From: Frankia sp. AgB32
GTDB taxonomy: Bacteria; Actinomycetota; Actinomycetes; Frankiales; Frankiaceae
Direction: 5' to 3'
Assembly (NCBI RefSeq): GCF_023243045.1
Contig: NZ_JALKFX010000025.1
Location: forward strand, 1-51,962
Length of the DNA stretch: 51,962 nucleotides
Shown here: positions 1 through 51,962 of the stretch, piece by piece
Layout: each line of letters begins with the position of its first letter
Position numbering within the stretch: the first letter of the stretch is position 1
Made by a program: the position numbers and the translations under genes
Notes under the pieces: model-generated
The model's database searches: none
The model's input: only the letters and a program-made list of their open reading frames with translations
Told to the model about the DNA's origin: nothing

Positions 1-2
1 TG

Positions 3-8
3 AAAAAA
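3..8 (+). other. Programmed -1 frameshift slippery site (A6)
   Basis: Six A residues sit where the orfA frame (base 3) and the orfB frame (base 2) meet. IS3-family elements make the OrfAB transposase by -1 slippage on such A-runs. OrfB lies exactly one base back relative to orfA, which fits that mechanism. A downstream stimulatory structure was not identified. Confidence 0.6.
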
Positions 9-41
9 TGCGCGGCGTACTTCGCCAAGGATCATCGGTGA
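3..41 (+). CDS. IS3-family transposase OrfA, C-terminal tail (5' partial)
   Basis: Reading from base 3 gives KKCAAYFAKDHR and then TGA at 39-41. This matches the usual end of IS3-family OrfA proteins (LKKAAAYFAKE-type), the helix-turn-helix subunit that binds the element ends. Only the last dozen residues are visible; the rest lies upstream of the window. OrfA overlaps orfB, which is read in the -1 frame. Confidence 0.6.
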   Translation, partial: KKCAAYFAKDHR

Positions 42-958
42 GCGACACGTTCGAGTTCATCGATGCGGAGTACGCCGGCCGTACCACCACCACTGCGAAC
101 ACCACCGGCGCGACACCGTCCATCATCCAGATGTGCGCATGGTTGGGCGTGTCCCGCTCGGGCTTCTACGAATGGCGCGACCGCTCCGTCTCCGCGACCG
201 CGACCCGCCGTGGCGAGCTCGCCACCCTCGTCCACCAGTCGTTCACCGCCTCCGACGGCACCTACGGCTACCGGCGCGCGCACGCCGACCTGTGCGCCTG
301 GGGACGCCCCTGCAGCCTCGAGCTCGTCCGCGCACTCATGCGGGAGCAGGGCCTGGAGCCGTGCCAGCCACGCCCCTGGCGGCACACCCTGACCGAGCGG
401 GGCCAGGACCCCGCCTCGATCCCCGACCTGCTGCACCGCGACTTCACCGCCGACGCCCCGGGCACGAAGATGGTCGGTGACATTACCTATGTTCCGACCT
501 GGGAAGGCTGGCTCTTCCTCACGACCGTCATCGACTGCCACACCAAAGCCGTCATCGGCTGGGCCATGGACGACAACTACAGGACCGGGCTCATCGACAC
601 CGCCATCAGCATGGCCGCCCGTAACCACCAGCTCGCCGACGGAGCGATTTTTCATTCGGACCGCGGAAGTAACTACACATCAGCCCGCTTCGCTGCTACC
701 TTGACAAGGCTCGGGATCCGTCAGTCCGTCGGCCGGACCGGGATCTGTTACGACAATTCGATGGCCGAATCGTTCTTCGCGACTCTGAAGAACGAACGTG
801 TTCACCGTACCGTCTACCCCACCCGCGAACACGCCCGGCGCGACATTGCCCGATACATCGAAATCCGTTACAATACGACACGCCGCCACTCGGCACTCGA
901 CTACCGAACCCCACAGCAAGTCCACGATGATTACTTGAAAAGACAGTCCGCTGCGTAG
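8..958 (+). CDS. IS3-family transposase OrfB (DDE integrase core)
   Basis: This is the catalytic part of an IS3-family transposase. An HTH_21-like segment (about residues 40-100, with GTYGYRRAHADL) is followed by an rve/RNase H-fold integrase core. The DDE triad is visible: Asp in GDITYV, Asp in HSDRGSNY and Glu in DNSMAESFFATLKNE. The C-terminus carries the family's YNTTRRHSALDYRTPQQ motif. The ATG at 8 is simply the first in the frame; the active product is probably the OrfAB fusion made by slippage at 3-8. No inactivating change is seen in this part. Confidence 0.9.
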   Translation: MRGVLRQGSSVSDTFEFIDAEYAGRTTTTANTTGATPSIIQMCAWLGVSRSGFYEWRDRSVSATATRRGELATLVHQSFTASDGTYGYRRAHADLCAWGRPCSLELVRALMREQGLEPCQPRPWRHTLTERGQDPASIPDLLHRDFTADAPGTKMVGDITYVPTWEGWLFLTTVIDCHTKAVIGWAMDDNYRTGLIDTAISMAARNHQLADGAIFHSDRGSNYTSARFAATLTRLGIRQSVGRTGICYDNSMAESFFATLKNERVHRTVYPTREHARRDIARYIEIRYNTTRRHSALDYRTPQQVHDDYLKRQSAA

Positions 959-969
959 ATCAGCTTAAT

Positions 970-995
970 AACGCCTGTCCGGAATCAACGGGGCA
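970..995. repeat. Putative right terminal inverted repeat of the IS3 element
   Basis: Bases just after orfB read ...CCTGTCCGGAATCAACGGGG then CA. Read inward this begins TGCCCCGTTGATTCCGG, typical of IS3-family ends (terminal TG, GC-rich start). The matching left repeat is outside the window, so the exact limits are inferred. Confidence 0.5.
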
Positions 996-1022
996 CACCA
1001 ACCCAGGGCTTGACGGTCAGGC

Positions 1023-1352
1023 CTAGCTGGCCGGTTGGTCGTCGCGTAGCTGCTGGTTGATCTTGTTGGCTTCGGCGAGTTGGTCTTCGAGGATGACGAT
1101 GCGGCAGGCGGCGTCGATGGCGGTGCCGTTGTCGACGAGTTCCCGCACGCGGCCGGCGATGCGTAGCTGGTAGCGGGAGTAGCGGCGGTGGCCGCCCTCC
1201 GAACGCAGGGGGGTGATCACACGGGCTTCGCCGAGGGCCCGCAGGAAGGCCGGGGTGGTGCCGAGCAGGTCGGCCGCGCGGCCCACGGTGTAGGCGGGGT
1301 AGTCGTCGTCGTCAAGGCTGTCGGACAATCTGCGGGTCGTTCCAGGAGACAT
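1023..1352 (-). CDS. MerR-family transcriptional regulator
   Basis: A small MerR-type DNA-binding protein of about 109 residues. The N-terminal winged helix-turn-helix contains YTVGRAADLLGTTPAFLRAL and the wing EGGHRRYSRYQL. A short helical dimerisation tail (VILEDQLAEANKINQQLR) follows, with no effector domain or Cys metal site. This layout matches short actinobacterial MerR regulators. I chose the ATG at 1352 because a GAGAGG ribosome-binding site lies 7 bases upstream; a longer frame to 1400 runs through a perfect hairpin and is unlikely. The gene is convergent with the IS element and lies about 28 bases from its right end. Its target is unknown. Confidence 0.85.
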   Translation of the reverse strand: MSPGTTRRLSDSLDDDDYPAYTVGRAADLLGTTPAFLRALGEARVITPLRSEGGHRRYSRYQLRIAGRVRELVDNGTAIDAACRIVILEDQLAEANKINQQLRDDQPAS

Positions 1353-1377
1353 TGCACCTCTCGGGACACGTTGAAAG

Positions 1378-1409
1378 GGGGCCCTGGTGCCATCTGGCAC
1401 CAGGGCCCC
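1378..1409 (-). terminator. Perfect 14-bp hairpin upstream of the MerR gene
   Basis: GGGGCCCTGGTGCC and its exact complement flank the 4-base loop ATCT. On the minus strand the stem is followed by CCTTTC, so it could terminate transcription arriving from upstream. It could also be a structured leader or attenuator, since it sits only 25 bases before the MerR start codon. Confidence 0.6.
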
Positions 1410-1883
1410 GAGGGTTCAACACCATCTACCGGCGAGAAGCGCCGGATTCGGGGTTCCGCGCCGCCACCACAGGGGGCGGGTGCGCGGAGATCGCATAGGC
1501 GTGACCGGGGACCACCTTCCAAACCTGGGTCTGCGGTAACCGGGCGAGAAAACCCATCGCCCGGGCGATCCTGATGGCGTCTACTCCTCTCTGTCTGCCT
1601 ACTCGCTGCCGAACCTGCACGGTGCTGCTCGGCGGCCCGACTGGCCGCCGCCCCGCTCGCGGCAGTTCGTGTCTGCCGCGACCATGGACTCCGTTGGCTA
1701 CGAGAGCAAAGCTACCCCACGTCGAGCCCGATGTCTACTGTGACGGGAACAGATTTTTCGGCTCCTCGCGGCCAGGTTAGCTGCTGTGGCCGAGTGCGGC
1801 CGGCGTCGACGCCGCCGCACCGCCAATGTCTGCCGTGCCGGCAGGGTGCCTGGCAGGTGACCTGATCCCTACCGCGGCCAGGC
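1410..1883. other. Non-coding stretch without a convincing gene
   Basis: About 470 bases separate the MerR leader from the methyltransferase. Short open frames exist on both strands (for example 64 codons on the minus strand at 1426-1620), but none has a recognisable domain or a good ribosome-binding site. The methyltransferase ends at 1884. I see no RNA gene here. Confidence 0.5.
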
Positions 1884-2660
1884 TCAGCGGCGCCGGGCGA
1901 ACCAGACCTCCTCGGCCGGCCAACGCTGGACCCACTCGGGCGGAAACTCCGCGAATTCGCTGTTGGTCGCATCCGGCGGCACCTCGACCTCGACCAGGTC
2001 CTCCACGACAAGGCCGCAGCCCGTCATGAGCCGGATCCATTCCCCGTGCGGCAGCGTGAACTGCCGGTACGCCAGGCCCGACCCGCCGCGCCTGGCCAGC
2101 CGGTGCAGCCCGAACAGGTCCTGGACCAGTCGATTGGTGACCGGCCCCTGCTCGGGCATGCACAGGCGCGCCAGGACCGAGTAGGTCAGGAACACCAGCC
2201 GGCCGCCGGGCCGCAGCAGGCGGGCCGCCTGCGGAATCCAGCGGTACGGGTCGCACCAGACCGCGGCACCGAACTCGTTGATCACCAGGTCGGCGCATGC
2301 GTCGGCCAGTGGCACCCGCTCGGCGTCCCCGTGGACCAGCGGGAAGCGCACGCCGAACTCCTCCTGCATGCGGCGTGCGAAAGCCAGCTGCCGGGCCGAG
2401 ACATCGACGCCGACCGGCCGCGCGCCGCGGCGGGCCAGCCACGCCGAGACATAGGCGCTGCCGCAGCCCAGCTCAACCGCCACCCCACCAGCCAGGTCCG
2501 CAGGCGCGACCGGTAGCCGGGACTGGGGGACGCCCCACATGCCCCAGTACGGTTCGTCCGCGGCCCACCGAGGACGCGCATACCGCTCAAACCAGGCGGC
2601 GGGGTACTCGTCCCACTGCCGCCGAGTCACCGGTACATGAGCGCCCGCCTTCTCCGCCAT
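1884..2660 (-). CDS. Class I SAM-dependent methyltransferase
   Basis: A 258-residue soluble protein with a Rossmann-type methyltransferase fold. Motif I (VELGCGSAYVSAWLARRG, about residues 62-80) binds SAM, followed by the acidic VDVSARQL (motif II), GDAERVPLAD (motif III) and LLRPGGRLVF (post-motif). The N-terminal YPAAWFERYARPRWAADEPYWGMWG segment is typical of Methyltransf_11/25 proteins. The substrate cannot be read from sequence. The gene is transcribed divergently from another methyltransferase gene about 200 bases away; the two are not close copies. Confidence 0.85.
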   Translation of the reverse strand: MAEKAGAHVPVTRRQWDEYPAAWFERYARPRWAADEPYWGMWGVPQSRLPVAPADLAGGVAVELGCGSAYVSAWLARRGARPVGVDVSARQLAFARRMQEEFGVRFPLVHGDAERVPLADACADLVINEFGAAVWCDPYRWIPQAARLLRPGGRLVFLTYSVLARLCMPEQGPVTNRLVQDLFGLHRLARRGGSGLAYRQFTLPHGEWIRLMTGCGLVVEDLVEVEVPPDATNSEFAEFPPEWVQRWPAEEVWFARRR

Positions 2661-2766
2661 AGCGAAAGCGTAGGACAGCCGAACATCGGTTGATCTTTGG
2701 CGATCTGGTTCTGGCTCTCAGGCACGATCCGCGCAATGCGGCCGCTGGCCGCGGACCCGGAGCCAC

Positions 2767-2790
2767 TGTGGCTGTGGCTGTGGCTGTGGC
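2767..2790. repeat. Tandem hexamer repeat (TGTGGC) x4
   Basis: Four uninterrupted copies of TGTGGC lie between the two divergent methyltransferase genes, upstream of the likely GTG start at 2861. If the frame is extended to its far upstream TTG, the repeat would encode an alternating Val-Ala run, which argues against that longer start. It could vary in copy number by slippage. Confidence 0.7.
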
Positions 2791-2860
2791 TGGCGACGGT
2801 GAGCCTGCACGGACGACTGTTGCCGGGGTGCCCGCGGGTCGGCGGCTGTCTGGCGCCATA

Positions 2861-3550
2861 GTGTCGGCTGTGCTCGACTGGTCTCACAACGCCTTCTACC
2901 AACGGCTGCTCTTGCGCGCCCTGCCGCGGCCCTGCCGGCGGGTGCTCGATGTCGGCTGTGGCGCCGGAGGGTTCGCGGCCCGCCTCGCCGAGCGCGTCGA
3001 GCACGTCGACGCCGTCGACCGCAGTGCGCGGATGATCGAGGACGCGCGGCGCCACACCCCCGGCAACGTCACCTGCGTTCTCGCCGACGTGCTGGTCGAC
3101 CCGCTGCCGGGCAAGGACTACGACGCGATCGTCTCGATCACCGCGCTGCACCACATGCCGCTGGCGGACGCGCTCGAGGTGCTTGCGGCCGCGCTGCGAC
3201 CCGGCGGGGTCCTCGCCGCCGTCGTCCTACCCCGCGTGGACCTGCGCCGGGAGTGGCCCGTCGAGATCGTCGCGATGGTCGGACATCGCCTGCTTGGCGT
3301 CGCCTTCCTCGTGAACAGGTTGCTGCGCGGCGCCCCTACGTTCGCGAAGGAGCACCACACCCGCACGAGCATGCCCGTGGTCCTGGACCCGCCGCTGACC
3401 ACACGCGAGGCCGCCCGCGTGGCCGCCGCGGTGCTGCCCGGCGCGCGCGTGCGACGGCTGCTGTTCTGGCGTTACCTCCTGATCTGGGAGAAACCGCTCC
3501 CCCGCGACGGCAACCCCGCCGCGGCGGGGCCCTCACCGAGGAGCACCTAG
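2861..3550 (+). CDS. Class I SAM-dependent methyltransferase
   Basis: A methyltransferase of about 229 residues with the motifs RVLDVGCGAGGFAARLAE (SAM binding), VDAVDRSARMIEDAR, and ALRPGGVLAAVVLP after the ITALHHMPLADAL core. This resembles Methyltransf_12/25 proteins. The open frame extends upstream to a TTG at 2690, but the extra part is low-complexity and includes the hexamer repeat. I place the start at the GTG at 2861, just before the conserved DWSHNAFYQRLL segment; no strong ribosome-binding site decides this. It is divergent from the neighbouring methyltransferase. Substrate unknown. Confidence 0.75.
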   Translation: MSAVLDWSHNAFYQRLLLRALPRPCRRVLDVGCGAGGFAARLAERVEHVDAVDRSARMIEDARRHTPGNVTCVLADVLVDPLPGKDYDAIVSITALHHMPLADALEVLAAALRPGGVLAAVVLPRVDLRREWPVEIVAMVGHRLLGVAFLVNRLLRGAPTFAKEHHTRTSMPVVLDPPLTTREAARVAAAVLPGARVRRLLFWRYLLIWEKPLPRDGNPAAAGPSPRST

Positions 3551-3588
3551 GGGTGGAGCCCGCGCGCAGGTGCACGCCGCGAACCCGC

Positions 3589-3774
3589 GTGGCCGACGAT
3601 GTCGTCGCCGCGGTCTTCTCGCGGTCCAGCTCGGCGCCCCACCTGTTCGGCGAGGATCGCGGCGCGTTCGAGACGCGACTGCGGGAGCTCCTGCGCGACG
3701 CGAGTCCCGAGGGCACGTTCAGCGAGCAGACACGCGACATCGCCGTCGACCTCTGGCAGCCCCGTGATCGGGCG
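3589..3774 (+). pseudogene. C-terminal fragment of a methyltransferase
   Basis: In one frame this stretch reads VADDVVAAVFSRSSSAPHL, then FGEDRGAFETRLRELLRD, ASPEGTFSEQTRDI and AVDLW. This looks like the C-terminal part of SAM-dependent methyltransferases (the SSSAPHLFG...F...LR.LL...SP.G.F pattern). No N-terminal SAM-binding part precedes it, because the complete methyltransferase upstream is in another frame and ends at 3550. I infer a decayed remnant. Confidence 0.45.
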
Positions 3775-3877
3775 GACGCCCCGTGCGCCCTGTCGGTGAC
3801 CCCACCGTCGGCCCACCGCCTGGGGAGGTCTTCACGTCGCGCTGAGGGTGGTGTGGGCAGGCGAGCGCGACCGTACG

Positions 3878-4852
3878 TCACCCACGGGCCGGCGGCCGGT
3901 GACCAACCGCCGCCGCAGCCCGGTCGAGGCGGTGCGGCTCCCGGGTGCGAGTGGACCGTGGGTGCGGCGGGCCTTCGCTCAGGCCGACGGCGAGGCCCAG
4001 GGCGACGACGGTGATGCCGACCCAGACGAGCGGGGCGGGCGCCGTCCCCGTGACCGGAACACTGATCGCCGCGGCGGCCGCGGGGGCGACGCCGGTGAGC
4101 AGTCCGGCGCGAGCGGCGCCGATCGTGCGTACGCAGCTGTACCAGAGGACGAACGCGACGGCGGTCACGGCGGTCGCGAGGTAGCCGATCGCGAGCAGGT
4201 CGGCGGCGTCGAGACGGCCCAGCGCCGGCCAGCTTCCGGTGGCGATGCCCAGGACCGTGAAGATCAGCGCCGCGAGCCAGGTGACATGGACAGACACGCC
4301 GTGGGCTCCGAGGCGGGGCAGCACGGGGACGGCGAGCAGGGTGAACGCGGCCTCGCACGCGAAGGTGACCAGCGCCCAGAGCAGGCCGGCGGTGTCGCTG
4401 CGTCCAACGCCCTCGACGAGCGCGGAGCCGGCGGTGACGACGAGTGCCGCGCAGAGCACCCGGGCCTGGGGCCGGCGGTGCTCGAGCAGCGGACCGCACG
4501 CGGCCATCACGACCGGGACGCAGGCCACGGCGACGCCGAGCACCGCGGGTTCGGCGTGGCGCGAGCCGCGCACGAGCGCGACGTTGAAGACGACCAGGCC
4601 GGTGACGGACACCCCGAGCAGCCACAGCCATTCGGTGCCGCGCGGGCGGTGCGGCACCCGTCCGCCGCAGCGGGCTAAGAGGAGCAGCAGGGCGCAGCCC
4701 AGGGTGTAGCGCAGCGCCTGGGCCGGGTAGAGCGCGGCGTCGGCGAGCACTCCGGAGACCGCGACGCCGGCACCGACGAACATCATCCCGGTCGCGCCGG
4801 CGAGCGAGGCACGGCGGGTCGCGCCGGCGAGCGGGGTACGGGGAGTGGACAT
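3878..4852 (-). CDS. EamA/DMT-family permease
   Basis: An integral membrane protein of 324 residues with about ten hydrophobic segments arranged as two EamA halves, as in drug/metabolite and amino-acid exporters (RhaT/YdcZ-like). The second half contains AIGYLATAVTAVAFVLWYSC, characteristic of the fold. I chose the ATG at 4852 (MSTPRTPLAG); the longer frame to 5062 would run into the divergent regulator. It faces a MocR regulator across a 58-base gap with two operator-like repeats, so the regulator very probably controls this exporter. The substrate is not identifiable; an amine or amino acid is a reasonable guess. Confidence 0.85.
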   Translation of the reverse strand: MSTPRTPLAGATRRASLAGATGMMFVGAGVAVSGVLADAALYPAQALRYTLGCALLLLLARCGGRVPHRPRGTEWLWLLGVSVTGLVVFNVALVRGSRHAEPAVLGVAVACVPVVMAACGPLLEHRRPQARVLCAALVVTAGSALVEGVGRSDTAGLLWALVTFACEAAFTLLAVPVLPRLGAHGVSVHVTWLAALIFTVLGIATGSWPALGRLDAADLLAIGYLATAVTAVAFVLWYSCVRTIGAARAGLLTGVAPAAAAAISVPVTGTAPAPLVWVGITVVALGLAVGLSEGPPHPRSTRTREPHRLDRAAAAVGHRPPARG

Positions 4853-4874
4853 CCGCCGATGCTCGCCGCCAGCA

Positions 4875-4918
4875 TGGTTCGTGAACCAGTGCCAACGATG
4901 GGCAGGTTTCATGGACCA
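4875..4918. promoter_or_regulatory. Paired operator-like repeats between exporter and MocR genes
   Basis: TGGTTCGTGAACCA (4875-4888) has perfect TGGTTC/GAACCA arms. A related AGGTTTCATGGACCA follows at 4904-4918, 29 bases on, or about three helical turns. MocR-type regulators commonly bind two repeats in the shared promoter of a divergent target. The second site overlaps the proposed MocR start codon at 4911, which would allow autorepression. Confidence 0.55.
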
Positions 4919-6362
4919 AACCGGGTGGGGAACCGACTTCCTGCAACTCGACCCGGCGGCGGCGCCGACCCGCGGGCTTCCCGGCTGGCTGGTCGACGTG
5001 CTGCGTGCCGCGATAGGCGACGGCCGGCTCCCGACGGGCAGCCGGCTGCCGGCGACCCGCACGTTCGCCGCGGAACTCGGCTGCTCCCGTGGTGTCGTCG
5101 TCGAGGCCTACCGGCGCCTCGCCGACGAGGGTCTCCTGCGCGCCCACCGCGGCGGCGGAACGACGGTGCTGGCCCCGCCGACGCCGTCGCCGCGGGCGGG
5201 CGAGCGCGCGGGGGCGTACCCGGACGGACCCGGCTGGCAGGGGCCGCTACCCCAGCCACGGCCGGCGGGCGGCGCGGTGATCGACCTGTCTCCGGGAGTC
5301 CCGGACCTCTCCGCGTTTCCCCGCGGCGCCTGGCTGCGCGCCGAACGCGCCGTGCTCACCGAGACCCATCCCGACGACCTGGGCTACGGCGACCCGCGCG
5401 GGCATCCCCGGCTGCGCGCCGCGCTCGCCCCGTGGCTGGCCCGCACCCGCGGGCTGCGCGTCACCGGCGAGGACATCCTGATCGTCGCCGGTGTCGCGCA
5501 GGCGATGGCGCTGCTCGCCCAGGCGCTGCGCCGTGAGGGCATCGACCGGATCGCCGTGGAGGACCCGGGTTCACGCGGCGCCCTGGACGAGTTCGACTAC
5601 TGGGGGCTGCGCCCCGTCCCCGTCCCCGTCGACGACGAGGGCCAGCGCGTCGACGCGCTGGCCGCCAGCGCAACCCGCGTCGCGTTCCTCACCCCCGCGC
5701 ACCAGTTCCCCACCGGGGTCGTCCTGGGCGCCGCGCGGCGCCGCGCGCTGCTGGCCTGGGCCGCCACCGACGCCGAACTGATCATCGAGGACGATTACGA
5801 CGCCGAGTTCCGCTACGACCGCGCGCCGGTCCCCGCACTGCACCGCGGCGCCCCGGCCCGGATCGCCTACACCGGCAGCACGTCGAAGACCCTGGCGCCG
5901 GCGATGCGCCTGGGCTGGCTCGTCCCACCGCCGGCGCGTTACTCCGCCCTGGTCGCGGCGAAGCACGCCAGCGACCTCGGCAGCCCGACCGTCCCCCAGC
6001 TCGTCCTGGCCCGCCTGCTCGAAAGCGGCGCCTACGACCGGCACATCCGCCTCGTGCGGACCCGCCACCGCGCCCGTCGCGACGCGCTGCTCGATGCCCT
6101 GCGCGCCGGGCTGCCGGCCGTGACCGTGCGGGGCGTCGCCGCCGGCCTGCACCTGCTCGTCACCCTGCCCGACGAGCGGATGGACGACGCCGCGCTCGCC
6201 GAGCGGCTACACGCCGACGGCGTCCTCGTTCATCCCCTGTCCCGCCACCGCCGCCGCCCCGGACCACCCGGCCTCGTCCTCGGCTACGCCGCCCACCCAC
6301 CCGACCGCCTGCGCGAGGCCGCCGCGACGATCGTCCGGGCCGTGCGCCCACAGAGCAGGTGA
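4911..6362 (+). CDS. MocR-family regulator (GntR HTH fused to PLP aminotransferase domain)
   Basis: A 483-residue protein with an N-terminal GntR winged helix (about residues 20-95, SRLPATRTFAAELGCSRGVV) and a class I aminotransferase-fold domain that senses effector through PLP. The PLP lysine is in YTGSTSKTLAPAMRLGW, and IIEDDYDAEFRYD is the usual PLP-pocket motif. The ATG at 4911 is preferred over that at 4845, because the latter overlaps the divergent exporter gene. It probably controls the adjacent EamA exporter and itself. It ends shortly before a strong hairpin that can serve genes from both sides. Confidence 0.88.
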   Translation: MDQTGWGTDFLQLDPAAAPTRGLPGWLVDVLRAAIGDGRLPTGSRLPATRTFAAELGCSRGVVVEAYRRLADEGLLRAHRGGGTTVLAPPTPSPRAGERAGAYPDGPGWQGPLPQPRPAGGAVIDLSPGVPDLSAFPRGAWLRAERAVLTETHPDDLGYGDPRGHPRLRAALAPWLARTRGLRVTGEDILIVAGVAQAMALLAQALRREGIDRIAVEDPGSRGALDEFDYWGLRPVPVPVDDEGQRVDALAASATRVAFLTPAHQFPTGVVLGAARRRALLAWAATDAELIIEDDYDAEFRYDRAPVPALHRGAPARIAYTGSTSKTLAPAMRLGWLVPPPARYSALVAAKHASDLGSPTVPQLVLARLLESGAYDRHIRLVRTRHRARRDALLDALRAGLPAVTVRGVAAGLHLLVTLPDERMDDAALAERLHADGVLVHPLSRHRRRPGPPGLVLGYAAHPPDRLREAAATIVRAVRPQSR

Positions 6363-6396
6363 TACCGAGGCCGGCGCACTGGTGCTCGCCACGACG

Positions 6397-6430
6397 AAGG
6401 GGCCCTCCACGATGCCGTGGAGGGCCCCTT
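6397..6430. terminator. Bidirectional hairpin terminator
   Basis: AAGGGGCCCTCCAC and its exact complement form a 14-bp stem with a 6-base loop (GATGCC). It lies between the ends of two convergent genes, the MocR gene (6362) and the glycine-zipper gene (6448). The A-run on one side and T-run on the other suit termination in either direction. Confidence 0.75.
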
Positions 6431-6447
6431 GGCGCACAGGCGTGGAT

Positions 6448-6690
6448 CTACTCGTCGAGCGCCTTGCCGATGCTGGCGCCCGCCACCGCACCCGCGGCGG
6501 CGCCACCGCCGGCGATGGCCATCGCGCCGTGCGGTCCGACCACCGGCAGCGCGGCCGCGCCCGCGTAGGCGCCGGCCGCGAATCCCGCGATGGTTCCGAG
6601 GACCGCCCCGACCTGACCCGCGGTGCTGTTCCCCGCGATCTCGTCCGCCTTCTCCATCCCGGCCTTTGCCGCGTGCACACCTGCTGACAT
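6448..6690 (-). CDS. Small glycine-zipper protein
   Basis: An 80-residue protein with a GGGGAGG ribosome-binding site before its ATG at 6690. After a polar N-terminus (MSAGVHAAKAGMEKADEIAG) the rest is Ala/Gly-rich with GxxxG spacing (VGAVLGTIAGFAAGAYAGAA, AIAGGGAAAGAVAGASIG), typical of glycine-zipper membrane-inserting proteins. There is no signal peptide or Cys. The function of such actinobacterial proteins is unknown; membrane association is inferred from composition. Confidence 0.75.
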   Translation of the reverse strand: MSAGVHAAKAGMEKADEIAGNSTAGQVGAVLGTIAGFAAGAYAGAAALPVVGPHGAMAIAGGGAAAGAVAGASIGKALDE

Positions 6691-7391
6691 ATCCGCCTCC
6701 CCCGACGAAAAGAATTCCAGCCATCCGGCCTGGAAATCTATTTCCGCACAGGGCGCGGCGGACGTCAACGTATTTTCCCCCGCCTGGGAACGCGGCGTCG
6801 CGGATGTCGGACCGAGATCTCCGATGCCCCCTCGAAAGAATGGGGAAGCATGGGAGTCGGGTCTCTTCCGCGCACGCCACTGGACGCCGGAGCGGAGGGA
6901 TCGAACCCGCTGGTTCTGAACCCGCCCGCTACCAGCGAACCGCACCGTGGCTCCAACCGCTTCGACGGCCGCCATCATGATCATGGAAGGGGTGCTGCCG
7001 CGACCCTCGATAAACAAGGGGTCCAGATTCCCGGGTCCGGACACCGAGGACCGCGAAGGTGGCGAGGCGCATGTGAGCGCCGCGGACACGGCCCGGCGGG
7101 AAGGTGCCGCGGTTGCCACGAGAATCGCCAGAAAACGTCTGGCCCGACGATTCGTGCCATGGCCACCTGGCCGGAAACCCTCGCACCCAATGCCGCCGCC
7201 ACGGCGTTTCGACGGCGGGGGGGTGGTGGTGGACGTGTGCCCGGGCGACAGCGTCGGCCGCGTCCACGCCGGACAGGATGGCCCGCGATCCCGCTCCCGC
7301 GCCACGGCGACCACCTTGCCTGACGGCCCACCGCGCCGCGGACAGGGGCTGCCCGCGCCCGGCGATGGCGGCGGCGCGGCGCGGCGCGTGC
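6691..7391. other. Long region without a convincing gene
   Basis: About 700 bases lie between the glycine-zipper gene and the end of the nuclease-like gene. The first 150 bases are less GC-rich (AAAAGAATTCC, GGAAATCTATTTCC) and probably hold the promoter of the glycine-zipper gene. A 7-bp inverted repeat (CGCTGGT/ACCAGCG, 6908-6937) sits in the middle beside a tRNA-like GGTTCGATCCC on the minus strand. Open frames here lack domain signals. I found no complete tRNA fold. Confidence 0.45.
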
Positions 7392-8282
7392 TCAGGACTC
7401 CAGGAAGACGGTCTGCTCGGGTGGGACGGTCAGGGTAACCGTCTGGCCGGCGCCGGAGGGGTTGTCGGTGACGGTGACGAGGGTGTCCAGGGCGGTGGCC
7501 TGGCCGGTGGGGACGGTGAACAGTCGGTCGTCGAGGGTGGTGAGGAAGGCGGGGAAACCGGTGAGGTCGACGCCGCCGGTCTCGTCGAGGGAGAGGTACT
7601 CGGCGAGGCGGCGGAACAGTTTCGGCAGGATCACCAGGTCCTCGGTGAGGGCGTCGCGGGAGACGACGGTGAACCCGGCGGTGGTGGCGTCGAGTTTCCA
7701 GATGCCGGTCCCGGCGCGGCGCGCGGCGGCGGCGGTGGCGGCGAGGTCGGCGCGCAGGTCGACGTAGAGCTTGGAGTAGAAGGTCGGGTAGACCCAGCCG
7801 GCGGCGAGCAGCCGGTGGTTGACCGAGTGGTGCAGCCCGTCGACGTCGAGGAACAGCGGTCCGCCGTCGCGGGTGCCGGCGGGCGGGTCGGCGGCGAAGA
7901 CCATGGCGACGGCGCGGCCGTAGGTGTCGGCGAAACGGGTCAGGATGTAGCCGTCGACAGTGGTGGGGGTGGCGGCGGTGACGGTTCCGGCGGTGTTGCG
8001 GGTGACGTCGGTGAAGCCGAGTTCGCGCAGCAGGGCGCCCGCGGCGCCGGCGCCGAACTCGGGGCGCTGGTGCCAGGAGTGCGATGTGTGCGGCGGGGTG
8101 TAGTGGGTTTCCAGGGCGTCGATGGCGTCGAGGCGTAGCTGCACGCCGCCGGAGGCGTTGGCCTTCACCGCGATGCGCGCGTGGGCGAACGCCTGGCGGT
8201 CGTGCGGGTAGAAGCGGACGGAGTCGCCGTCGGGGGAGGCACCGACGATCCGGAAGGTTCCTGCGATCAGTGTCAGGGGCAC
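7392..8282 (-). CDS. Staphylococcal nuclease-like domain protein
   Basis: A protein of about 296 residues whose first half resembles the SNase/thermonuclease OB-fold (RIVGASPDGDSVRFYP, then VQLRLDAIDALETHY). Family members cleave nucleic acids using Arg and Glu residues; DGDS and RLDAID.LE.H are the recognisable motifs. The second half (NHRLLAAGWVYPTFYSKLYV, GTGIWKLDATTAG) also occurs in long actinobacterial relatives. The GTG at 8282 (then PLTLIAGTFRIVG) is preferred because such proteins usually begin with this segment; the frame continues upstream through Arg/Pro-rich shadow sequence. No signal peptide is seen. Catalytic activity is uncertain. Confidence 0.7.
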   Translation of the reverse strand: MPLTLIAGTFRIVGASPDGDSVRFYPHDRQAFAHARIAVKANASGGVQLRLDAIDALETHYTPPHTSHSWHQRPEFGAGAAGALLRELGFTDVTRNTAGTVTAATPTTVDGYILTRFADTYGRAVAMVFAADPPAGTRDGGPLFLDVDGLHHSVNHRLLAAGWVYPTFYSKLYVDLRADLAATAAAARRAGTGIWKLDATTAGFTVVSRDALTEDLVILPKLFRRLAEYLSLDETGGVDLTGFPAFLTTLDDRLFTVPTGQATALDTLVTVTDNPSGAGQTVTLTVPPEQTVFLES

Positions 8283-8608
8283 GCAGCGAATCTGCCCGGT
8301 CACCAAGGCCGCAGTCGGGCGGGTCGGTGAACGTCGGGTGAAACCGTGATCATGACCCGGTGGACGGGTGCGGGCGGGTCTGTGCCGCCGGGGCGGGCCG
8401 TGGGGTGACCCCACTGTCGGCGGGTCTGCCCGCACGGTCACATCGGGCCGCGTCGGTGCCCGCGGGTGCGGGTATCACCGCAGTTCAGGGCACTGCGGCG
8501 GGGTCGGGTGGGGGTCGCCGCGGACCAGATGATGATCGTTCGCGCGGACGCCGGGGGTGTGCGGCGCCTACCATGGAGATCATCGACGGACGAAGGGTGA
8601 ACATCACC

Positions 8609-9046
8609 GTGACCACCTTCGAGGACGCCGCCGCTCTCGGCCGCGCCGAGAGCGGGCTTGCCGTGATCTCCACGGCGCGTGCTGACGGCGGGATCCAGGC
8701 GTCGGTCGTCAACGTCGCCTTCATGGACCATCCGCTCAGCGGGGTGCCCGCCGTGGGGTTCGTGACCTATGGCGGGGTGAAACTGGCGCATCTGCGGGCC
8801 CGGCCGGGCGCGGCCGCGACCGTGCGGTCGGGTTGGCGGTGGGCGACGGTCGAGGGCGCGGCGCAGCTGCTCGGCCCGGACGATCCGCATCCCGACCTCG
8901 ACGCCGAACGGCTCCGGCTGCTGCTGCGGGAGGTCTTCACCGCGGCCGGTGGCACCCATGACGACTGGCCCACCTATGACCGGGTGATGCGCAAGCAGCG
9001 CCGCACGGTGGTGTTTGTGACCCCCAGCCGCGTCTACGGTCCCTGA
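8609..9046 (+). CDS. PPOX-class (F420/FMN-dependent) flavoprotein oxidoreductase
   Basis: A split-barrel pyridoxamine-5'-phosphate-oxidase-like protein of about 145 residues. Visible family features are SGLAVISTARADGGIQASVV near the N-terminus, KLAHLRARPGAAATVRSGWR for cofactor phosphate contacts, and WATVEGAAQLLGPDD. Actinobacterial proteins of this length often use F420, but FMN is possible. The GTG at 8609 is chosen because AAGGG lies about 12 bases upstream and the protein then begins VTTFEDAAALGRAE; an ATG at 8573 is the alternative. It stands alone and its substrate is unknown. Confidence 0.78.
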   Translation: MTTFEDAAALGRAESGLAVISTARADGGIQASVVNVAFMDHPLSGVPAVGFVTYGGVKLAHLRARPGAAATVRSGWRWATVEGAAQLLGPDDPHPDLDAERLRLLLREVFTAAGGTHDDWPTYDRVMRKQRRTVVFVTPSRVYGP

Positions 9047-9256
9047 TCCGCCGCGCCGCGCCGCGGCGTGCCTGTCGCGGCGCGGCGGGTTGTCGGTCCT
9101 CCACAACTGCCGGTGCCTGTTTCCGGTGGTGCCGGTGCTGGGCGAACGCGGCGCCGGGCTGCGATGGTGAACCCGAGGTAACGCGCGTGGGGTGTCCCGG
9201 CATCGGTCCGCCCCGCCGGGCGCGTGCGAGGCAACGGTGGAGGGACAGGAGACCGG

Positions 9257-10471
9257 ATGGTACGGGACAGGATCGTGGTCACCGGAATCGGCGCGATGAC
9301 CCCGCTCGGCGGTGACCTCGCGACCAGCTGGGAGGGGTTGCTGGCCGGCGCGTCGGGCGTCGTGATCGTCGAGGACGAGTGGGCGCGGGAGCTGCCCGTG
9401 CGTCTCGCCGGGCGGCTGCCCGTCGACCCCGGCGTGTCACTGCCCCGCAAGGACGCCCGCAAGCTGGACCGCTGCGAGCAGATGGCGATGGTCACCGCCC
9501 GCGAGGCGTGGGCGGACGCGGGGCGTCCCGAGGTCGACCCGCAGCGCCTGGCCGTGGTCATCGGCACCGGGTACGGCGGGGTCCAGTCGACGCTGGGCCA
9601 GCATCGGATCGTGGAGGCGGGCAACGCCCGGCGGATGTCCCCGCACGCGATCATCATGCTGATGGCGAACGGCCCGGCGGCGTGGGTCAGCATCGACCTG
9701 GGCGCGCGGGCGGGGGCGCGCACGCCGATCAGCGCGTGCGCGTCGGGCGCGGAGGCGATCTCCATCGCGATGGAGATGATCCAGCTCGACCTCGCCGACG
9801 TCGTGGTCGCCGGCGGGGTGGAGGCGCCGGTGGACAACCTGCCGCTGGCCGCGTTCGCGCAGATGCGGGCGCTGTCGACCCGTCACGACGATCCGGCGGC
9901 GGCGTCGCGGCCGTTCGACGTCGACCGGGACGGGTTCGTCCTCGGTGAGGGCGCGGCGGTCGTGGTGCTGGAGCGGGAGGGTTTCGCCGCGGCCCGCGGG
10001 GCGCGGGTGCACGCGGTCGCCGCGGGCGCGTCGGTGAACTCCGACGCCGCCGACATCACCACCGCCGATCCCGTGAACCAGGCACGGGCGATCAGCACGG
10101 CGCTGCGGCGCGCCGGGGTCCTGCCGACCGACATCGGGCTGGTCCACGCCCATGCCACCTCCACGCCGGTCGGTGACCCGTTGGAGGCCGAGGCGATCGC
10201 GGCGGCGATCGGCACCCATCCGGCGGTGACCGCGACGAAGTCGATGACCGGGCACACCCTGGGCGCGGCCGGGGCGATCGGCGCGGTGGCGACGATCTGC
10301 GCGTTGCGCGACGGGCTGATCCCGCCGGTGCGTAACCTCGACCGGCTCGACCCGGAGATCAAACTCGACGTGGTGACCGGGGTGGCGCGCCGGGAGCGGG
10401 TGCATGCCGCGGTCGCGAACGCCTTCGGTTTCGGCGGCCACAACGCCACCCTGGTCTTCACCGCCGTCTGA
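9257..10471 (+). CDS. Beta-ketoacyl-ACP synthase (FabF/KASII-like)
   Basis: A 404-residue condensing enzyme that extends acyl-ACP with malonyl-ACP. The catalytic Cys161 is in ISACASGAEA, His299 in HAHATSTPVGDPLE, Lys328 in ATKSMTGH and His333 in GHTLGAAGA; the glycine-rich AFGFGGHNATLVF ends the protein. The ATG at 9257 follows GGACAGGAG. No ACP, FabD or FabH gene is adjacent, so it is a stand-alone ketosynthase, either a second KASII or one serving a specialised lipid. A downstream fragment of a short-chain dehydrogenase hints that the locus once held a second fatty-acid-type gene. Confidence 0.9.
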   Translation: MVRDRIVVTGIGAMTPLGGDLATSWEGLLAGASGVVIVEDEWARELPVRLAGRLPVDPGVSLPRKDARKLDRCEQMAMVTAREAWADAGRPEVDPQRLAVVIGTGYGGVQSTLGQHRIVEAGNARRMSPHAIIMLMANGPAAWVSIDLGARAGARTPISACASGAEAISIAMEMIQLDLADVVVAGGVEAPVDNLPLAAFAQMRALSTRHDDPAAASRPFDVDRDGFVLGEGAAVVVLEREGFAAARGARVHAVAAGASVNSDAADITTADPVNQARAISTALRRAGVLPTDIGLVHAHATSTPVGDPLEAEAIAAAIGTHPAVTATKSMTGHTLGAAGAIGAVATICALRDGLIPPVRNLDRLDPEIKLDVVTGVARRERVHAAVANAFGFGGHNATLVFTAV

Positions 10472-10567
10472 GCTGTCCCCGTCACGCGGCACCCGCGGGC
10501 AGGGGGCGCGGCGGCGGGGCCGTGTGGCCGCGGGTGGGCCGATTCCCCGCGGTGGCAGTGCGGCGTC

Positions 10568-10864
10568 GGCCCGACAAGCCTCACCGACGCGATGCGGATC
10601 ATCAAGGAGGACTTCGGGCACCCGGCGTTCCTGCCCCGCGCCGGTGACCCCGCCGAGATCGGCCCGGTCATCGCCTTCGTCGGGTCCCGCGTCACCAGCT
10701 ACCTGACCGGCGCGAACATCAACGTCGACGGCGGCAGCGACTTCCAGGACGTCTCCTGGCGCGTGACGTCGGTCGGTCGCCTCGAGGCGACCGGCTCTGT
10801 CGGCGCAGGTGGGCACCTCAGCGACGTCCAGGCCGCCCCGCCGGCCGCGCGGCGCGCAGGATGA
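10568..10864 (+). pseudogene. C-terminal remnant of a short-chain dehydrogenase/enoyl reductase
   Basis: The frame reads GPTSLTDAMRIIKEDFG, then RAGDPAEIGPVIAFVG and SRVTSYLTGANINVDGGSDF. This is the hallmark C-terminal part of SDR proteins (PG.T...DAM, P.EI..V.AFL.S...Y.TG....DGG). The N-terminal Rossmann motif TGxxxGxG and the catalytic YxxxK are missing upstream. The frame also runs past the usual end of the family. Both point to a truncated relic next to the ketosynthase gene. Confidence 0.6.
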
Positions 10865-11321
10865 CGACGCCCAGGGCAGGGGCACGCAGCGCGATCAGCG
10901 TGCCGCCGGCCGCGCGGTCGACGAGGACCGTCAGGCGGTGCTGGGCGCAACGGGCACGCAGCAGTTCGACCCGGGTGTCCTCGGACAGGATGTCGCGGTG
11001 GGCACGGCCGAAGGCCAGGCCGTCGGCCCGGGCTCCGGCGGGAGGCCGGCCGGCGGCCCAGGACAGGAACCGGGCGGCGAAACCGGGCTCGGCCGCGAGT
11101 GCCGGCCAGTGGCGCGCGACGCTGTCGCGGCGTTTGGCGAGCAGCACCTGGCGGGTCGCGTCCAAGGCCGTCGGGTCGAATCCCGGCGGGTCGGCCACGC
11201 CGGCGACCAACGCCGTGAGCAGCGCGGACTGCCCGACCGCCAGCCGTGCCCGCACAACATCAAGATCATATTGTTCGGTGACGCCACACCCGGTGCCGGC
11301 CCGCTCAGCCGCCGCATCCAC
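10818..11321 (-). CDS. Putative partner protein of the MNIO (DUF692) enzyme
   Basis: A mainly helical protein of about 167 residues, third gene of the MNIO operon. The core (RARLAVGQSALLTALVAGV, ADPPGFDPTALDATRQVLL, KRRDSVARHWPALA, FLSWAAGRPP) resembles small proteins I recall next to DUF692 genes in other actinobacteria. MNIO enzymes usually work with a partner that binds the substrate (MbnC- or DUF2063-like), and I infer that role here. The GTG at 11321 overlaps the end of the Gly/Cys-rich gene and couples the two; a GTG inside VVRARL is an alternative start. No enzyme motif or membrane segment is evident. Confidence 0.6.
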   Translation of the reverse strand: MDAAAERAGTGCGVTEQYDLDVVRARLAVGQSALLTALVAGVADPPGFDPTALDATRQVLLAKRRDSVARHWPALAAEPGFAARFLSWAAGRPPAGARADGLAFGRAHRDILSEDTRVELLRARCAQHRLTVLVDRAAGGTLIALRAPALGVVILRAARPAGRPGRR

Positions 11322-11616
11322 CGCCACATCCACCACCCCCATCGCCGCCACCGCATCCCCCACCACCGTGGTCACCGCCATGACCACCGTGGTGACCACC
11401 GCCGTCGCGGCCATCGGACCCGCCGAACAGGCCGTACCCGCCGAGGAACTCCCCGCCGCTGCCGTCGGCGCGCCCGCCGTGCGCGGCGCGTCGGGAGCTG
11501 CGGCGGTCGGGCTCACGCCACCGGCCGACGTAGGCACGGTCACGTATCCACACGACCAGGCGATACGCCGCCACCAGGAGCAGCCCCAGGATGATCAGCA
11601 GCACGACGTCCTTCAC
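11305..11616 (-). CDS. Membrane-anchored Gly/His/Cys-rich protein, predicted MNIO substrate
   Basis: A 103-residue protein with one N-terminal transmembrane helix (VVLLIILGLLLVAAYRLVVW, residues 4-23), a basic stretch (residues 25-44) and a long Gly-rich tail. The tail holds a His cluster (His75, 76, 79, 83) and three Cys (88, 97, 101) in repeats such as GGGGCGGG, ending CGGGCGG. Actinobacterial membrane proteins of the TIGR04222 type carry similar Gly/Cys tails and are encoded with DUF692 enzymes, but this protein lacks that larger domain. The start is the GTG of a GTGA overlap with the MNIO stop, with GGAGG 5 bases upstream. I infer that the Cys tail is the site of MNIO modification. Confidence 0.75.
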   Translation of the reverse strand: MKDVVLLIILGLLLVAAYRLVVWIRDRAYVGRWREPDRRSSRRAAHGGRADGSGGEFLGGYGLFGGSDGRDGGGHHGGHGGDHGGGGCGGGDGGGGCGGGCGG

Positions 11617-12473
11617 CATGACCTCCACCGCGTTCGTGAGGACAGCGGACGGTGCACGCCGGCCGCGGCGGTGCGGACCAGGTCGCACTCGGCGTAGAAC
11701 GTCGCGGGCGGGGGATAGCGGCCGTCCCGTTCGAGCAGGTAGGCGGCACGCCCGGGCGGGAACCGCCCGACGGCGTCGGCGAGCAGCGTCAGCTGCGGCG
11801 CCCCGACCGGGTGCAGATGGGTGTCGTGATAGCGACCCTGGCGCATCACGCCCCCCGCGACATGCAGGTAGGCAACCCGTTCCCAGGGCAGCCGGTCGAA
11901 CGCCTCGACCGGGTCATGACCATGGTTGATCATGTCGCCGTGGAGGTTCGCGACGTCGACGAGCAGCAGCGCGCCGCTGCGTTCGGCCAGCTCGGTCAGG
12001 AAGTCGGCGGGTGCCAGCTCGTCATCGGGCCAGTGCAGCAACGCGGCCGTGTTCTCCAGCGCCAGCGGCGCCGGCAGCTCCGCGCAGGCGATCCGGACGT
12101 TCGCGACCAGCACGTCGAGCGCGTCGCGGGTGTAGGGAACCGGCAGCAGATGGCCCGCGTCGTAGCCGCCCGCCCGCACGAACGCGACATGCTCGCTGAC
12201 CAGCGGGGCGCCGAACGCCTCGGCGACGGCGGCGAGGCGGCGAAGCCTCGCCGGGTCGGGTCGCTCGGCCCCGCCGAGAGACAGGCCGATGCCGTGCACC
12301 ACGACCGGCACGCCCAGCTCCCCCGGCGACGGCCCCGCGGGCGCCGACGCGTGGCCGCCACCGAGCGCGACGTTCTCCGCGATCACCTCGACGAACCGCA
12401 GCCCGGCACACCCGCCGAGCATCCCGGCCAGCTCCGGCCGCCAGCCGACTCCGAACCCCGCCACCGCCGACAC
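11613..12473 (-). CDS. MNIO family (DUF692) multinuclear iron oxidative enzyme
   Basis: A 286-residue TIM-barrel protein of the DUF692/MbnB family, iron enzymes that oxidatively modify Cys residues in ribosomal peptides (for example to oxazolone/thioamide in methanobactin). The predicted metal ligands are intact: His60 (VVVHGIG), Glu94-His95 (SEHVAF), Glu140-Asn141 (ALENTA), Asp173/Asn176/His178 (VDVANLHGD), His204 (YLHVAG), Asp217/His219 (HDTHLHP) and Glu249 (LLERDG). The start is a GTG at 12473, with another GTG nine bases downstream also possible. It is the first gene of a three-gene operon with overlapping frames, followed by a Gly/Cys-rich membrane protein, its likely substrate. Confidence 0.88.
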   Translation of the reverse strand: MSAVAGFGVGWRPELAGMLGGCAGLRFVEVIAENVALGGGHASAPAGPSPGELGVPVVVHGIGLSLGGAERPDPARLRRLAAVAEAFGAPLVSEHVAFVRAGGYDAGHLLPVPYTRDALDVLVANVRIACAELPAPLALENTAALLHWPDDELAPADFLTELAERSGALLLVDVANLHGDMINHGHDPVEAFDRLPWERVAYLHVAGGVMRQGRYHDTHLHPVGAPQLTLLADAVGRFPPGRAAYLLERDGRYPPPATFYAECDLVRTAAAGVHRPLSSRTRWRSW

Positions 12474-12597
12474 TCCACGATCGTCGCAGAACACCGGCCG
12501 GTCGGTCCTCCCCTGTCCCCCTCCTGACTGCCGGCCTGATCACCGTGCTGGTTCGCCGTTCCCGCGCGGGTCGCCGCGGCCCGTCGCACCGCACCCG

Positions 12598-12615
12598 CAC
12601 CGGGACGTCCCGGTG
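12598..12615. promoter_or_regulatory. 18-bp perfect palindrome upstream of the MNIO operon
   Basis: CACCGGGACGTCCCGGTG is identical on both strands and lies about 125 bases before the MNIO start. Nothing else occupies this gap except the tail of a broken globin frame. It could be a repressor operator for the operon; with such high GC, chance palindromes are also possible. Confidence 0.35.
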
Positions 12616-12661
12616 GATGTCCCGCCGATGTCCGGTCCTCGCACCAGTTCTCGGGACGTTC

Positions 12662-12931
12662 CTCCCTGATCGGTACGAACGTGAGACGGTGCGGGACCCC
12701 GGCGTGCGCGGCGGCGGGTTCCCCGCTGGTGCAGGACTTCGGGCCGGTGCAGGACTTCGGGTCGCCGGTCGCCCTCACCAGGAACGCCGCCTGGTGGGCC
12801 TTGAGCGAGGCCAGGTCGACCCCGGTGAAGTACGGCGCGAGCAGCGGATCGGCGAGGACACGGTCGTAGAAGTCGGCCGCCACCGCGACGATGGAGCTTT
12901 CCCGACCCAGGGGCTCGTCCAGCGTTGTCAT
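12662..12931 (-). pseudogene. Truncated haemoglobin (group I-like), C-terminally broken
   Basis: The ATG at 12931 opens MTTLDEPLGRESSIVAVAAD, FYDRVLADPLLAPYFTGVDL and ASLKAHQAAFL, a clear trHbN-type N-terminal half (helices A to E). AAAHAG, which would carry the proximal His, follows, but the remaining G and H helices are lost and the frame runs on as Arg/Gly-rich shadow sequence. A perfect 18-bp tandem duplication inserts six residues (KSCTGP/KSCTSG) just before the break. Loss of the C-terminal helices should prevent folding, so I call it a pseudogene. Confidence 0.6.
12728..12763. repeat. 18-bp tandem duplication in the globin remnant
   Basis: GGTGCAGGACTTCGGGCC is followed directly by a copy with one base changed (GGTGCAGGACTTCGGGTC). 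The duplication keeps the frame and adds six residues within the remnant of the truncated haemoglobin, near where similarity to the family begins to fade. Confidence 0.75.
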
Positions 12932-12965
12932 CGGCTCCGCCCGTCACAAGGATGAGGACCGTCGC

Positions 12966-14360
12966 ATGGGATCAGCGCGGCGCGGTGCGGCGGCACCGCG
13001 CAGGCGTCGGCGCACGCCGCGGGACCCTGGGATGACCCCGCCGGGTGGCGAGGCCGCAGCCGGCGGGGACGGCACGCGGCGGCGCCTGGCCCGGGCCCGC
13101 GCCGCCACCATGATCGTCCTTTTCGTGCTCGCCGTGGTGCTGGGAAGCTGGGCGCCGCGCGTGGCGCAGGTCAAAGGCGAACTGGGCCTGGGTGACGGGC
13201 GCCTCGGCCTGGCGCTGCTCGGCGCGCCCAGCGGTGCCGTCGCGTCGCTGTGGCTGGCCGGAATCGCGGTGACCCGCTTCGGCAGCGTCGCCGTGGTCCG
13301 CGCCGCACTGCCCGCCTACTGCGGGGTCGGCGCGCTGCTGGTGCTGGTGCACGGCCAGTGGTCGCTGTTCGCGCTGCTCGCGTTGTGGGGCGCGACCAGC
13401 AGCGGCCTGGACATCGCCGCGAACGCCCAGGCCGTCGGGGTGCAGGCCGGCTACGGCCGGCCGATCATGGCGTCCGCGCATGCGGCGTGGACCGCCGGTG
13501 CGCTCAGCGGCGCGGGGATCGGCACCGCCGCCGCGGCCCTCGCGGTGCCGATGGGCGCCCAGTTCGCCGTCCTCGGCGCGATCTGCCTGCTCGTCGCCCT
13601 GCCGGTGACCCGCTGGATGCTGGCGGACCCGGTGCGGGTCGCGCGCGAGGACCCGCGGCCGTGCGACACCGGCGGCGCCGGGCCGGTGGCGGCAGGGGTC
13701 CACCCGGGCCGTGCCCGTCGCCTCCGCCGCCGTGCGGTGGGGCCGTTCGCCGCGCTGTGCGCCGTGTCGTTCGGGAGTTTCCTGTGCGAGGGGGTGGCCG
13801 CCGACTGGAGCGGGGTGTACCTCACGGAGGTCACCGGGGCGGCCGCCTCAGGCGCGGGGGCGGGGTTCGTGGCGTTCACGGTGTGCATGCTCGCGGTGCG
13901 CCTCGTCGGGGACCGGGCACTGGGCCGGTTCGGCCCGACGCGGACGGTGCGCGCCCTGGCCGGCGCCGCGATCGTCGGTTTCGCCACGGCGCTCGCCCTC
14001 GCCGCCTCACCGGGCGGCGCCATCGCCGGCGTGCTCGGTTTCGGGACCATCGGCGCCGGCACCGCCTGCGTTGCCCCGGCGGTGTTCTCCCGCGCCGCCC
14101 AGCTCGGCGCGTCCGCGGGGCGGTCCATCGCCCTGGTCAGCACCGTCGGCTACGCCGGCTGGCTGGCCGGCCCACCGCTGGTCGGCGGCCTGGCCGAACT
14201 CGCCGGCCTGCACCGGGCGCTGACCGTCGTCCTGCTCCTGCTCGCCACGATCGCCGCGTTCGCCCCCGCCCTGAGCAGCCCCGGCATCGACCCCCGGCGC
14301 GCCGGATCACCGAAAAGAGTTGGCGGTGACGTCCGTCGTTCTGCCAGGGTTGACCGGTGA
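12966..14360 (+). CDS. MFS transporter
   Basis: A 464-residue membrane protein with about twelve hydrophobic segments. LVGDRALGRFGPTRTVRALA in the second half matches the MFS loop motif, and GSWAPRVAQVKGELGLGDGR near TM1 is typical of the YbjJ/fucose-permease-like branch. The ATG at 12966 follows AGGATGAGGA. Its TGA overlaps the GTG start of the next gene (GTGA), so it is translationally coupled to the GNAT-SGNH fusion. It may export or import what that enzyme modifies; the substrate is unknown. Confidence 0.82.
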   Translation: MGSARRGAAAPRRRRRTPRDPGMTPPGGEAAAGGDGTRRRLARARAATMIVLFVLAVVLGSWAPRVAQVKGELGLGDGRLGLALLGAPSGAVASLWLAGIAVTRFGSVAVVRAALPAYCGVGALLVLVHGQWSLFALLALWGATSSGLDIAANAQAVGVQAGYGRPIMASAHAAWTAGALSGAGIGTAAAALAVPMGAQFAVLGAICLLVALPVTRWMLADPVRVAREDPRPCDTGGAGPVAAGVHPGRARRLRRRAVGPFAALCAVSFGSFLCEGVAADWSGVYLTEVTGAAASGAGAGFVAFTVCMLAVRLVGDRALGRFGPTRTVRALAGAAIVGFATALALAASPGGAIAGVLGFGTIGAGTACVAPAVFSRAAQLGASAGRSIALVSTVGYAGWLAGPPLVGGLAELAGLHRALTVVLLLLATIAAFAPALSSPGIDPRRAGSPKRVGGDVRRSARVDR

Positions 14361-15499
14361 TCGACGAGCTTCCCGATGGTCTGGTGTGGCGTCATCCCGA
14401 CGTCGAGGACCATCTCCGCGTGCTGGCAGTGATGGACGACTGGTGGGCGGTTTTCGGCGGTGCCGACGGGTCACGCCAGCGCGCCCTGCTGCTGCCCCGG
14501 CTGTTCTTCCAGCACTTCACCGACAGCAGCTGGCTGGTCGAACACGGCGACGGCCGGATCGCGGCGTTCCTCATCGCCTTCGTCTCCCCGTCCCAGCCCG
14601 ACACGGCCTATGTCCATTTCGTCGGGGTGGATCCCGCTCTGCGTCGCCGCGGTGTGGCCGTGGATCTCTACCGGCGGTTCTTCCGCCTGGCGGCCACCCG
14701 GGGCGCCACGCGGGTGCGGTGCATCACCAGTCCCGGCAACGCGGCGTCGCTGGCATTCCACACCGGCATCGGCTTTCGGGTGGATCCCGGCGACCTGACG
14801 ATCGACGGCGTCGCCGTCCAGGGTGACTACGACGGGCCGGGGCTGCACCGCGTCGCCTTCACCCGAACACTCACCGATCCGGCGCCGACACCACCCGCGG
14901 CGATCAGGGACGTGCGGGTGTGCTTTGTCGGGGACTCCTTCGTCGCGGGTACAGGTGATCCCACCGGCCTGGGCTGGGTCGGCCGCCTGACCGCCCGCAC
15001 CCGCACCCGCGGTCTGCACCTGACCGCCTACAACCTCGGGATCGGTGGGAACACCTCGACCCAGATCCTCGCCCGGTGGCGCCAGGAGTGCCTGCCGCGG
15101 CTGAGCGGGGCACCCGAACCCCGGCTGGTGCTCTCGTTCGGCGTCAACGACATGACCTCGGACGGCCACGGCGTACGGGTCGCCCCTGATCGGTCGGTGG
15201 CCAACCTGGCAGCCCTGCTCACCGACGCGCGGGCGATCCTGCCCGTGCTGATGGTCGGACCGGCACCGGCCGGGAACCCGGGCCGGGATGCTCGCGTCGC
15301 CGCCCTCGACGAGCGGTACGCCGACGTCTGCGCCGCCCATGGCGTTCCCTACGTCCCCGTGTTCGCCGCGCTGAGGGCACAGCCGTCCTGGCAGCACGAG
15401 ATCGCCGCCGGCGATGGCGCCCACCCCGCGGCGGCCGGCTACGAGCAGCTCACCGGCCTCGTCGCCGCCACCTGGCAACGCTGGCTTGCACCTGCCTGA
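14357..15499 (+). CDS. GNAT acetyltransferase fused to SGNH/GDSL hydrolase
   Basis: A 380-residue two-domain protein. Residues 1-175 are a GNAT acyl-CoA N-acyltransferase (VHFVGVDPALRRRGVAVDLY contains the acetyl-CoA-binding motif; CITSPGNAASLAFHTGIGF the later strands). After a Pro-rich linker (about 174-184), residues 186-380 are an SGNH hydrolase with block I FVGDSFVAGTG (Ser194), Gly230/Asn232 of GIGGNTS, block III FGVNDM (Asn264) and the DGAHP box (Asp353, His356). All four catalytic blocks are intact. It overlaps the upstream MFS gene by 4 bases. The pairing suggests transfer and removal of an acyl group on one substrate, which is speculative. Confidence 0.88.
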   Translation: MIDELPDGLVWRHPDVEDHLRVLAVMDDWWAVFGGADGSRQRALLLPRLFFQHFTDSSWLVEHGDGRIAAFLIAFVSPSQPDTAYVHFVGVDPALRRRGVAVDLYRRFFRLAATRGATRVRCITSPGNAASLAFHTGIGFRVDPGDLTIDGVAVQGDYDGPGLHRVAFTRTLTDPAPTPPAAIRDVRVCFVGDSFVAGTGDPTGLGWVGRLTARTRTRGLHLTAYNLGIGGNTSTQILARWRQECLPRLSGAPEPRLVLSFGVNDMTSDGHGVRVAPDRSVANLAALLTDARAILPVLMVGPAPAGNPGRDARVAALDERYADVCAAHGVPYVPVFAALRAQPSWQHEIAAGDGAHPAAAGYEQLTGLVAATWQRWLAPA

Positions 15500-15570
15500 C
15501 CTGCGCGTTGCTGACCTGGCCCGGCACGCGGCGCGGACGGTGGTCCCCGGCCGGGTCGCCACGCCGGGCG

Positions 15571-15588
15571 CGCGGCGGCGCCGCCGCG
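15571..15588. terminator. GC palindrome between convergent genes
   Basis: CGCGGCGGCGCCGCCGCG is a perfect 18-bp palindrome lying between the ends of the GNAT-SGNH gene (15499) and the CDF gene (15596). Its position suggests a shared terminator. It has no loop or T-run, so support is positional. Confidence 0.4.
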
Positions 15589-15595
15589 GCGGCGA

Positions 15596-16801
15596 TCAGC
15601 GGGCGGAGGTGACCCCGGAGCGGCGGGGGCGCCGCCTGCTCGCCCGCTCGCCGGGGGTGCGTGGCGCCGGCGCGCCGGTCCCCGCCGGCGCATCGGGATG
15701 ATCCCCGCGGCGGCTCTCGGCGTCCCGGGCGATGCCGCAGGGGTCGTTCTCACCGGGCGCGCACGGTTCGCATTCCGCTTCGATGGTGACGTGGGTGAGG
15801 CCGTGGCGGGCAGCGAGCATCGACTTGAGCTCGCCGGCGACGACGCGGGCCTGGGCCAGGCTGGGATGGCCGCCGTCGACGCCGTCGGCCGGGTCGAGGT
15901 GGCCGAGGGTGACGTGCACGGAGGCGGCGTGGACCCGGTCGGACAGGCTCCACACGTGCAGGTCGTGCACGTCGAGAACCCGGTCGTCGCGCAGGATGTC
16001 CGCGCGGACCGCGGCGACGTCGAGGCTTTCCGGGGTCTCCTCCAGCAGGACCCGCGACGCGCTGACGAGCAGCCGGGCGCCCTGCGCGGCGATCAGCAGC
16101 GAGATCACCAACGACACCACCGGGTCGAGCCAGTAGGCGCCACCGGTCAGCCAGATCACCGCGCCGCTGGCCGCGACCGCGACCGACACGACGGCGTCGC
16201 CGGCCAGGTGCAGCACCGCGGCACGGGTGTTCAGGTCGGCGTCGCGTTCGCGCACGACCAGCGCGCTCAGCCCGTTGACCAGCGCGGCGAACAGCGCCAC
16301 CGCGACGACGACCGGGCCGTCGACCGTCCCGGACCCGCCCAGGCGGCGCAGCGCCTCCACGGCCAGCAGCGCGGTGACCACCAGGACGGTCGCGGCGTTG
16401 GCCTGCGCGGCGAGCACCGGCCAGCGCACCCCGCCGAAGGTGCGCCGCGCCGACGGTGGCCGGCGTGACAGGCTGATCGCGACGAGGGCGAGCGCGACGC
16501 CGGCGGTGTCGGTGAGGTTGTGCCCGGCGTCGGCGAGCAGGCCGACGGAACCCGCCGCGACCCCGGCGACCGTCTGGCCGACGACAATCGCGAGGTTCAG
16601 CCACGTCGCCAGCCACAGCCGGCGGCGCTGCGACGCCGTCGTGCGCCCGGACGGCACCCCGTGATGATGCCCATGCCCCGCAGCACCATGCCCATGCCCG
16701 GCTCCCGAGCCGTGATCGGCGCCGTGATCGTGCGCGGTGGGCCCCTCGGCGTGGTCGTCATGGAGGTCGGCGGGCGGCCCGGTGCCGTTCGGGGCCGTCA
16801 T
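15596..16801 (-). CDS. Cation diffusion facilitator (CzcD/ZitB-like metal exporter)
   Basis: A 401-residue inner-membrane metal/proton antiporter. Residues 20-48 are a His-rich cytoplasmic N-terminus (HGHGAAGHGHHHG) that can load metal. The TM2 site is in LLADAGHNLTD and the TM5 site in HLAGDAVVS, the HxxxD arrangement of Zn/Cd-type CDF proteins. The C-terminal domain (VHDLHVWSLSDRVHAASVHV) is the usual metallochaperone-like fold, ending in a Cys-containing tail (ECEPCAPGENDPCG). Its ATG overlaps the ArsR stop by 4 bases (ATGA), so the repressor and exporter form one operon. Zn, Cd or Ni are possible substrates. Confidence 0.92.
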   Translation of the reverse strand: MTAPNGTGPPADLHDDHAEGPTAHDHGADHGSGAGHGHGAAGHGHHHGVPSGRTTASQRRRLWLATWLNLAIVVGQTVAGVAAGSVGLLADAGHNLTDTAGVALALVAISLSRRPPSARRTFGGVRWPVLAAQANAATVLVVTALLAVEALRRLGGSGTVDGPVVVAVALFAALVNGLSALVVRERDADLNTRAAVLHLAGDAVVSVAVAASGAVIWLTGGAYWLDPVVSLVISLLIAAQGARLLVSASRVLLEETPESLDVAAVRADILRDDRVLDVHDLHVWSLSDRVHAASVHVTLGHLDPADGVDGGHPSLAQARVVAGELKSMLAARHGLTHVTIEAECEPCAPGENDPCGIARDAESRRGDHPDAPAGTGAPAPRTPGERASRRRPRRSGVTSAR

Positions 16802-17172
16802 GACCCGCTCACCGCCACTCCCGCAAGGTCGGGATCGGGTGCCTCGCCCGCGGCCGGCTCGCCGGTGTGGACGTGGTCGGTGTCGACGGCGAGGACGACG
16901 TCGAGCAGGTCACCGAGGGCGTGGCGCAGCTTGTCGTCGGCGAGTTCGTAGCGCTGCCGGCGGCCCTCCGGGGTGGCGACGACCAGGCCGCAGCCGCGCA
17001 GGCAGGCGAGATGGTTCGACAGGTTCGTGCGGCCCACGCCGAGGATCTCGGCGAGGTCCGACGGGTAGGCCGCGCCGGAACGCAGCACGAGCAGCAGCCG
17101 GGCGCGGGTCGGATCGGACAGCGCGTGCCCGAAGCGAGCCAGCACCTCCGCCGACGACGCGATCGTCACCAT
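16798..17172 (-). CDS. ArsR/SmtB-family metal sensor, CmtR-like
   Basis: A 124-residue winged-helix repressor, first gene of an operon with a CDF exporter. The recognition helix SNHLACLRGCGLVV carries Cys57 and Cys61, at the same positions as the Cd/Pb-binding cysteines of mycobacterial CmtR. In CmtR the third ligand is Cys102 in a C-terminal DTDQPC segment; here the aligned DTDHVH has His100 and His102 instead. Derepression by metal is expected. The altered third ligand suggests a different preference (Zn or another borderline ion), which is inference. An upstream palindrome is the likely operator. Confidence 0.9.
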   Translation of the reverse strand: MVTIASSAEVLARFGHALSDPTRARLLLVLRSGAAYPSDLAEILGVGRTNLSNHLACLRGCGLVVATPEGRRQRYELADDKLRHALGDLLDVVLAVDTDHVHTGEPAAGEAPDPDLAGVAVSGS

Positions 17173-17192
17173 GCCCCGATAGTACAGCCGAT

Positions 17193-17204
17193 GCTGACGT
17201 CAGC
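17193..17204. promoter_or_regulatory. Palindromic operator of the ArsR-CDF operon
   Basis: GCTGACGTCAGC is a perfect 12-bp inverted repeat, extended imperfectly to GATGCTGACGTCAGCGCATC. It lies 21-32 bases before the ArsR start codon. ArsR-family repressors bind such imperfect 12-2-12-type palindromes over the promoter, so this is the probable autoregulatory site. Confidence 0.6.
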
Positions 17205-17235
17205 GCATCCTGAAGTGCCAGGTGAGCGGGCGGGC

Positions 17236-18177
17236 TCAGGCGTCGAACAGGGCGCTGACGGACTCGCCGTTGTGGATGCGGCGGATCGCCTCGGCCAGCG
17301 GCGGCGCCACCGTGAGGACCGTGAGCTGCGGGACCCGCTCGGCCTCGGGCACCGGCACCGTGTTCGTGCAGACGATCTCGACGACCTCCGGCTGGTCGGA
17401 GATGCGCTTGAGCGCACCAGCCGAGAACAGCCCGTGGGTGCACGCCACCCGCACCGAGCGCACGTCGAGCTCGCGCAGCCGCTCCAGCAGCTCCAGCACC
17501 GTGCTGCCCTTGGCAATCTCGTCATCGAGAACGATCACGTCCCGCCCGGCGACGTCACCGATCACCGTGGAGATACTCACCCGGTCATCGGCGAACCGCT
17601 GCTTGGCCCCGGCGGCGACCCCGACCCCGAGGATCCGCGCGAACGCCGCCGCCTCCTTGGCATTACCGAGATCCGGGGACACCACAGTGGTGTTCGACAG
17701 GTCCAGGCGACGGAAGTGCACCGCGAGTTCACGCAGCGCGTGCAGATGGTCCACCGGGACGCTGAAGAAACCGTGGACCTGCGGCGAGTGCAACGTCATC
17801 GCCAGCACCCGGTTCGCCCCCGCGGCGACCAGCAGGTCCGCGACGAGCCGCCCGCCAATGGAGATCCGCGGCGCGTCCTTCTTGTCCGACCGGGCGTAGG
17901 CGTAGTGCGGCAGCACGACCGTGGTGCGCGCCGCCGACGCGCCGCGCGCCGCGTCCAGCATCAGCAGCAGCTCGACGAGGTTCTCCTGCACCGGCGTGAC
18001 CAGCGGCTGGATGAGGAACACGTCGCGCTCGCGGCAGTTCGCCGGAAGCTGGACCTCCAGGCAGTCGTTCGCGAAACGCTGCACCCGCACCCGGTGCAGC
18101 GGCACGCTCAGGTGCGTGCAGATCTCCTCCGCGAGGATGGGATGGGCACTGCCGCTGAAAACGGCGATGTCACGCAC
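17236..18177 (-). CDS. prs: Ribose-phosphate diphosphokinase family protein (Prs-like)
   Basis: A 313-residue protein of the PRPP synthetase fold, which makes PRPP from ribose 5-phosphate and ATP. The N-terminal MRDIAVFSGSAHP (from a GTG start), the region LPHYAYARSDKKDAPRISIG (flexible loop) and HSPQVHGFFSVPVDHLHAL are well conserved. The ribose-phosphate loop reads DVIVLDDEIAKGST, where housekeeping enzymes have VDDMIDTAGT-like sequence, so this belongs to a second actinobacterial group and may be a paralogue. The GTG at 18177 has AGGGAG upstream. It lies between the metal operon and an ABC transporter, with no purine genes nearby. Confidence 0.85.
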   Translation of the reverse strand: MRDIAVFSGSAHPILAEEICTHLSVPLHRVRVQRFANDCLEVQLPANCRERDVFLIQPLVTPVQENLVELLLMLDAARGASAARTTVVLPHYAYARSDKKDAPRISIGGRLVADLLVAAGANRVLAMTLHSPQVHGFFSVPVDHLHALRELAVHFRRLDLSNTTVVSPDLGNAKEAAAFARILGVGVAAGAKQRFADDRVSISTVIGDVAGRDVIVLDDEIAKGSTVLELLERLRELDVRSVRVACTHGLFSAGALKRISDQPEVVEIVCTNTVPVPEAERVPQLTVLTVAPPLAEAIRRIHNGESVSALFDA

Positions 18178-18193
18178 GAGGGCTCCCTGTTCT

Positions 18194-18216
18194 CCGCTGC
18201 CCGGCCCGGGCAGCGG
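18194..18216 (-). terminator. 11-bp GC hairpin before the prs-like gene
   Basis: CCGCTGCCCGG and its exact complement are separated by a single C. On the minus strand it follows the ABC permease (ending at 18297) and precedes the prs-like ribosome-binding site by about 10 bases. It may end the ABC transcript or structure the prs leader. There is no T-run. Confidence 0.5.
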
Positions 18217-18296
18217 ACCGCGGCACGCCGCCCGGGCCACAAGCCGGCCCCGGCGAACGTCCGATTGACACCGGATGCTATCCAGACGACGCCGCC

Positions 18297-19676
18297 TCAG
18301 GTCGCGCGCAACGCGTCGCGGATCGACACCCGCGTCCCCGACCGCTTCACCGCGTTGCCGTAGACCCGGCCGGTCAGCCACACCAGCACCGCGATCAGCG
18401 CGAGGGTCAGCCCGAAGGCGACGAGCACCTGCCACACCGCCACGCTGCCGATACCGATGAGCATCGGCATCAGCACCGGCGCGAACAGCGGAATCATCGC
18501 CATGATCAGAACGAGGCTGGAATCCGGCGACGCCGGCAGCACCGAGATCCCCACCACATAGGGGATGAGGATCGCGGCGATCATCGGGGTGGTGACCCCG
18601 GCGGCGTCCTCCTGCCGGCTCACCAGCGCCCCGGCCGCCGCGAACAGCAGCGCGTACATCGAGAACCCGACCAGGAACCACAGCAGCGCCGACGCGACCT
18701 TCCCGACGGCGATCCCGGCGGGCAGGTCCAGCTCCCCGGTGCCCAGCCCCAACCCGACGCCGACCACCCCGATCAGCAGCAACTGGCCGAGCGCGACCAC
18801 GCCGATCCCGACGACCTTGCCGGCCATCAGCTGCCAGGGCCGCACGACGGCCAGCAGCAGCTCCACCACCCGGCTGCTCTTCTCCTCGATCACACCCTGG
18901 GCGACCTGCGGGCCGAAGGTGAGCAGCGCGATGTAGATCAGGCCACCGGAGAGCAGGCCGAGCAGCAGCCGGGTGCCGTCGCGGTGAGCCCTGGGATGCA
19001 AGGCGTCAACGTCGACGCCGGCCGTCGCGACCGCTCGACCCACCATCGCCGGATCGCCGCCGAGCGCGGAGATCTGCCCCTCCAGCGCCGCCTGCCGAGC
19101 CGCGACGGTCAGCACGGACGCCAGCGAGTCCGGCAGATCCTCCTTGACCGTCACCTGGTAGCCCCCGCCCGCCGCGGTGACACGCACGAGCGCGTCGGCG
19201 TCGCCGTCGAGCACCGCCGCCCGGCCCGCGGCCGCGTCGGTGACGGTCCGGATCCGCACGTCGGTGTCGAGGGAACGCGCGGCCGCCACGATCGAGGCCG
19301 CCTGCCGGCCGTCCGCCGCCGTGACCGCCACCGTCCGCGTCGACGACGACCCGCCGACGGCGTCGAGGATCAGCGTGGTCGCGGCGATCGCGAGCACGAA
19401 CAGCACCGTCGTCACCTGGAACGCCCGCGAGCGCAGCCGCACCGTGATCTCGCGCCGGGCCACCAGCGTCAGAATCCGCCGGGCGTCACCGGAACCGCCG
19501 ACGCCCGTGTCCGCACCGGCCCGCGGGTCGCCGTCCGCCATGTCCGCCGTCACCCCGTCCGCCGTCACCCCGTCCGCCCTGGCCGGTTCGACCGTCACAC
19601 CGTCTGCCGTCGCGGGGACTGCCGGCGTGGCGTCCGGCGTTGGTTGCGCCATCGCAGCGTCCGTCTCCTGGGTCAT
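18297..19676 (-). CDS. ABC-2 type transporter permease (NatB-like)
   Basis: A 459-residue membrane protein: an unusual Ala/Asp-rich N-terminal extension with ADGVT repeats (about residues 1-65), a first transmembrane helix (VTTVLFVLAIAATTLILDAV), a large extracytoplasmic domain (about 110-235) and five or six C-terminal helices. This is the NatB/ABC2_membrane_3 layout of exporters for Na+, lipids or peptides. VAQGVIEEKSSRVVELLLA is the conserved cytoplasmic coupling segment. Its ATG overlaps the stop of the ATPase gene (ATGA), so the two make one transporter. Confidence 0.88.
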   Translation of the reverse strand: MTQETDAAMAQPTPDATPAVPATADGVTVEPARADGVTADGVTADMADGDPRAGADTGVGGSGDARRILTLVARREITVRLRSRAFQVTTVLFVLAIAATTLILDAVGGSSSTRTVAVTAADGRQAASIVAAARSLDTDVRIRTVTDAAAGRAAVLDGDADALVRVTAAGGGYQVTVKEDLPDSLASVLTVAARQAALEGQISALGGDPAMVGRAVATAGVDVDALHPRAHRDGTRLLLGLLSGGLIYIALLTFGPQVAQGVIEEKSSRVVELLLAVVRPWQLMAGKVVGIGVVALGQLLLIGVVGVGLGLGTGELDLPAGIAVGKVASALLWFLVGFSMYALLFAAAGALVSRQEDAAGVTTPMIAAILIPYVVGISVLPASPDSSLVLIMAMIPLFAPVLMPMLIGIGSVAVWQVLVAFGLTLALIAVLVWLTGRVYGNAVKRSGTRVSIRDALRAT

Positions 19677-20671
19677 GACGTGCCGCCGGTGGGGGTGACC
19701 GTCGACTCGGGGGGTGCGGCGGGCGCCGGCACGCTGGCGCCCGGGGTCGCGGCGGCAGCGGGCGGGGGATCGACGGCGCTGACGACGTTGCGGAACAGTT
19801 CCGCCAGGGATGGCCGACGGTGGCGGAACTCCCGCACCGGGCCCGTTGCCAGTGCCGCACGCAGCACCGCCTGGTCGTCGACACCGTCGGCGAGCTCGAG
19901 CAGGGCCGCCGTGCCCTCCCGGCCGCGTACGCGCACGCCGTCGAGGCCGTCGGCCCAGTCCGCGCCGGCCTGGGGCACGTCCACCACGAGCAGCCCGCGG
20001 CCGCCGTCACGCAGCTCCTCGACCGGGCCGCAGGCGACCATCCGGCCGGCGCGCACGATCCCCACCCGATCACACAGCCGCTCCACGAGGTCCAACTGGT
20101 GACTGGAGAACACCACCGGCACCCCGGCGGCGCGCCGCTCACGCAGCACCTCGCTCATCACGTCCACCGCGACCGGGTCCAACCCGGAGAAGGGTTCGTC
20201 GAGGACCAGCACCGCCGGGTCGTGCACCAGCGCCGCGGCGAGCTGCACCCGCTGCTGGTTGCCCAGGCTCAGTTTCTGCACCTCGTCGTCGCGGCGCTCG
20301 GCGACCCCAAGCCGCTCGGTCCAGCTCTGCACGGCCCGGCGTGCCGCCGCCGGGCCGAACCCGTGCAACTGTGCGAGATAGCCAAGCTGCTCGGCGACCT
20401 TCATCCGCGGGTACAGGCCACGTTCCTCGGGCATGTAGCCGATCCGCCGGCGCATCGCCAGGTCCAGCGGCGCACCGTCGTAGCGGACCTCACCGGCGTC
20501 CGCGGCGAGGACGCCGAGGACGATCCGCATCGTCGTGGTCTTCCCGGCGCCGTTGCTGCCCACGAACCCGAACAGCTCACCGGCCCGAACATCGAACGAC
20601 ATCGCGTCCAACGCCACCACGTCGCCGTACCGCTTGGACACCTCGTCTATCACCAGCCGGCCGTCGCCCAT
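19673..20671 (-). CDS. ABC transporter ATP-binding protein (NatA-like)
   Basis: A 332-residue ATPase partner of the adjacent permease. Walker A is GSNGAGKTTTMR, the Q-loop region contains GYMPEERGLYPRM, the signature is LSLGNQQRVQLAAALV, Walker B is VLVLDEPFSGLDP, and the switch His is in SSHQLDLVE. The GNQQ signature and PEERGLYP are typical of NatA. A C-terminal regulatory region of about 110 residues follows, ending in a Pro/Ala-rich tail. First gene of its operon; a palindromic site lies about 160-180 bases upstream. Confidence 0.92.
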   Translation of the reverse strand: MGDGRLVIDEVSKRYGDVVALDAMSFDVRAGELFGFVGSNGAGKTTTMRIVLGVLAADAGEVRYDGAPLDLAMRRRIGYMPEERGLYPRMKVAEQLGYLAQLHGFGPAAARRAVQSWTERLGVAERRDDEVQKLSLGNQQRVQLAAALVHDPAVLVLDEPFSGLDPVAVDVMSEVLRERRAAGVPVVFSSHQLDLVERLCDRVGIVRAGRMVACGPVEELRDGGRGLLVVDVPQAGADWADGLDGVRVRGREGTAALLELADGVDDQAVLRAALATGPVREFRHRRPSLAELFRNVVSAVDPPPAAAATPGASVPAPAAPPESTVTPTGGTS

Positions 20672-21094
20672 GCCACCGCCTTCCCACCGCCACGCCCCAT
20701 GCCCGGTACCGCACGATCCGATCCTCCGTGTCCGGGTTGTTCGGATTATCTTCCTCGGGCTCGGGAGTGTGCTGTGCGCTCAGCCGGGTGGAGCTGTTGT
20801 TTTCCATTTTTTGGGTGGGCGAGGGGCTGACGTCAACACCGTTGATTATCTTGATGATGTCGATCCGCCGGCAGGATTCGCCGACGTCGTCCGACTCCCT
20901 TCAGGGTTGGCGGGGCCGTCCTCCCCCATGCCCACCCTGGGCCGTGACCGGATCGGGGCGCGCTCCCCCGCCGCGCGCCCCTGTGCATCCCACGCTGCGG
21001 ACGCCCTACCCCGCCGCGACAGAAATGTGTCGACCATGCTCCCCCAGGCGGCTCTGCCCGCGACAGGACCTCCGGCGTTGGGCGTGCCGCGCGA
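20672..21094. other. Promoter-containing intergenic region
   Basis: About 420 bases lie between the two ABC operons, both on the minus strand. It holds the promoter region and operator-like site (20832-20850) of the NatA-like gene. The part from 20860 to 21094 lies beyond the end of the next operon (21095) and shows no gene. Confidence 0.5.
20832..20850. promoter_or_regulatory. TetR-type operator-like site, copy 1
   Basis: GTCAACACCGTTGATTATC contains the inverted repeat TCAAC-N3-GTTGA. An almost identical 19-mer (one mismatch) occurs upstream of the next ABC operon at 23786-23804. Such TCAAC/GTTGA palindromes are common TetR-family operators in actinobacteria. It lies 161-179 bases before the ATPase start at 20671. 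Confidence 0.65.
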
Positions 21095-22729
21095 TCAGGC
21101 GGTGGGAAGGTCCCGGCGACGCAGGCCGACGAGACCCGCGGCGGCGAGGGTTGCGGCGAGCAGGCCCAGGACCACCAGCGGGGTCGCGGCGACGGAGCCG
21201 CCGGGCGGCCGGGTGGTGTGCGTGAAGGGCGACACGTCGACCAGCCAGTGACTGAGATTCAGGCCGGAGCCGACGACGCCGAGGAGCAGGCAGCCGGCCA
21301 GCGCCCCCCAGCTGACCGGCCACAGCCGCGGAGCCAGACCGAACAGGGCGAGCGCGAGCGCCGCGAGCACCGCGACGGCGGGCAGCTCGACCGCCGCGGC
21401 GCCCACCGCGTGGGTTGTCTCGCGGCCGACACGGCCGGCGGCCGCGCCGTGGACGAGGCCGGTGACGGTCCCGGCGAGCAGCATCGCGACCGTCGGGCCG
21501 AGCGCCGCGAAGACGAGATGGCTGGCGGCCCAGCGAGACCGGCCGACAGCGGAGGCCAGGACAGCCTCGGCCCGGCCGCTGACCTCCTCGGCACGCAGGC
21601 GTAGCACCGCCTGGATGGCGTAGCCGGCGACGATCATCCCGAGCAGGGACATGACGGTGGCCAGGTAGGCGTCGACCAGTCCCTGACGACCGCCGAGGCG
21701 GGCGAAGGTCTCACGCAGGCCCGGGTTGTCGCCGACCAGATCCGTCACGCCGTTGGCGACGGAACCGAAGACCAGGCCGAGCAGCGCGAACCCGACGACC
21801 CAGGCGGCGAGCAGGCCCCGGTGCAGCCGCCAGGCCAGCGCCCACGGCGACCGGAAGGCCGACGACGCCGCTGGGGGTCCGAGCCGGTCCCCCAGCAGCC
21901 CGGCGCCGAGGTCACGCCGCGCCGACAGCGCGGCGGCCACGGCGACGAGGGCGACGGCGACGCCCGCGGCCACGCCGAACACCCACCAGACGCGGGCTCC
22001 GGACGGTCCGGCGTACGGGTGGACGCGCTGGACCAGCCCGATCGGCGAGACCCACGACAGCCACTCCAGCGCGCCGCCTGGACCGCCGGGTGTGACCGAA
22101 CCGCCACGATCCCCCACGATCCGCGCGGCCCAGGACGCGGCGAGGACGCCGACCGCGATCCCACGCGCAGCCCCGGCGGCCGCCGTGAGCTGGGCGGCCA
22201 CGGCCCCGACGGCGGCGAAGATCCAGCCCGCGGCCGCCCCTTCCAGGCCGACCGCGACGGACCCGGCCACCGGCAGGCCGCGCAGACTCAGCACCACCGC
22301 GGTCACCAGCGCGGTGCCCAGGTTCGCGCCGAACGCGACCACGAGCGCCGCCGCCAGCCCCGCCTGCCGACCGACGGCCGTCGACCCGATCAGCTCCCGC
22401 CGGCCGGCCTCCTCCTCGGCCCGGGTGTGCCGGATGACGACGAGCAGGCTGAGCAGGCCGGAGACGATCGGGAGGAACCCACCGCGCCAGGCGACCAGCT
22501 CACCGAGACTGGAACCGGAAAGCCGACCGTAGAGCGCGGTGAACGTGCCGTTGCGCGCACTGGTCGCCGCGAAACCCGTCCGGTCGGCGGCGGTCGGGTA
22601 CAGGTGGGCGAACGACACCGCCAGGCTGACCGGGATGATGCCGACCGTGTAGATCCAGATCGGCAGCAGCACCCGGTCGCGCCGCAGCGCCAGCCGCGTC
22701 AGCGCGCCGGTTCCCCGCAAGCTGGTCAT
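21095..22729 (-). CDS. ABC-2 type exporter permease (12-TM, actinobacterial)
   Basis: A 544-residue membrane protein with about twelve hydrophobic segments in two halves. The opening [20 protein letters not shown] and [20 protein letters not shown] are characteristic of large actinobacterial exporter permeases paired with a single ATPase and usually a TetR regulator. The loop [21 protein letters not shown] and its second-half equivalent [20 protein letters not shown] are the repeated coupling segments of each half. The ATG at 22729 overlaps the ATPase stop (ATGA). Substrates of this family include antibiotics and lipophilic toxins. Confidence 0.9.
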
Positions 22730-23658
22730 CGCGGTGCCCACGCGGGTGCGTCGCCGCCGCGGTCGTACCGTCCGAGGAACAGCTCCTCCAACGTCGGCGG
22801 CCGGCTCACCAGGCCACGCACGCCGGCCGCAGCCAGCCGGGCCAGCGCGGGGGTGAGCGCGCCCGCGTCCACCTCGAAGGTGATCCGGTCGCCGTCGGCC
22901 GACAGCGCGTGGACGCCGGACAGGCCCGCCAGGCCCGCGGCGGTCGCCGCCGTATCGGCCGTCGCGGTGAGGTCGGCCGTCACGGAGGTCCGGGTGAGGT
23001 GACGCATCTCGTCCAGTGAGCCCGCTTCGACCGTCCGGCCGCCGCGGATGATCGTCACTCGCGCGCACAGCGCCTCGACCTCGGCGAGGATGTGGCTGGA
23101 GAGCAGCACGGTACGCCCGTCCCGGCGCTGTTCCTCGCGGATCACCTCCCGGAACTGCTCCTCCATCAGCGGGTCGAGGCCGCTCGTCGGTTCGTCGAGC
23201 ATCAGCAGCTCGACGTTCGACGCGAGCGCGGCCACCAGCGCGACCTTCTGCCGGTTGCCCTTCGAGTAGGACCGGGCCTTTCTGCGCGGGTCCAGGTCGA
23301 ACCGGTCCAGCAGCTCCGCCCGCCGGCGCGGGTCCAGCCCGCCGCGCAGCCGGCCGAGGAGATCGATCGCCTCGCCCCCGGACAGGTTCGGCCAGAGCGT
23401 GACGTCGCCGGGCACGTAGGCGAGCCGGCGGTGCAGCGCGGTCGCGTCCCGCCAGGCCTCCCCGCCCAGCACGGTCGCCCTCCCCGCGTCCGCCCGCATC
23501 AGCCCGAGCAGGATGCGCAGCGTCGTGCTCTTGCCGGCTCCGTTGGGCCCGAGGAAACCGTGCACCTCACCGACGCGCACGGTCAGGTCCAGCCCGTCGA
23601 GCGCCCGGGTGGCCCCGAACGTCTTGACCAGCCCGTCCGCCCGGATTGCGTCACTCAT
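22726..23658 (-). CDS. ABC transporter ATP-binding protein (drug-export type)
   Basis: A 310-residue ATPase of the CcmA/DrrA type. Walker [13 protein letters not shown], signature [15 protein letters not shown], Walker [14 protein letters not shown] and switch [11 protein letters not shown] are all intact. A C-terminal domain of about 90 residues ([15 protein letters not shown]..., then [13 protein letters not shown]) is the usual DrrA-type regulatory end. It forms an operon with the 12-TM permease. The shared 19-bp operator lies 128-146 bases before its start. Confidence 0.93.
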
Positions 23659-23785
23659 CGTGCGCCTTGGCCGTCAGATCCTTGTCCGCTCCTTGTCCGC
23701 CCGCTGCCCATGCACCTCGACCGCCCTTCCCGACCGAGACCATACGCGGCGACAGCCCACTGCACATTCGTGTTGGCCGGACGCC

Positions 23786-23804
23786 GTCAACAGCGTTGAT
23801 TATC
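23786..23804. promoter_or_regulatory. TetR-type operator-like site, copy 2
   Basis: GTCAACAGCGTTGATTATC differs from the site at 20832-20850 by one base. It carries the same TCAAC/GTTGA arms and lies in the gap between mftC (ends 23954) and the ABC ATPase start (23658). The repetition before two unlinked ABC operons suggests a common regulator; no TetR gene is in the window. Confidence 0.65.
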
Positions 23805-23953
23805 TAGGTCAGGTTGGTGACCGGGGACGTCGGGACACGACGGTGGAGAGTTCCGGGCGCGTGTCTGCGCAAGCCTGGCGCCGGCCAGGTCCGTCCAGGA
23901 CACACCCGGCCGGGCAGGCAGGCAGGCAGGAACGGCCCAGGACGGTCTCCCGG

Positions 23954-25201
23954 TCAGCCGCGCGCGGCGAGGACCGGGTCGAATCCGGCGAGCGGATCCT
24001 CCTGGCAGGCGCTCACCGGCGGCCGTGCCGGCGCCAGAGTGCTGGGGGCCGGGCCGATCGTCACCGGGACCGGACCGCTCCCGCGGCGGCCGGAACGTCC
24101 CGGCCGGGAGTGGTCGACGGACGGGCGCGGCGGGGCGACGTCGCCGCGGGCGAGCAGCGCGTCGACGCCGTGGCCGACGACGCATTCGGGGTCGGGGCCG
24201 TCCAGTGGCAGGCCGGTGAAGAACTTCGCCGCCATACAGCCGCCGCGACACGAGTCGAAGTGCCCGCAGGACGCGCACGCCCCGGCGGACTGCGGTTCGC
24301 GCAGCGCCGCGAACAGCTCCGAGGTCCGCCACACCGAGGTGAACCCGCCGGTGTCGCGCACGTTGCCGGCGAGGAACTCCTCGTGGATGGCGAACGGGCA
24401 GGCGTAGACGTCCCCGACCGGGTCGATCAGGCACACCACCCGGCCGGCGCCGCACAGGTTCAGCCCGGGCAGGGCCTCGCCGTAGGCGGACAGGTGGAAG
24501 AACGAGTCGCCGGTGAGCACCTGCTCCCCCGAGGCGACCAGCCAGTCGTAGAGCTCACGCTGCTGGTCGGCGGTGGGGTGCAGCTCGTCCCAGACGTCGG
24601 CGCCGCGCCCCGAGGGGCGCAGCCGGGTCAGGCGCAGCTGGGCGCCGTAGCGCGCGGCGATCGCGGCGAAGCCGTCGAGCTGGCCGATGTTGTGCCGGGT
24701 CGCGACGACGGACAGCTTGAACCCGCGGAACCCGGCGGCGGCGAGGTTCTCCATCGCCCGGATCGCGGTGTCATACGAGCCGGGGCCGCGCACGGCGTCG
24801 TTGACGTCGGCGGTGGCGCCGTCGAGGGAGATCTGGACGTCGACGTAGTCGCTGGCGGCCAGGCGCGCGGCGATCTCGGGGGTGATGCGCACGCCGTTGG
24901 TGGAGAACTTCACCCCGACGTGGTGGGCGGTGGCGTAGTCGACGAGTTCCCAGAAGTCCGGGCGGATCGTCGGTTCGCCGCCACCGATGTTGACGTAGAA
25001 CACCTGGAGCCGTTCGAGCTCGTCGATGACGGCCTTGCACTCCTCCGTCGACAGCTCCCGGGGGTCGCGGCGCCCGGAGCTGGACAGGCAGTGCCGGCAG
25101 GCGAGGTTGCAGGCGTAGGTGAGTTCCCAGGTCAGGCAGATCGGCGCGGCCAGGCCGCGGGCGAAGTGGTCGACGAGACGCGCCGGGGCTGCGGTGCTCA
25201 C
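23954..25201 (-). CDS. mftC: Mycofactocin radical SAM maturase MftC
   Basis: A 415-residue radical SAM/SPASM enzyme. The [4Fe-4S] cluster motif is Cys31-Cys35-Cys38 (ACNLACRHC), followed by VNIGGGEPTIRPDFWELVDY (GGE motif) and a Cys-rich SPASM region (NLCGAGRVVCLIDPVGDVYA, GACASCGHFDSCRGGCMAAK). MftC oxidatively decarboxylates the C-terminal Tyr of MftA and then forms a Val-Tyr crosslink. The GTG start overlaps the mftB stop (GTGA). A Pro/Ser-rich C-terminal tail of about 60 residues follows the conserved domain. mftD, mftE and mftF are not adjacent. Confidence 0.93.
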   Translation of the reverse strand: MSTAAPARLVDHFARGLAAPICLTWELTYACNLACRHCLSSSGRRDPRELSTEECKAVIDELERLQVFYVNIGGGEPTIRPDFWELVDYATAHHVGVKFSTNGVRITPEIAARLAASDYVDVQISLDGATADVNDAVRGPGSYDTAIRAMENLAAAGFRGFKLSVVATRHNIGQLDGFAAIAARYGAQLRLTRLRPSGRGADVWDELHPTADQQRELYDWLVASGEQVLTGDSFFHLSAYGEALPGLNLCGAGRVVCLIDPVGDVYACPFAIHEEFLAGNVRDTGGFTSVWRTSELFAALREPQSAGACASCGHFDSCRGGCMAAKFFTGLPLDGPDPECVVGHGVDALLARGDVAPPRPSVDHSRPGRSGRRGSGPVPVTIGPAPSTLAPARPPVSACQEDPLAGFDPVLAARG

Positions 25202-25584
25202 GCTGGTTTCCCCTCGACGATCATGTGGGACGCGGCGAGGGTCGCCAGCGCCCGCTGGTAGCGGTCGAGCTGGGCTGCGGGCAGGCCCGCCGCGGCGGCC
25301 GCGGCGCGCGCGCTGGGATGCGCGGGCAACGCCTGGACCAGCGCGAGCAGACCCGGCTCCTTGAGGAACGACAACCGGCGGGTGCCGAAGTGGTAGAGCA
25401 GTGCGCCGAACGCCTCGGGCCGCACGGATACCTGCGGGTGCAGCTGCCACGCCCGGTCCAGATCGAACCCGGTGCCACCGGTGCCCGTGTCCCCGGAACC
25501 GGCCGCGGGATCCCCGGGCGCGGGCCCGCCGGCAGCCGGGCCGGCGGGCCGCTCGGGGGAAACGGCGCTCAGTAGACGCCGCAC
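25198..25584 (-). CDS. mftB: Mycofactocin RRE chaperone MftB
   Basis: A peptide-binding protein of about 128 residues carrying MftA to MftC. The conserved part is FDLDRAWQLHPQVSVRPEAF, GALLYHFGTRRLSFLKEPGL and YQRALATLAASHMI, a PqqD-like RRE fold. Before it lies an unusual Gly/Pro-rich stretch of about 35 residues. The only in-frame start after the upstream shadow sequence is the GTG at 25584, which overlaps the end of mftA by 16 bases; a CTG nearer the mftA stop is the alternative. Confidence 0.85.
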   Translation of the reverse strand: MRRLLSAVSPERPAGPAAGGPAPGDPAAGSGDTGTGGTGFDLDRAWQLHPQVSVRPEAFGALLYHFGTRRLSFLKEPGLLALVQALPAHPSARAAAAAAGLPAAQLDRYQRALATLAASHMIVEGKPA

Positions 25585-25706
25585 ATGCCGTCGATGGAGA
25601 CCTCCTCGACGAGGAGGTCGGCGACGATGGCGTCCGCGGCGTCGTCGGACGCGGCGGGCACCGCCTCGGTGACCTGGTCGACCTGCTCGAGCACGGACGG
25701 CTCCAC
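25569..25706 (-). CDS. mftA: Mycofactocin precursor peptide MftA
   Basis: A 45-residue precursor ending IDGMCGVY, matching the conserved MftA C-terminus whose final Val and Tyr become the mycofactocin core. The leader is acidic (AVPAASDDAADAIVADLLVE). The GTG at 25706 follows AGGGAG by six bases and gives a peptide of normal length; the frame extends further upstream without a ribosome-binding site. mftB and mftC follow in the same operon. Confidence 0.92.
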   Translation of the reverse strand: MEPSVLEQVDQVTEAVPAASDDAADAIVADLLVEEVSIDGMCGVY

Positions 25707-25783
25707 GGCAACTCCCTGGATCTGCGCACGGCTGGGTGGCGGAGAACGGGCTGGCGTGCCTGCTCCCCGCTGGAAGACTGTAA

Positions 25784-25798
25784 TGGCACCCAGTGCCA
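25784..25798. promoter_or_regulatory. Palindromic operator-like site upstream of mftA
   Basis: TGGCAC-CCA-GTGCCA has perfect 6-bp arms and sits 78-92 bases before the mftA start, in a less GC-rich patch that probably holds the promoter. In mycobacteria mft clusters are repressed by the TetR-type MftR; no mftR gene is present here, so the regulator is unknown. Confidence 0.5.
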
Positions 25799-25893
25799 AA
25801 GAAAAGCTGTTTCTGGTCCACCAGGGAGGCGAACACGGTCGCCGACCGCCCTACCCTCACTCACCGTCACCGGGTTGCGTGGGAGGGGGCGCG

Positions 25894-25947
25894 TGTGGGT
25901 CCCTCTGGGCGACATTTCAGGCGGGAATCCGACCGCAGGGACCCACA
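25894..25947. repeat. 11-bp inverted repeat with a 32-base loop
   Basis: TGTGGGTCCCT (25894-25904) is exactly complementary to AGGGACCCACA (25937-25947). It lies in the 370-base gap between the prenyl transferase stop (26080) and mftA. It could be the terminator of the former or part of a longer mft leader RNA; no known riboswitch class is recognised. Confidence 0.55.
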
Positions 25948-26079
25948 TTGCCGCCTTCCCCTGCGGACACCCCCGCCACGGTCACGCCCCGCGACCGATC
26001 CTCCGCCAGCGGACGGGACCAGCCCCGACCAGGCGAAGGCGCTCGATCTGGCCCCCAGGTGCGCGCGAGTGGCGTGCCC

Positions 26080-26856
26080 TCAGCTGCCGTGGCGGCGTTC
26101 GCGGGCGGCGAAGCTGCGCAGCGCCCGCAGGAAGTCGATCTCCCGGAACGCCGGCCAGTACGCCTCGCAGAAGTACAGCTCCGAATAGGCGCTCTGCCAC
26201 AGCAGGAAGTTCGACATCCGCTGTTCGCCGGAGGTGCGGATGACCAGGTCCGGGTCGGGCTGGCCGGCGGTGTAGAGGTGGCGGGCGATGTCGTCCATGG
26301 TCAGCGAGGCGGCGGCGTCGGCGAGGGAGTCCCCCGCCTCGGCGCGTTCGTGCAGGTGCTCACGCAGCGCCTCGATGACTTCCTGGCGCCCGCCGTAGCC
26401 GACGGCGAGGGTGACGTGGAAGCCGGTGGCGCAGTCCCGGGTCGTCTCGACGGCGTCCTTGAGGACCCGGGCGGTCGAGTCGGGCAGCACGTCGAGCATC
26501 CCGGCGAGGTGGACCTGCCAGCGCGCGTCGGGCCGGGCGAGCCGGTCGGAGACGACCTGCTCGATGACGCCCATCAGGAACGCGACCTCGGTGTCGTCGC
26601 GGCGCTGGAGGTTCTCCGTCGAGCAGACGAACACGGTGACGTGGCGGATGCCGACCGCCTCGCACCACGACAGCACGTCCTCGGCGTGCTCGGCGCCGTA
26701 GCGGTGGCCGAGGCTGGGGTTGGCCATGCCCATCTCGCGGGCCCACCGGCGGTTGCCGTCCATGACGAGCCCGACGTGGGTCGGCAGCGGGCCGGTCATG
26801 ACCGCGCGGCGCAGCCGCCGGGTGTAAAGCGCGTAGAGGGGGCCGCCGAGCGCCAT
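26080..26856 (-). CDS. Isoprenyl transferase (cis-prenyl diphosphate synthase, UppS family)
   Basis: A soluble enzyme of 258 residues condensing IPP onto an allylic diphosphate in Z configuration. LVMDGNRRWAREMGM contains the catalytic Asp and pyrophosphate-binding Asn/Arg; FVCSTENLQR, then LVIRTSGEQRMSNFLLWQ and AYSELYF are the other family boxes. Actinobacteria often have several copies making C15 to C50 products; the chain length cannot be told here, so it may be a specialised short-chain form rather than the housekeeping UppS. The ATG at 26856 follows GGGAAGG. Divergent from the phosphodiesterase gene. Confidence 0.9.
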   Translation of the reverse strand: MALGGPLYALYTRRLRRAVMTGPLPTHVGLVMDGNRRWAREMGMANPSLGHRYGAEHAEDVLSWCEAVGIRHVTVFVCSTENLQRRDDTEVAFLMGVIEQVVSDRLARPDARWQVHLAGMLDVLPDSTARVLKDAVETTRDCATGFHVTLAVGYGGRQEVIEALREHLHERAEAGDSLADAAASLTMDDIARHLYTAGQPDPDLVIRTSGEQRMSNFLLWQSAYSELYFCEAYWPAFREIDFLRALRSFAARERRHGS

Positions 26857-27199
26857 GTGCACCTTCCCGCCGCCGGTCTCCACGGACCGCGGCGGACCAG
26901 CCACCGCGGTCGGCCACGACATGACCGTGATGGGTGACGATACCCGCAGTTGGCCGGGACCCGCGCGCCCACCGCCCGCGGCGGATCAGGTACCGGGCAG
27001 TGTCGTGGTCGCGGCGCTGCCATCGGTGAACGCGGTGGCCCGCCAGAGGTCCTCCCAGGCCGGCGGTGACGTTCACCGAGCCGTAGACGCGGCGACCACG
27101 GCGGGTAAGACCCGGTGCCCCTGGTCGCCACCTGGACCCGCTTGGCTGGTCGGGCGCCCACGCGCGGCGACGATCGCCGCCGGGCACGCTGGAGGAGCC
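26857..27199. other. Divergent promoter region
   Basis: About 340 bases separate the divergent prenyl transferase and phosphodiesterase genes. No open frame with a good start or domain signal was found. It must hold both promoters, but no clear -10/-35 pair stands out. Confidence 0.5.
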
Positions 27200-28348
27200 G
27201 TGGACCGCCGCCAGGTACTCGCGGGCCTTGCCGTCGCACCGCTGACCGCCGCCCCGCTGGCCGTCGCCGGACCGGCCCTGGCCGCCGGTTCGGCGCCTCG
27301 GCGCACCACCCTGGTCATCGGTCATCGGGGTGCGGCCGGCTACCGCCCGGAACACACCCTGGCCTCCTACGAGCTCGGTGCCCGCCTCGGCGCGGACTTC
27401 ATCGAACCCGATCTCGTCCCGACGAAGGACGGGGTGCTCGTCGCCCGGCACGAACCGGAGATCGGCGGGACGACGAACGTCGCCGACCATCCCGAGTTCG
27501 CCGCCCGCCGCAGGACCGTCTCCCTCGACGGCACGGCGACCACCGGCTGGTTCACCGAGGACTTCACCCTGGCAGAGCTGAAGACGCTGCGGGCCAGGGA
27601 GCGTCTGCCCGACGTCCGCCAGGAAAACTCCATGTACGACGGGCTGTTCGAGATCCCGACGTTCACCGAGGTCCTCGAGCTGCGGGCGCGGCTGTCCCGG
27701 GAACTCGGGCGGGAGATCGGCGTCTACCCGGAGACCAAGCACCCGACGTACTTCGCCAAGGCCGGTCTGCCACTGGAGCAGCGCCTGCTCGACACACTCG
27801 GCCGGTACGGGCTCAACCGCGCCGACGCGCCGGTGTTCGTGCAGTCCTTCGAGACGACGAACCTCGCCGAGCTGCGCACACTGGGCCTGCGCACCCGGGT
27901 CGTGCAGCTGCTGTCCGCCACCGGCGCGCCGTTCGACCTGGTCGCCGCCGGGGACAGGCGGACCTACGCGGACCTGGTCACCCCGGCCGGGCTGCGGGCC
28001 ATCGCCGTGTACGCCACCGGCATCGGACCGGACAAGCTGCAGGTCATCCCGAAGAACCCCGACGGGACCCTCGGCCGGGCGACATCGCTGGTCACCGACG
28101 CGCACGCCGCCGGCCTGCTGCTGCACCCCTACACGTTCCGCGCGGAGAACAGCTTCCTGCCGAAGGACTACCAGCGCGGCACCGCGCCGAACGACTTCGG
28201 CCGCGCGATCGACGAGCAGGTCGCCTACCTGCAAGCCGGGATCGACGGGCTGTTCACCGACCAGGCGGACATCGGGGCGCTGGCCCGCGCCGTCGCCGCC
28301 GGGCAGTCGATCGCCGCCACCCCGCCGGGTCCGCACCCGGCCTCCTGA
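27200..28348 (+). CDS. Secreted glycerophosphodiester phosphodiesterase (GlpQ-type)
   Basis: A 382-residue enzyme that hydrolyses glycerophosphodiesters to glycerol 3-phosphate and an alcohol. The N-terminus MDRRQVLAGLAVAPLTAAPL (GTG-initiated) has a twin-arginine-like motif and hydrophobic core ending in an Ala-rich cleavage region, so it is probably exported by Tat. The catalytic HRGAAGYRPEHT and the metal ligands in IEPDLV and VARHEPEIGG match the periplasmic GlpQ group, as does the large insertion at about 95-140. The GTG at 27200 follows GGAGGAG. The gene ends 33 bases before the poly-G junction. Confidence 0.9.
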   Translation: MDRRQVLAGLAVAPLTAAPLAVAGPALAAGSAPRRTTLVIGHRGAAGYRPEHTLASYELGARLGADFIEPDLVPTKDGVLVARHEPEIGGTTNVADHPEFAARRRTVSLDGTATTGWFTEDFTLAELKTLRARERLPDVRQENSMYDGLFEIPTFTEVLELRARLSRELGREIGVYPETKHPTYFAKAGLPLEQRLLDTLGRYGLNRADAPVFVQSFETTNLAELRTLGLRTRVVQLLSATGAPFDLVAAGDRRTYADLVTPAGLRAIAVYATGIGPDKLQVIPKNPDGTLGRATSLVTDAHAAGLLLHPYTFRAENSFLPKDYQRGTAPNDFGRAIDEQVAYLQAGIDGLFTDQADIGALARAVAAGQSIAATPPGPHPAS

Positions 28349-28380
28349 ACCGCCGCCAGGTGAGGGCGGCGTGGTGTGGT

Positions 28381-28445
28381 GGGGGGGGGGGGGGGGGGCC
28401 GGCCCCGGGGGGGGCCCGGGGGGGGGGGGGGGGCGCCCCCCCCGG
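28381..28445. other. Poly-G/poly-C low-complexity junction, probable assembly defect
   Basis: The stretch holds runs of 18 G, 8 G, 17 G and 8 C with little else. It truncates the glycosyltransferase frame on one side and follows the phosphodiesterase stop on the other. Such runs are not seen elsewhere in the window except a short C-run at its very end. I read it as a low-quality join or sequencing artefact, possibly hiding missing DNA. Confidence 0.75.
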
Positions 28446-29418
28446 CGCGGCCGGAGGCCATCCCCTCCAGGCCGGCGATCGAGAAACTCTCGAACCGGCT
28501 GGGCACGACCACCACCCGGGCCTCCTCGTAGGCCTTGACCAGCTCCGGCCGGCTGAGGTGGCCGGTGAACCGGTAGGCGACGCCGAGCTCGACCGCCCGG
28601 CGTTCCAGCCAGGTACCGGTCGGGACGCCGTCGATGACGCCGGACGACTGGCCGGCGAACACGACGGTGGGCGACACCCCGCGTTCCTTGAGCAGCGCGG
28701 CGGCATCGAGGAGCACGTCCAGGCCCTTGCGCCACTCCAGCCGGCCGACGACGAGCATCGTCTGGTCGGTTCCCTGCGGCGGGACGACCTCCGCGTACGG
28801 CGTGCGGTCGAAGGGGTAGGGGATGACGTCGGCGTCGGTCGTCTTCTTCAGCCAGCCGAAGCCACGCAGCGTGGTGACGATCAGCTCGGACGGCGCGGTG
28901 CGGGCGTTGGCGCGCAGCGCGGAGAACCGGTCGATCCGGTCGGCCAGGGCGCCGCGGCCGTGCAGTTTCCCCTCCCGCAGACGGACATCCATCATCGTCG
29001 GCGTGTGCAGGTGGATCACCAACGGGCGGTCCCGCTTCATGGCGACCTGCAGGCCACGGGTCTCACCGTCCTGCGTCTCGATGACGTCCGGGTGCAGGTC
29101 CAGGCGGCGAAGCCAGAACGCGTAGGAGATCGCGAGGACGAACCGCAGGGCGAGGGAGTCACGGGGGTGGTTCGCCCCCTGCATCGGCCGGCCCAGCGGG
29201 CCGAGGAAGCGGCTGACCGGCAGGCGCAGCAGCGGCCGGCGGTGGACCTGGACGCCGTCGTGATCCTCGTCGGTGCGGCGGCGGCCCTGCGCGCAGACGA
29301 TGTGCACCCGGTGCCCCAGGGCAACCAGGGCATGGGCGATGTCATGCGTGTACACCCCCGCCCCATCCCAGATGATCGGCGGGTACTGCTCGCACAAGAA
29401 GACGATCTCCATACCCAT
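28444..29418 (-). pseudogene. GT4-family glycosyltransferase, C-terminus cut off
   Basis: The first 325 residues or so are a good GT-B fold glycosyltransferase: MGMEIVFLCEQYPPIIWDGA and GVYTHDIAHALVALGHRVHI (acceptor domain), then MLVVGRLEWRKGLDVLLDAA and VVVPSRFESFSIAGLEGMAS (donor nucleotide-sugar site). The sequence normally continues GRPVV...G..E. but here turns into Gly/Pro coded by the poly-G run. The last 60-90 residues are therefore missing. Because the break coincides with the suspected assembly defect, the gene may be intact in the organism. Start is ATG at 29418 or the second ATG at 29412. Confidence 0.8.
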
Positions 29419-29697
29419 CCCCCACGGCGACTAACTCCGGCGGGCTCACCTTAGCGCCCGTCAATCGACCGACCACATGGGGTTTCCGCCACTGTGGCCG
29501 CCTCGGCGAGGTCTAACTCGCCTCCGCGGGGCGCACCCCAATCACCACCTGACCTGCACGTTTATTCCTACCTCAGGGTTTTCGCGGGCAGTCTGAGCCC
29601 CGCCGTCGACGATCCCTGGGGGGCGTCGGGCGGACACCGAGCCCACATTTCCGTCGCGGAGCGCGACAATTGTCATCTTACCGTGGTAGCGCAGCGC
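29419..29697. other. Intergenic region without a gene
   Basis: About 280 bases upstream of the glycosyltransferase. Short overlapping frames have no domain signal or ribosome-binding site. It presumably holds the glycosyltransferase promoter. No RNA gene was recognised. Confidence 0.4.
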
Positions 29698-29988
29698 TCA
29701 GGCGGCGCCGGCGGGCCGCCCGACGCCCTCACCGGCGGGCTTCGAAGCGAGGCGTTGCGCACCGTCGCCCACGCTCGGGGCGGGACCGGAGCCCCCCGAC
29801 AGCGGTTCGGCCTGGTCCGCGGGCGCAGGAGAACCAGCGCTACCGGCCAGGGGGTCGCCGCCGGACGGGGTCGAGTGACCCACGGACGGGGGGAAAAGTC
29901 GGTAACGAGGGTCTCGGGTGTCCGGACCGAACCTGGCCGCCACGCCGATCACGGCCGCGAACAGCCCCAGCAGCAGGAGCTCAGGCAT
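29698..29988 (-). CDS. Putative small single-pass membrane protein
   Basis: A 96-residue frame starting MPELLLLGLFAAVIGVAARF (one N-terminal transmembrane helix), then a polar Pro/Ser/Gly-rich tail that looks disordered. It is divergent from the MocR gene at 30069 with an 80-base gap. No family is recognised and the ribosome-binding site is weak, so it may not be a gene. Confidence 0.4.
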   Translation of the reverse strand: MPELLLLGLFAAVIGVAARFGPDTRDPRYRLFPPSVGHSTPSGGDPLAGSAGSPAPADQAEPLSGGSGPAPSVGDGAQRLASKPAGEGVGRPAGAA

Positions 29989-30054
29989 CGTTCGGCCCGC
30001 CCGGGCGGACGAGGTCAGTGGCGGGTAGCGGCACATCACCCGGAATGAAAGCGC

Positions 30055-30060
30055 TATTAT
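30055..30060 (+). promoter_or_regulatory. -10 element suggesting a leaderless transcript
   Basis: TATTAT ends 8 bases before the ATG at 30069, inside an AT-rich patch. With initiation 6-8 bases after the -10, the transcript would begin at or next to the start codon. No ribosome-binding site precedes the ATG, which agrees. No convincing -35 was found. Confidence 0.5.
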
Positions 30061-30068
30061 CATTCTTC

Positions 30069-31469
30069 ATGGTCAACGATAGCAGTATCGACCGGGTGGT
30101 CAATGAGCTTCGTCGACTCGCGGAAATCGGAGCCGTCGGGGAGAAACTGCCGAGCACCCGGGCCCTGCAGCAACGGCTCGGCGTGGGCCCGGTGACCGTG
30201 CAGCGGGCGCTGGGCCGGCTGGTCGCCGAGGGACGGCTGGTGACCAGGCCCGGAGCGGGCACCTTCATCTCCGCGCGGCCGGCGGTGCAGGTCGGCGACA
30301 CCGACTGGCAGCAGGTCGCGCTCGGCCCGAGCCCCGTGCACTCCGCCGGCGTCGACACGATCTTCCAGGCCGCGGGCGCCACCGGCTTCCAGCTCGGCGC
30401 CGGCTATCTCGACGCGAGCCTGCGGGCGGACGGCCGGCTGTCCGTCGCCGTCAGCCGGGCCGCGCGCCGGCCGGATGCCTGGGCCAGCCCGCCCACCGCG
30501 GGGCTGGCGGAACTGCGCAGCTGGTTCGGCCGCCTGCTCGGCGCCGACCCGGAGAACGTCCTGGTCACCGCGGGCAGCCAGGGTGCGTTGTCGGCGGCGT
30601 TCCGGGCGATCCTGCCCGCCGGTCAGCCGGTGCTGTTCTCGACCCCCACCTACCCCGGCGCGCTCGCCGTCGCCCGCAGCGCGGGGCTGATACCGATCCC
30701 GGTGCCCGGCGACCACGACGGCATCCGGCCCGAACTCCTGCGGAGCGCGTTCGCCCGCAGCTCCGCCCGGCTCCTGGTGATCCAGCCGACCTACGCCAAT
30801 CCGGACGGCAGCGTGCTCGCCGCGTCGCGGCGCGCGGAGGTACTGGAGATCTGTCGGGCCGCCGGGGCGTTCGTCATCGAGGACGACTACGCCCGCTGGC
30901 TCGGCTTCGCCCGCACCCCGCCGCCCCCGCCGTTGTCGCAGGACGACGACCGGGGTCAGGTCATCACGATCGTGTCGCTGACCAAGATTCTCGCGCCGAG
31001 CCTGCGAGTCGGCGCGGTGATCGCCCGCGGCCCGGTGATGAGTCGGATCGCGGCGATGCGGATCGTCGATGACTTCTTCGTCTCCCGCCCGTTGCAGCAC
31101 ACCGCGATCGAGCTGGTCAGCGGGCCCGCGTGGGCGGCGCAACTGCGGTCGGTCGGGACCGCCCTGCAACAGCGGGCGGCAGCGCTCGTCGGCGCGCTCA
31201 CCCAGCACCTGCCCGAGTGTTCGTTCACCGCGCCGCGCGGCGGAGTGAACATCTTCCTGCGGCTGCCCACCGGCGTTGACGACCTCGTGGTCGCCCGCGA
31301 GGCGGGTCGCCTCGGCGTGGCCGTGCTGCCGGGCCGCTACTTCACCATCGGCGAGCAGGCTGGCGCCCACCTGCGGCTGTCCTACGCCGGAATCCGCGCC
31401 GAGGAGATCCCCGCGGCGGTCCGGCTGCTCGCCGAGGCGCTGCGGACAGCCGCCGGGAGCGGGGGCTGA
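30069..31469 (+). CDS. MocR-family regulator (GntR HTH + aminotransferase fold)
   Basis: A 466-residue regulator: GntR winged helix at about residues 5-75 (STRALQQRLGVGPVTVQRAL) joined to a fold-type I PLP domain. The PLP lysine is in IVSLTKILAPSLRVGAV, and FVIEDDYARWLGFA is the usual PLP-pocket Asp-Tyr motif. The ATG at 30069 has no ribosome-binding site but a -10 box 8 bases upstream, so the mRNA may be leaderless. It is convergent with an MFS exporter; MocR proteins often control a neighbouring transporter, but nothing shows the target here. Confidence 0.88.
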   Translation: MVNDSSIDRVVNELRRLAEIGAVGEKLPSTRALQQRLGVGPVTVQRALGRLVAEGRLVTRPGAGTFISARPAVQVGDTDWQQVALGPSPVHSAGVDTIFQAAGATGFQLGAGYLDASLRADGRLSVAVSRAARRPDAWASPPTAGLAELRSWFGRLLGADPENVLVTAGSQGALSAAFRAILPAGQPVLFSTPTYPGALAVARSAGLIPIPVPGDHDGIRPELLRSAFARSSARLLVIQPTYANPDGSVLAASRRAEVLEICRAAGAFVIEDDYARWLGFARTPPPPPLSQDDDRGQVITIVSLTKILAPSLRVGAVIARGPVMSRIAAMRIVDDFFVSRPLQHTAIELVSGPAWAAQLRSVGTALQQRAAALVGALTQHLPECSFTAPRGGVNIFLRLPTGVDDLVVAREAGRLGVAVLPGRYFTIGEQAGAHLRLSYAGIRAEEIPAAVRLLAEALRTAAGSGG

Positions 31470-31493
31470 CGTCCGGACCGGCTACCGCCGGTG

Positions 31494-32813
31494 TCACGGT
31501 CCGGTCGCCGCGTCCCCGTCCGGCAGGATCTGACCCACGAGGGTCGAGCGAACGGGTATCGACCGTTCGGTCCCCGCGACCGCGCGCCACAGCACGGGCG
31601 CGAGCAGGGCGCAGACCAACAGCGAGGCCGCGGCCAGGACGAACGGCAGCCGGTGGTCGAGCGCGAACAGCGCCCCTGACGCCAGCGACGCGACCACCGT
31701 CGCGGCGGTCTGCGTCGTCGCGAACAGCCCCTGGCCGCGCCCCGCCACGCTGGCGGCGGCACTCTCCTGGGCGAGCAGCGACTGCGCCGCCGGCCGGCTG
31801 ACGGAGAGCAGTACGCCCTCAAGGCAGCCGACCAGCAGGACGACGGACAGCAGCGGCAGGAACGGGTAACTGGCGACCGCCGCGGCGCGCGACACCACGC
31901 TCGCCACGATCAGCACCCGCCGGTCCCGGTGGTCGGCGAGCCAGCCCGCCGGCCAGGCGAACAGCAGGTAGGGCAGCCCGAACAGGGTGAAGGTCAGGCC
32001 GATCACGGCCGTCGAGACCCCCTCCCGCCGCATCAGCAGGCTCCAGCACGTCTCGTACACGCCACTGGTGAGCCCGTCACTGGCCGCGATGAGAAGCAGG
32101 CCCGCCAGACCCCGGGTGATCAGCCGGCCGGCTCTCGCGGGCGCCGCGGTGGACGCGGGCCCGGCGGCCGGCACGGGTGTAGCTGTGAACGCGGGTCCGG
32201 CTGTGGACGCGGGTCCGCCAGCCGCGGCGGTGGCCGGTAGCAGCCACAGGACCGGCAGCGAGGCCAGCACGCCGGCGGCTCCGCTGGCGAGGAACAGCGC
32301 GTCCAGGTGCTGTTCGCCGGCGAGCCCGCCGAACAGTGGGCCGATCGTGACACCGAGGAGCTGCCCGGTGTAGACGGCGCTGAAGGCCCTGCCCCGCAGG
32401 CGCGGGGCGACCGCGGTGGCGACCGCCGTCAGGGTGGCGACCTCGAAGGCTCCCGCGCCGGCGCCCTGCAGCACCCGGGCGGCCGACGCCGCCTCGACCC
32501 CGGCCGACAGGTACAGGCCGAGGCACCCGGCGGCGTAGCCGGCCAGGCCGACGAGCAGCACCACGCGGTGACCGTGGATCGCGCTGGCCCGTCCCGCCAG
32601 GTACTGCGACAGCAGCGCGCCGAGGAAGAAGGCCGCCATCACCACGCCGATGCCGGCCGCGGGGATGTCCCGGCCCTCCAGGTACAGCGGCAGCAGCGGC
32701 GCGATCGCGAACGACCCCAGCCACTGCAGCAGCGTCGCGACGGTCAGGACGGTGAGCAACCGGCCGACGCCGCCGCGCGGCGTCCCGTCCGGTGCCGCGC
32801 CAGCCCGACTCAC
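31494..32813 (-). CDS. MFS transporter
   Basis: A 439-residue membrane protein with about twelve helices. AGRASAIHGHRVVLLVGLAG in the 2-3 loop and WLADHRDRRVLIVASVVSRA in the 8-9 loop are MFS motif A copies, and LQGAGAGAFEVATLTAVATA resembles the drug:H+ antiporter TM4-TM5 region. The central loop is Ala/Pro/Thr-rich with PAST/PAFT repeats (about 195-230). Probably an exporter; the substrate is unknown. It ends 24 bases from the MocR stop. Confidence 0.82.
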   Translation of the reverse strand: MSRAGAAPDGTPRGGVGRLLTVLTVATLLQWLGSFAIAPLLPLYLEGRDIPAAGIGVVMAAFFLGALLSQYLAGRASAIHGHRVVLLVGLAGYAAGCLGLYLSAGVEAASAARVLQGAGAGAFEVATLTAVATAVAPRLRGRAFSAVYTGQLLGVTIGPLFGGLAGEQHLDALFLASGAAGVLASLPVLWLLPATAAAGGPASTAGPAFTATPVPAAGPASTAAPARAGRLITRGLAGLLLIAASDGLTSGVYETCWSLLMRREGVSTAVIGLTFTLFGLPYLLFAWPAGWLADHRDRRVLIVASVVSRAAAVASYPFLPLLSVVLLVGCLEGVLLSVSRPAAQSLLAQESAAASVAGRGQGLFATTQTAATVVASLASGALFALDHRLPFVLAAASLLVCALLAPVLWRAVAGTERSIPVRSTLVGQILPDGDAATGP

Positions 32814-32950
32814 GAAAGGGTCCTATCTCTCCCAGAGGCGGCCCGCAACCTGGCGCCGCCGCGCGGGCTGGCCTCGTACCACCGCGGGAAGGATCATTCG
32901 GTGGGCCCCGCGGGGGCCCGCGAGGTGCGGGTCGAGAAGGAGGGGATCAG

Positions 32951-33337
32951 ATGTCTGTCCACCCGAGGACGTCGCCGGCCGACCCGGCGCCCGGTGACAC
33001 TCGGCCACCGGACCGGGCGGCGTCGTTCGCCACGAAGATGGCTTTCTACCGCTCGCAGCACACCAGCCGGGGCATCCGGCTGACCCATCTCGTCGGCATT
33101 CCCGGGGTGGCCTTCTCGCTGCCACTGGTGGCGGCCAGGCCACGGGTGGGCGTGGCGATGTTCGCCGCGAGCTGGGCCCTGCAGGTTGCCGGCCACGCGC
33201 TGTTCGAGCACAACAGGCCGGCGCTGACCCGTGGCCCGCTGACCTACCAGCTGTGCGGGCTGGCCTTCTGGTGCGAGGAGGTCGCCGAGCTGGTCGCCGG
33301 GCGCGGGCTCGGCGCCGGGCCCGGCGACCACGGTTGA
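32951..33337 (+). CDS. DUF962/Mpo1-like family protein
   Basis: A 128-residue protein with two or three membrane segments. FYRSQHTSRGIRLTHLVGIP and ALQVAGHALFEHNRPAL match the DUF962 (YGL010w/Mpo1-like) pattern with conserved His residues. Yeast Mpo1 is an iron-dependent dioxygenase of 2-hydroxy fatty acids; whether bacterial members share this is uncertain. The ATG at 32951 follows GGAGGGGATC. It stops 4 bases from the end of the convergent FHA-ABC gene. Confidence 0.78.
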   Translation: MSVHPRTSPADPAPGDTRPPDRAASFATKMAFYRSQHTSRGIRLTHLVGIPGVAFSLPLVAARPRVGVAMFAASWALQVAGHALFEHNRPALTRGPLTYQLCGLAFWCEEVAELVAGRGLGAGPGDHG

Positions 33338-33341
33338 CCGT

Positions 33342-35966
33342 TCAGCGGCGCGCCTTGCGCCCGGCGGGGACCTGGGGGGCCGCCGGGTGGGTGCCGGAGC
33401 CGCCGGGGCCCGTCTGCGCCGGGCCGGCGATCCGGGTCACCTTGGGCTCGATGCGCCGCAGCATGAGCGCGGTCAGGGCGAGCGCCACCACGCAGATCAC
33501 GACGCCGAGCCCGACATCCGTCAGCCAGGTGCGCGCATTGTGGTCCCAGAGTGTGTCGGGCGGGTCGTTGCGCAGGGTCGGGTTGCCGAGCTTGGCGGTG
33601 ACGTTGAGGTCGTCGGTGCTGGCCAGCGCGGCGAAACCCCAGCGGGACGGGACGAGGAAGCTGAGCTGCTCCAGCACGAGTCGGCCCGTCATGGACGTCA
33701 GGCCGCCGGAGAACACCAGTTGACCCATGGTGACCAGGACGAGGATCGGCATCGCCTTGTCGGCGTTGTCGATCAGCGAGGACACGAACAGGCCGATCAT
33801 CATCGAGGCCAGCGCGCCGACGATCACTGCCACCAGGCATTCCAGCAGCGGTGAGCCGAGAACCACGGCCTCCGGCGGGGTCCGCCCGGTGATCGCGATC
33901 AGGGTGAACACGACGCACTGCGCGGTGGTGATCACCGACAGAAGTATGATCTTGGAACCGAGGTAGGCCGTCCGGGACAGCCCGATCGTCCGTTCTCGTC
34001 GGTAGATCGCCCGTTCCTTGACGATCTCGCGGACGGAGTTGGCCATCCCCATGAAGCAGGCACACAGCACCAGCACCACGAGGACCTTCGCCGCGCCGGC
34101 GTTCGGTCGGTCCGGCAGCGGGCCCAGGCCGTCCGGTGACTGCAGGATCCGCGGGACGATGCCGAGCAGGAACGGGTACGCGACGATCAGCCGCAGGTAG
34201 GAGCGGTCGGCGAGGACCACCCGCCAGTAGCGCCGGGTCAGCGTGCCGAGCTGCGCGAGCACCGGTTGCTGGCGGATGCTGGGCAGCTCCGGTGGCGCCT
34301 TGCGGACCGCCGGTGCCACCACGGCGGACGGCACGAAGAACTCCGACGCCCGGAAGCGGGCCGCCATCTGGTCGCCCGGGGTCGCCTCCAGCTCCCGGAA
34401 AACGGCGGCGAACTCACGGAAGTCCTGCTTGCCGAAGAAGCGCAGCGCGCCGTCCGCGGGCCCGAAGTAGGCGACGTGACCGCCGGGCGCGAGCACCAGG
34501 ATGAAGTCGCACAGGTCCAGGAACAGCACGCTGTGGGTGACGACGATGACCGTCCGGCCGCTCTCGTCGGCGGAGCCGGCGCCGCCGCCCTTCGCCAGGC
34601 CCTGCAGCGTCTCCATCACCGACTGGTCGTTCGCCGGGTCGAGCCCGGAGGTCGGCTCGTCCAGGAACAGCAGCGAGGGCCGGGTCAGCAGCTCCAGCGC
34701 GACGCTGGTGCGCTTCTTCTGGCCGCCGGAGAGCTGCGACACCCGCGTGTCGGCGTGCGCGGTCAGCCCGAGCTGGCCGATGACCTCCTCGACCCGGGCG
34801 CGGCGCTCCTCGCCGGTGGTGTCGGCGGGGAAGCGCAGCTCCGAGCCGTAGAGCAGGGCCTCGCGGACGGTGAGCTGGTCGTGCAGCGGGTCGGCCTGGG
34901 GGACGTAGCCGATCCGGCGCCGCAGCTCGTCGTACTCGGCGTAGAGGTCACGGCCGGCGTAGCGGACCGCGCCGCCGTCGGCAGGCCGGAAGCCGGTGAG
35001 CGCGTTGAGCAACGTCGACTTGCCCGCGCCGCTGGGGCCGACCACCCCGAGCAGGGAGCGGCCGGGCAGCCGGAAGGTGAGGTCGTGCATGAGCTGCTTG
35101 CTCCCGGCAAACACCGACAGGTCCTGCACCTCGAAGGCGACGTCGCCGGAGTCGACGTACTCGACCAGCGAGCTGCCCTCGAGCTGGAACAGGTGATGCC
35201 CGATCGCGATGACGTCGCGCTGCCTGATCGACGCCCGGCCGACCCGGTGGCCGTTGACGAACGTGCCGTTCGCCGAGTCGAGGTCCACCAGCTCCACCAC
35301 GCCGAGGGAGATGGTGAGCTCGGCGTGGTGGCGGGAGGCAAGCAGGTCGGCGACGGTCACCTCGTTGCTGCGGGAGCGGCCCAGCCGCATCCGCCCGGGC
35401 ACCAGCGGGTGCACCCGACGGCGGGAGTGGACGAGTTCGCTCTGCGTCGTCGCCGGGTCTACCGGCCAGGAGCCGGACGGCGGACCCACCGGCTGGCCCG
35501 GCACCCCCACCCCGGCGGGCTTCCTGGCCGCGCCGGACGGCTCGGCCAGGGCGGTCACCGGCGTCGGCGGCACCTCGACGGGCGGGGCGCCCGACGCGAA
35601 CGACGCCAGGTCCTCGATCGAGATCGGCGCCGAGTCCGGACCGCGGGTCGGCGCGGTCGGCGGGGCCGCCGGCCGGCCGGGCTGCAGGAGGACCTCCGGG
35701 CCGTCCGCGGCGCCCAGCCGCAGCCGCATCTCACCGACGATCTCCTGGTCGCCAACGCGGCGACCGTCCTGCCACAGACCGTTGGCGCTGACATCCTCGA
35801 TGCGCCAGCCCGTCCCGACCGGCTGCAGCACCAGGTGTCGGCGCGACACCCGGCCATCATTGATCACGATGTCCGCCACCCGGGCTCGGCCGATCGCGAC
35901 GCGCGCGTCACCGTCAAGCGTCACCTCGCCGGCCGGGGTGCTGACGTGAAGCGGGGTCCCAGGCAC
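33342..35966 (-). CDS. FHA-FHA-ABC transporter (Rv1747-like ABCG-type exporter)
   Basis: An 874-residue half-transporter. FHA domain 1 spans about residues 8-85 (IGRARVADIVINDGRVSRRH), a linker of about 95 residues with Thr and Pro follows, and FHA domain 2 covers 190-270 (RLGRSRSNEVTVADLLASRH, DLDSANGTFVNG). The ATPase has Walker A GPSGAGKSTLLNAL, signature QLSGGQKKRTSVALEL and Walker [16 protein letters not shown]-terminal ABC2 membrane domain has six helices. M. tuberculosis Rv1747 has the same layout and is phosphorylated by PknF, so control by Ser/Thr kinase via linker Thr residues is expected. No kinase gene is in the window. The GTG at 35966 has GGGAG 8 bases upstream. Confidence 0.92.
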   Translation of the reverse strand: MPGTPLHVSTPAGEVTLDGDARVAIGRARVADIVINDGRVSRRHLVLQPVGTGWRIEDVSANGLWQDGRRVGDQEIVGEMRLRLGAADGPEVLLQPGRPAAPPTAPTRGPDSAPISIEDLASFASGAPPVEVPPTPVTALAEPSGAARKPAGVGVPGQPVGPPSGSWPVDPATTQSELVHSRRRVHPLVPGRMRLGRSRSNEVTVADLLASRHHAELTISLGVVELVDLDSANGTFVNGHRVGRASIRQRDVIAIGHHLFQLEGSSLVEYVDSGDVAFEVQDLSVFAGSKQLMHDLTFRLPGRSLLGVVGPSGAGKSTLLNALTGFRPADGGAVRYAGRDLYAEYDELRRRIGYVPQADPLHDQLTVREALLYGSELRFPADTTGEERRARVEEVIGQLGLTAHADTRVSQLSGGQKKRTSVALELLTRPSLLFLDEPTSGLDPANDQSVMETLQGLAKGGGAGSADESGRTVIVVTHSVLFLDLCDFILVLAPGGHVAYFGPADGALRFFGKQDFREFAAVFRELEATPGDQMAARFRASEFFVPSAVVAPAVRKAPPELPSIRQQPVLAQLGTLTRRYWRVVLADRSYLRLIVAYPFLLGIVPRILQSPDGLGPLPDRPNAGAAKVLVVLVLCACFMGMANSVREIVKERAIYRRERTIGLSRTAYLGSKIILLSVITTAQCVVFTLIAITGRTPPEAVVLGSPLLECLVAVIVGALASMMIGLFVSSLIDNADKAMPILVLVTMGQLVFSGGLTSMTGRLVLEQLSFLVPSRWGFAALASTDDLNVTAKLGNPTLRNDPPDTLWDHNARTWLTDVGLGVVICVVALALTALMLRRIEPKVTRIAGPAQTGPGGSGTHPAAPQVPAGRKARR

Positions 35967-36070
35967 GCACACTCTCCCTCGATCGCCAGACGCACCATAG
36001 TGTGCCTGGACACGGGGGATTCGCCCGACTCCTGTCCGAAAGCCGTCGCGAAAGGTGCCGTGTGCCGCGC

Positions 36071-36772
36071 TCAGCGGAACTCGCGGCCCAGTCCTTCGCC
36101 CTCGGCGGCGTCGCCGGTGGTCATTCCGCCGTAGCCGGCCGGGCGGGCGCCACCCTCCGCCGCCGCCGTGCCACCGATGTCCCGGTCGCCGCCATCACGC
36201 GCCGGCGCGTCGGCGCCCCTGGCCGGGCCACCGGCCTCCCTGGCCGGGCCACCGGCCTCCCTGGCCGGGCCACCGGCCTCCCTGGCCGGGCCACCGGCGT
36301 CTCCGATGGTGATCTCGATGTGTCGCGGTTGGCTGCGGCTCGCCTTCGGCAGTGTCACCGTGAGGACGCCGTCCGACAGGCTCGCGGTGACGCCCTCGAC
36401 GTCGACCTCGCCGGGAAGGGTGACGCGGTGTTCGAACCGGCCGAAGCGCCGCGTCCGGCGCCGTGCGATCCCGGCCTTCTCCCGTTCGCGGACCTCGCCG
36501 CTGACGTGCAGCTCGTTGTCTCGCAGGTCGATGGCGACGTCCTCGCGGCGCGCGCCGGGCAGTTCGAGCTCCACGACGAAGGCGTCGTCGGTCTCCTCGA
36601 CGTCGACCGGCAGTGCCGCACCGGCCAGCACGCCGAGCGGGCGACCGGCACCGCCCGCGACGTCGCCGAGCAGGCTGCCCATCCGACTCCAGGCCTCCTC
36701 GATCTCGCGGAACGGGTCCCAGCGGCCCGCGAGGGCCACGCCCTCGGGACCGTTGCGCGTGGGAAGCGCCAT
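36071..36772 (-). CDS. Hsp20/alpha-crystallin small heat-shock protein with repeat tail
   Basis: A 233-residue holdase chaperone. WDPFREIEEAW opens the N-terminal arm; the alpha-crystallin domain runs from about 55 to 145 (VDVEETDDAFVVELELPGAR, SLSDGVLTVTLPKA). After the usual end, an unusual tail of about 75 residues carries four AGGPARE-type repeats encoded by a 21-bp tandem repeat. The ATG at 36772 is preceded by GGAGGTGGAG. Upstream DNA is AT-rich near 36868-36895 but has no HAIR site, unlike the second Hsp20 gene in this window. Confidence 0.9.
   Translation of the reverse strand: MALPTRNGPEGVALAGRWDPFREIEEAWSRMGSLLGDVAGGAGRPLGVLAGAALPVDVEETDDAFVVELELPGARREDVAIDLRDNELHVSGEVREREKAGIARRRTRRFGRFEHRVTLPGEVDVEGVTASLSDGVLTVTLPKASRSQPRHIEITIGDAGGPAREAGGPAREAGGPAREAGGPARGADAPARDGGDRDIGGTAAAEGGARPAGYGGMTTGDAAEGEGLGREFR
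36220..36303. repeat. 21-bp tandem repeat (4 copies) in the hsp20 gene
   Basis: Units of TGGCCGGGCCACCGGCCTCCC repeat three times exactly and a fourth time with changes at the end. On the coding strand each unit encodes seven residues of the AGGPARE type. Such repeats vary in number by replication slippage. Confidence 0.85.
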
Positions 36773-36867
36773 GACTCCACCTCCGTCGTCAGCTCGCAAC
36801 GTCATCGTCGTGATCGGCCCTTGTCGCGACGCGCGGGCGTCACGTGCCGCCACCACGACCGTTGTCA

Positions 36868-36895
36868 TCACAATTAGTTAGATTGCAATTACCTT
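36868..36895. promoter_or_regulatory. AT-rich promoter patch upstream of hsp20
   Basis: ATCACAATTAGTTAGATTGC followed by AATTACC is strikingly AT-rich for this DNA and lies about 95-125 bases before the Hsp20 start. CAATTA and its complement TAATTG recur in it. It is probably the hsp20 promoter and perhaps a regulator site; no known consensus was matched. Confidence 0.4.
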
Positions 36896-37015
36896 CCGAC
36901 CCCTACCCGGGTGCGGCCCGCCGGCAAACCGGGCCATCGCACGCCGGCGCCCGGCGCCGGGCCTGCTCCCGGGCCGGCCGGATGCGGGGCTGACCTGGCC
37001 AGGCGGGCAACGCCC

Positions 37016-37034
37016 TACGCTGGACAGGTGTCCA
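37016..37034 (+). promoter_or_regulatory. -10 box and overlapping palindrome at the XRE-cupin start
   Basis: TACGCT (37016-37021) is followed six bases later by the GTG start at 37028, suggesting leaderless transcription. TGGACA-GG-TGTCCA (37021-37034), a perfect inverted repeat, covers both the transcription start and the start codon. A regulator bound here would block its own gene. Confidence 0.5.
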
Positions 37035-37624
37035 GCGCGCCGGGCGAGCAGGCCCTCGAACGGGTCATCGCCGCCCGCGTCCGGGAGTACCGGCTCGCCG
37101 CCGCGCTGTCCGTGGCCGAGCTGGCCCGGCGCACGGAGATGTCCAAGGCCATGCTCTCGAAGATCGAGAACGCCCAGACCTCGTGCAGCCTGTCCACCCT
37201 CAGCCGGCTCGCGACCGGCCTCGGGGTGCCGGTGACCGCGCTGTTCCGGGGCGTCGACGACGAGCGGGAGGCGGTGTTCGTGCCCGCCGGGCACGGTGCA
37301 CGGATCGTCCGGCGCGGCAGCCGGGTGGGCCACCTCTACGAGCTGCTCGGCACGCTGCGGGGCGGCCCCCGGCGAATGGAGCCGCTGCTGGTCACCCTCA
37401 GTGAGGCCAGCGAGGTGTTCCCGCTGTTCCAGCACGAGGGCACCGAGTTCCTCTACGTCCTCGACGGGGTGCTGGAGTACGGCCACGGCGAGGCCCGCTA
37501 CGTGCTGACTCCCGGCGACGCGCTGATGTTCGACGGCCAGGGCCCGCACGGCCCGGTGCGGCTGCTGGAGCTGCCGATCCGCTTCCTGTCCGTCACCGCC
37601 TACGGGACGCACGACACCTCCTGA
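37028..37624 (+). CDS. XRE-family regulator with cupin sensor domain
   Basis: A 198-residue regulator: helix-turn-helix at about residues 15-70 (LSVAELARRTEMSKAMLSKI, then ENAQTSCSLSTLSRLATGLG) and a cupin_2 domain at about 110-190 (FPLFQHEGTEFLYVLDGVLE, LTPGDALMFDGQGPHGP). This PuuR-like layout controls amine and amino-acid catabolic genes. It is convergent with the glnT-glx-FAD oxidase operon, making that operon the likely target. The GTG start lies inside a palindrome and 6 bases from a -10 box, so the mRNA is probably leaderless and autoregulated. Confidence 0.88.
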   Translation: MSSAPGEQALERVIAARVREYRLAAALSVAELARRTEMSKAMLSKIENAQTSCSLSTLSRLATGLGVPVTALFRGVDDEREAVFVPAGHGARIVRRGSRVGHLYELLGTLRGGPRRMEPLLVTLSEASEVFPLFQHEGTEFLYVLDGVLEYGHGEARYVLTPGDALMFDGQGPHGPVRLLELPIRFLSVTAYGTHDTS

Positions 37625-37659
37625 CCGGCCGCCAGCCGGCTCCGTCCCGCGCGGGGCGC

Positions 37660-38859
37660 TCAGCGCATCTGCCCGGCCCCCACGTAGGGATGCGGGCTGA
37701 CCAGGGGCGCGTTCTCCGCGAACCGGGACAGCCGGAAGTCCGCCGCGGGGATGAGCGGGTGGCCGGAGTCCCCGTCGACCACAAGATCGGCGACGAGCTC
37801 CCCGACGGCGACCGAGATCTTGAAACCGTGCCCGCTGAACCCCGCCGCGACGATCAGACCCTCGACCGGGGTGGTCGAGATGATCGGGTTGTAGTCGGGA
37901 GTGACGTCGTAGCACCCGGCGTAGGACGACGCCAACGCCACGTCCGGCAGGCCGGGGAAGCGGTGGGCGAAGCGGCTCACGGCCGTCTCGACATAGGCGG
38001 GATCGGCGCCGGACCGGTAGTCGTCGGGGTCGACCCACTGTGGTCGGCTGTGGTCGCTGTTCCCGACGAGAAGTGCGCCGGACCGCTCGGGCCGCAGGTA
38101 CTGCAACCCGACCAGGTCGGACAGCACAGGTCGGCCGGCGACCGGCGCGCCCGGGGTGACCAGCAGGATCTGCTCGCGCTGGGCCCGCAGCGGCAGGCCC
38201 ACCCCCACCTGCGCGGCCAGTGCCGCGGACCACACCCCGGCGGCGAGCACGACGGTGCCCGCCGCGATCCGGCTGCCGTCGGCCAGCTCCACGCCGACCG
38301 CCCGGTCGCCGTCGGTGAGGATGCGGACCACCGTTGCCCCCTGACGCACCCGCACGCCGCCGCGCCGCGCCGCCGCCAGGTAGGCGTGACAGGTCCGGTA
38401 GGCGTCGCCGTAGCCGCCGTGCGGCTCGTAGGCGAAGGCGGCGAAGTCGCCGAGTTCCACCTCGGGCCACAGCGCCGCGACCTCGGCCGGGTCGGCGAGC
38501 CGGGTGTCGACGCCGGCCTCGGCCACGGCCGCCACGTTCGCCGCGAGCGCCGCGGCGTCCCGGGGCCCGACGCCGACCAGGTAGCCGACCTGTTCGAAAC
38601 CGACTCCGCCGGGCACGCCGAGGATCTCGGCGGCGTGGGTGAACAGCCGCACCCCGCACCAGGCCATCACCGCCAGCGACCGCACCCCGTAGTGGCAGCG
38701 GACGATGCCACTGGAACGGCCGGTGCCGCCCGAGCCGACCGTCGACCGTTCCAGGACGACCACGTCGCACACGCCCCTGCTGGTCAGCGCCCAGGCGGTC
38801 GCCGCGCCCTCGATGCCGCCGCCGACGATGACGACCTCGGCGCTCGCCGGGCCGCTCAC
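37660..38859 (-). CDS. FAD-dependent amine/amino-acid oxidase (DAO family, sarcosine oxidase beta-like)
   Basis: A 399-residue flavoprotein. VVIVGGGIEGAATAWALTSR is the N-terminal FAD dinucleotide motif; GTGRSSGIVRCHYG follows as in DAO proteins; the C-terminal PVEGLIVAAGFSGHGFKISV completes the FAD site. It oxidises a C-N bond in an amino acid or N-alkylated amino acid. It is the last gene of the glnT-glxB-glxC-glxD operon, its ATG overlapping the glxD stop (ATGA). An N-substituted glutamate made by the Glx proteins could be its substrate; this is inference. Confidence 0.88.
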   Translation of the reverse strand: MSGPASAEVVIVGGGIEGAATAWALTSRGVCDVVVLERSTVGSGGTGRSSGIVRCHYGVRSLAVMAWCGVRLFTHAAEILGVPGGVGFEQVGYLVGVGPRDAAALAANVAAVAEAGVDTRLADPAEVAALWPEVELGDFAAFAYEPHGGYGDAYRTCHAYLAAARRGGVRVRQGATVVRILTDGDRAVGVELADGSRIAAGTVVLAAGVWSAALAAQVGVGLPLRAQREQILLVTPGAPVAGRPVLSDLVGLQYLRPERSGALLVGNSDHSRPQWVDPDDYRSGADPAYVETAVSRFAHRFPGLPDVALASSYAGCYDVTPDYNPIISTTPVEGLIVAAGFSGHGFKISVAVGELVADLVVDGDSGHPLIPAADFRLSRFAENAPLVSPHPYVGAGQMR

Positions 38860-40304
38860 CGGCCCGGGATCCAGTCGGTGCCCGCCAACGGGACCCGGGC
38901 CATCGCCGCCGCCTCGACGGTGAGCGCGACGAGGTCCTCCGGTTCGAGCCGGTGCACGTCACTCTTGCCGCAGGCGCGGGCGAGCATCGTCGTCTCCATC
39001 GCCAGCGCCCGCAGGTAGTTCGCCACCCGCCGCGCGCCGAGCGCCGGGTCGAGCCGGGCGGCAAGCGCGTCGTCCTGGGTGGTGATGCCGACCGGGCAGG
39101 CCCCGGTGTGGCAGTGGGTACAGTGGCCCGGCGCGGTGCCGAGCGCGGTGTACTCCGCGCTCACGTCGACCTCGATCCCGGCCCCGGCCCCGGCCGGTTC
39201 GCCGGCGGCGGGCAGCCGGTAGGTCGGGGCGTTGCAGCCCAGCGCGATGAGCGGGGCGACGCCGAGGGACACCGCGTCCGCGCCGAGGGCGAGCGCCTTG
39301 GCGACGTCCGCGCCGGTCCGGACGCCGCCGGAGATGATCAGCCCGACGTCGCCGGTGAGACCGAGGTCGGCCAGCGCGTCGGCGGCGAGACGCACGGCGG
39401 CGAGGGTGGGGATGCCGGTGTGCTCGATGAACGCGTCCTGGGTCGCGCCGGTGCCGCCCTGCATGCCGTCCACGACGACCACGTCGGCGCCGGCGGCCAC
39501 CGCGAGGCGGACGTCATGGTCGACCCGGGTGGCCCCGATCTTCACGTAGACGGGGACCTGCCAGTCGGTGGCCTCCCGGATCTCCTCGATCTTGATCTTC
39601 AGGTCGTCCGGGCCGGTCCAGTCCGGGTGCCGGCTCGCCGAGCGCTGGTCGACCCCCTCGGGCAGGGTGCGCATCCCGGCCACCCGGGCGCCGACCTTCT
39701 GGCCGAGCAGCATCCCGCCGCCGCCGGGCTTCGCGCCCTGGCCCAGCACGATCTCCACCGCGTCGGCGGCCCGCAGGTCGACCGGGTTGAACCCGTACCG
39801 CGACGGCAGGCACTGGTAGACCAGCGTGCGCGACGCCGAGCGCTCCTCCGGCGTCATCCCGCCGTCCCCGGTCGTCGTCGACGTCCCCACCTGCGACGCG
39901 GCGCGGCCCAGTGCCTCCTTCGCATTCGCCGACAGCGAGCCGAACGACATCCCGGCGATCGTGATCGGAATGTCCAGGACGACCGGCCGGGCCGCGCGCC
40001 GCGCGCCCAGGACGGTCCGGGTGTCGCAGCGCTCCCGGTAGCCCTCCAGCGGATACCGGGAGGCGCTGGCGGTCAGCAGGAGCAGGTCGTCGAAGTCCGG
40101 CACGGCCCGGCGGGCCCCCCAGCCGCGGATCGGGTAGCGGCCGAGTTCGGCGCGCTCCCGGATCCCGGCGATCACCGGCGGGCCGAAGGTGTGGTGCACC
40201 GGGCTGCCGTCGATCGCGTCGTCGCGGGACATCATCTCGTACCGGGACATCATCTCGTACCGGGACATCATCTCGTACCGGGACATCATCTCGTACCGGG
40301 ACAT
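38856..40304 (-). CDS. glxD: Glutamate synthase-like FMN domain protein GlxD
   Basis: A 482-residue protein matching the FMN/Fe-S central part of glutamate synthase. PITIAGMSFGSLSANAKEAL, EIVLGQGAKPGGGGMLLGQK and VVVDGMQGGTGATQDAF form the FMN-binding barrel; HCTHCHTGACPVGITTQD holds the Fe-S cysteines. With glxB and glxC it makes a three-part glutamate synthase-like enzyme, as in N-methylglutamate synthase (MgsC) and rhizobial glxBCD. The N-terminus is four copies of MSRYEM from an 18-bp tandem repeat; the first ATG (40304) has GGGAG upstream. Each copy supplies further ATG codons. Confidence 0.92.
   Translation of the reverse strand: MSRYEMMSRYEMMSRYEMMSRYEMMSRDDAIDGSPVHHTFGPPVIAGIRERAELGRYPIRGWGARRAVPDFDDLLLLTASASRYPLEGYRERCDTRTVLGARRAARPVVLDIPITIAGMSFGSLSANAKEALGRAASQVGTSTTTGDGGMTPEERSASRTLVYQCLPSRYGFNPVDLRAADAVEIVLGQGAKPGGGGMLLGQKVGARVAGMRTLPEGVDQRSASRHPDWTGPDDLKIKIEEIREATDWQVPVYVKIGATRVDHDVRLAVAAGADVVVVDGMQGGTGATQDAFIEHTGIPTLAAVRLAADALADLGLTGDVGLIISGGVRTGADVAKALALGADAVSLGVAPLIALGCNAPTYRLPAAGEPAGAGAGIEVDVSAEYTALGTAPGHCTHCHTGACPVGITTQDDALAARLDPALGARRVANYLRALAMETTMLARACGKSDVHRLEPEDLVALTVEAAAMARVPLAGTDWIPGR
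40224..40304. repeat. 18-bp tandem repeat covering the glxD start codon
   Basis: On the coding strand ATGTCCCGGTACGAGATG is repeated four times, with a partial fifth copy (ATGTCCCG). Every unit begins and ends with ATG, so the repeat multiplies potential start codons and adds six residues per copy without changing frame. Confidence 0.92.
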
Positions 40305-40316
40305 CGTCGACTCCCG

Positions 40317-41057
40317 TCAGTAGGCGGCGTGCTGGGCGGTGTCGAAGTGGTAGAGCGAGCGGGCCGAGGCGACCCGGGTGACGTTCTGCGGGTCGACGTG
40401 GTCGAAGCCGGCGTCGGCGGCCAGCGCCCGCACCGCGGCGACGTCCGCGTCGGTGAGGTCCTCGACGCGGGCGTCGGTGCCGAGGCCGCGGACCCGGCCG
40501 GCGACGTAGATGACCGCCTCGTAGAGCGAGTCGCCGAGCGCCTCCCCGGCGTCGCCGCCGACGAGGATCGTTCCCGCCTGGGCGAGGAACGCGCAGTACC
40601 GCCCGACGTCCCCGGCCACCGCGAGCCGGCCGCCCTTGAGCGAGATGCCGGCGCGCAGCGACGCGTCGCCCTCGACGACGACCAGGCCGCCGTGCGCGCT
40701 GGCCGCGGCGCTCTGGCTGGCCGCACCGCGCACCCGGACCGTGCCGGACATCAGGTTCTCCCCCACCCCCCAGCCGGCCGGCCCGTCGACGTCGACGTCG
40801 GCCGCGGCGCCGAGGCCACCGACGTAGTAGCCAGCCGGGCCCGCGATCCGCACCCGGATCGCCCGGCTCAGCCCGACGGCGAGGTTGTGCCGGCCGGCGG
40901 GATTCACCACCTGGGCCCGCGCACCGGCCGGCAGCGCCCGCAGCGCCGCGTTCACGTGCCGCGTCGACATCACCGCGAGGTCGAACACGACCTCGTCGGC
41001 GCTGTCGGCGCTGTCGGCGCTGTCCGGGTCGTGCACCGCCGTGGTCAGCTCGCCCAC
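40317..41057 (-). CDS. glxC: Glutamate synthase C-terminal (GXGXG) domain protein GlxC
   Basis: A 246-residue protein made of the right-handed beta-helix found at the C-terminus of glutamate synthase. The stacked Gly repeats are visible (GPAGYYVGGLGAAADVDVDG, GGLVVVEGDASLRAGISLKG, AGTILVGGDAGEALGDSLYE). It structurally links the amidotransferase and FMN parts. The GTG at 41057 has GGAGGAGG upstream and overlaps the end of glxB. A 9-bp repeat near the start gives DSADSADSAD. Confidence 0.88.
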   Translation of the reverse strand: MGELTTAVHDPDSADSADSADEVVFDLAVMSTRHVNAALRALPAGARAQVVNPAGRHNLAVGLSRAIRVRIAGPAGYYVGGLGAAADVDVDGPAGWGVGENLMSGTVRVRGAASQSAAASAHGGLVVVEGDASLRAGISLKGGRLAVAGDVGRYCAFLAQAGTILVGGDAGEALGDSLYEAVIYVAGRVRGLGTDARVEDLTDADVAAVRALAADAGFDHVDPQNVTRVASARSLYHFDTAQHAAY

Positions 41058-41782
41058 AGGTAGACCTCCTCCGGCTCCGGTTCGAACACGGTCGCGTCGG
41101 CCAGGCCGGGCAGGCCGAGCAGCGCCCGGTACTCCGAGACCATCGCCACCCACTGGTCGGTCTCGGCGATGATCGCCGGCTTGCAGCCGATCGGGTCCCG
41201 CACGACGGCGAAGCTGTCCGCCGTGGTCACGGCGAGGGTGAAGAAGCCGTCGAAGGTCGCGGTGAGTCGGCGCAGCGCGGCGGCGAGGTCGTCGCCGGCC
41301 CCCAGGCGGGCCGCCAGGTAGCGCGCGGCGACCTCCGAGTCGTTGTCCGTCTCGGTGGTGACCCCGGCCGCGGCCAGTCGGCGGCGGATCGTCGCGTGGT
41401 TGGCGAACGACCCGTTGTGGACGAGGCAGAGCTCTGTACCGTCCAACGGCATACCGCCCGGCGGCGCGGGGCTTCCGTCCGCCGCCGGGGCGGTGCCGGC
41501 CACGAACGGATGACAGTGGGCCGCGGTGACCGCGGACTCGGTCGCCATCCGGGTGTGCGCGAGCGCGCGCAGCCCCGTCTGGCCGGCCAGGTCAATGCGG
41601 TCGGCGAAGGCCAGCGGGTCGCCGACGTCCTTGCGCACCCGCAGGCCGCCCGGGTCGTGGATGGCGACGCCCGCCGAGTCCGGGCCGCGTTCGGCGACGC
41701 CGCGCAGCATGCCGGTCACCATGGAGCCGAGCCGCTCCCGCAGGGCGTGGTCCTTCAGGTGCAGGCCCGCGATGCCACACAT
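41045..41782 (-). CDS. glxB: Class II glutamine amidotransferase GlxB
   Basis: A 245-residue Ntn-type glutaminase that releases ammonia from glutamine or a gamma-glutamyl amide. The protein begins MCGIAG, so Cys2 becomes the N-terminal nucleophile. ALAHTRMATESAVTAAHCHP and ELCLVHNGSFANHATIRRRL provide the oxyanion and glutamine-binding residues; TDNDSEVAARYLA follows. Length and partners match MgsA/GlxB rather than full asparagine synthetase or GltB. The ATG at 41782 follows GGGGAGG. Second gene of the operon. Confidence 0.92.
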   Translation of the reverse strand: MCGIAGLHLKDHALRERLGSMVTGMLRGVAERGPDSAGVAIHDPGGLRVRKDVGDPLAFADRIDLAGQTGLRALAHTRMATESAVTAAHCHPFVAGTAPAADGSPAPPGGMPLDGTELCLVHNGSFANHATIRRRLAAAGVTTETDNDSEVAARYLAARLGAGDDLAAALRRLTATFDGFFTLAVTTADSFAVVRDPIGCKPAIIAETDQWVAMVSEYRALLGLPGLADATVFEPEPEEVYLWAS

Positions 41783-41817
41783 GGCGCCTCCCCGGCTGAT
41801 CGGTCCGCGGCGTCGGG

Positions 41818-43173
41818 TCAGAACGCCGTGAGGTAGCGGTCGACCTCCCACGCGCCGACCTGGCTGTGCCACTCCAGGAACTCGGCGCGCCGGCGGGCGG
41901 CGTAGTAGGCCGGGACGTCCCCGCCGCCGCCGGCCACGGCCAGGGCCCCGGTCAGCACCGGGTCGACGGTGAAGGCCTCGACGGCGTGCAGCAGGGTCGG
42001 CGGCAGCTCGGCGGCGCGGGCGGGCAGCCCGCCGACTCCGCCGGGGTCGCCGACCGGGCCCGGATCAAGTCCCGTGTCGATGCCGTCGAGCCCGGCCGCG
42101 ATCAGCCCGGAGATCGCGAGATAGGGGTTGGCCGCGCCGTCCACCACGCGGATCTCCACCCGGTCGCCGTCAGGCACCCGGATGAGATGGGTCCGGTCGT
42201 TGCCGCCGTAGGTGGCCCGGGTCGGCGTCCAGGTGGCGCCGGAGTTCGTCGCCGGCGCGCCGGTCCGCTTGAACGAGTTCACCGTCGGGGTGAGCAGGGC
42301 GAGCAGGGCCGGGGCGTGGCTGAGCACGCCCGCGACGAACGAGTACGCCAGCTTGGACAGGCCGAGCCCGCGGGGATCGCCGGCGTCGGGGAACAGCGGC
42401 TCCGACCCCGCCCACAGCGACATGTGCAGGTGCATGCCGCTGCCCGTCAGCCCGCCGAACGGCTTGGGCATGAAGGTGGCGGTCATCCCGCGGCGCTCGG
42501 CGATCATCCGGACCAGGTAGCGGAAGGCGATGACCCGGTCGGCGGTGGTCAGCGCGTCGGCGTGGGCGAAGTTCTGCTCGAACTGGCCGTTGCCGTCCTC
42601 GTGGTCGTTGGCGTAGTTGTCCCAGCCCAGGCCGTTGAGTGCCGCGGAGACCTCGGTGAGGTGGTCGTACATGCGGGTGAGGTCGCGGGCGTCGTAGCAG
42701 GGTTTCGCCGCCCGGTCATCGGCGTCGGCGGGCACGATCGAGCCGTCGGCGGACCGGCGGACGAGGAAGTACTCGCACTCCGCGCCGACCCGCAGGGACA
42801 TCCCGGCGGCGGCGAGCCGCTCGGCCATCCGGCGCAGGATGATCCGCGGCGCGTACGGCCACGGCGCGCCGTCGACATGCGGGTCGCACTGCACCATGGC
42901 GAGGCCGGGCCGGACGAACGGCAGCGCCACGTACGAGGTCGGGTCGGGGATGGCGATGATGTCCGGGTCGCCGGGGACCTGGCCCGTGCCGCCGGCGGCG
43001 AAGCCCGCGAAGCCGACACCGTCGGCCTGCGCGCGGTCGAGCGCGGCGGCCGGGACGAGCTTCGCGCACGGCTTGCCGTCGAGGTCGACGAAGGTCGCGA
43101 GCACGAACGTCGTGCCGTCGGCGGCCGCCCGCTCGGCCAGCGACACCTGCGCCGCACCGGACTGCTCGGACAC
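41818..43173 (-). CDS. glnT: Glutamine synthetase-like GlnT (gamma-glutamyl amide ligase)
   Basis: A 451-residue glutamine synthetase-fold ligase joining glutamate and ammonia or an amine using ATP. GAECEYFLVRR has the metal-binding Glu pair, NYANDHEDGNGQFEQNF the next Glu ligand, TFMPKPFGGLTGSGMHLHMS the active-site His, and NSFKRTGAPATNSGATWTPT and RVEIRVVDGAANPYLAIS the nucleotide and glutamate contacts. With glxBCD it forms the glnT-glxBCD set; in methylotrophs the equivalents are GmaS and MgsABC of the N-methylglutamate pathway. The GTG at 43173 is preferred; an in-frame ATG at 43224 is the alternative. A GlnR-like box lies upstream. Confidence 0.88.
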   Translation of the reverse strand: MSEQSGAAQVSLAERAAADGTTFVLATFVDLDGKPCAKLVPAAALDRAQADGVGFAGFAAGGTGQVPGDPDIIAIPDPTSYVALPFVRPGLAMVQCDPHVDGAPWPYAPRIILRRMAERLAAAGMSLRVGAECEYFLVRRSADGSIVPADADDRAAKPCYDARDLTRMYDHLTEVSAALNGLGWDNYANDHEDGNGQFEQNFAHADALTTADRVIAFRYLVRMIAERRGMTATFMPKPFGGLTGSGMHLHMSLWAGSEPLFPDAGDPRGLGLSKLAYSFVAGVLSHAPALLALLTPTVNSFKRTGAPATNSGATWTPTRATYGGNDRTHLIRVPDGDRVEIRVVDGAANPYLAISGLIAAGLDGIDTGLDPGPVGDPGGVGGLPARAAELPPTLLHAVEAFTVDPVLTGALAVAGGGGDVPAYYAARRRAEFLEWHSQVGAWEVDRYLTAF

Positions 43174-43260
43174 GGTCCACCACCCCCGCGACGTCTCCCC
43201 GCATGAATCACCGTCAACTGGCATTCGACGAGAGGTCGATGTCGCGAGAAGGACGCGGTC

Positions 43261-43276
43261 GTAACGATCCCGTAAC
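43261..43276. promoter_or_regulatory. GlnR-like box upstream of the glnT operon
   Basis: GTAAC-GATCCC-GTAAC resembles the actinobacterial GlnR half-sites gTnAc-N6-GaAAc (5/5 and 4/5 matches). It lies 88-103 bases before the glnT start and just past the MFS stop codon. Control of a glutamine synthetase-type operon by nitrogen status would make sense. Confidence 0.5.
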
Positions 43277-43278
43277 GA

Positions 43279-44694
43279 TCAGTTCTGGCCGGCTGGCTCC
43301 GGCTCGCCCCGCGCGCGGGCGCGGGTCATCGCGGCCCGGGCGTCGTACCGGACCAGCGCGGGCACCGCGGCCGTCGCCACCGCCAGCGCGCCGATGCACG
43401 CCAGCCCGCCGCTGACCACCGAGAACACCGGCGAGACCGCCGCCGCGATGCCGCCCGCCTCCAGGTCCCCGAGCCGCGGGCCGCCCGCGACCACGACGAG
43501 GAACACGCCCTGCAGCCGGCCGCGCATCTCGTCGGGGGTGGAGACGTTGAGGATCGCGTTGCGCAGGATCGCGCTGACCATGTCGGCGGCCCCGGCGACG
43601 GCGAGCAGCAGCACGCCGAGCGCGATGTCGTGGACGAGGCCGAACGCGGCGATCGCGCCTCCCCACAGCACGATCGAGACCACGACCGCGAGCCCCTGGC
43701 GCCGCAGACCGCCGAGCGGCCTGGACAGCCCGGCGGCCAGCAGGGAGCCGACGGCCACCGCCGAGTACATCGCGCCCGCGGTCACGCTCCCGCCGCCGAA
43801 GCGGGTCTCGGCAAGTTCCGGGAACAGTGCCCGCGGCATCCCGAAGACCATCGCGATGATGTCGACGACGAACGTCATCAGCAGCACCGGCTGGCCGCGG
43901 AGAAACCGCAGGCCCTCCACCACGCTCGCCACCCCGGCGACCCGCCCGCCGCCCAGCGGCGGCATCGCCGGCAGCCGCGCCAGCCCGTACATTGGCGCCG
44001 CGAACGTGGCCAGATCGACGGCGTAGGCGACGGAGAACCCGCCGAGGGTCAGCGCGAGGCTCGCGACCAGCGGACCGCAGACCGCGGCGGCCATGCTGCC
44101 GATCTGGGACAGCGCGGACGCGGCCGGCAGGCTCTCCACCGGCACCAGGTTGGGCGCCATCGCCCGGCGCGCCGGCTGGTCGACGGCCAGCAGCGCCGAC
44201 TGGACGGCGACGAGGCAGAACAACGGCCAGGCCACGGTGTCGAGCGCGCCGCTGGCGCTCAGCAGCAGGAACAGCGCCGAGACGACCGCGAGCGCACTCG
44301 AGGTGATCAGGGCGAGCCGGCGGCGGTCGACGGCGTCGACGATCGCGCCCCCGAACAGACCCCCGGCGACCAGCGGCACCAGGCCGACGACGCCGACCAG
44401 CCCGACCTGGAACGACGACCGGGTGATGGCGAAGACCTGCAACAGCACCGCGGTCGCGGTGATCTGGGAGCCCAGGGCGGAGACGGTCTCCCCCAGCCAG
44501 AGCCGGCGGTAGGCCGGATGATCTCGCAACGGGGAGACGTCCGCGAGCAGGCCACCGCCCACCCGGCGGCGCCGAGCCGGCCCAGCGCCGACGGCGACAG
44601 GGCTGGCGACGGGGCCGGCGACGGGGCTGGCCTGGCCGTCGGCCACCGCGCTGACCTGACCTTCGGGCACCCTGTCGTCCTGGCCTTCGGGCAC
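43279..44694 (-). CDS. MFS transporter (EntS-like)
   Basis: A protein of about 470 residues with about eleven or twelve helices. RDHPAYRRLWLGETVSALGS, GGAIVDAVDRRRLALITSSA and PVESLPAASALSQIGSMAAA are typical of the EntS/MFS_3 branch of exporters. The first 45 residues are Val/Pro/Gly repeats (VPEGQ twice) and the true start may be further in, near VGGGLLADVSPLRDH. It precedes the glnT operon on the same strand with a 105-base gap and is probably separate. Confidence 0.82.
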   Translation of the reverse strand: MPEGQDDRVPEGQVSAVADGQASPVAGPVASPVAVGAGPARRRRVGGGLLADVSPLRDHPAYRRLWLGETVSALGSQITATAVLLQVFAITRSSFQVGLVGVVGLVPLVAGGLFGGAIVDAVDRRRLALITSSALAVVSALFLLLSASGALDTVAWPLFCLVAVQSALLAVDQPARRAMAPNLVPVESLPAASALSQIGSMAAAVCGPLVASLALTLGGFSVAYAVDLATFAAPMYGLARLPAMPPLGGGRVAGVASVVEGLRFLRGQPVLLMTFVVDIIAMVFGMPRALFPELAETRFGGGSVTAGAMYSAVAVGSLLAAGLSRPLGGLRRQGLAVVVSIVLWGGAIAAFGLVHDIALGVLLLAVAGAADMVSAILRNAILNVSTPDEMRGRLQGVFLVVVAGGPRLGDLEAGGIAAAVSPVFSVVSGGLACIGALAVATAAVPALVRYDARAAMTRARARGEPEPAGQN

Positions 44695-44857
44695 CCAGGC
44701 GCCTCCGCTTTCGGCGATCCCGACGGCCCCGACGGCCCCGGCGGCCCGTCGGTCCGCCGACGGCGCGGCGGGCAGACAGGACGCTACCCGGACATCGCAC
44801 GCCGACCGTCCGAAACGGCGCCGACCGGGCTGAGGCTCACCAAGGCGCCCGCGGGGA

Positions 44858-45730
44858 TCAGAGCTTGTGGTACCGGGCCTCGAAGAACGAGTACACGCCG
44901 AACAGCGCCAGGCCGACGGCGCACAGGGTGAGCAGCCACTGGCCGTACGCCTGGCCGGCGAGGGTCTTCAGCGTCCCGTCGAGGCCCTTGGCCTCCTTCG
45001 GATCGAACTCGATCGCCGCCTTGGTGACGAACACCCCGGCCAGCCCGAAGACCGCGCCGCGCACCACATACCCGACCATGCCGGCGGGCTTGGCGATCTT
45101 GCGGGCGAACGATCCCATCTCGCCGGTCCTGAGCTTCTCCTCGAACTTCCGCTTGGCGCCCCGGACGATCATGCCGATGCCGATCCCGACGACGACGAGC
45201 CCGACCAGACCCACCAGCACCCGGCCGGCGTCGTTGCGCATCACCCGGGCCGTCCACGGCGCCGGCTCGCCCGACCCGCCGCCACCACCGGAGACGAGGA
45301 AGCTGATCGTGCTGCCGGCGATCGCGACGTAGACCACGCCACGGCCGGCGGAGACCAGCCGCCTGACGGTCCGCTTCTTCGCGTCGCTTTCACCCTGCTC
45401 GCCGACGGCGGCGTCCAGCAGCCGCCAGAGTCCGTAGCCGAGGAAACCGATGACGAGGACGACGAGGACGACCGAGCCGAACGGCTTGTCCTTGATCTCG
45501 CCGAGGGCGCCGGCCCGGTTCGTCTGGGCGTTGCTCAGCCCGAACGCGACCTGTCCGGCGAGCACGCCGATGAGGACATAGACCAGTCCGCGACCAGCGA
45601 GTCCGACGCGGGCGGTGAGGTCGAGCAGGCGGCTGTGCCGCGCCGAGTGGGCCGCGTCCCGCGCCTCGTTCGTCGCCTGGCCGCCGCCGCGCGCGGCCTG
45701 CCGCAGTCGGCCGCCGGTCTGCACCGCCAC
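44858..45730 (-). CDS. DUF1206 membrane protein
   Basis: A 290-residue membrane protein with six helices in three DUF1206 repeats. Each has an R.G..GRGLVY-like signature: ARVGLAGRGLVYVLIGVLAG, LVSAGRGVVYVAIAGSTISF and KPAGMVGYVVRGAVFGLAGV. The function of this actinobacterial family is unknown. The GTG at 45730 has GGGAG eight bases upstream; several other in-frame GTG codons lie nearby. Confidence 0.85.
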   Translation of the reverse strand: MAVQTGGRLRQAARGGGQATNEARDAAHSARHSRLLDLTARVGLAGRGLVYVLIGVLAGQVAFGLSNAQTNRAGALGEIKDKPFGSVVLVVLVIGFLGYGLWRLLDAAVGEQGESDAKKRTVRRLVSAGRGVVYVAIAGSTISFLVSGGGGGSGEPAPWTARVMRNDAGRVLVGLVGLVVVGIGIGMIVRGAKRKFEEKLRTGEMGSFARKIAKPAGMVGYVVRGAVFGLAGVFVTKAAIEFDPKEAKGLDGTLKTLAGQAYGQWLLTLCAVGLALFGVYSFFEARYHKL

Positions 45731-45816
45731 TGTCACCACTCCCTCTCGCACCACCCGACCGGGCGGTCAGGCGGGACTGATTCCCGCCCGGGCAGTGACA
45801 AAACGGAACGCGGCCG

Positions 45817-46629
45817 TCAGCGTGACACGGGGACCAGATAGCGCAGGAGCACCGCGTCTTCGAGCTGGCGGACCTCGGCGAGCCGTAGCGGAGCGCCGAC
45901 GCCGTGGGGGAAACGCCCCGGTCCCACGAAGGTCGGCGCGGCCGGATCCCCGACGAAGAACGGCGCGACGACCAGGTGCAGTTCGTCGACGAGTCCGGCG
46001 GTGAGGAAGGCCGTGTGCACCGACGTGCCGCCCTCGACCAGCAACCGGCGGACGCCGCGACCAGCGAGATCGGCGAGCACGTCCGCGACGTCCAGCCGTG
46101 GCCCGCCAGCCAGGACCACCGTGGTCAGCCCGCCGCCCGCGACGACCCGACCGCCCGCGCCGACCGGCCCGACATCGACCGGCCCAACACCGGACGGCCC
46201 AACACCGGACGGCCCAACACCAGCGGGACCAGCACCAGACGGCGCCGGCCGGTAGACGACGACCTCCCCGGGGCCGGCGAACACCCGCGCCGTGGGAGCG
46301 AGCTGGCCGCTCGCGGTCAGCACCACCTTGAGCGGGCTCGGCGGCAGGCCGGCCGCGACCCGCGCCGCCCGGCGCCCGGCGTCGCGCACCGCGAGGCGCG
46401 GATCGTCCCGGCGCACCGTCGCCGCGCCGACCAGGATCGCGTCGCAACCCGCCCGCACCTCGTCGACCCGGTCCAGGTCAGCGGGCCCGGACAGGATCAA
46501 CCGGGCCGCGGCGGCGTCGTCGATCCGGCCGTCCAGCGACATGGCGCAGCTACCGATGACGTAGGGGCGGCGCGCCGCCGGGCGCCCGCCGCCCACGGCC
46601 CGCGGACCTGTCTCCACGCGGCCGATCAT
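45817..46629 (-). CDS. RibD C-terminal domain reductase
   Basis: A 270-residue NADPH-dependent reductase of the RibD_C/DHFR-like fold, the family of the riboflavin pathway pyrimidine reductase. PYVIGSCAMSLDGRIDD, DAILVGAATVRRDDPRLAVR and RRLLVEGGTSVHTAFL are the hallmark motifs. No deaminase domain is present and no rib genes are near, so it could act on another pterin-like substrate. A Gly/Val/Pro insert (GVGPSGVGPSGVGP, from a 15-bp repeat) interrupts the middle. The ATG at 46629 is used because the frame beyond would overlap the divergent xth gene. Confidence 0.85.
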   Translation of the reverse strand: MIGRVETGPRAVGGGRPAARRPYVIGSCAMSLDGRIDDAAAARLILSGPADLDRVDEVRAGCDAILVGAATVRRDDPRLAVRDAGRRAARVAAGLPPSPLKVVLTASGQLAPTARVFAGPGEVVVYRPAPSGAGPAGVGPSGVGPSGVGPVDVGPVGAGGRVVAGGGLTTVVLAGGPRLDVADVLADLAGRGVRRLLVEGGTSVHTAFLTAGLVDELHLVVAPFFVGDPAAPTFVGPGRFPHGVGAPLRLAEVRQLEDAVLLRYLVPVSR

Positions 46630-46687
46630 CGCACGCGGGTGGAGCGGTGCGCGGGCGCTACCGAGCGCGGTACTACCGTCATCACCT

Positions 46688-47575
46688 GTGCGGATCGCGA
46701 CGTGGAACATCAACTCTGCAAAGGCCCGGCAGGCCCGGCTGATCGAGTGGCTGGACCGCGCCGAGCCGGACGTGGTGTGCCTGCAGGAGACGAAGCTGTC
46801 GGACGGGGCCTTTCTCGAACTGTTCGACGAGGATCTGTTCCGACGCGGCTACCGGTTCGCCCACCATGGTGACGGCCGCTGGAACGGCGTCGCGATCCTG
46901 TCGCGGGGCGGCCTCGACGACGTCGTCCGGGGCCTGCCCGGCGGCCCGGGCTTTCCCGACCCGGAACCACGGGCGATCGCCGCCACCTGCGACGGTGTCC
47001 GGGTGTGGTCGCTGTACGTGCCCAACGGGCGGACCGTGGACGACCCGCACTACACCTACAAGCTGGCCTGGCTCGCCGCGCTGCGCGATGTCGTCGTCGC
47101 GGAGAGCGCTCACGGACCGCTGATGACGCTCGGCGACTTCAACATCGCCCCGACCGACGCGGACGTCTGGGACATGGCGCAGTTCGAGGGCGCGACGCAC
47201 GTGACTCCCGCGGAGCGGGACGCCCTCGCGAGGCTCACCGCCGCCGGCCTGACCGACGTCCTGCGCACCCGCTGGCCCGACGACGTCGTGTACACCTACT
47301 GGGACTACCGCCAGCTCTGCTTCCCGAAGAACTACGGGATGCGGATCGATCTCACCCTGGCGACGGCCGACGTGGCCGAGCGGGTCCGCGCCGTCTGGGT
47401 CGACCGGGCCGCGCGCAAGGGCACCGGCACGAGCGACCACGCACCCGTCGTCGTCGACCTCGACACCGCACCGGACGGGGACGTGGGGCCGATGGTGCCG
47501 CCGCCGTCCGCCCGCGGGTCCTCGGGGCGCTCGGGCACCCGAGCAACGGCGGACGGCGCGCCGCGCCGACGATGA
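46688..47575 (+). CDS. xth: Exodeoxyribonuclease III
   Basis: A 295-residue AP endonuclease/3'-5' exonuclease for base excision repair. MRIATWNINSAKARQARLIE, CLQETKLSD (metal-binding Glu34), LGDFNIAPTDADVW and GTSDHAPVVVDLD (catalytic Asp-His) are all intact. After about residue 262 there is a Ser/Gly/Arg-rich tail not needed for activity. GTG start at 46688, divergent from the RibD-type gene by 58 bases. Confidence 0.93.
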   Translation: MRIATWNINSAKARQARLIEWLDRAEPDVVCLQETKLSDGAFLELFDEDLFRRGYRFAHHGDGRWNGVAILSRGGLDDVVRGLPGGPGFPDPEPRAIAATCDGVRVWSLYVPNGRTVDDPHYTYKLAWLAALRDVVVAESAHGPLMTLGDFNIAPTDADVWDMAQFEGATHVTPAERDALARLTAAGLTDVLRTRWPDDVVYTYWDYRQLCFPKNYGMRIDLTLATADVAERVRAVWVDRAARKGTGTSDHAPVVVDLDTAPDGDVGPMVPPPSARGSSGRSGTRATADGAPRRR

Positions 47576-47579
47576 CGGC

Positions 47580-47618
47580 GCGTCGGGTCCGGACCGCGGA
47601 CCGGCCCGGACCCGACGC
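47580..47618. terminator. 13-bp hairpin between xth and hsp20
   Basis: GCGTCGGGTCCGG is exactly complementary to CCGGACCCGACGC across a 13-base loop that itself contains CCGCGG. It follows the xth stop by 4 bases and lies downstream of the convergent Hsp20 gene, so it may terminate both. No T-run follows. Confidence 0.6.
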
Positions 47619-47695
47619 CGCGACCTGACCAGGCCGCCCGCGACGCACGGTCCGCGAACGGCGCGGACCCACGAAGGACCGGACCCGACCGGCCG

Positions 47696-48244
47696 TCACG
47701 CTCCTGGCGCGGCCTCGACGCCGGCCTTCTCGTCCGCCGACCCGGCGACGTTCTCGACGCGCGCGCTCTCGACCTCGCCCGGCCGCGCCGCGGTGACGGC
47801 GATCCGGGTGGCCTTCGGCTCGACCGCCGCACCCGCGAGCCGGATGGTCAGCACACCGCGGTCGTAGCCGGCCGAGATCCGAGCCGCGTCCACCCGCTCC
47901 GGCAGGCGGAACTCCCGGCGAAAGCTGCCGCTCCACCGCTCGCGGTGGACCCGTCCACCGCGCTCCTGCTCCCGCCGGCCGCCCCGCTGACCGCGGACGA
48001 CGAGCCGGCCGCGGTCGATCTCCACGGCGACGTCCCGCTCCACGTCCACACCCGGCACCTCGAGGCTGATCAGAACATCCTCTCCGTCGGTGACGACGTC
48101 GGCGGTCGGAACCGCGAACTCCGCCGGCCGGGTCCGACCACCGGCCGCCGAGCGGCGGGTACCCCACCCGCGCCGGACGATCTCGTCGAAGTCCCGGTCC
48201 AACCGACCCAGGGCGGCAAACGGCTCCCACACGTAGGTGCTCAC
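47696..48244 (-). CDS. Hsp20/alpha-crystallin small heat-shock protein
   Basis: A 182-residue holdase. WEPFAALGRLDRDFDEIVRR is the N-terminal arm; the alpha-crystallin domain (about residues 45-145) includes PTADVVTDGEDVLISLEVPG and ISAGYDRGVLTIRLAGAAV. It differs clearly from the other Hsp20 in this window and lacks the repeat tail. The GTG at 48244 follows AAGGGAG. A HAIR-type inverted repeat about 110-130 bases upstream indicates repression by HspR, as for hsp18-type genes of Streptomyces and mycobacteria. Confidence 0.9.
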   Translation of the reverse strand: MSTYVWEPFAALGRLDRDFDEIVRRGWGTRRSAAGGRTRPAEFAVPTADVVTDGEDVLISLEVPGVDVERDVAVEIDRGRLVVRGQRGGRREQERGGRVHRERWSGSFRREFRLPERVDAARISAGYDRGVLTIRLAGAAVEPKATRIAVTAARPGEVESARVENVAGSADEKAGVEAAPGA

Positions 48245-48354
48245 AACTGACTCCCTTACCTGCTCTCGCACTTCGCGGACCGGCGGACGCACGCTCCCGC
48301 CCCGGCCGTGACAACCCGTCGGGCCCAGGCTGATCGCGCGTGCCGTTCATGTTT

Positions 48355-48375
48355 TGTGAGTCTAGTCGACTCAAC
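48355..48375. promoter_or_regulatory. HAIR-like operator (HspR site)
   Basis: TGAGT-N7-ACTCA (48357-48373) fits the core of the HspR inverted repeat CTTGAGT-N7-ACTCAAG, with an outer match on the right arm (ACTCAAC) and a weaker left flank. It lies about 115 bases before the Hsp20 start at 48244. No hspR gene is in the window. Confidence 0.7.
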
Positions 48376-49063
48376 CTTGGCCAGGCAAGCGAGCGCAGGA
48401 ATCCGACCCTGGTGACGCCCCGCACGCCTGGGGGCGATCGCGTGGGTGCCTCTGCGCGAGCTGGCGAAGGGGGCGCCCAACCCGGCCCGCGTACCCAGAT
48501 CGAACCGGCGGACGGACGCGCGCACCGACGCCGATCACCGTCGGCCGACGGGTCCACAGCCCGACCAGCGGGACACCCGGCGAGAACCGCACGGCGGCCC
48601 CAACCCGGCCTTCCGTGAGCAGTTTCCGGGCAATCGATCCAGCGCCGAGGGTGACTGGCGGGAGCCAGATCCGGAATAGTCGGCGACCGCGGATCATCGA
48701 CCGGTCGATGGACCAACGCCCATTAACGCCAGGTAAACGCACACCTCCATCGCGTTACGAGGGAGTCGATAAAGGGTGTGGGTGCAATCGTGGTATAAAT
48801 TCCGTCGCTACGCTGGACTGCGTACTGGGGGGCGGTTCGTGTACATCGAGCGAGCGGTTACGGGGACACGCGCCTGTTCCCGGCGGCTCCGCCCGGGCCG
48901 ACCCATTCCCGCCCGGCGCCCGCCCGTCACCGCAACCGCTGGCCCACCGCCCGGATAGCGGCGGCCGGGATGCCTGCGGCGGGTCCCCGTCCGGTCGCGC
49001 GACCGAATCATCCGTCGCGGCCAGCGGTCCTGGCGACGGACGCCGGCAGCACAGGACGAAGGA
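48376..49063. other. Long leader/intergenic region before the NRPS-like gene
   Basis: About 690 bases contain no convincing gene; small frames (such as 123 codons on the minus strand at 48371-48742) lack domain signals. It includes the palindrome at 48695-48710 and an AT-richer patch around 48795-48830 (GGTATAAATTCCG, TACGCTGG) that probably holds the promoter. The transcript leader would be about 230 bases. Confidence 0.45.
48695..48710. promoter_or_regulatory. 16-bp perfect palindrome upstream of the NRPS-like gene
   Basis: CATCGACCGGTCGATG reads the same on both strands. It lies about 100 bases before the AT-rich promoter-like patch near 48800. A dimeric regulator could bind here; which one is unknown. 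Confidence 0.45.
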
Positions 49064-49069
49064 GTGGCA

Positions 49070-51880
49070 TTGAACGACAGCGATCGGCGCGCACCCCTCG
49101 CGGTCGCCGCGCCCGGGAGCGACGTCCGTCTCCCCACGCTGGACCTCCACGCGCTGCCGGACTCCGTGGTGGGGCGGTTCCGTGAGGTCGCGGGCCACCT
49201 GCCGGACACCCCCGCGCTGGTGTCCCCCGGAGTGACGATGACCTTCGCCGAGGCCGATCGGCGCACGGACGACATCGCGGTCGCCATCCTGGGCCGGCTG
49301 GACGCGACCGAGTTCGGCCCGGTGGCGACCCTTCTTCCGCACGGTGTCCCCGGCCTGCTCGGCCTGCTGGCCGCGATGAAGACCGGCCGGCCGGTCGTCC
49401 CGCTGGACCCGATGGTGCCCGCCGAACGGATGGCGCAGATCATCCGGCAGGCCGGCTGCGTCGCCCTGGTGACCGATCTTGGTGACACCTCCGTGGCCCG
49501 CTCCACGGTCGGCCTGCGGCCGGTCGGCGCGGCGGGTGCCGACCAGGCGGCCTCGACGGTCGATGCCGGACCCCTGCTCGGCCTGTTCACCGACGACGGT
49601 CCCCGGCTGGTGCTGGACCTGGCTGCGGCGGCCAGCGACGGCTCGGAGTGGATCGCGGCGAACGGGGCCGACGCGGTCTGGTGGCCCGAACCGCGCCTCG
49701 ACGAGCCCGCCTGCGTCGTGTTCACCTCCGGCTCCACCGGCGCGCCCAAGGGCGTCGTGTGGACGCACGGCACGTTCCTCAGCGAGGCCTGTGCCGGCGC
49801 CGAGCGACTCGGCTTCGGCCCCGGCGACCGGCTGGCGCTGGTACTGCCCTACTCGTTCGCCGCCGGCATCACCGTCGTCGTGTTCGGCCTGCTCAACGGC
49901 GCCGGCCTGTACGCCTACGACCCGCGGTCGGCGGGTCTGCGCGGCCTGGCCGACTGGCTCGTCACGCAGAACCTGACCGCCCTGCTGACCACGCCGTCGC
50001 TGCTGCGGGCGCTGCTCGGCGTGCTCGACACCGGCGAGTCGCTGCCGGGCCTGCGGCTGGTGGCCACCGCCGGGGAGGCCGCCTACGGCCGGGACATCGC
50101 CGCGCTGCGCACGCACATCGCGGCGACCTGCACGTACGTCAACTGGTCGGGTGCGTCGGAGATCGCCTCCCTGGGGTTCCACGAGATCCCGCCGGGCGCC
50201 CCGGTGCCCGAGGGCACGATCCCCGGCGGCCGGCCCGCGCCCGGCAAGGAGGTGCGCCTGCGCCGGGAGGACGGCTCGTTCGCCGAGCTCGGCGAAGCCG
50301 GTGCCATCGAGGTGACCTCGGCGTACCTGTCCGCGGGTTACTGGCAGAACCCCGAGCTCTCAGCCGAGAAGTTCACCCCGTTGCCGGACGGTCGGATGAC
50401 CTGCCGCGTCGGCGATCTGGGCCGGCTCGAGCCGGACGGCACCCTCGTGCTGCTCGGCCGCCGTGACGCGGCCGTGAAGATCCGCGGCTACCTGGTGGAA
50501 CCCAGCGAGGTCGAGGCGGCGCTGCTGCGCTCACCGGAGATCGCCGAGGCCGTCGTCACCGCCGTGACCAGCGAGGACACGCCGAACCGCCTGGTCGCCT
50601 ACATCGTGCCGGCGGTGCACGGCAACACGTTGTCGCCGGCGCGCGTCCGCCGCGCGCTGCGCGAGCGCCTCCCGGTCTGGATGGTGCCGACGACGATCGT
50701 GCCGCTGGCGGAGCTGCCCCGTAACGAGCGGGGCAAGATCGACCGCGGCGCGCTGCCGCCCCCGCCGGCGCCGCGGGTGTCCGCCCGGCCCCGCAGCCAG
50801 TGGGAGATCGTCGTCGCGGACATCTGGCTCCGGGTCCTGGACCTGGACGAGGTGTACGTCGGGGACGACTTCATGGAGCTCGGCGGCGACTCGCTGGCCG
50901 CGAACGAGCTGCTCACCCTCGTCACCGAGCGGCTCGGCGTCTCGCTGCCGTCCTCGACCCTGGTCGACACGCCCACGCTCGGGGCGTTCGCCCACGCGGT
51001 GTCGCTCGCCCAGCAGGCCGGACCGCGCCATCCCACCGTCGTGCCGCTGCGCACCGCCGGTACCCGCCCGCCGCTGTTCTGCTTCGCCGGGGCGGGCGCG
51101 CTCGCCCTGGGTTTCCACTCCCTGGCTCGCCGGCTCGGCGACGACCAGCCTGTCTACGCCTTCCAGGCACACGGTCTGGAGCGTCGCGGCTTCCCGGACT
51201 GGAGCGTCGAGAAGACCGCACGGCGCCACCTGGAGATCATCCGCGTTCTCGCGCCGCGGGGTCCCTACCTGCTCGCCGGGCACTCCCTCGGCGGACTGAT
51301 CGCGATGGAGATCGCCCAGCAGCTCGCGGCGGCCGGCGAGGAGGTGGGGCTACTGTCGATCATGGACACGTACCTGCCGTCCTCCCTGCGGATCGACCCG
51401 GAGGACGAGGACCCGGCCGGCGGCGCGGGCGGCGGCGGCACGACAGGCGCGCAACCCGGCGCGCAGGAACACGCCCGTTCCCACCGTTCCCGGCTGGCCC
51501 GGTTCACCCAGCGGCTGATGCCGGAACAGCGGGCGAACTTCGCCAACATCGCGACTCTGAAGAAAATGGCGCAGATTCCGCTCACCGGCGTCGTGAACTT
51601 CGGTGGGCTGGAGCAGTTCGAGGTTTTCTTCAATCACGGCCGGCTGCTGGAACGTTTCTACAAGCCGCGCGCCTGGGCCGGGCGAGCGATTGTCTACCGG
51701 TCCGCCGAGAACCCGGACCCGGCCGACGCCTGGTCGGCCTACCTGACCGGCAGCCACGACATCCACTACGTGCCCTGCGAGCATTTCTATCTGCTCCGGG
51801 AGCCGCACGTCATCAAGATTTCGGAACATTTCCGTGCCGAAATCGACCGGGTGGTCGCCGAACACACTGCCGGCGCCTGA
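49070..51880 (+). CDS. NRPS-like enzyme: adenylation, carrier protein, thioesterase
   Basis: A 936-residue single-module synthetase without a condensation domain. Counting from the GTG at 49064, the adenylation domain spans about 30-570 (FTSGSTGAPKGVV at about 219; NWSGASEIAS, an unusual A5 core, at about 360; NERGKIDRG near 556). The carrier protein has the phosphopantetheine Ser610 in LGGDSLAANEL. The thioesterase follows with Ser741 (AGHSLGG), Asp768 (IMDTY) and His907 (CEHFYLL). It should activate an acid, load it and release or self-condense it. AGGAG lies 5 bases before the TTG at 49070, favouring that start over the GTG at 49064. The product is unknown. Confidence 0.88.
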   Translation: MNDSDRRAPLAVAAPGSDVRLPTLDLHALPDSVVGRFREVAGHLPDTPALVSPGVTMTFAEADRRTDDIAVAILGRLDATEFGPVATLLPHGVPGLLGLLAAMKTGRPVVPLDPMVPAERMAQIIRQAGCVALVTDLGDTSVARSTVGLRPVGAAGADQAASTVDAGPLLGLFTDDGPRLVLDLAAAASDGSEWIAANGADAVWWPEPRLDEPACVVFTSGSTGAPKGVVWTHGTFLSEACAGAERLGFGPGDRLALVLPYSFAAGITVVVFGLLNGAGLYAYDPRSAGLRGLADWLVTQNLTALLTTPSLLRALLGVLDTGESLPGLRLVATAGEAAYGRDIAALRTHIAATCTYVNWSGASEIASLGFHEIPPGAPVPEGTIPGGRPAPGKEVRLRREDGSFAELGEAGAIEVTSAYLSAGYWQNPELSAEKFTPLPDGRMTCRVGDLGRLEPDGTLVLLGRRDAAVKIRGYLVEPSEVEAALLRSPEIAEAVVTAVTSEDTPNRLVAYIVPAVHGNTLSPARVRRALRERLPVWMVPTTIVPLAELPRNERGKIDRGALPPPPAPRVSARPRSQWEIVVADIWLRVLDLDEVYVGDDFMELGGDSLAANELLTLVTERLGVSLPSSTLVDTPTLGAFAHAVSLAQQAGPRHPTVVPLRTAGTRPPLFCFAGAGALALGFHSLARRLGDDQPVYAFQAHGLERRGFPDWSVEKTARRHLEIIRVLAPRGPYLLAGHSLGGLIAMEIAQQLAAAGEEVGLLSIMDTYLPSSLRIDPEDEDPAGGAGGGGTTGAQPGAQEHARSHRSRLARFTQRLMPEQRANFANIATLKKMAQIPLTGVVNFGGLEQFEVFFNHGRLLERFYKPRAWAGRAIVYRSAENPDPADAWSAYLTGSHDIHYVPCEHFYLLREPHVIKISEHFRAEIDRVVAEHTAGA

Positions 51881-51962
51881 CCGACCTGAGGCCCGACCGA
51901 CCCACGAGGCGGTTCCGCCCGCGCCGGCGGGCGGGCGGCGCGCGGGCGGCCCCCCCCGCCGC
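51881..51962. other. GC-rich end of the window
   Basis: The last 80 bases carry no gene and end in a run of C and GC repeats, like a fading contig end. Genes downstream of the NRPS-like gene cannot be assessed. Confidence 0.5.

Follow-up and report, generated by a model that had tools for sequence, protein, structure and literature searches.

Most MNIO products described in the papers considered here are small peptides, which are often exported or produced with export in view. What, then, does an MNIO enzyme do when the gene next to its own encodes a small protein with a predicted membrane anchor and a tail of Gly, His and Cys? The question is raised by a locus of Frankia sp. AgB32, located within 51,962 nucleotides of contig NZ_JALKFX010000025.1 (here called the window). 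A first-pass annotation had proposed an MNIO operon with the Gly/His/Cys protein as its likely substrate, and a gene unit of three minus-strand genes is indeed present. The reading that we favour, with a probability of roughly 60 %, is a minimal MNIO system in which the enzyme and a PME-type 2 partner would modify a cytosolic, membrane-tethered Cys-Gly tail, which would then hold a soft metal. A search of the accessible literature found no paper joining MNIO with Frankia.

The three genes

The MNIO gene (MbnB/TglH/ChrH, formerly DUF692) lies at 11613..12473 on the minus strand. It starts at GTG 12473 or at an upstream GTG at 12494, up to which the frame is open, and ends at 11613. Its product is placed in the MNIO superfamily by PF05114 (231 bits, E 1.8e-68, cut-off 25), by invariant residues and by matches to 3bww and TglH (8hci), and is the only MNIO of the whole 6.68-Mb assembly. 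With 161 bits against an NCBIfam cut-off of 310 it is not of the BufB type, and it also falls below the NCBIfam cut-offs of the other named types. The annotation had credited the enzyme with all predicted iron ligands, which agrees with the alignment: H57, E91-H92, E137-N138, D170, N173, H201, H213-D214, H216 and E245 of the aligned segment, positions matched to 3bww and TglH (8hci) by sequence alignment alone, are invariant in nine relatives, and they include the residues that we take to bind iron. The named relatives, which put the window in the Frankia group, are Frankia sp. R82, Ca. Frankia nodulisporulans, Pseudofrankia sp. BMG5.36, P. asymbiotica, Frankia sp. AgB1.9 and F. nepalensis; a plasmid search returned four distant matches to the locus, and both of those having gene annotation are DUF692. 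Running up to the MNIO gene, at 12600-12931 on the minus strand, is a bacterial globin match (PF01152) confined to the first half of the profile (positions 4-62 of 121), which suggests a truncated globin gene.

The small gene extends from its ATG at 11619 to its stop at 11305 (11305..11619, minus). Since this ATG precedes the MNIO stop TGA at 11615-11613, the two genes overlap; the start candidates of the partner, in-frame ATG or GTG codons between 11387 and 11321, all lie inside the small gene, so the three genes overlap as annotated. The short protein announced earlier is there, with 104 residues and not 103. It contains 35 % Gly, 5 His and 3 Cys and has one hydrophobic helix at residues 5-23 (11551..11607, minus), the single transmembrane segment expected from the annotation and the basis of the predicted membrane anchor. 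A basic stretch with 8 Arg/Lys against 3 Asp/Glu follows at residues 24-48 (11476..11550, minus) and is predicted to be cytosolic. The tail carries Cys 89 (11353..11355), Cys 98 (11326..11328) and Cys 102 (11314..11316), all on the minus strand and each followed by Gly; their spacings of 8 and 3 reproduce the annotated C-X8-C-X3-C pattern, the final Cys standing two residues before the end.

The family has eight members at seven loci, among them a tandem pair of 60 and 90 residues in Pseudofrankia BMG5.36; its alignment (A3) was made without the small protein of genome G030. All eight end in C-G(3-5)-C-GG and thus keep the counterparts of Cys 98 and Cys 102, while the number of Cys per protein varies from 2 to 9. 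Gly follows the tail Cys at 38 of 38 sites, counted from residue 31 on in the eight short proteins; for 95 other tail proteins the residue is Gly at 406 of 499 sites, Ser at 69 and Ala at 20.

Three results rule out a chance or spurious open reading frame. The pattern C-G3/4-C-GG occurs four times in the 6.68-Mb assembly (a control pattern, 16 times), and the sole in-frame copy, as judged by reading, is that in the small gene. Base differences fall on codon position 3 in 51-69 % of cases for five pairs of relatives (11/16, 21/32, 19/33, 18/35 and 58/114), where a third would be expected without selection. Finally, a profile search of 35 Frankiaceae genomes, made so as to look beyond MNIO neighbourhoods, recovered the protein in at least seven genomes, at seven places that, among the matches listed, all adjoin MNIO; the 60-residue copy fell under the threshold. 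Kept Cys residues and a constant place beside MNIO, both of which the annotation had wanted to see in homologues, are thus found, and the small system is, at the level of sequence, real and well conserved.

The third gene, with its conserved part at 11306-10821 and its stop at 10818 (together 10818..11306, minus), encodes the putative partner, recognised by co-occurrence, an AlphaFold model and structural matches. Of 114 distinct MNIO loci, 109 carry a homologue after MNIO, in the same orientation. The model (pLDDT 91.3) has six helices and then three strands; the annotated small helical partner is hence helical but not merely so, its predicted fold being that of MNIO partners and ending in a C-terminal part of three strands. 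No Pfam family matches the window partner, and the DUF2063 profile matches three of the 49 members used (out of 59 sequences, alignment A4), with a best E of 0.002. Foldseek gave no match to the model below E 0.001, its top row being 7dz9_C of the MbnABC complex (E 6.5e-3, probability 0.99). The seven best rows in VIA are MNIO-partner chains (TglI, NGO1945 and MbnC, identified from titles and lengths), namely 8hi7_A (Z 6.7, rmsd 6.1, 142 aligned), 8hci_A (6.5), 3dee (5.9, rmsd 7.2, 113 aligned), 7dz9_C (5.0), 7tcr_C (4.7), 7fc0_C (4.7) and 7tcu_C (4.2), with the eighth row at 3.2; every Z is below 8, and such values alone can mean a common arrangement. On the model, the partner belongs to the PME-type 2 class as described in the accessible text of PMC12452194, with the predicted fold of NGO1945 and TglI. 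Converging on its gene from the plus strand, at 10592-10864, there is only an SDR C-terminus (adh_short_C2, slightly below the cut-off with 26 bits), probably a gene remnant. A promoter and terminator scan found neither.

The membrane side of the tail

The charge difference across the helix, taken over 25-residue flanks, ranges from +2 to +7 in all seven short proteins compared. The same count gave +7, +6 and +3 for three TatA proteins of the same genome, which we take to be N-out/C-in, and +1 for DivIC and +1, +1, -5 and -3 for LCP proteins, presumably N-in/C-out (a further LCP control, L210, yielded no row); with 15-residue flanks the groups overlap (DivIC +2, one TatA +1). An Arg cluster stands directly after the helix in 7/7 short proteins and predicts an N-out/C-in orientation, so that the tail would face the cytosol, where MNIO works. 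These TatA-like charges, read by a rule of thumb, suggest a cytosolic tail.

The larger TIGR04222-type proteins give a similar picture. Beyond the short Frankiaceae loci there are 95 tail proteins, of which 75 gave a three-helix pattern. In equal 12-residue windows the net charge of these 75 is positive behind helix 1 in 70 cases, ahead of helix 2 in 67 and behind helix 3 in 69, against 14 for the hairpin. In 73 of 75 proteins the inner windows have a higher mean charge than the hairpin; one protein shows equality and one the reverse (the figure used here; an earlier version with unequal windows gave 75/75). This suggests that TIGR04222 tails, too, would be cytosolic, contrary to their placement in the periplasm, from predicted topology, in the accessible text of PMC12452194. 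A winged-helix or GPP34-like nature of the TIGR04222 domain was considered as a further cytosolic support and abandoned: Foldseek had no match below E 1.9, VIA gave a mixed list that tied ferritins, a phage Mu protein and Vps74 near Z 7, and Pfam gave weak matches only (HTH_Crp_2 in 8/63, HTH_20 in 5/63, GPP34 in 3/63).

The annotation had spoken of a surface protein, and a tail that receives its modification in the cytosol but is finally displayed outside, to bind metal at the surface, would be in line with the published view of TIGR04222 proteins, whose tails are put in the periplasm, and with bufferins, which are made inside and then exported (PMC12452194, accessible text). However, the small protein shows no evident signal peptide pattern, as judged from hydrophobicity and charge, its N-terminus being hydrophobic and then followed by the Arg cluster. 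This cluster sets all seven short proteins apart from the N-in/C-out controls, and the inner windows of TIGR04222-type proteins also speak against an outside tail. We thus regard a surface location, which these data do not support, as unlikely.

Relation to TIGR04222 loci, and losses

By sequence comparison, the locus belongs with the published TIGR04222-MNIO-PME2 loci of actinobacteria: the partner family and the tail type are common to short-carrier and TIGR04222 loci. Over a wider sample, larger membrane proteins carry the tail; their gene usually precedes MNIO and, in family f18, follows the partner. As a control, 60 of 63 other tail proteins scanned (the 63 used in alignment A5, out of 102 collected) match the TIGR04222 profile. 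None of seven short proteins does so at E up to 10, and the whole window assembly is without a match, in keeping with the annotated absence of this domain from the precursor. In one Frankiaceae clade, a short carrier between MNIO and partner takes the place of an adjacent TIGR04222 protein. The idea that the small protein is a TIGR04222 remnant was rejected for want of a profile match and because its gene position is different; an origin by trimming of a TIGR04222 protein is possible.

In a quick, bootstrap-free MNIO tree, with loci grouped by script as short, TIGR-type or others, the seven Frankiaceae short-carrier loci and genome G028 form one branch (SH-aLRT 96). It is joined by F. nepalensis (SH-aLRT 99), where TIGR04222-type proteins lie on both sides of MNIO and partner. 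The window locus and the Pseudofrankia loci have, by eye, the same neighbours argC and pheT. A one-helix protein like the small one is found after the partner in the tree-distant genome G108, and another occurs in Embleya scabrispora; the short form thus had more than one origin or addition. The three genomes of genus g1 that carry the short system are without any TIGR04222 match, and the five g7 genomes with an MNIO of the clade have an unlinked TIGR04222 protein with a Cys tail. Two further Frankiaceae loci (L025 and L026, the loci of L048 and L053) encode Cys-tailed proteins of about 450 residues before MNIO, in which no membrane helix was detected; they appear to be a different carrier of the same tail, and their lack of a helix agrees with a cytosolic tail.

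The system has been lost in several ways. In a Frankia genome (G001, one contig), the MNIO match begins only at about residue 112-122, the small-gene frame is broken, the remaining tail frame is free of Cys and the partner frame stays open; here, in a single case, the loss of MNIO and that of Cys go together. In F. tisae the front of MNIO is fused to the end of the partner, and G028 has kept MNIO and partner while the small gene is gone. This pattern of loss suggests that the system is accessory and prone to decay. Immediately ahead of the truncated MNIO of G001 (L037, 6547-7170, minus), a sigma-factor-like and an anti-sigma-like reading frame were seen by eye; sigma and anti-sigma genes are reported for Buf1 loci in the accessible text of PMC12452194.

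MNIO can also persist without a linked Cys tail. A branch of 11 distant relatives (f18, SH-aLRT 100) has MNIO and partner with no Cys tail nearby, nine of them with a TIGR04222-like protein that lacks the tail. The search for an unlinked Cys tail that might rescue this branch turned up only G103, ending in a single-Cys Gly tail (plus strand viewed). A tail-less TIGR04222 protein also lies beside MNIO in the Frankia genome G004, and more than a quarter of TIGR04222 proteins are without C-proximal Cys according to the part of PMC12452194 at hand. Linkage thus does not establish the tail as substrate, and other targets may exist for some MNIOs of the group. Such tail-less loci, together with the unlinked Cys-tailed proteins of the five g7 genomes, are what would be expected if the small protein were a membrane anchor or metal chaperone for MNIO and partner, with the true substrate elsewhere. 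The window assembly, however, has no TIGR04222 match and, as judged by reading, no second in-frame C-G3/4-C-GG motif, and the context of the tail Cys residues suits MNIO substrates, which leaves an anchor or chaperone role quite improbable.

Proposed function and known systems

The part assigned to the tail by the annotation, that of likely substrate, is supported by these results. In the minimal system that we propose, MNIO and the PME-type 2 partner would jointly target the terminal Cys-Gly sites of the small protein. Of the membrane-inserted protein only a short N-terminal piece would protrude outside; the Gly/His/Cys tail would lie in the cytosol, where it need not cross the membrane and would stay beside the enzyme. 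FonBC, an MNIO pair that forms thiooxazole, tolerates mainly small residues at the position after Cys; beyond Gly and Ala, most residues there cost it activity, with exceptions such as Cys-Tyr (PMC13097082, accessible text). Per thiooxazole a peptide becomes 4 Da lighter, which for the three Cys of this tail would make at most 12 Da, and absorbance appears near 305 nm (PMC13097082). All tail sites have the Cys-Gly context that FonBC prefers, so by analogy oxidation of the tail Cys, most likely to 5-thiooxazoles or a similar oxidised sulfur ligand, would be expected. The modified tail might then hold a soft metal ion, most likely copper, at the inner membrane face, a role suggested by analogy, the operon itself being without a metal gene. 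An unmodified, metallothionein-like tail binding metal through its thiols, with MNIO idle or acting on something else, would fit the composition and the variable Cys number but is very unlikely, given that the small protein was found only beside MNIO genes (35 genomes, among the matches listed) and that the broken MNIO of G001 is paired with a Cys-less tail, one case.

About 3 kb from the operon, at 15596-17172 on the minus strand, the window encodes a His-rich CDF cation transporter and an ArsR-type regulator. An ArsR-like and His-rich transporter-like pair was also seen, by eye, near the decayed MNIO of G001; the pair is not obvious at other loci. Between 14357 and 15499, on the plus strand, an acetyltransferase-like N-terminal half and a GDSL-like hydrolase half are apparently joined in one reading frame (by eye).

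If the minimal system operates as proposed, a modified tail fixed at the inner membrane face would put MNIO chemistry to a different use, giving the cell a permanent metal site. Among the versions of the putative TIGR04222-type substrate found in this analysis the one-helix carrier is the smallest, and a convenient laboratory handle on a family of thousands of unstudied proteins. More tentatively, and with rather less than an even chance in our view, MNIO and PME2 might modify a portable cytosolic Cys-Gly tail on three-helix TIGR04222, one-helix (arisen at least twice) and two helix-less Frankiaceae carriers alike, yielding a non-exported RiPP-like metal ligand; the published periplasmic placement would then be wrong.

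Among known systems, TatA shares the short outside N-terminus, the single helix and the basic cytosolic side, a likeness of topology only, with no sequence or functional kinship claimed. The adjamnio-V proteins, which are very small, have no known relatives and are encoded right after MNIO, resemble the Frankia small protein, as far as PMC12452194 describes them; their cluster is one of the two largest left over there, so that, going by the description, it is probably not the Frankia family. The captophorins, oxazolin and fontiphorin (MNIO-PME1, EGKCG repeats; PMC13097082, accessible text) likewise pair MNIO and a partner with Cys-Gly sites, and the small residue after Cys that marks captophorins is found at 38/38 sites of the eight short proteins. 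Their partners, however, are DUF2063 (PME1) proteins, whereas the Frankia partner is assigned to PME2 and falls outside DUF2063, and they carry Sec signal peptides (PMC12452194, in the part considered) where the Frankia carrier has a predicted membrane anchor. The closest likeness is with the TIGR04222-MNIO-PME type 2 loci of Antoine et al. 2025 (PMC12452194), whose accessible text makes no mention of Frankia. Related MNIO and partner families occur on both sides, together with a Gly/Ser-rich C-terminal Cys tail, no evident signal peptide and a membrane protein as putative substrate. In contrast to the TIGR04222 loci, the Frankia carrier has one helix and no TIGR04222 domain, its gene stands between those of MNIO and partner and not before MNIO or after the partner, and its tail is predicted to face the cytosol and not, as that text has it for TIGR04222 proteins, the periplasm. 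To the published picture this locus would add a carrier with a single helix, a gene order that puts this carrier between enzyme and partner, and a tail predicted to be cytosolic.
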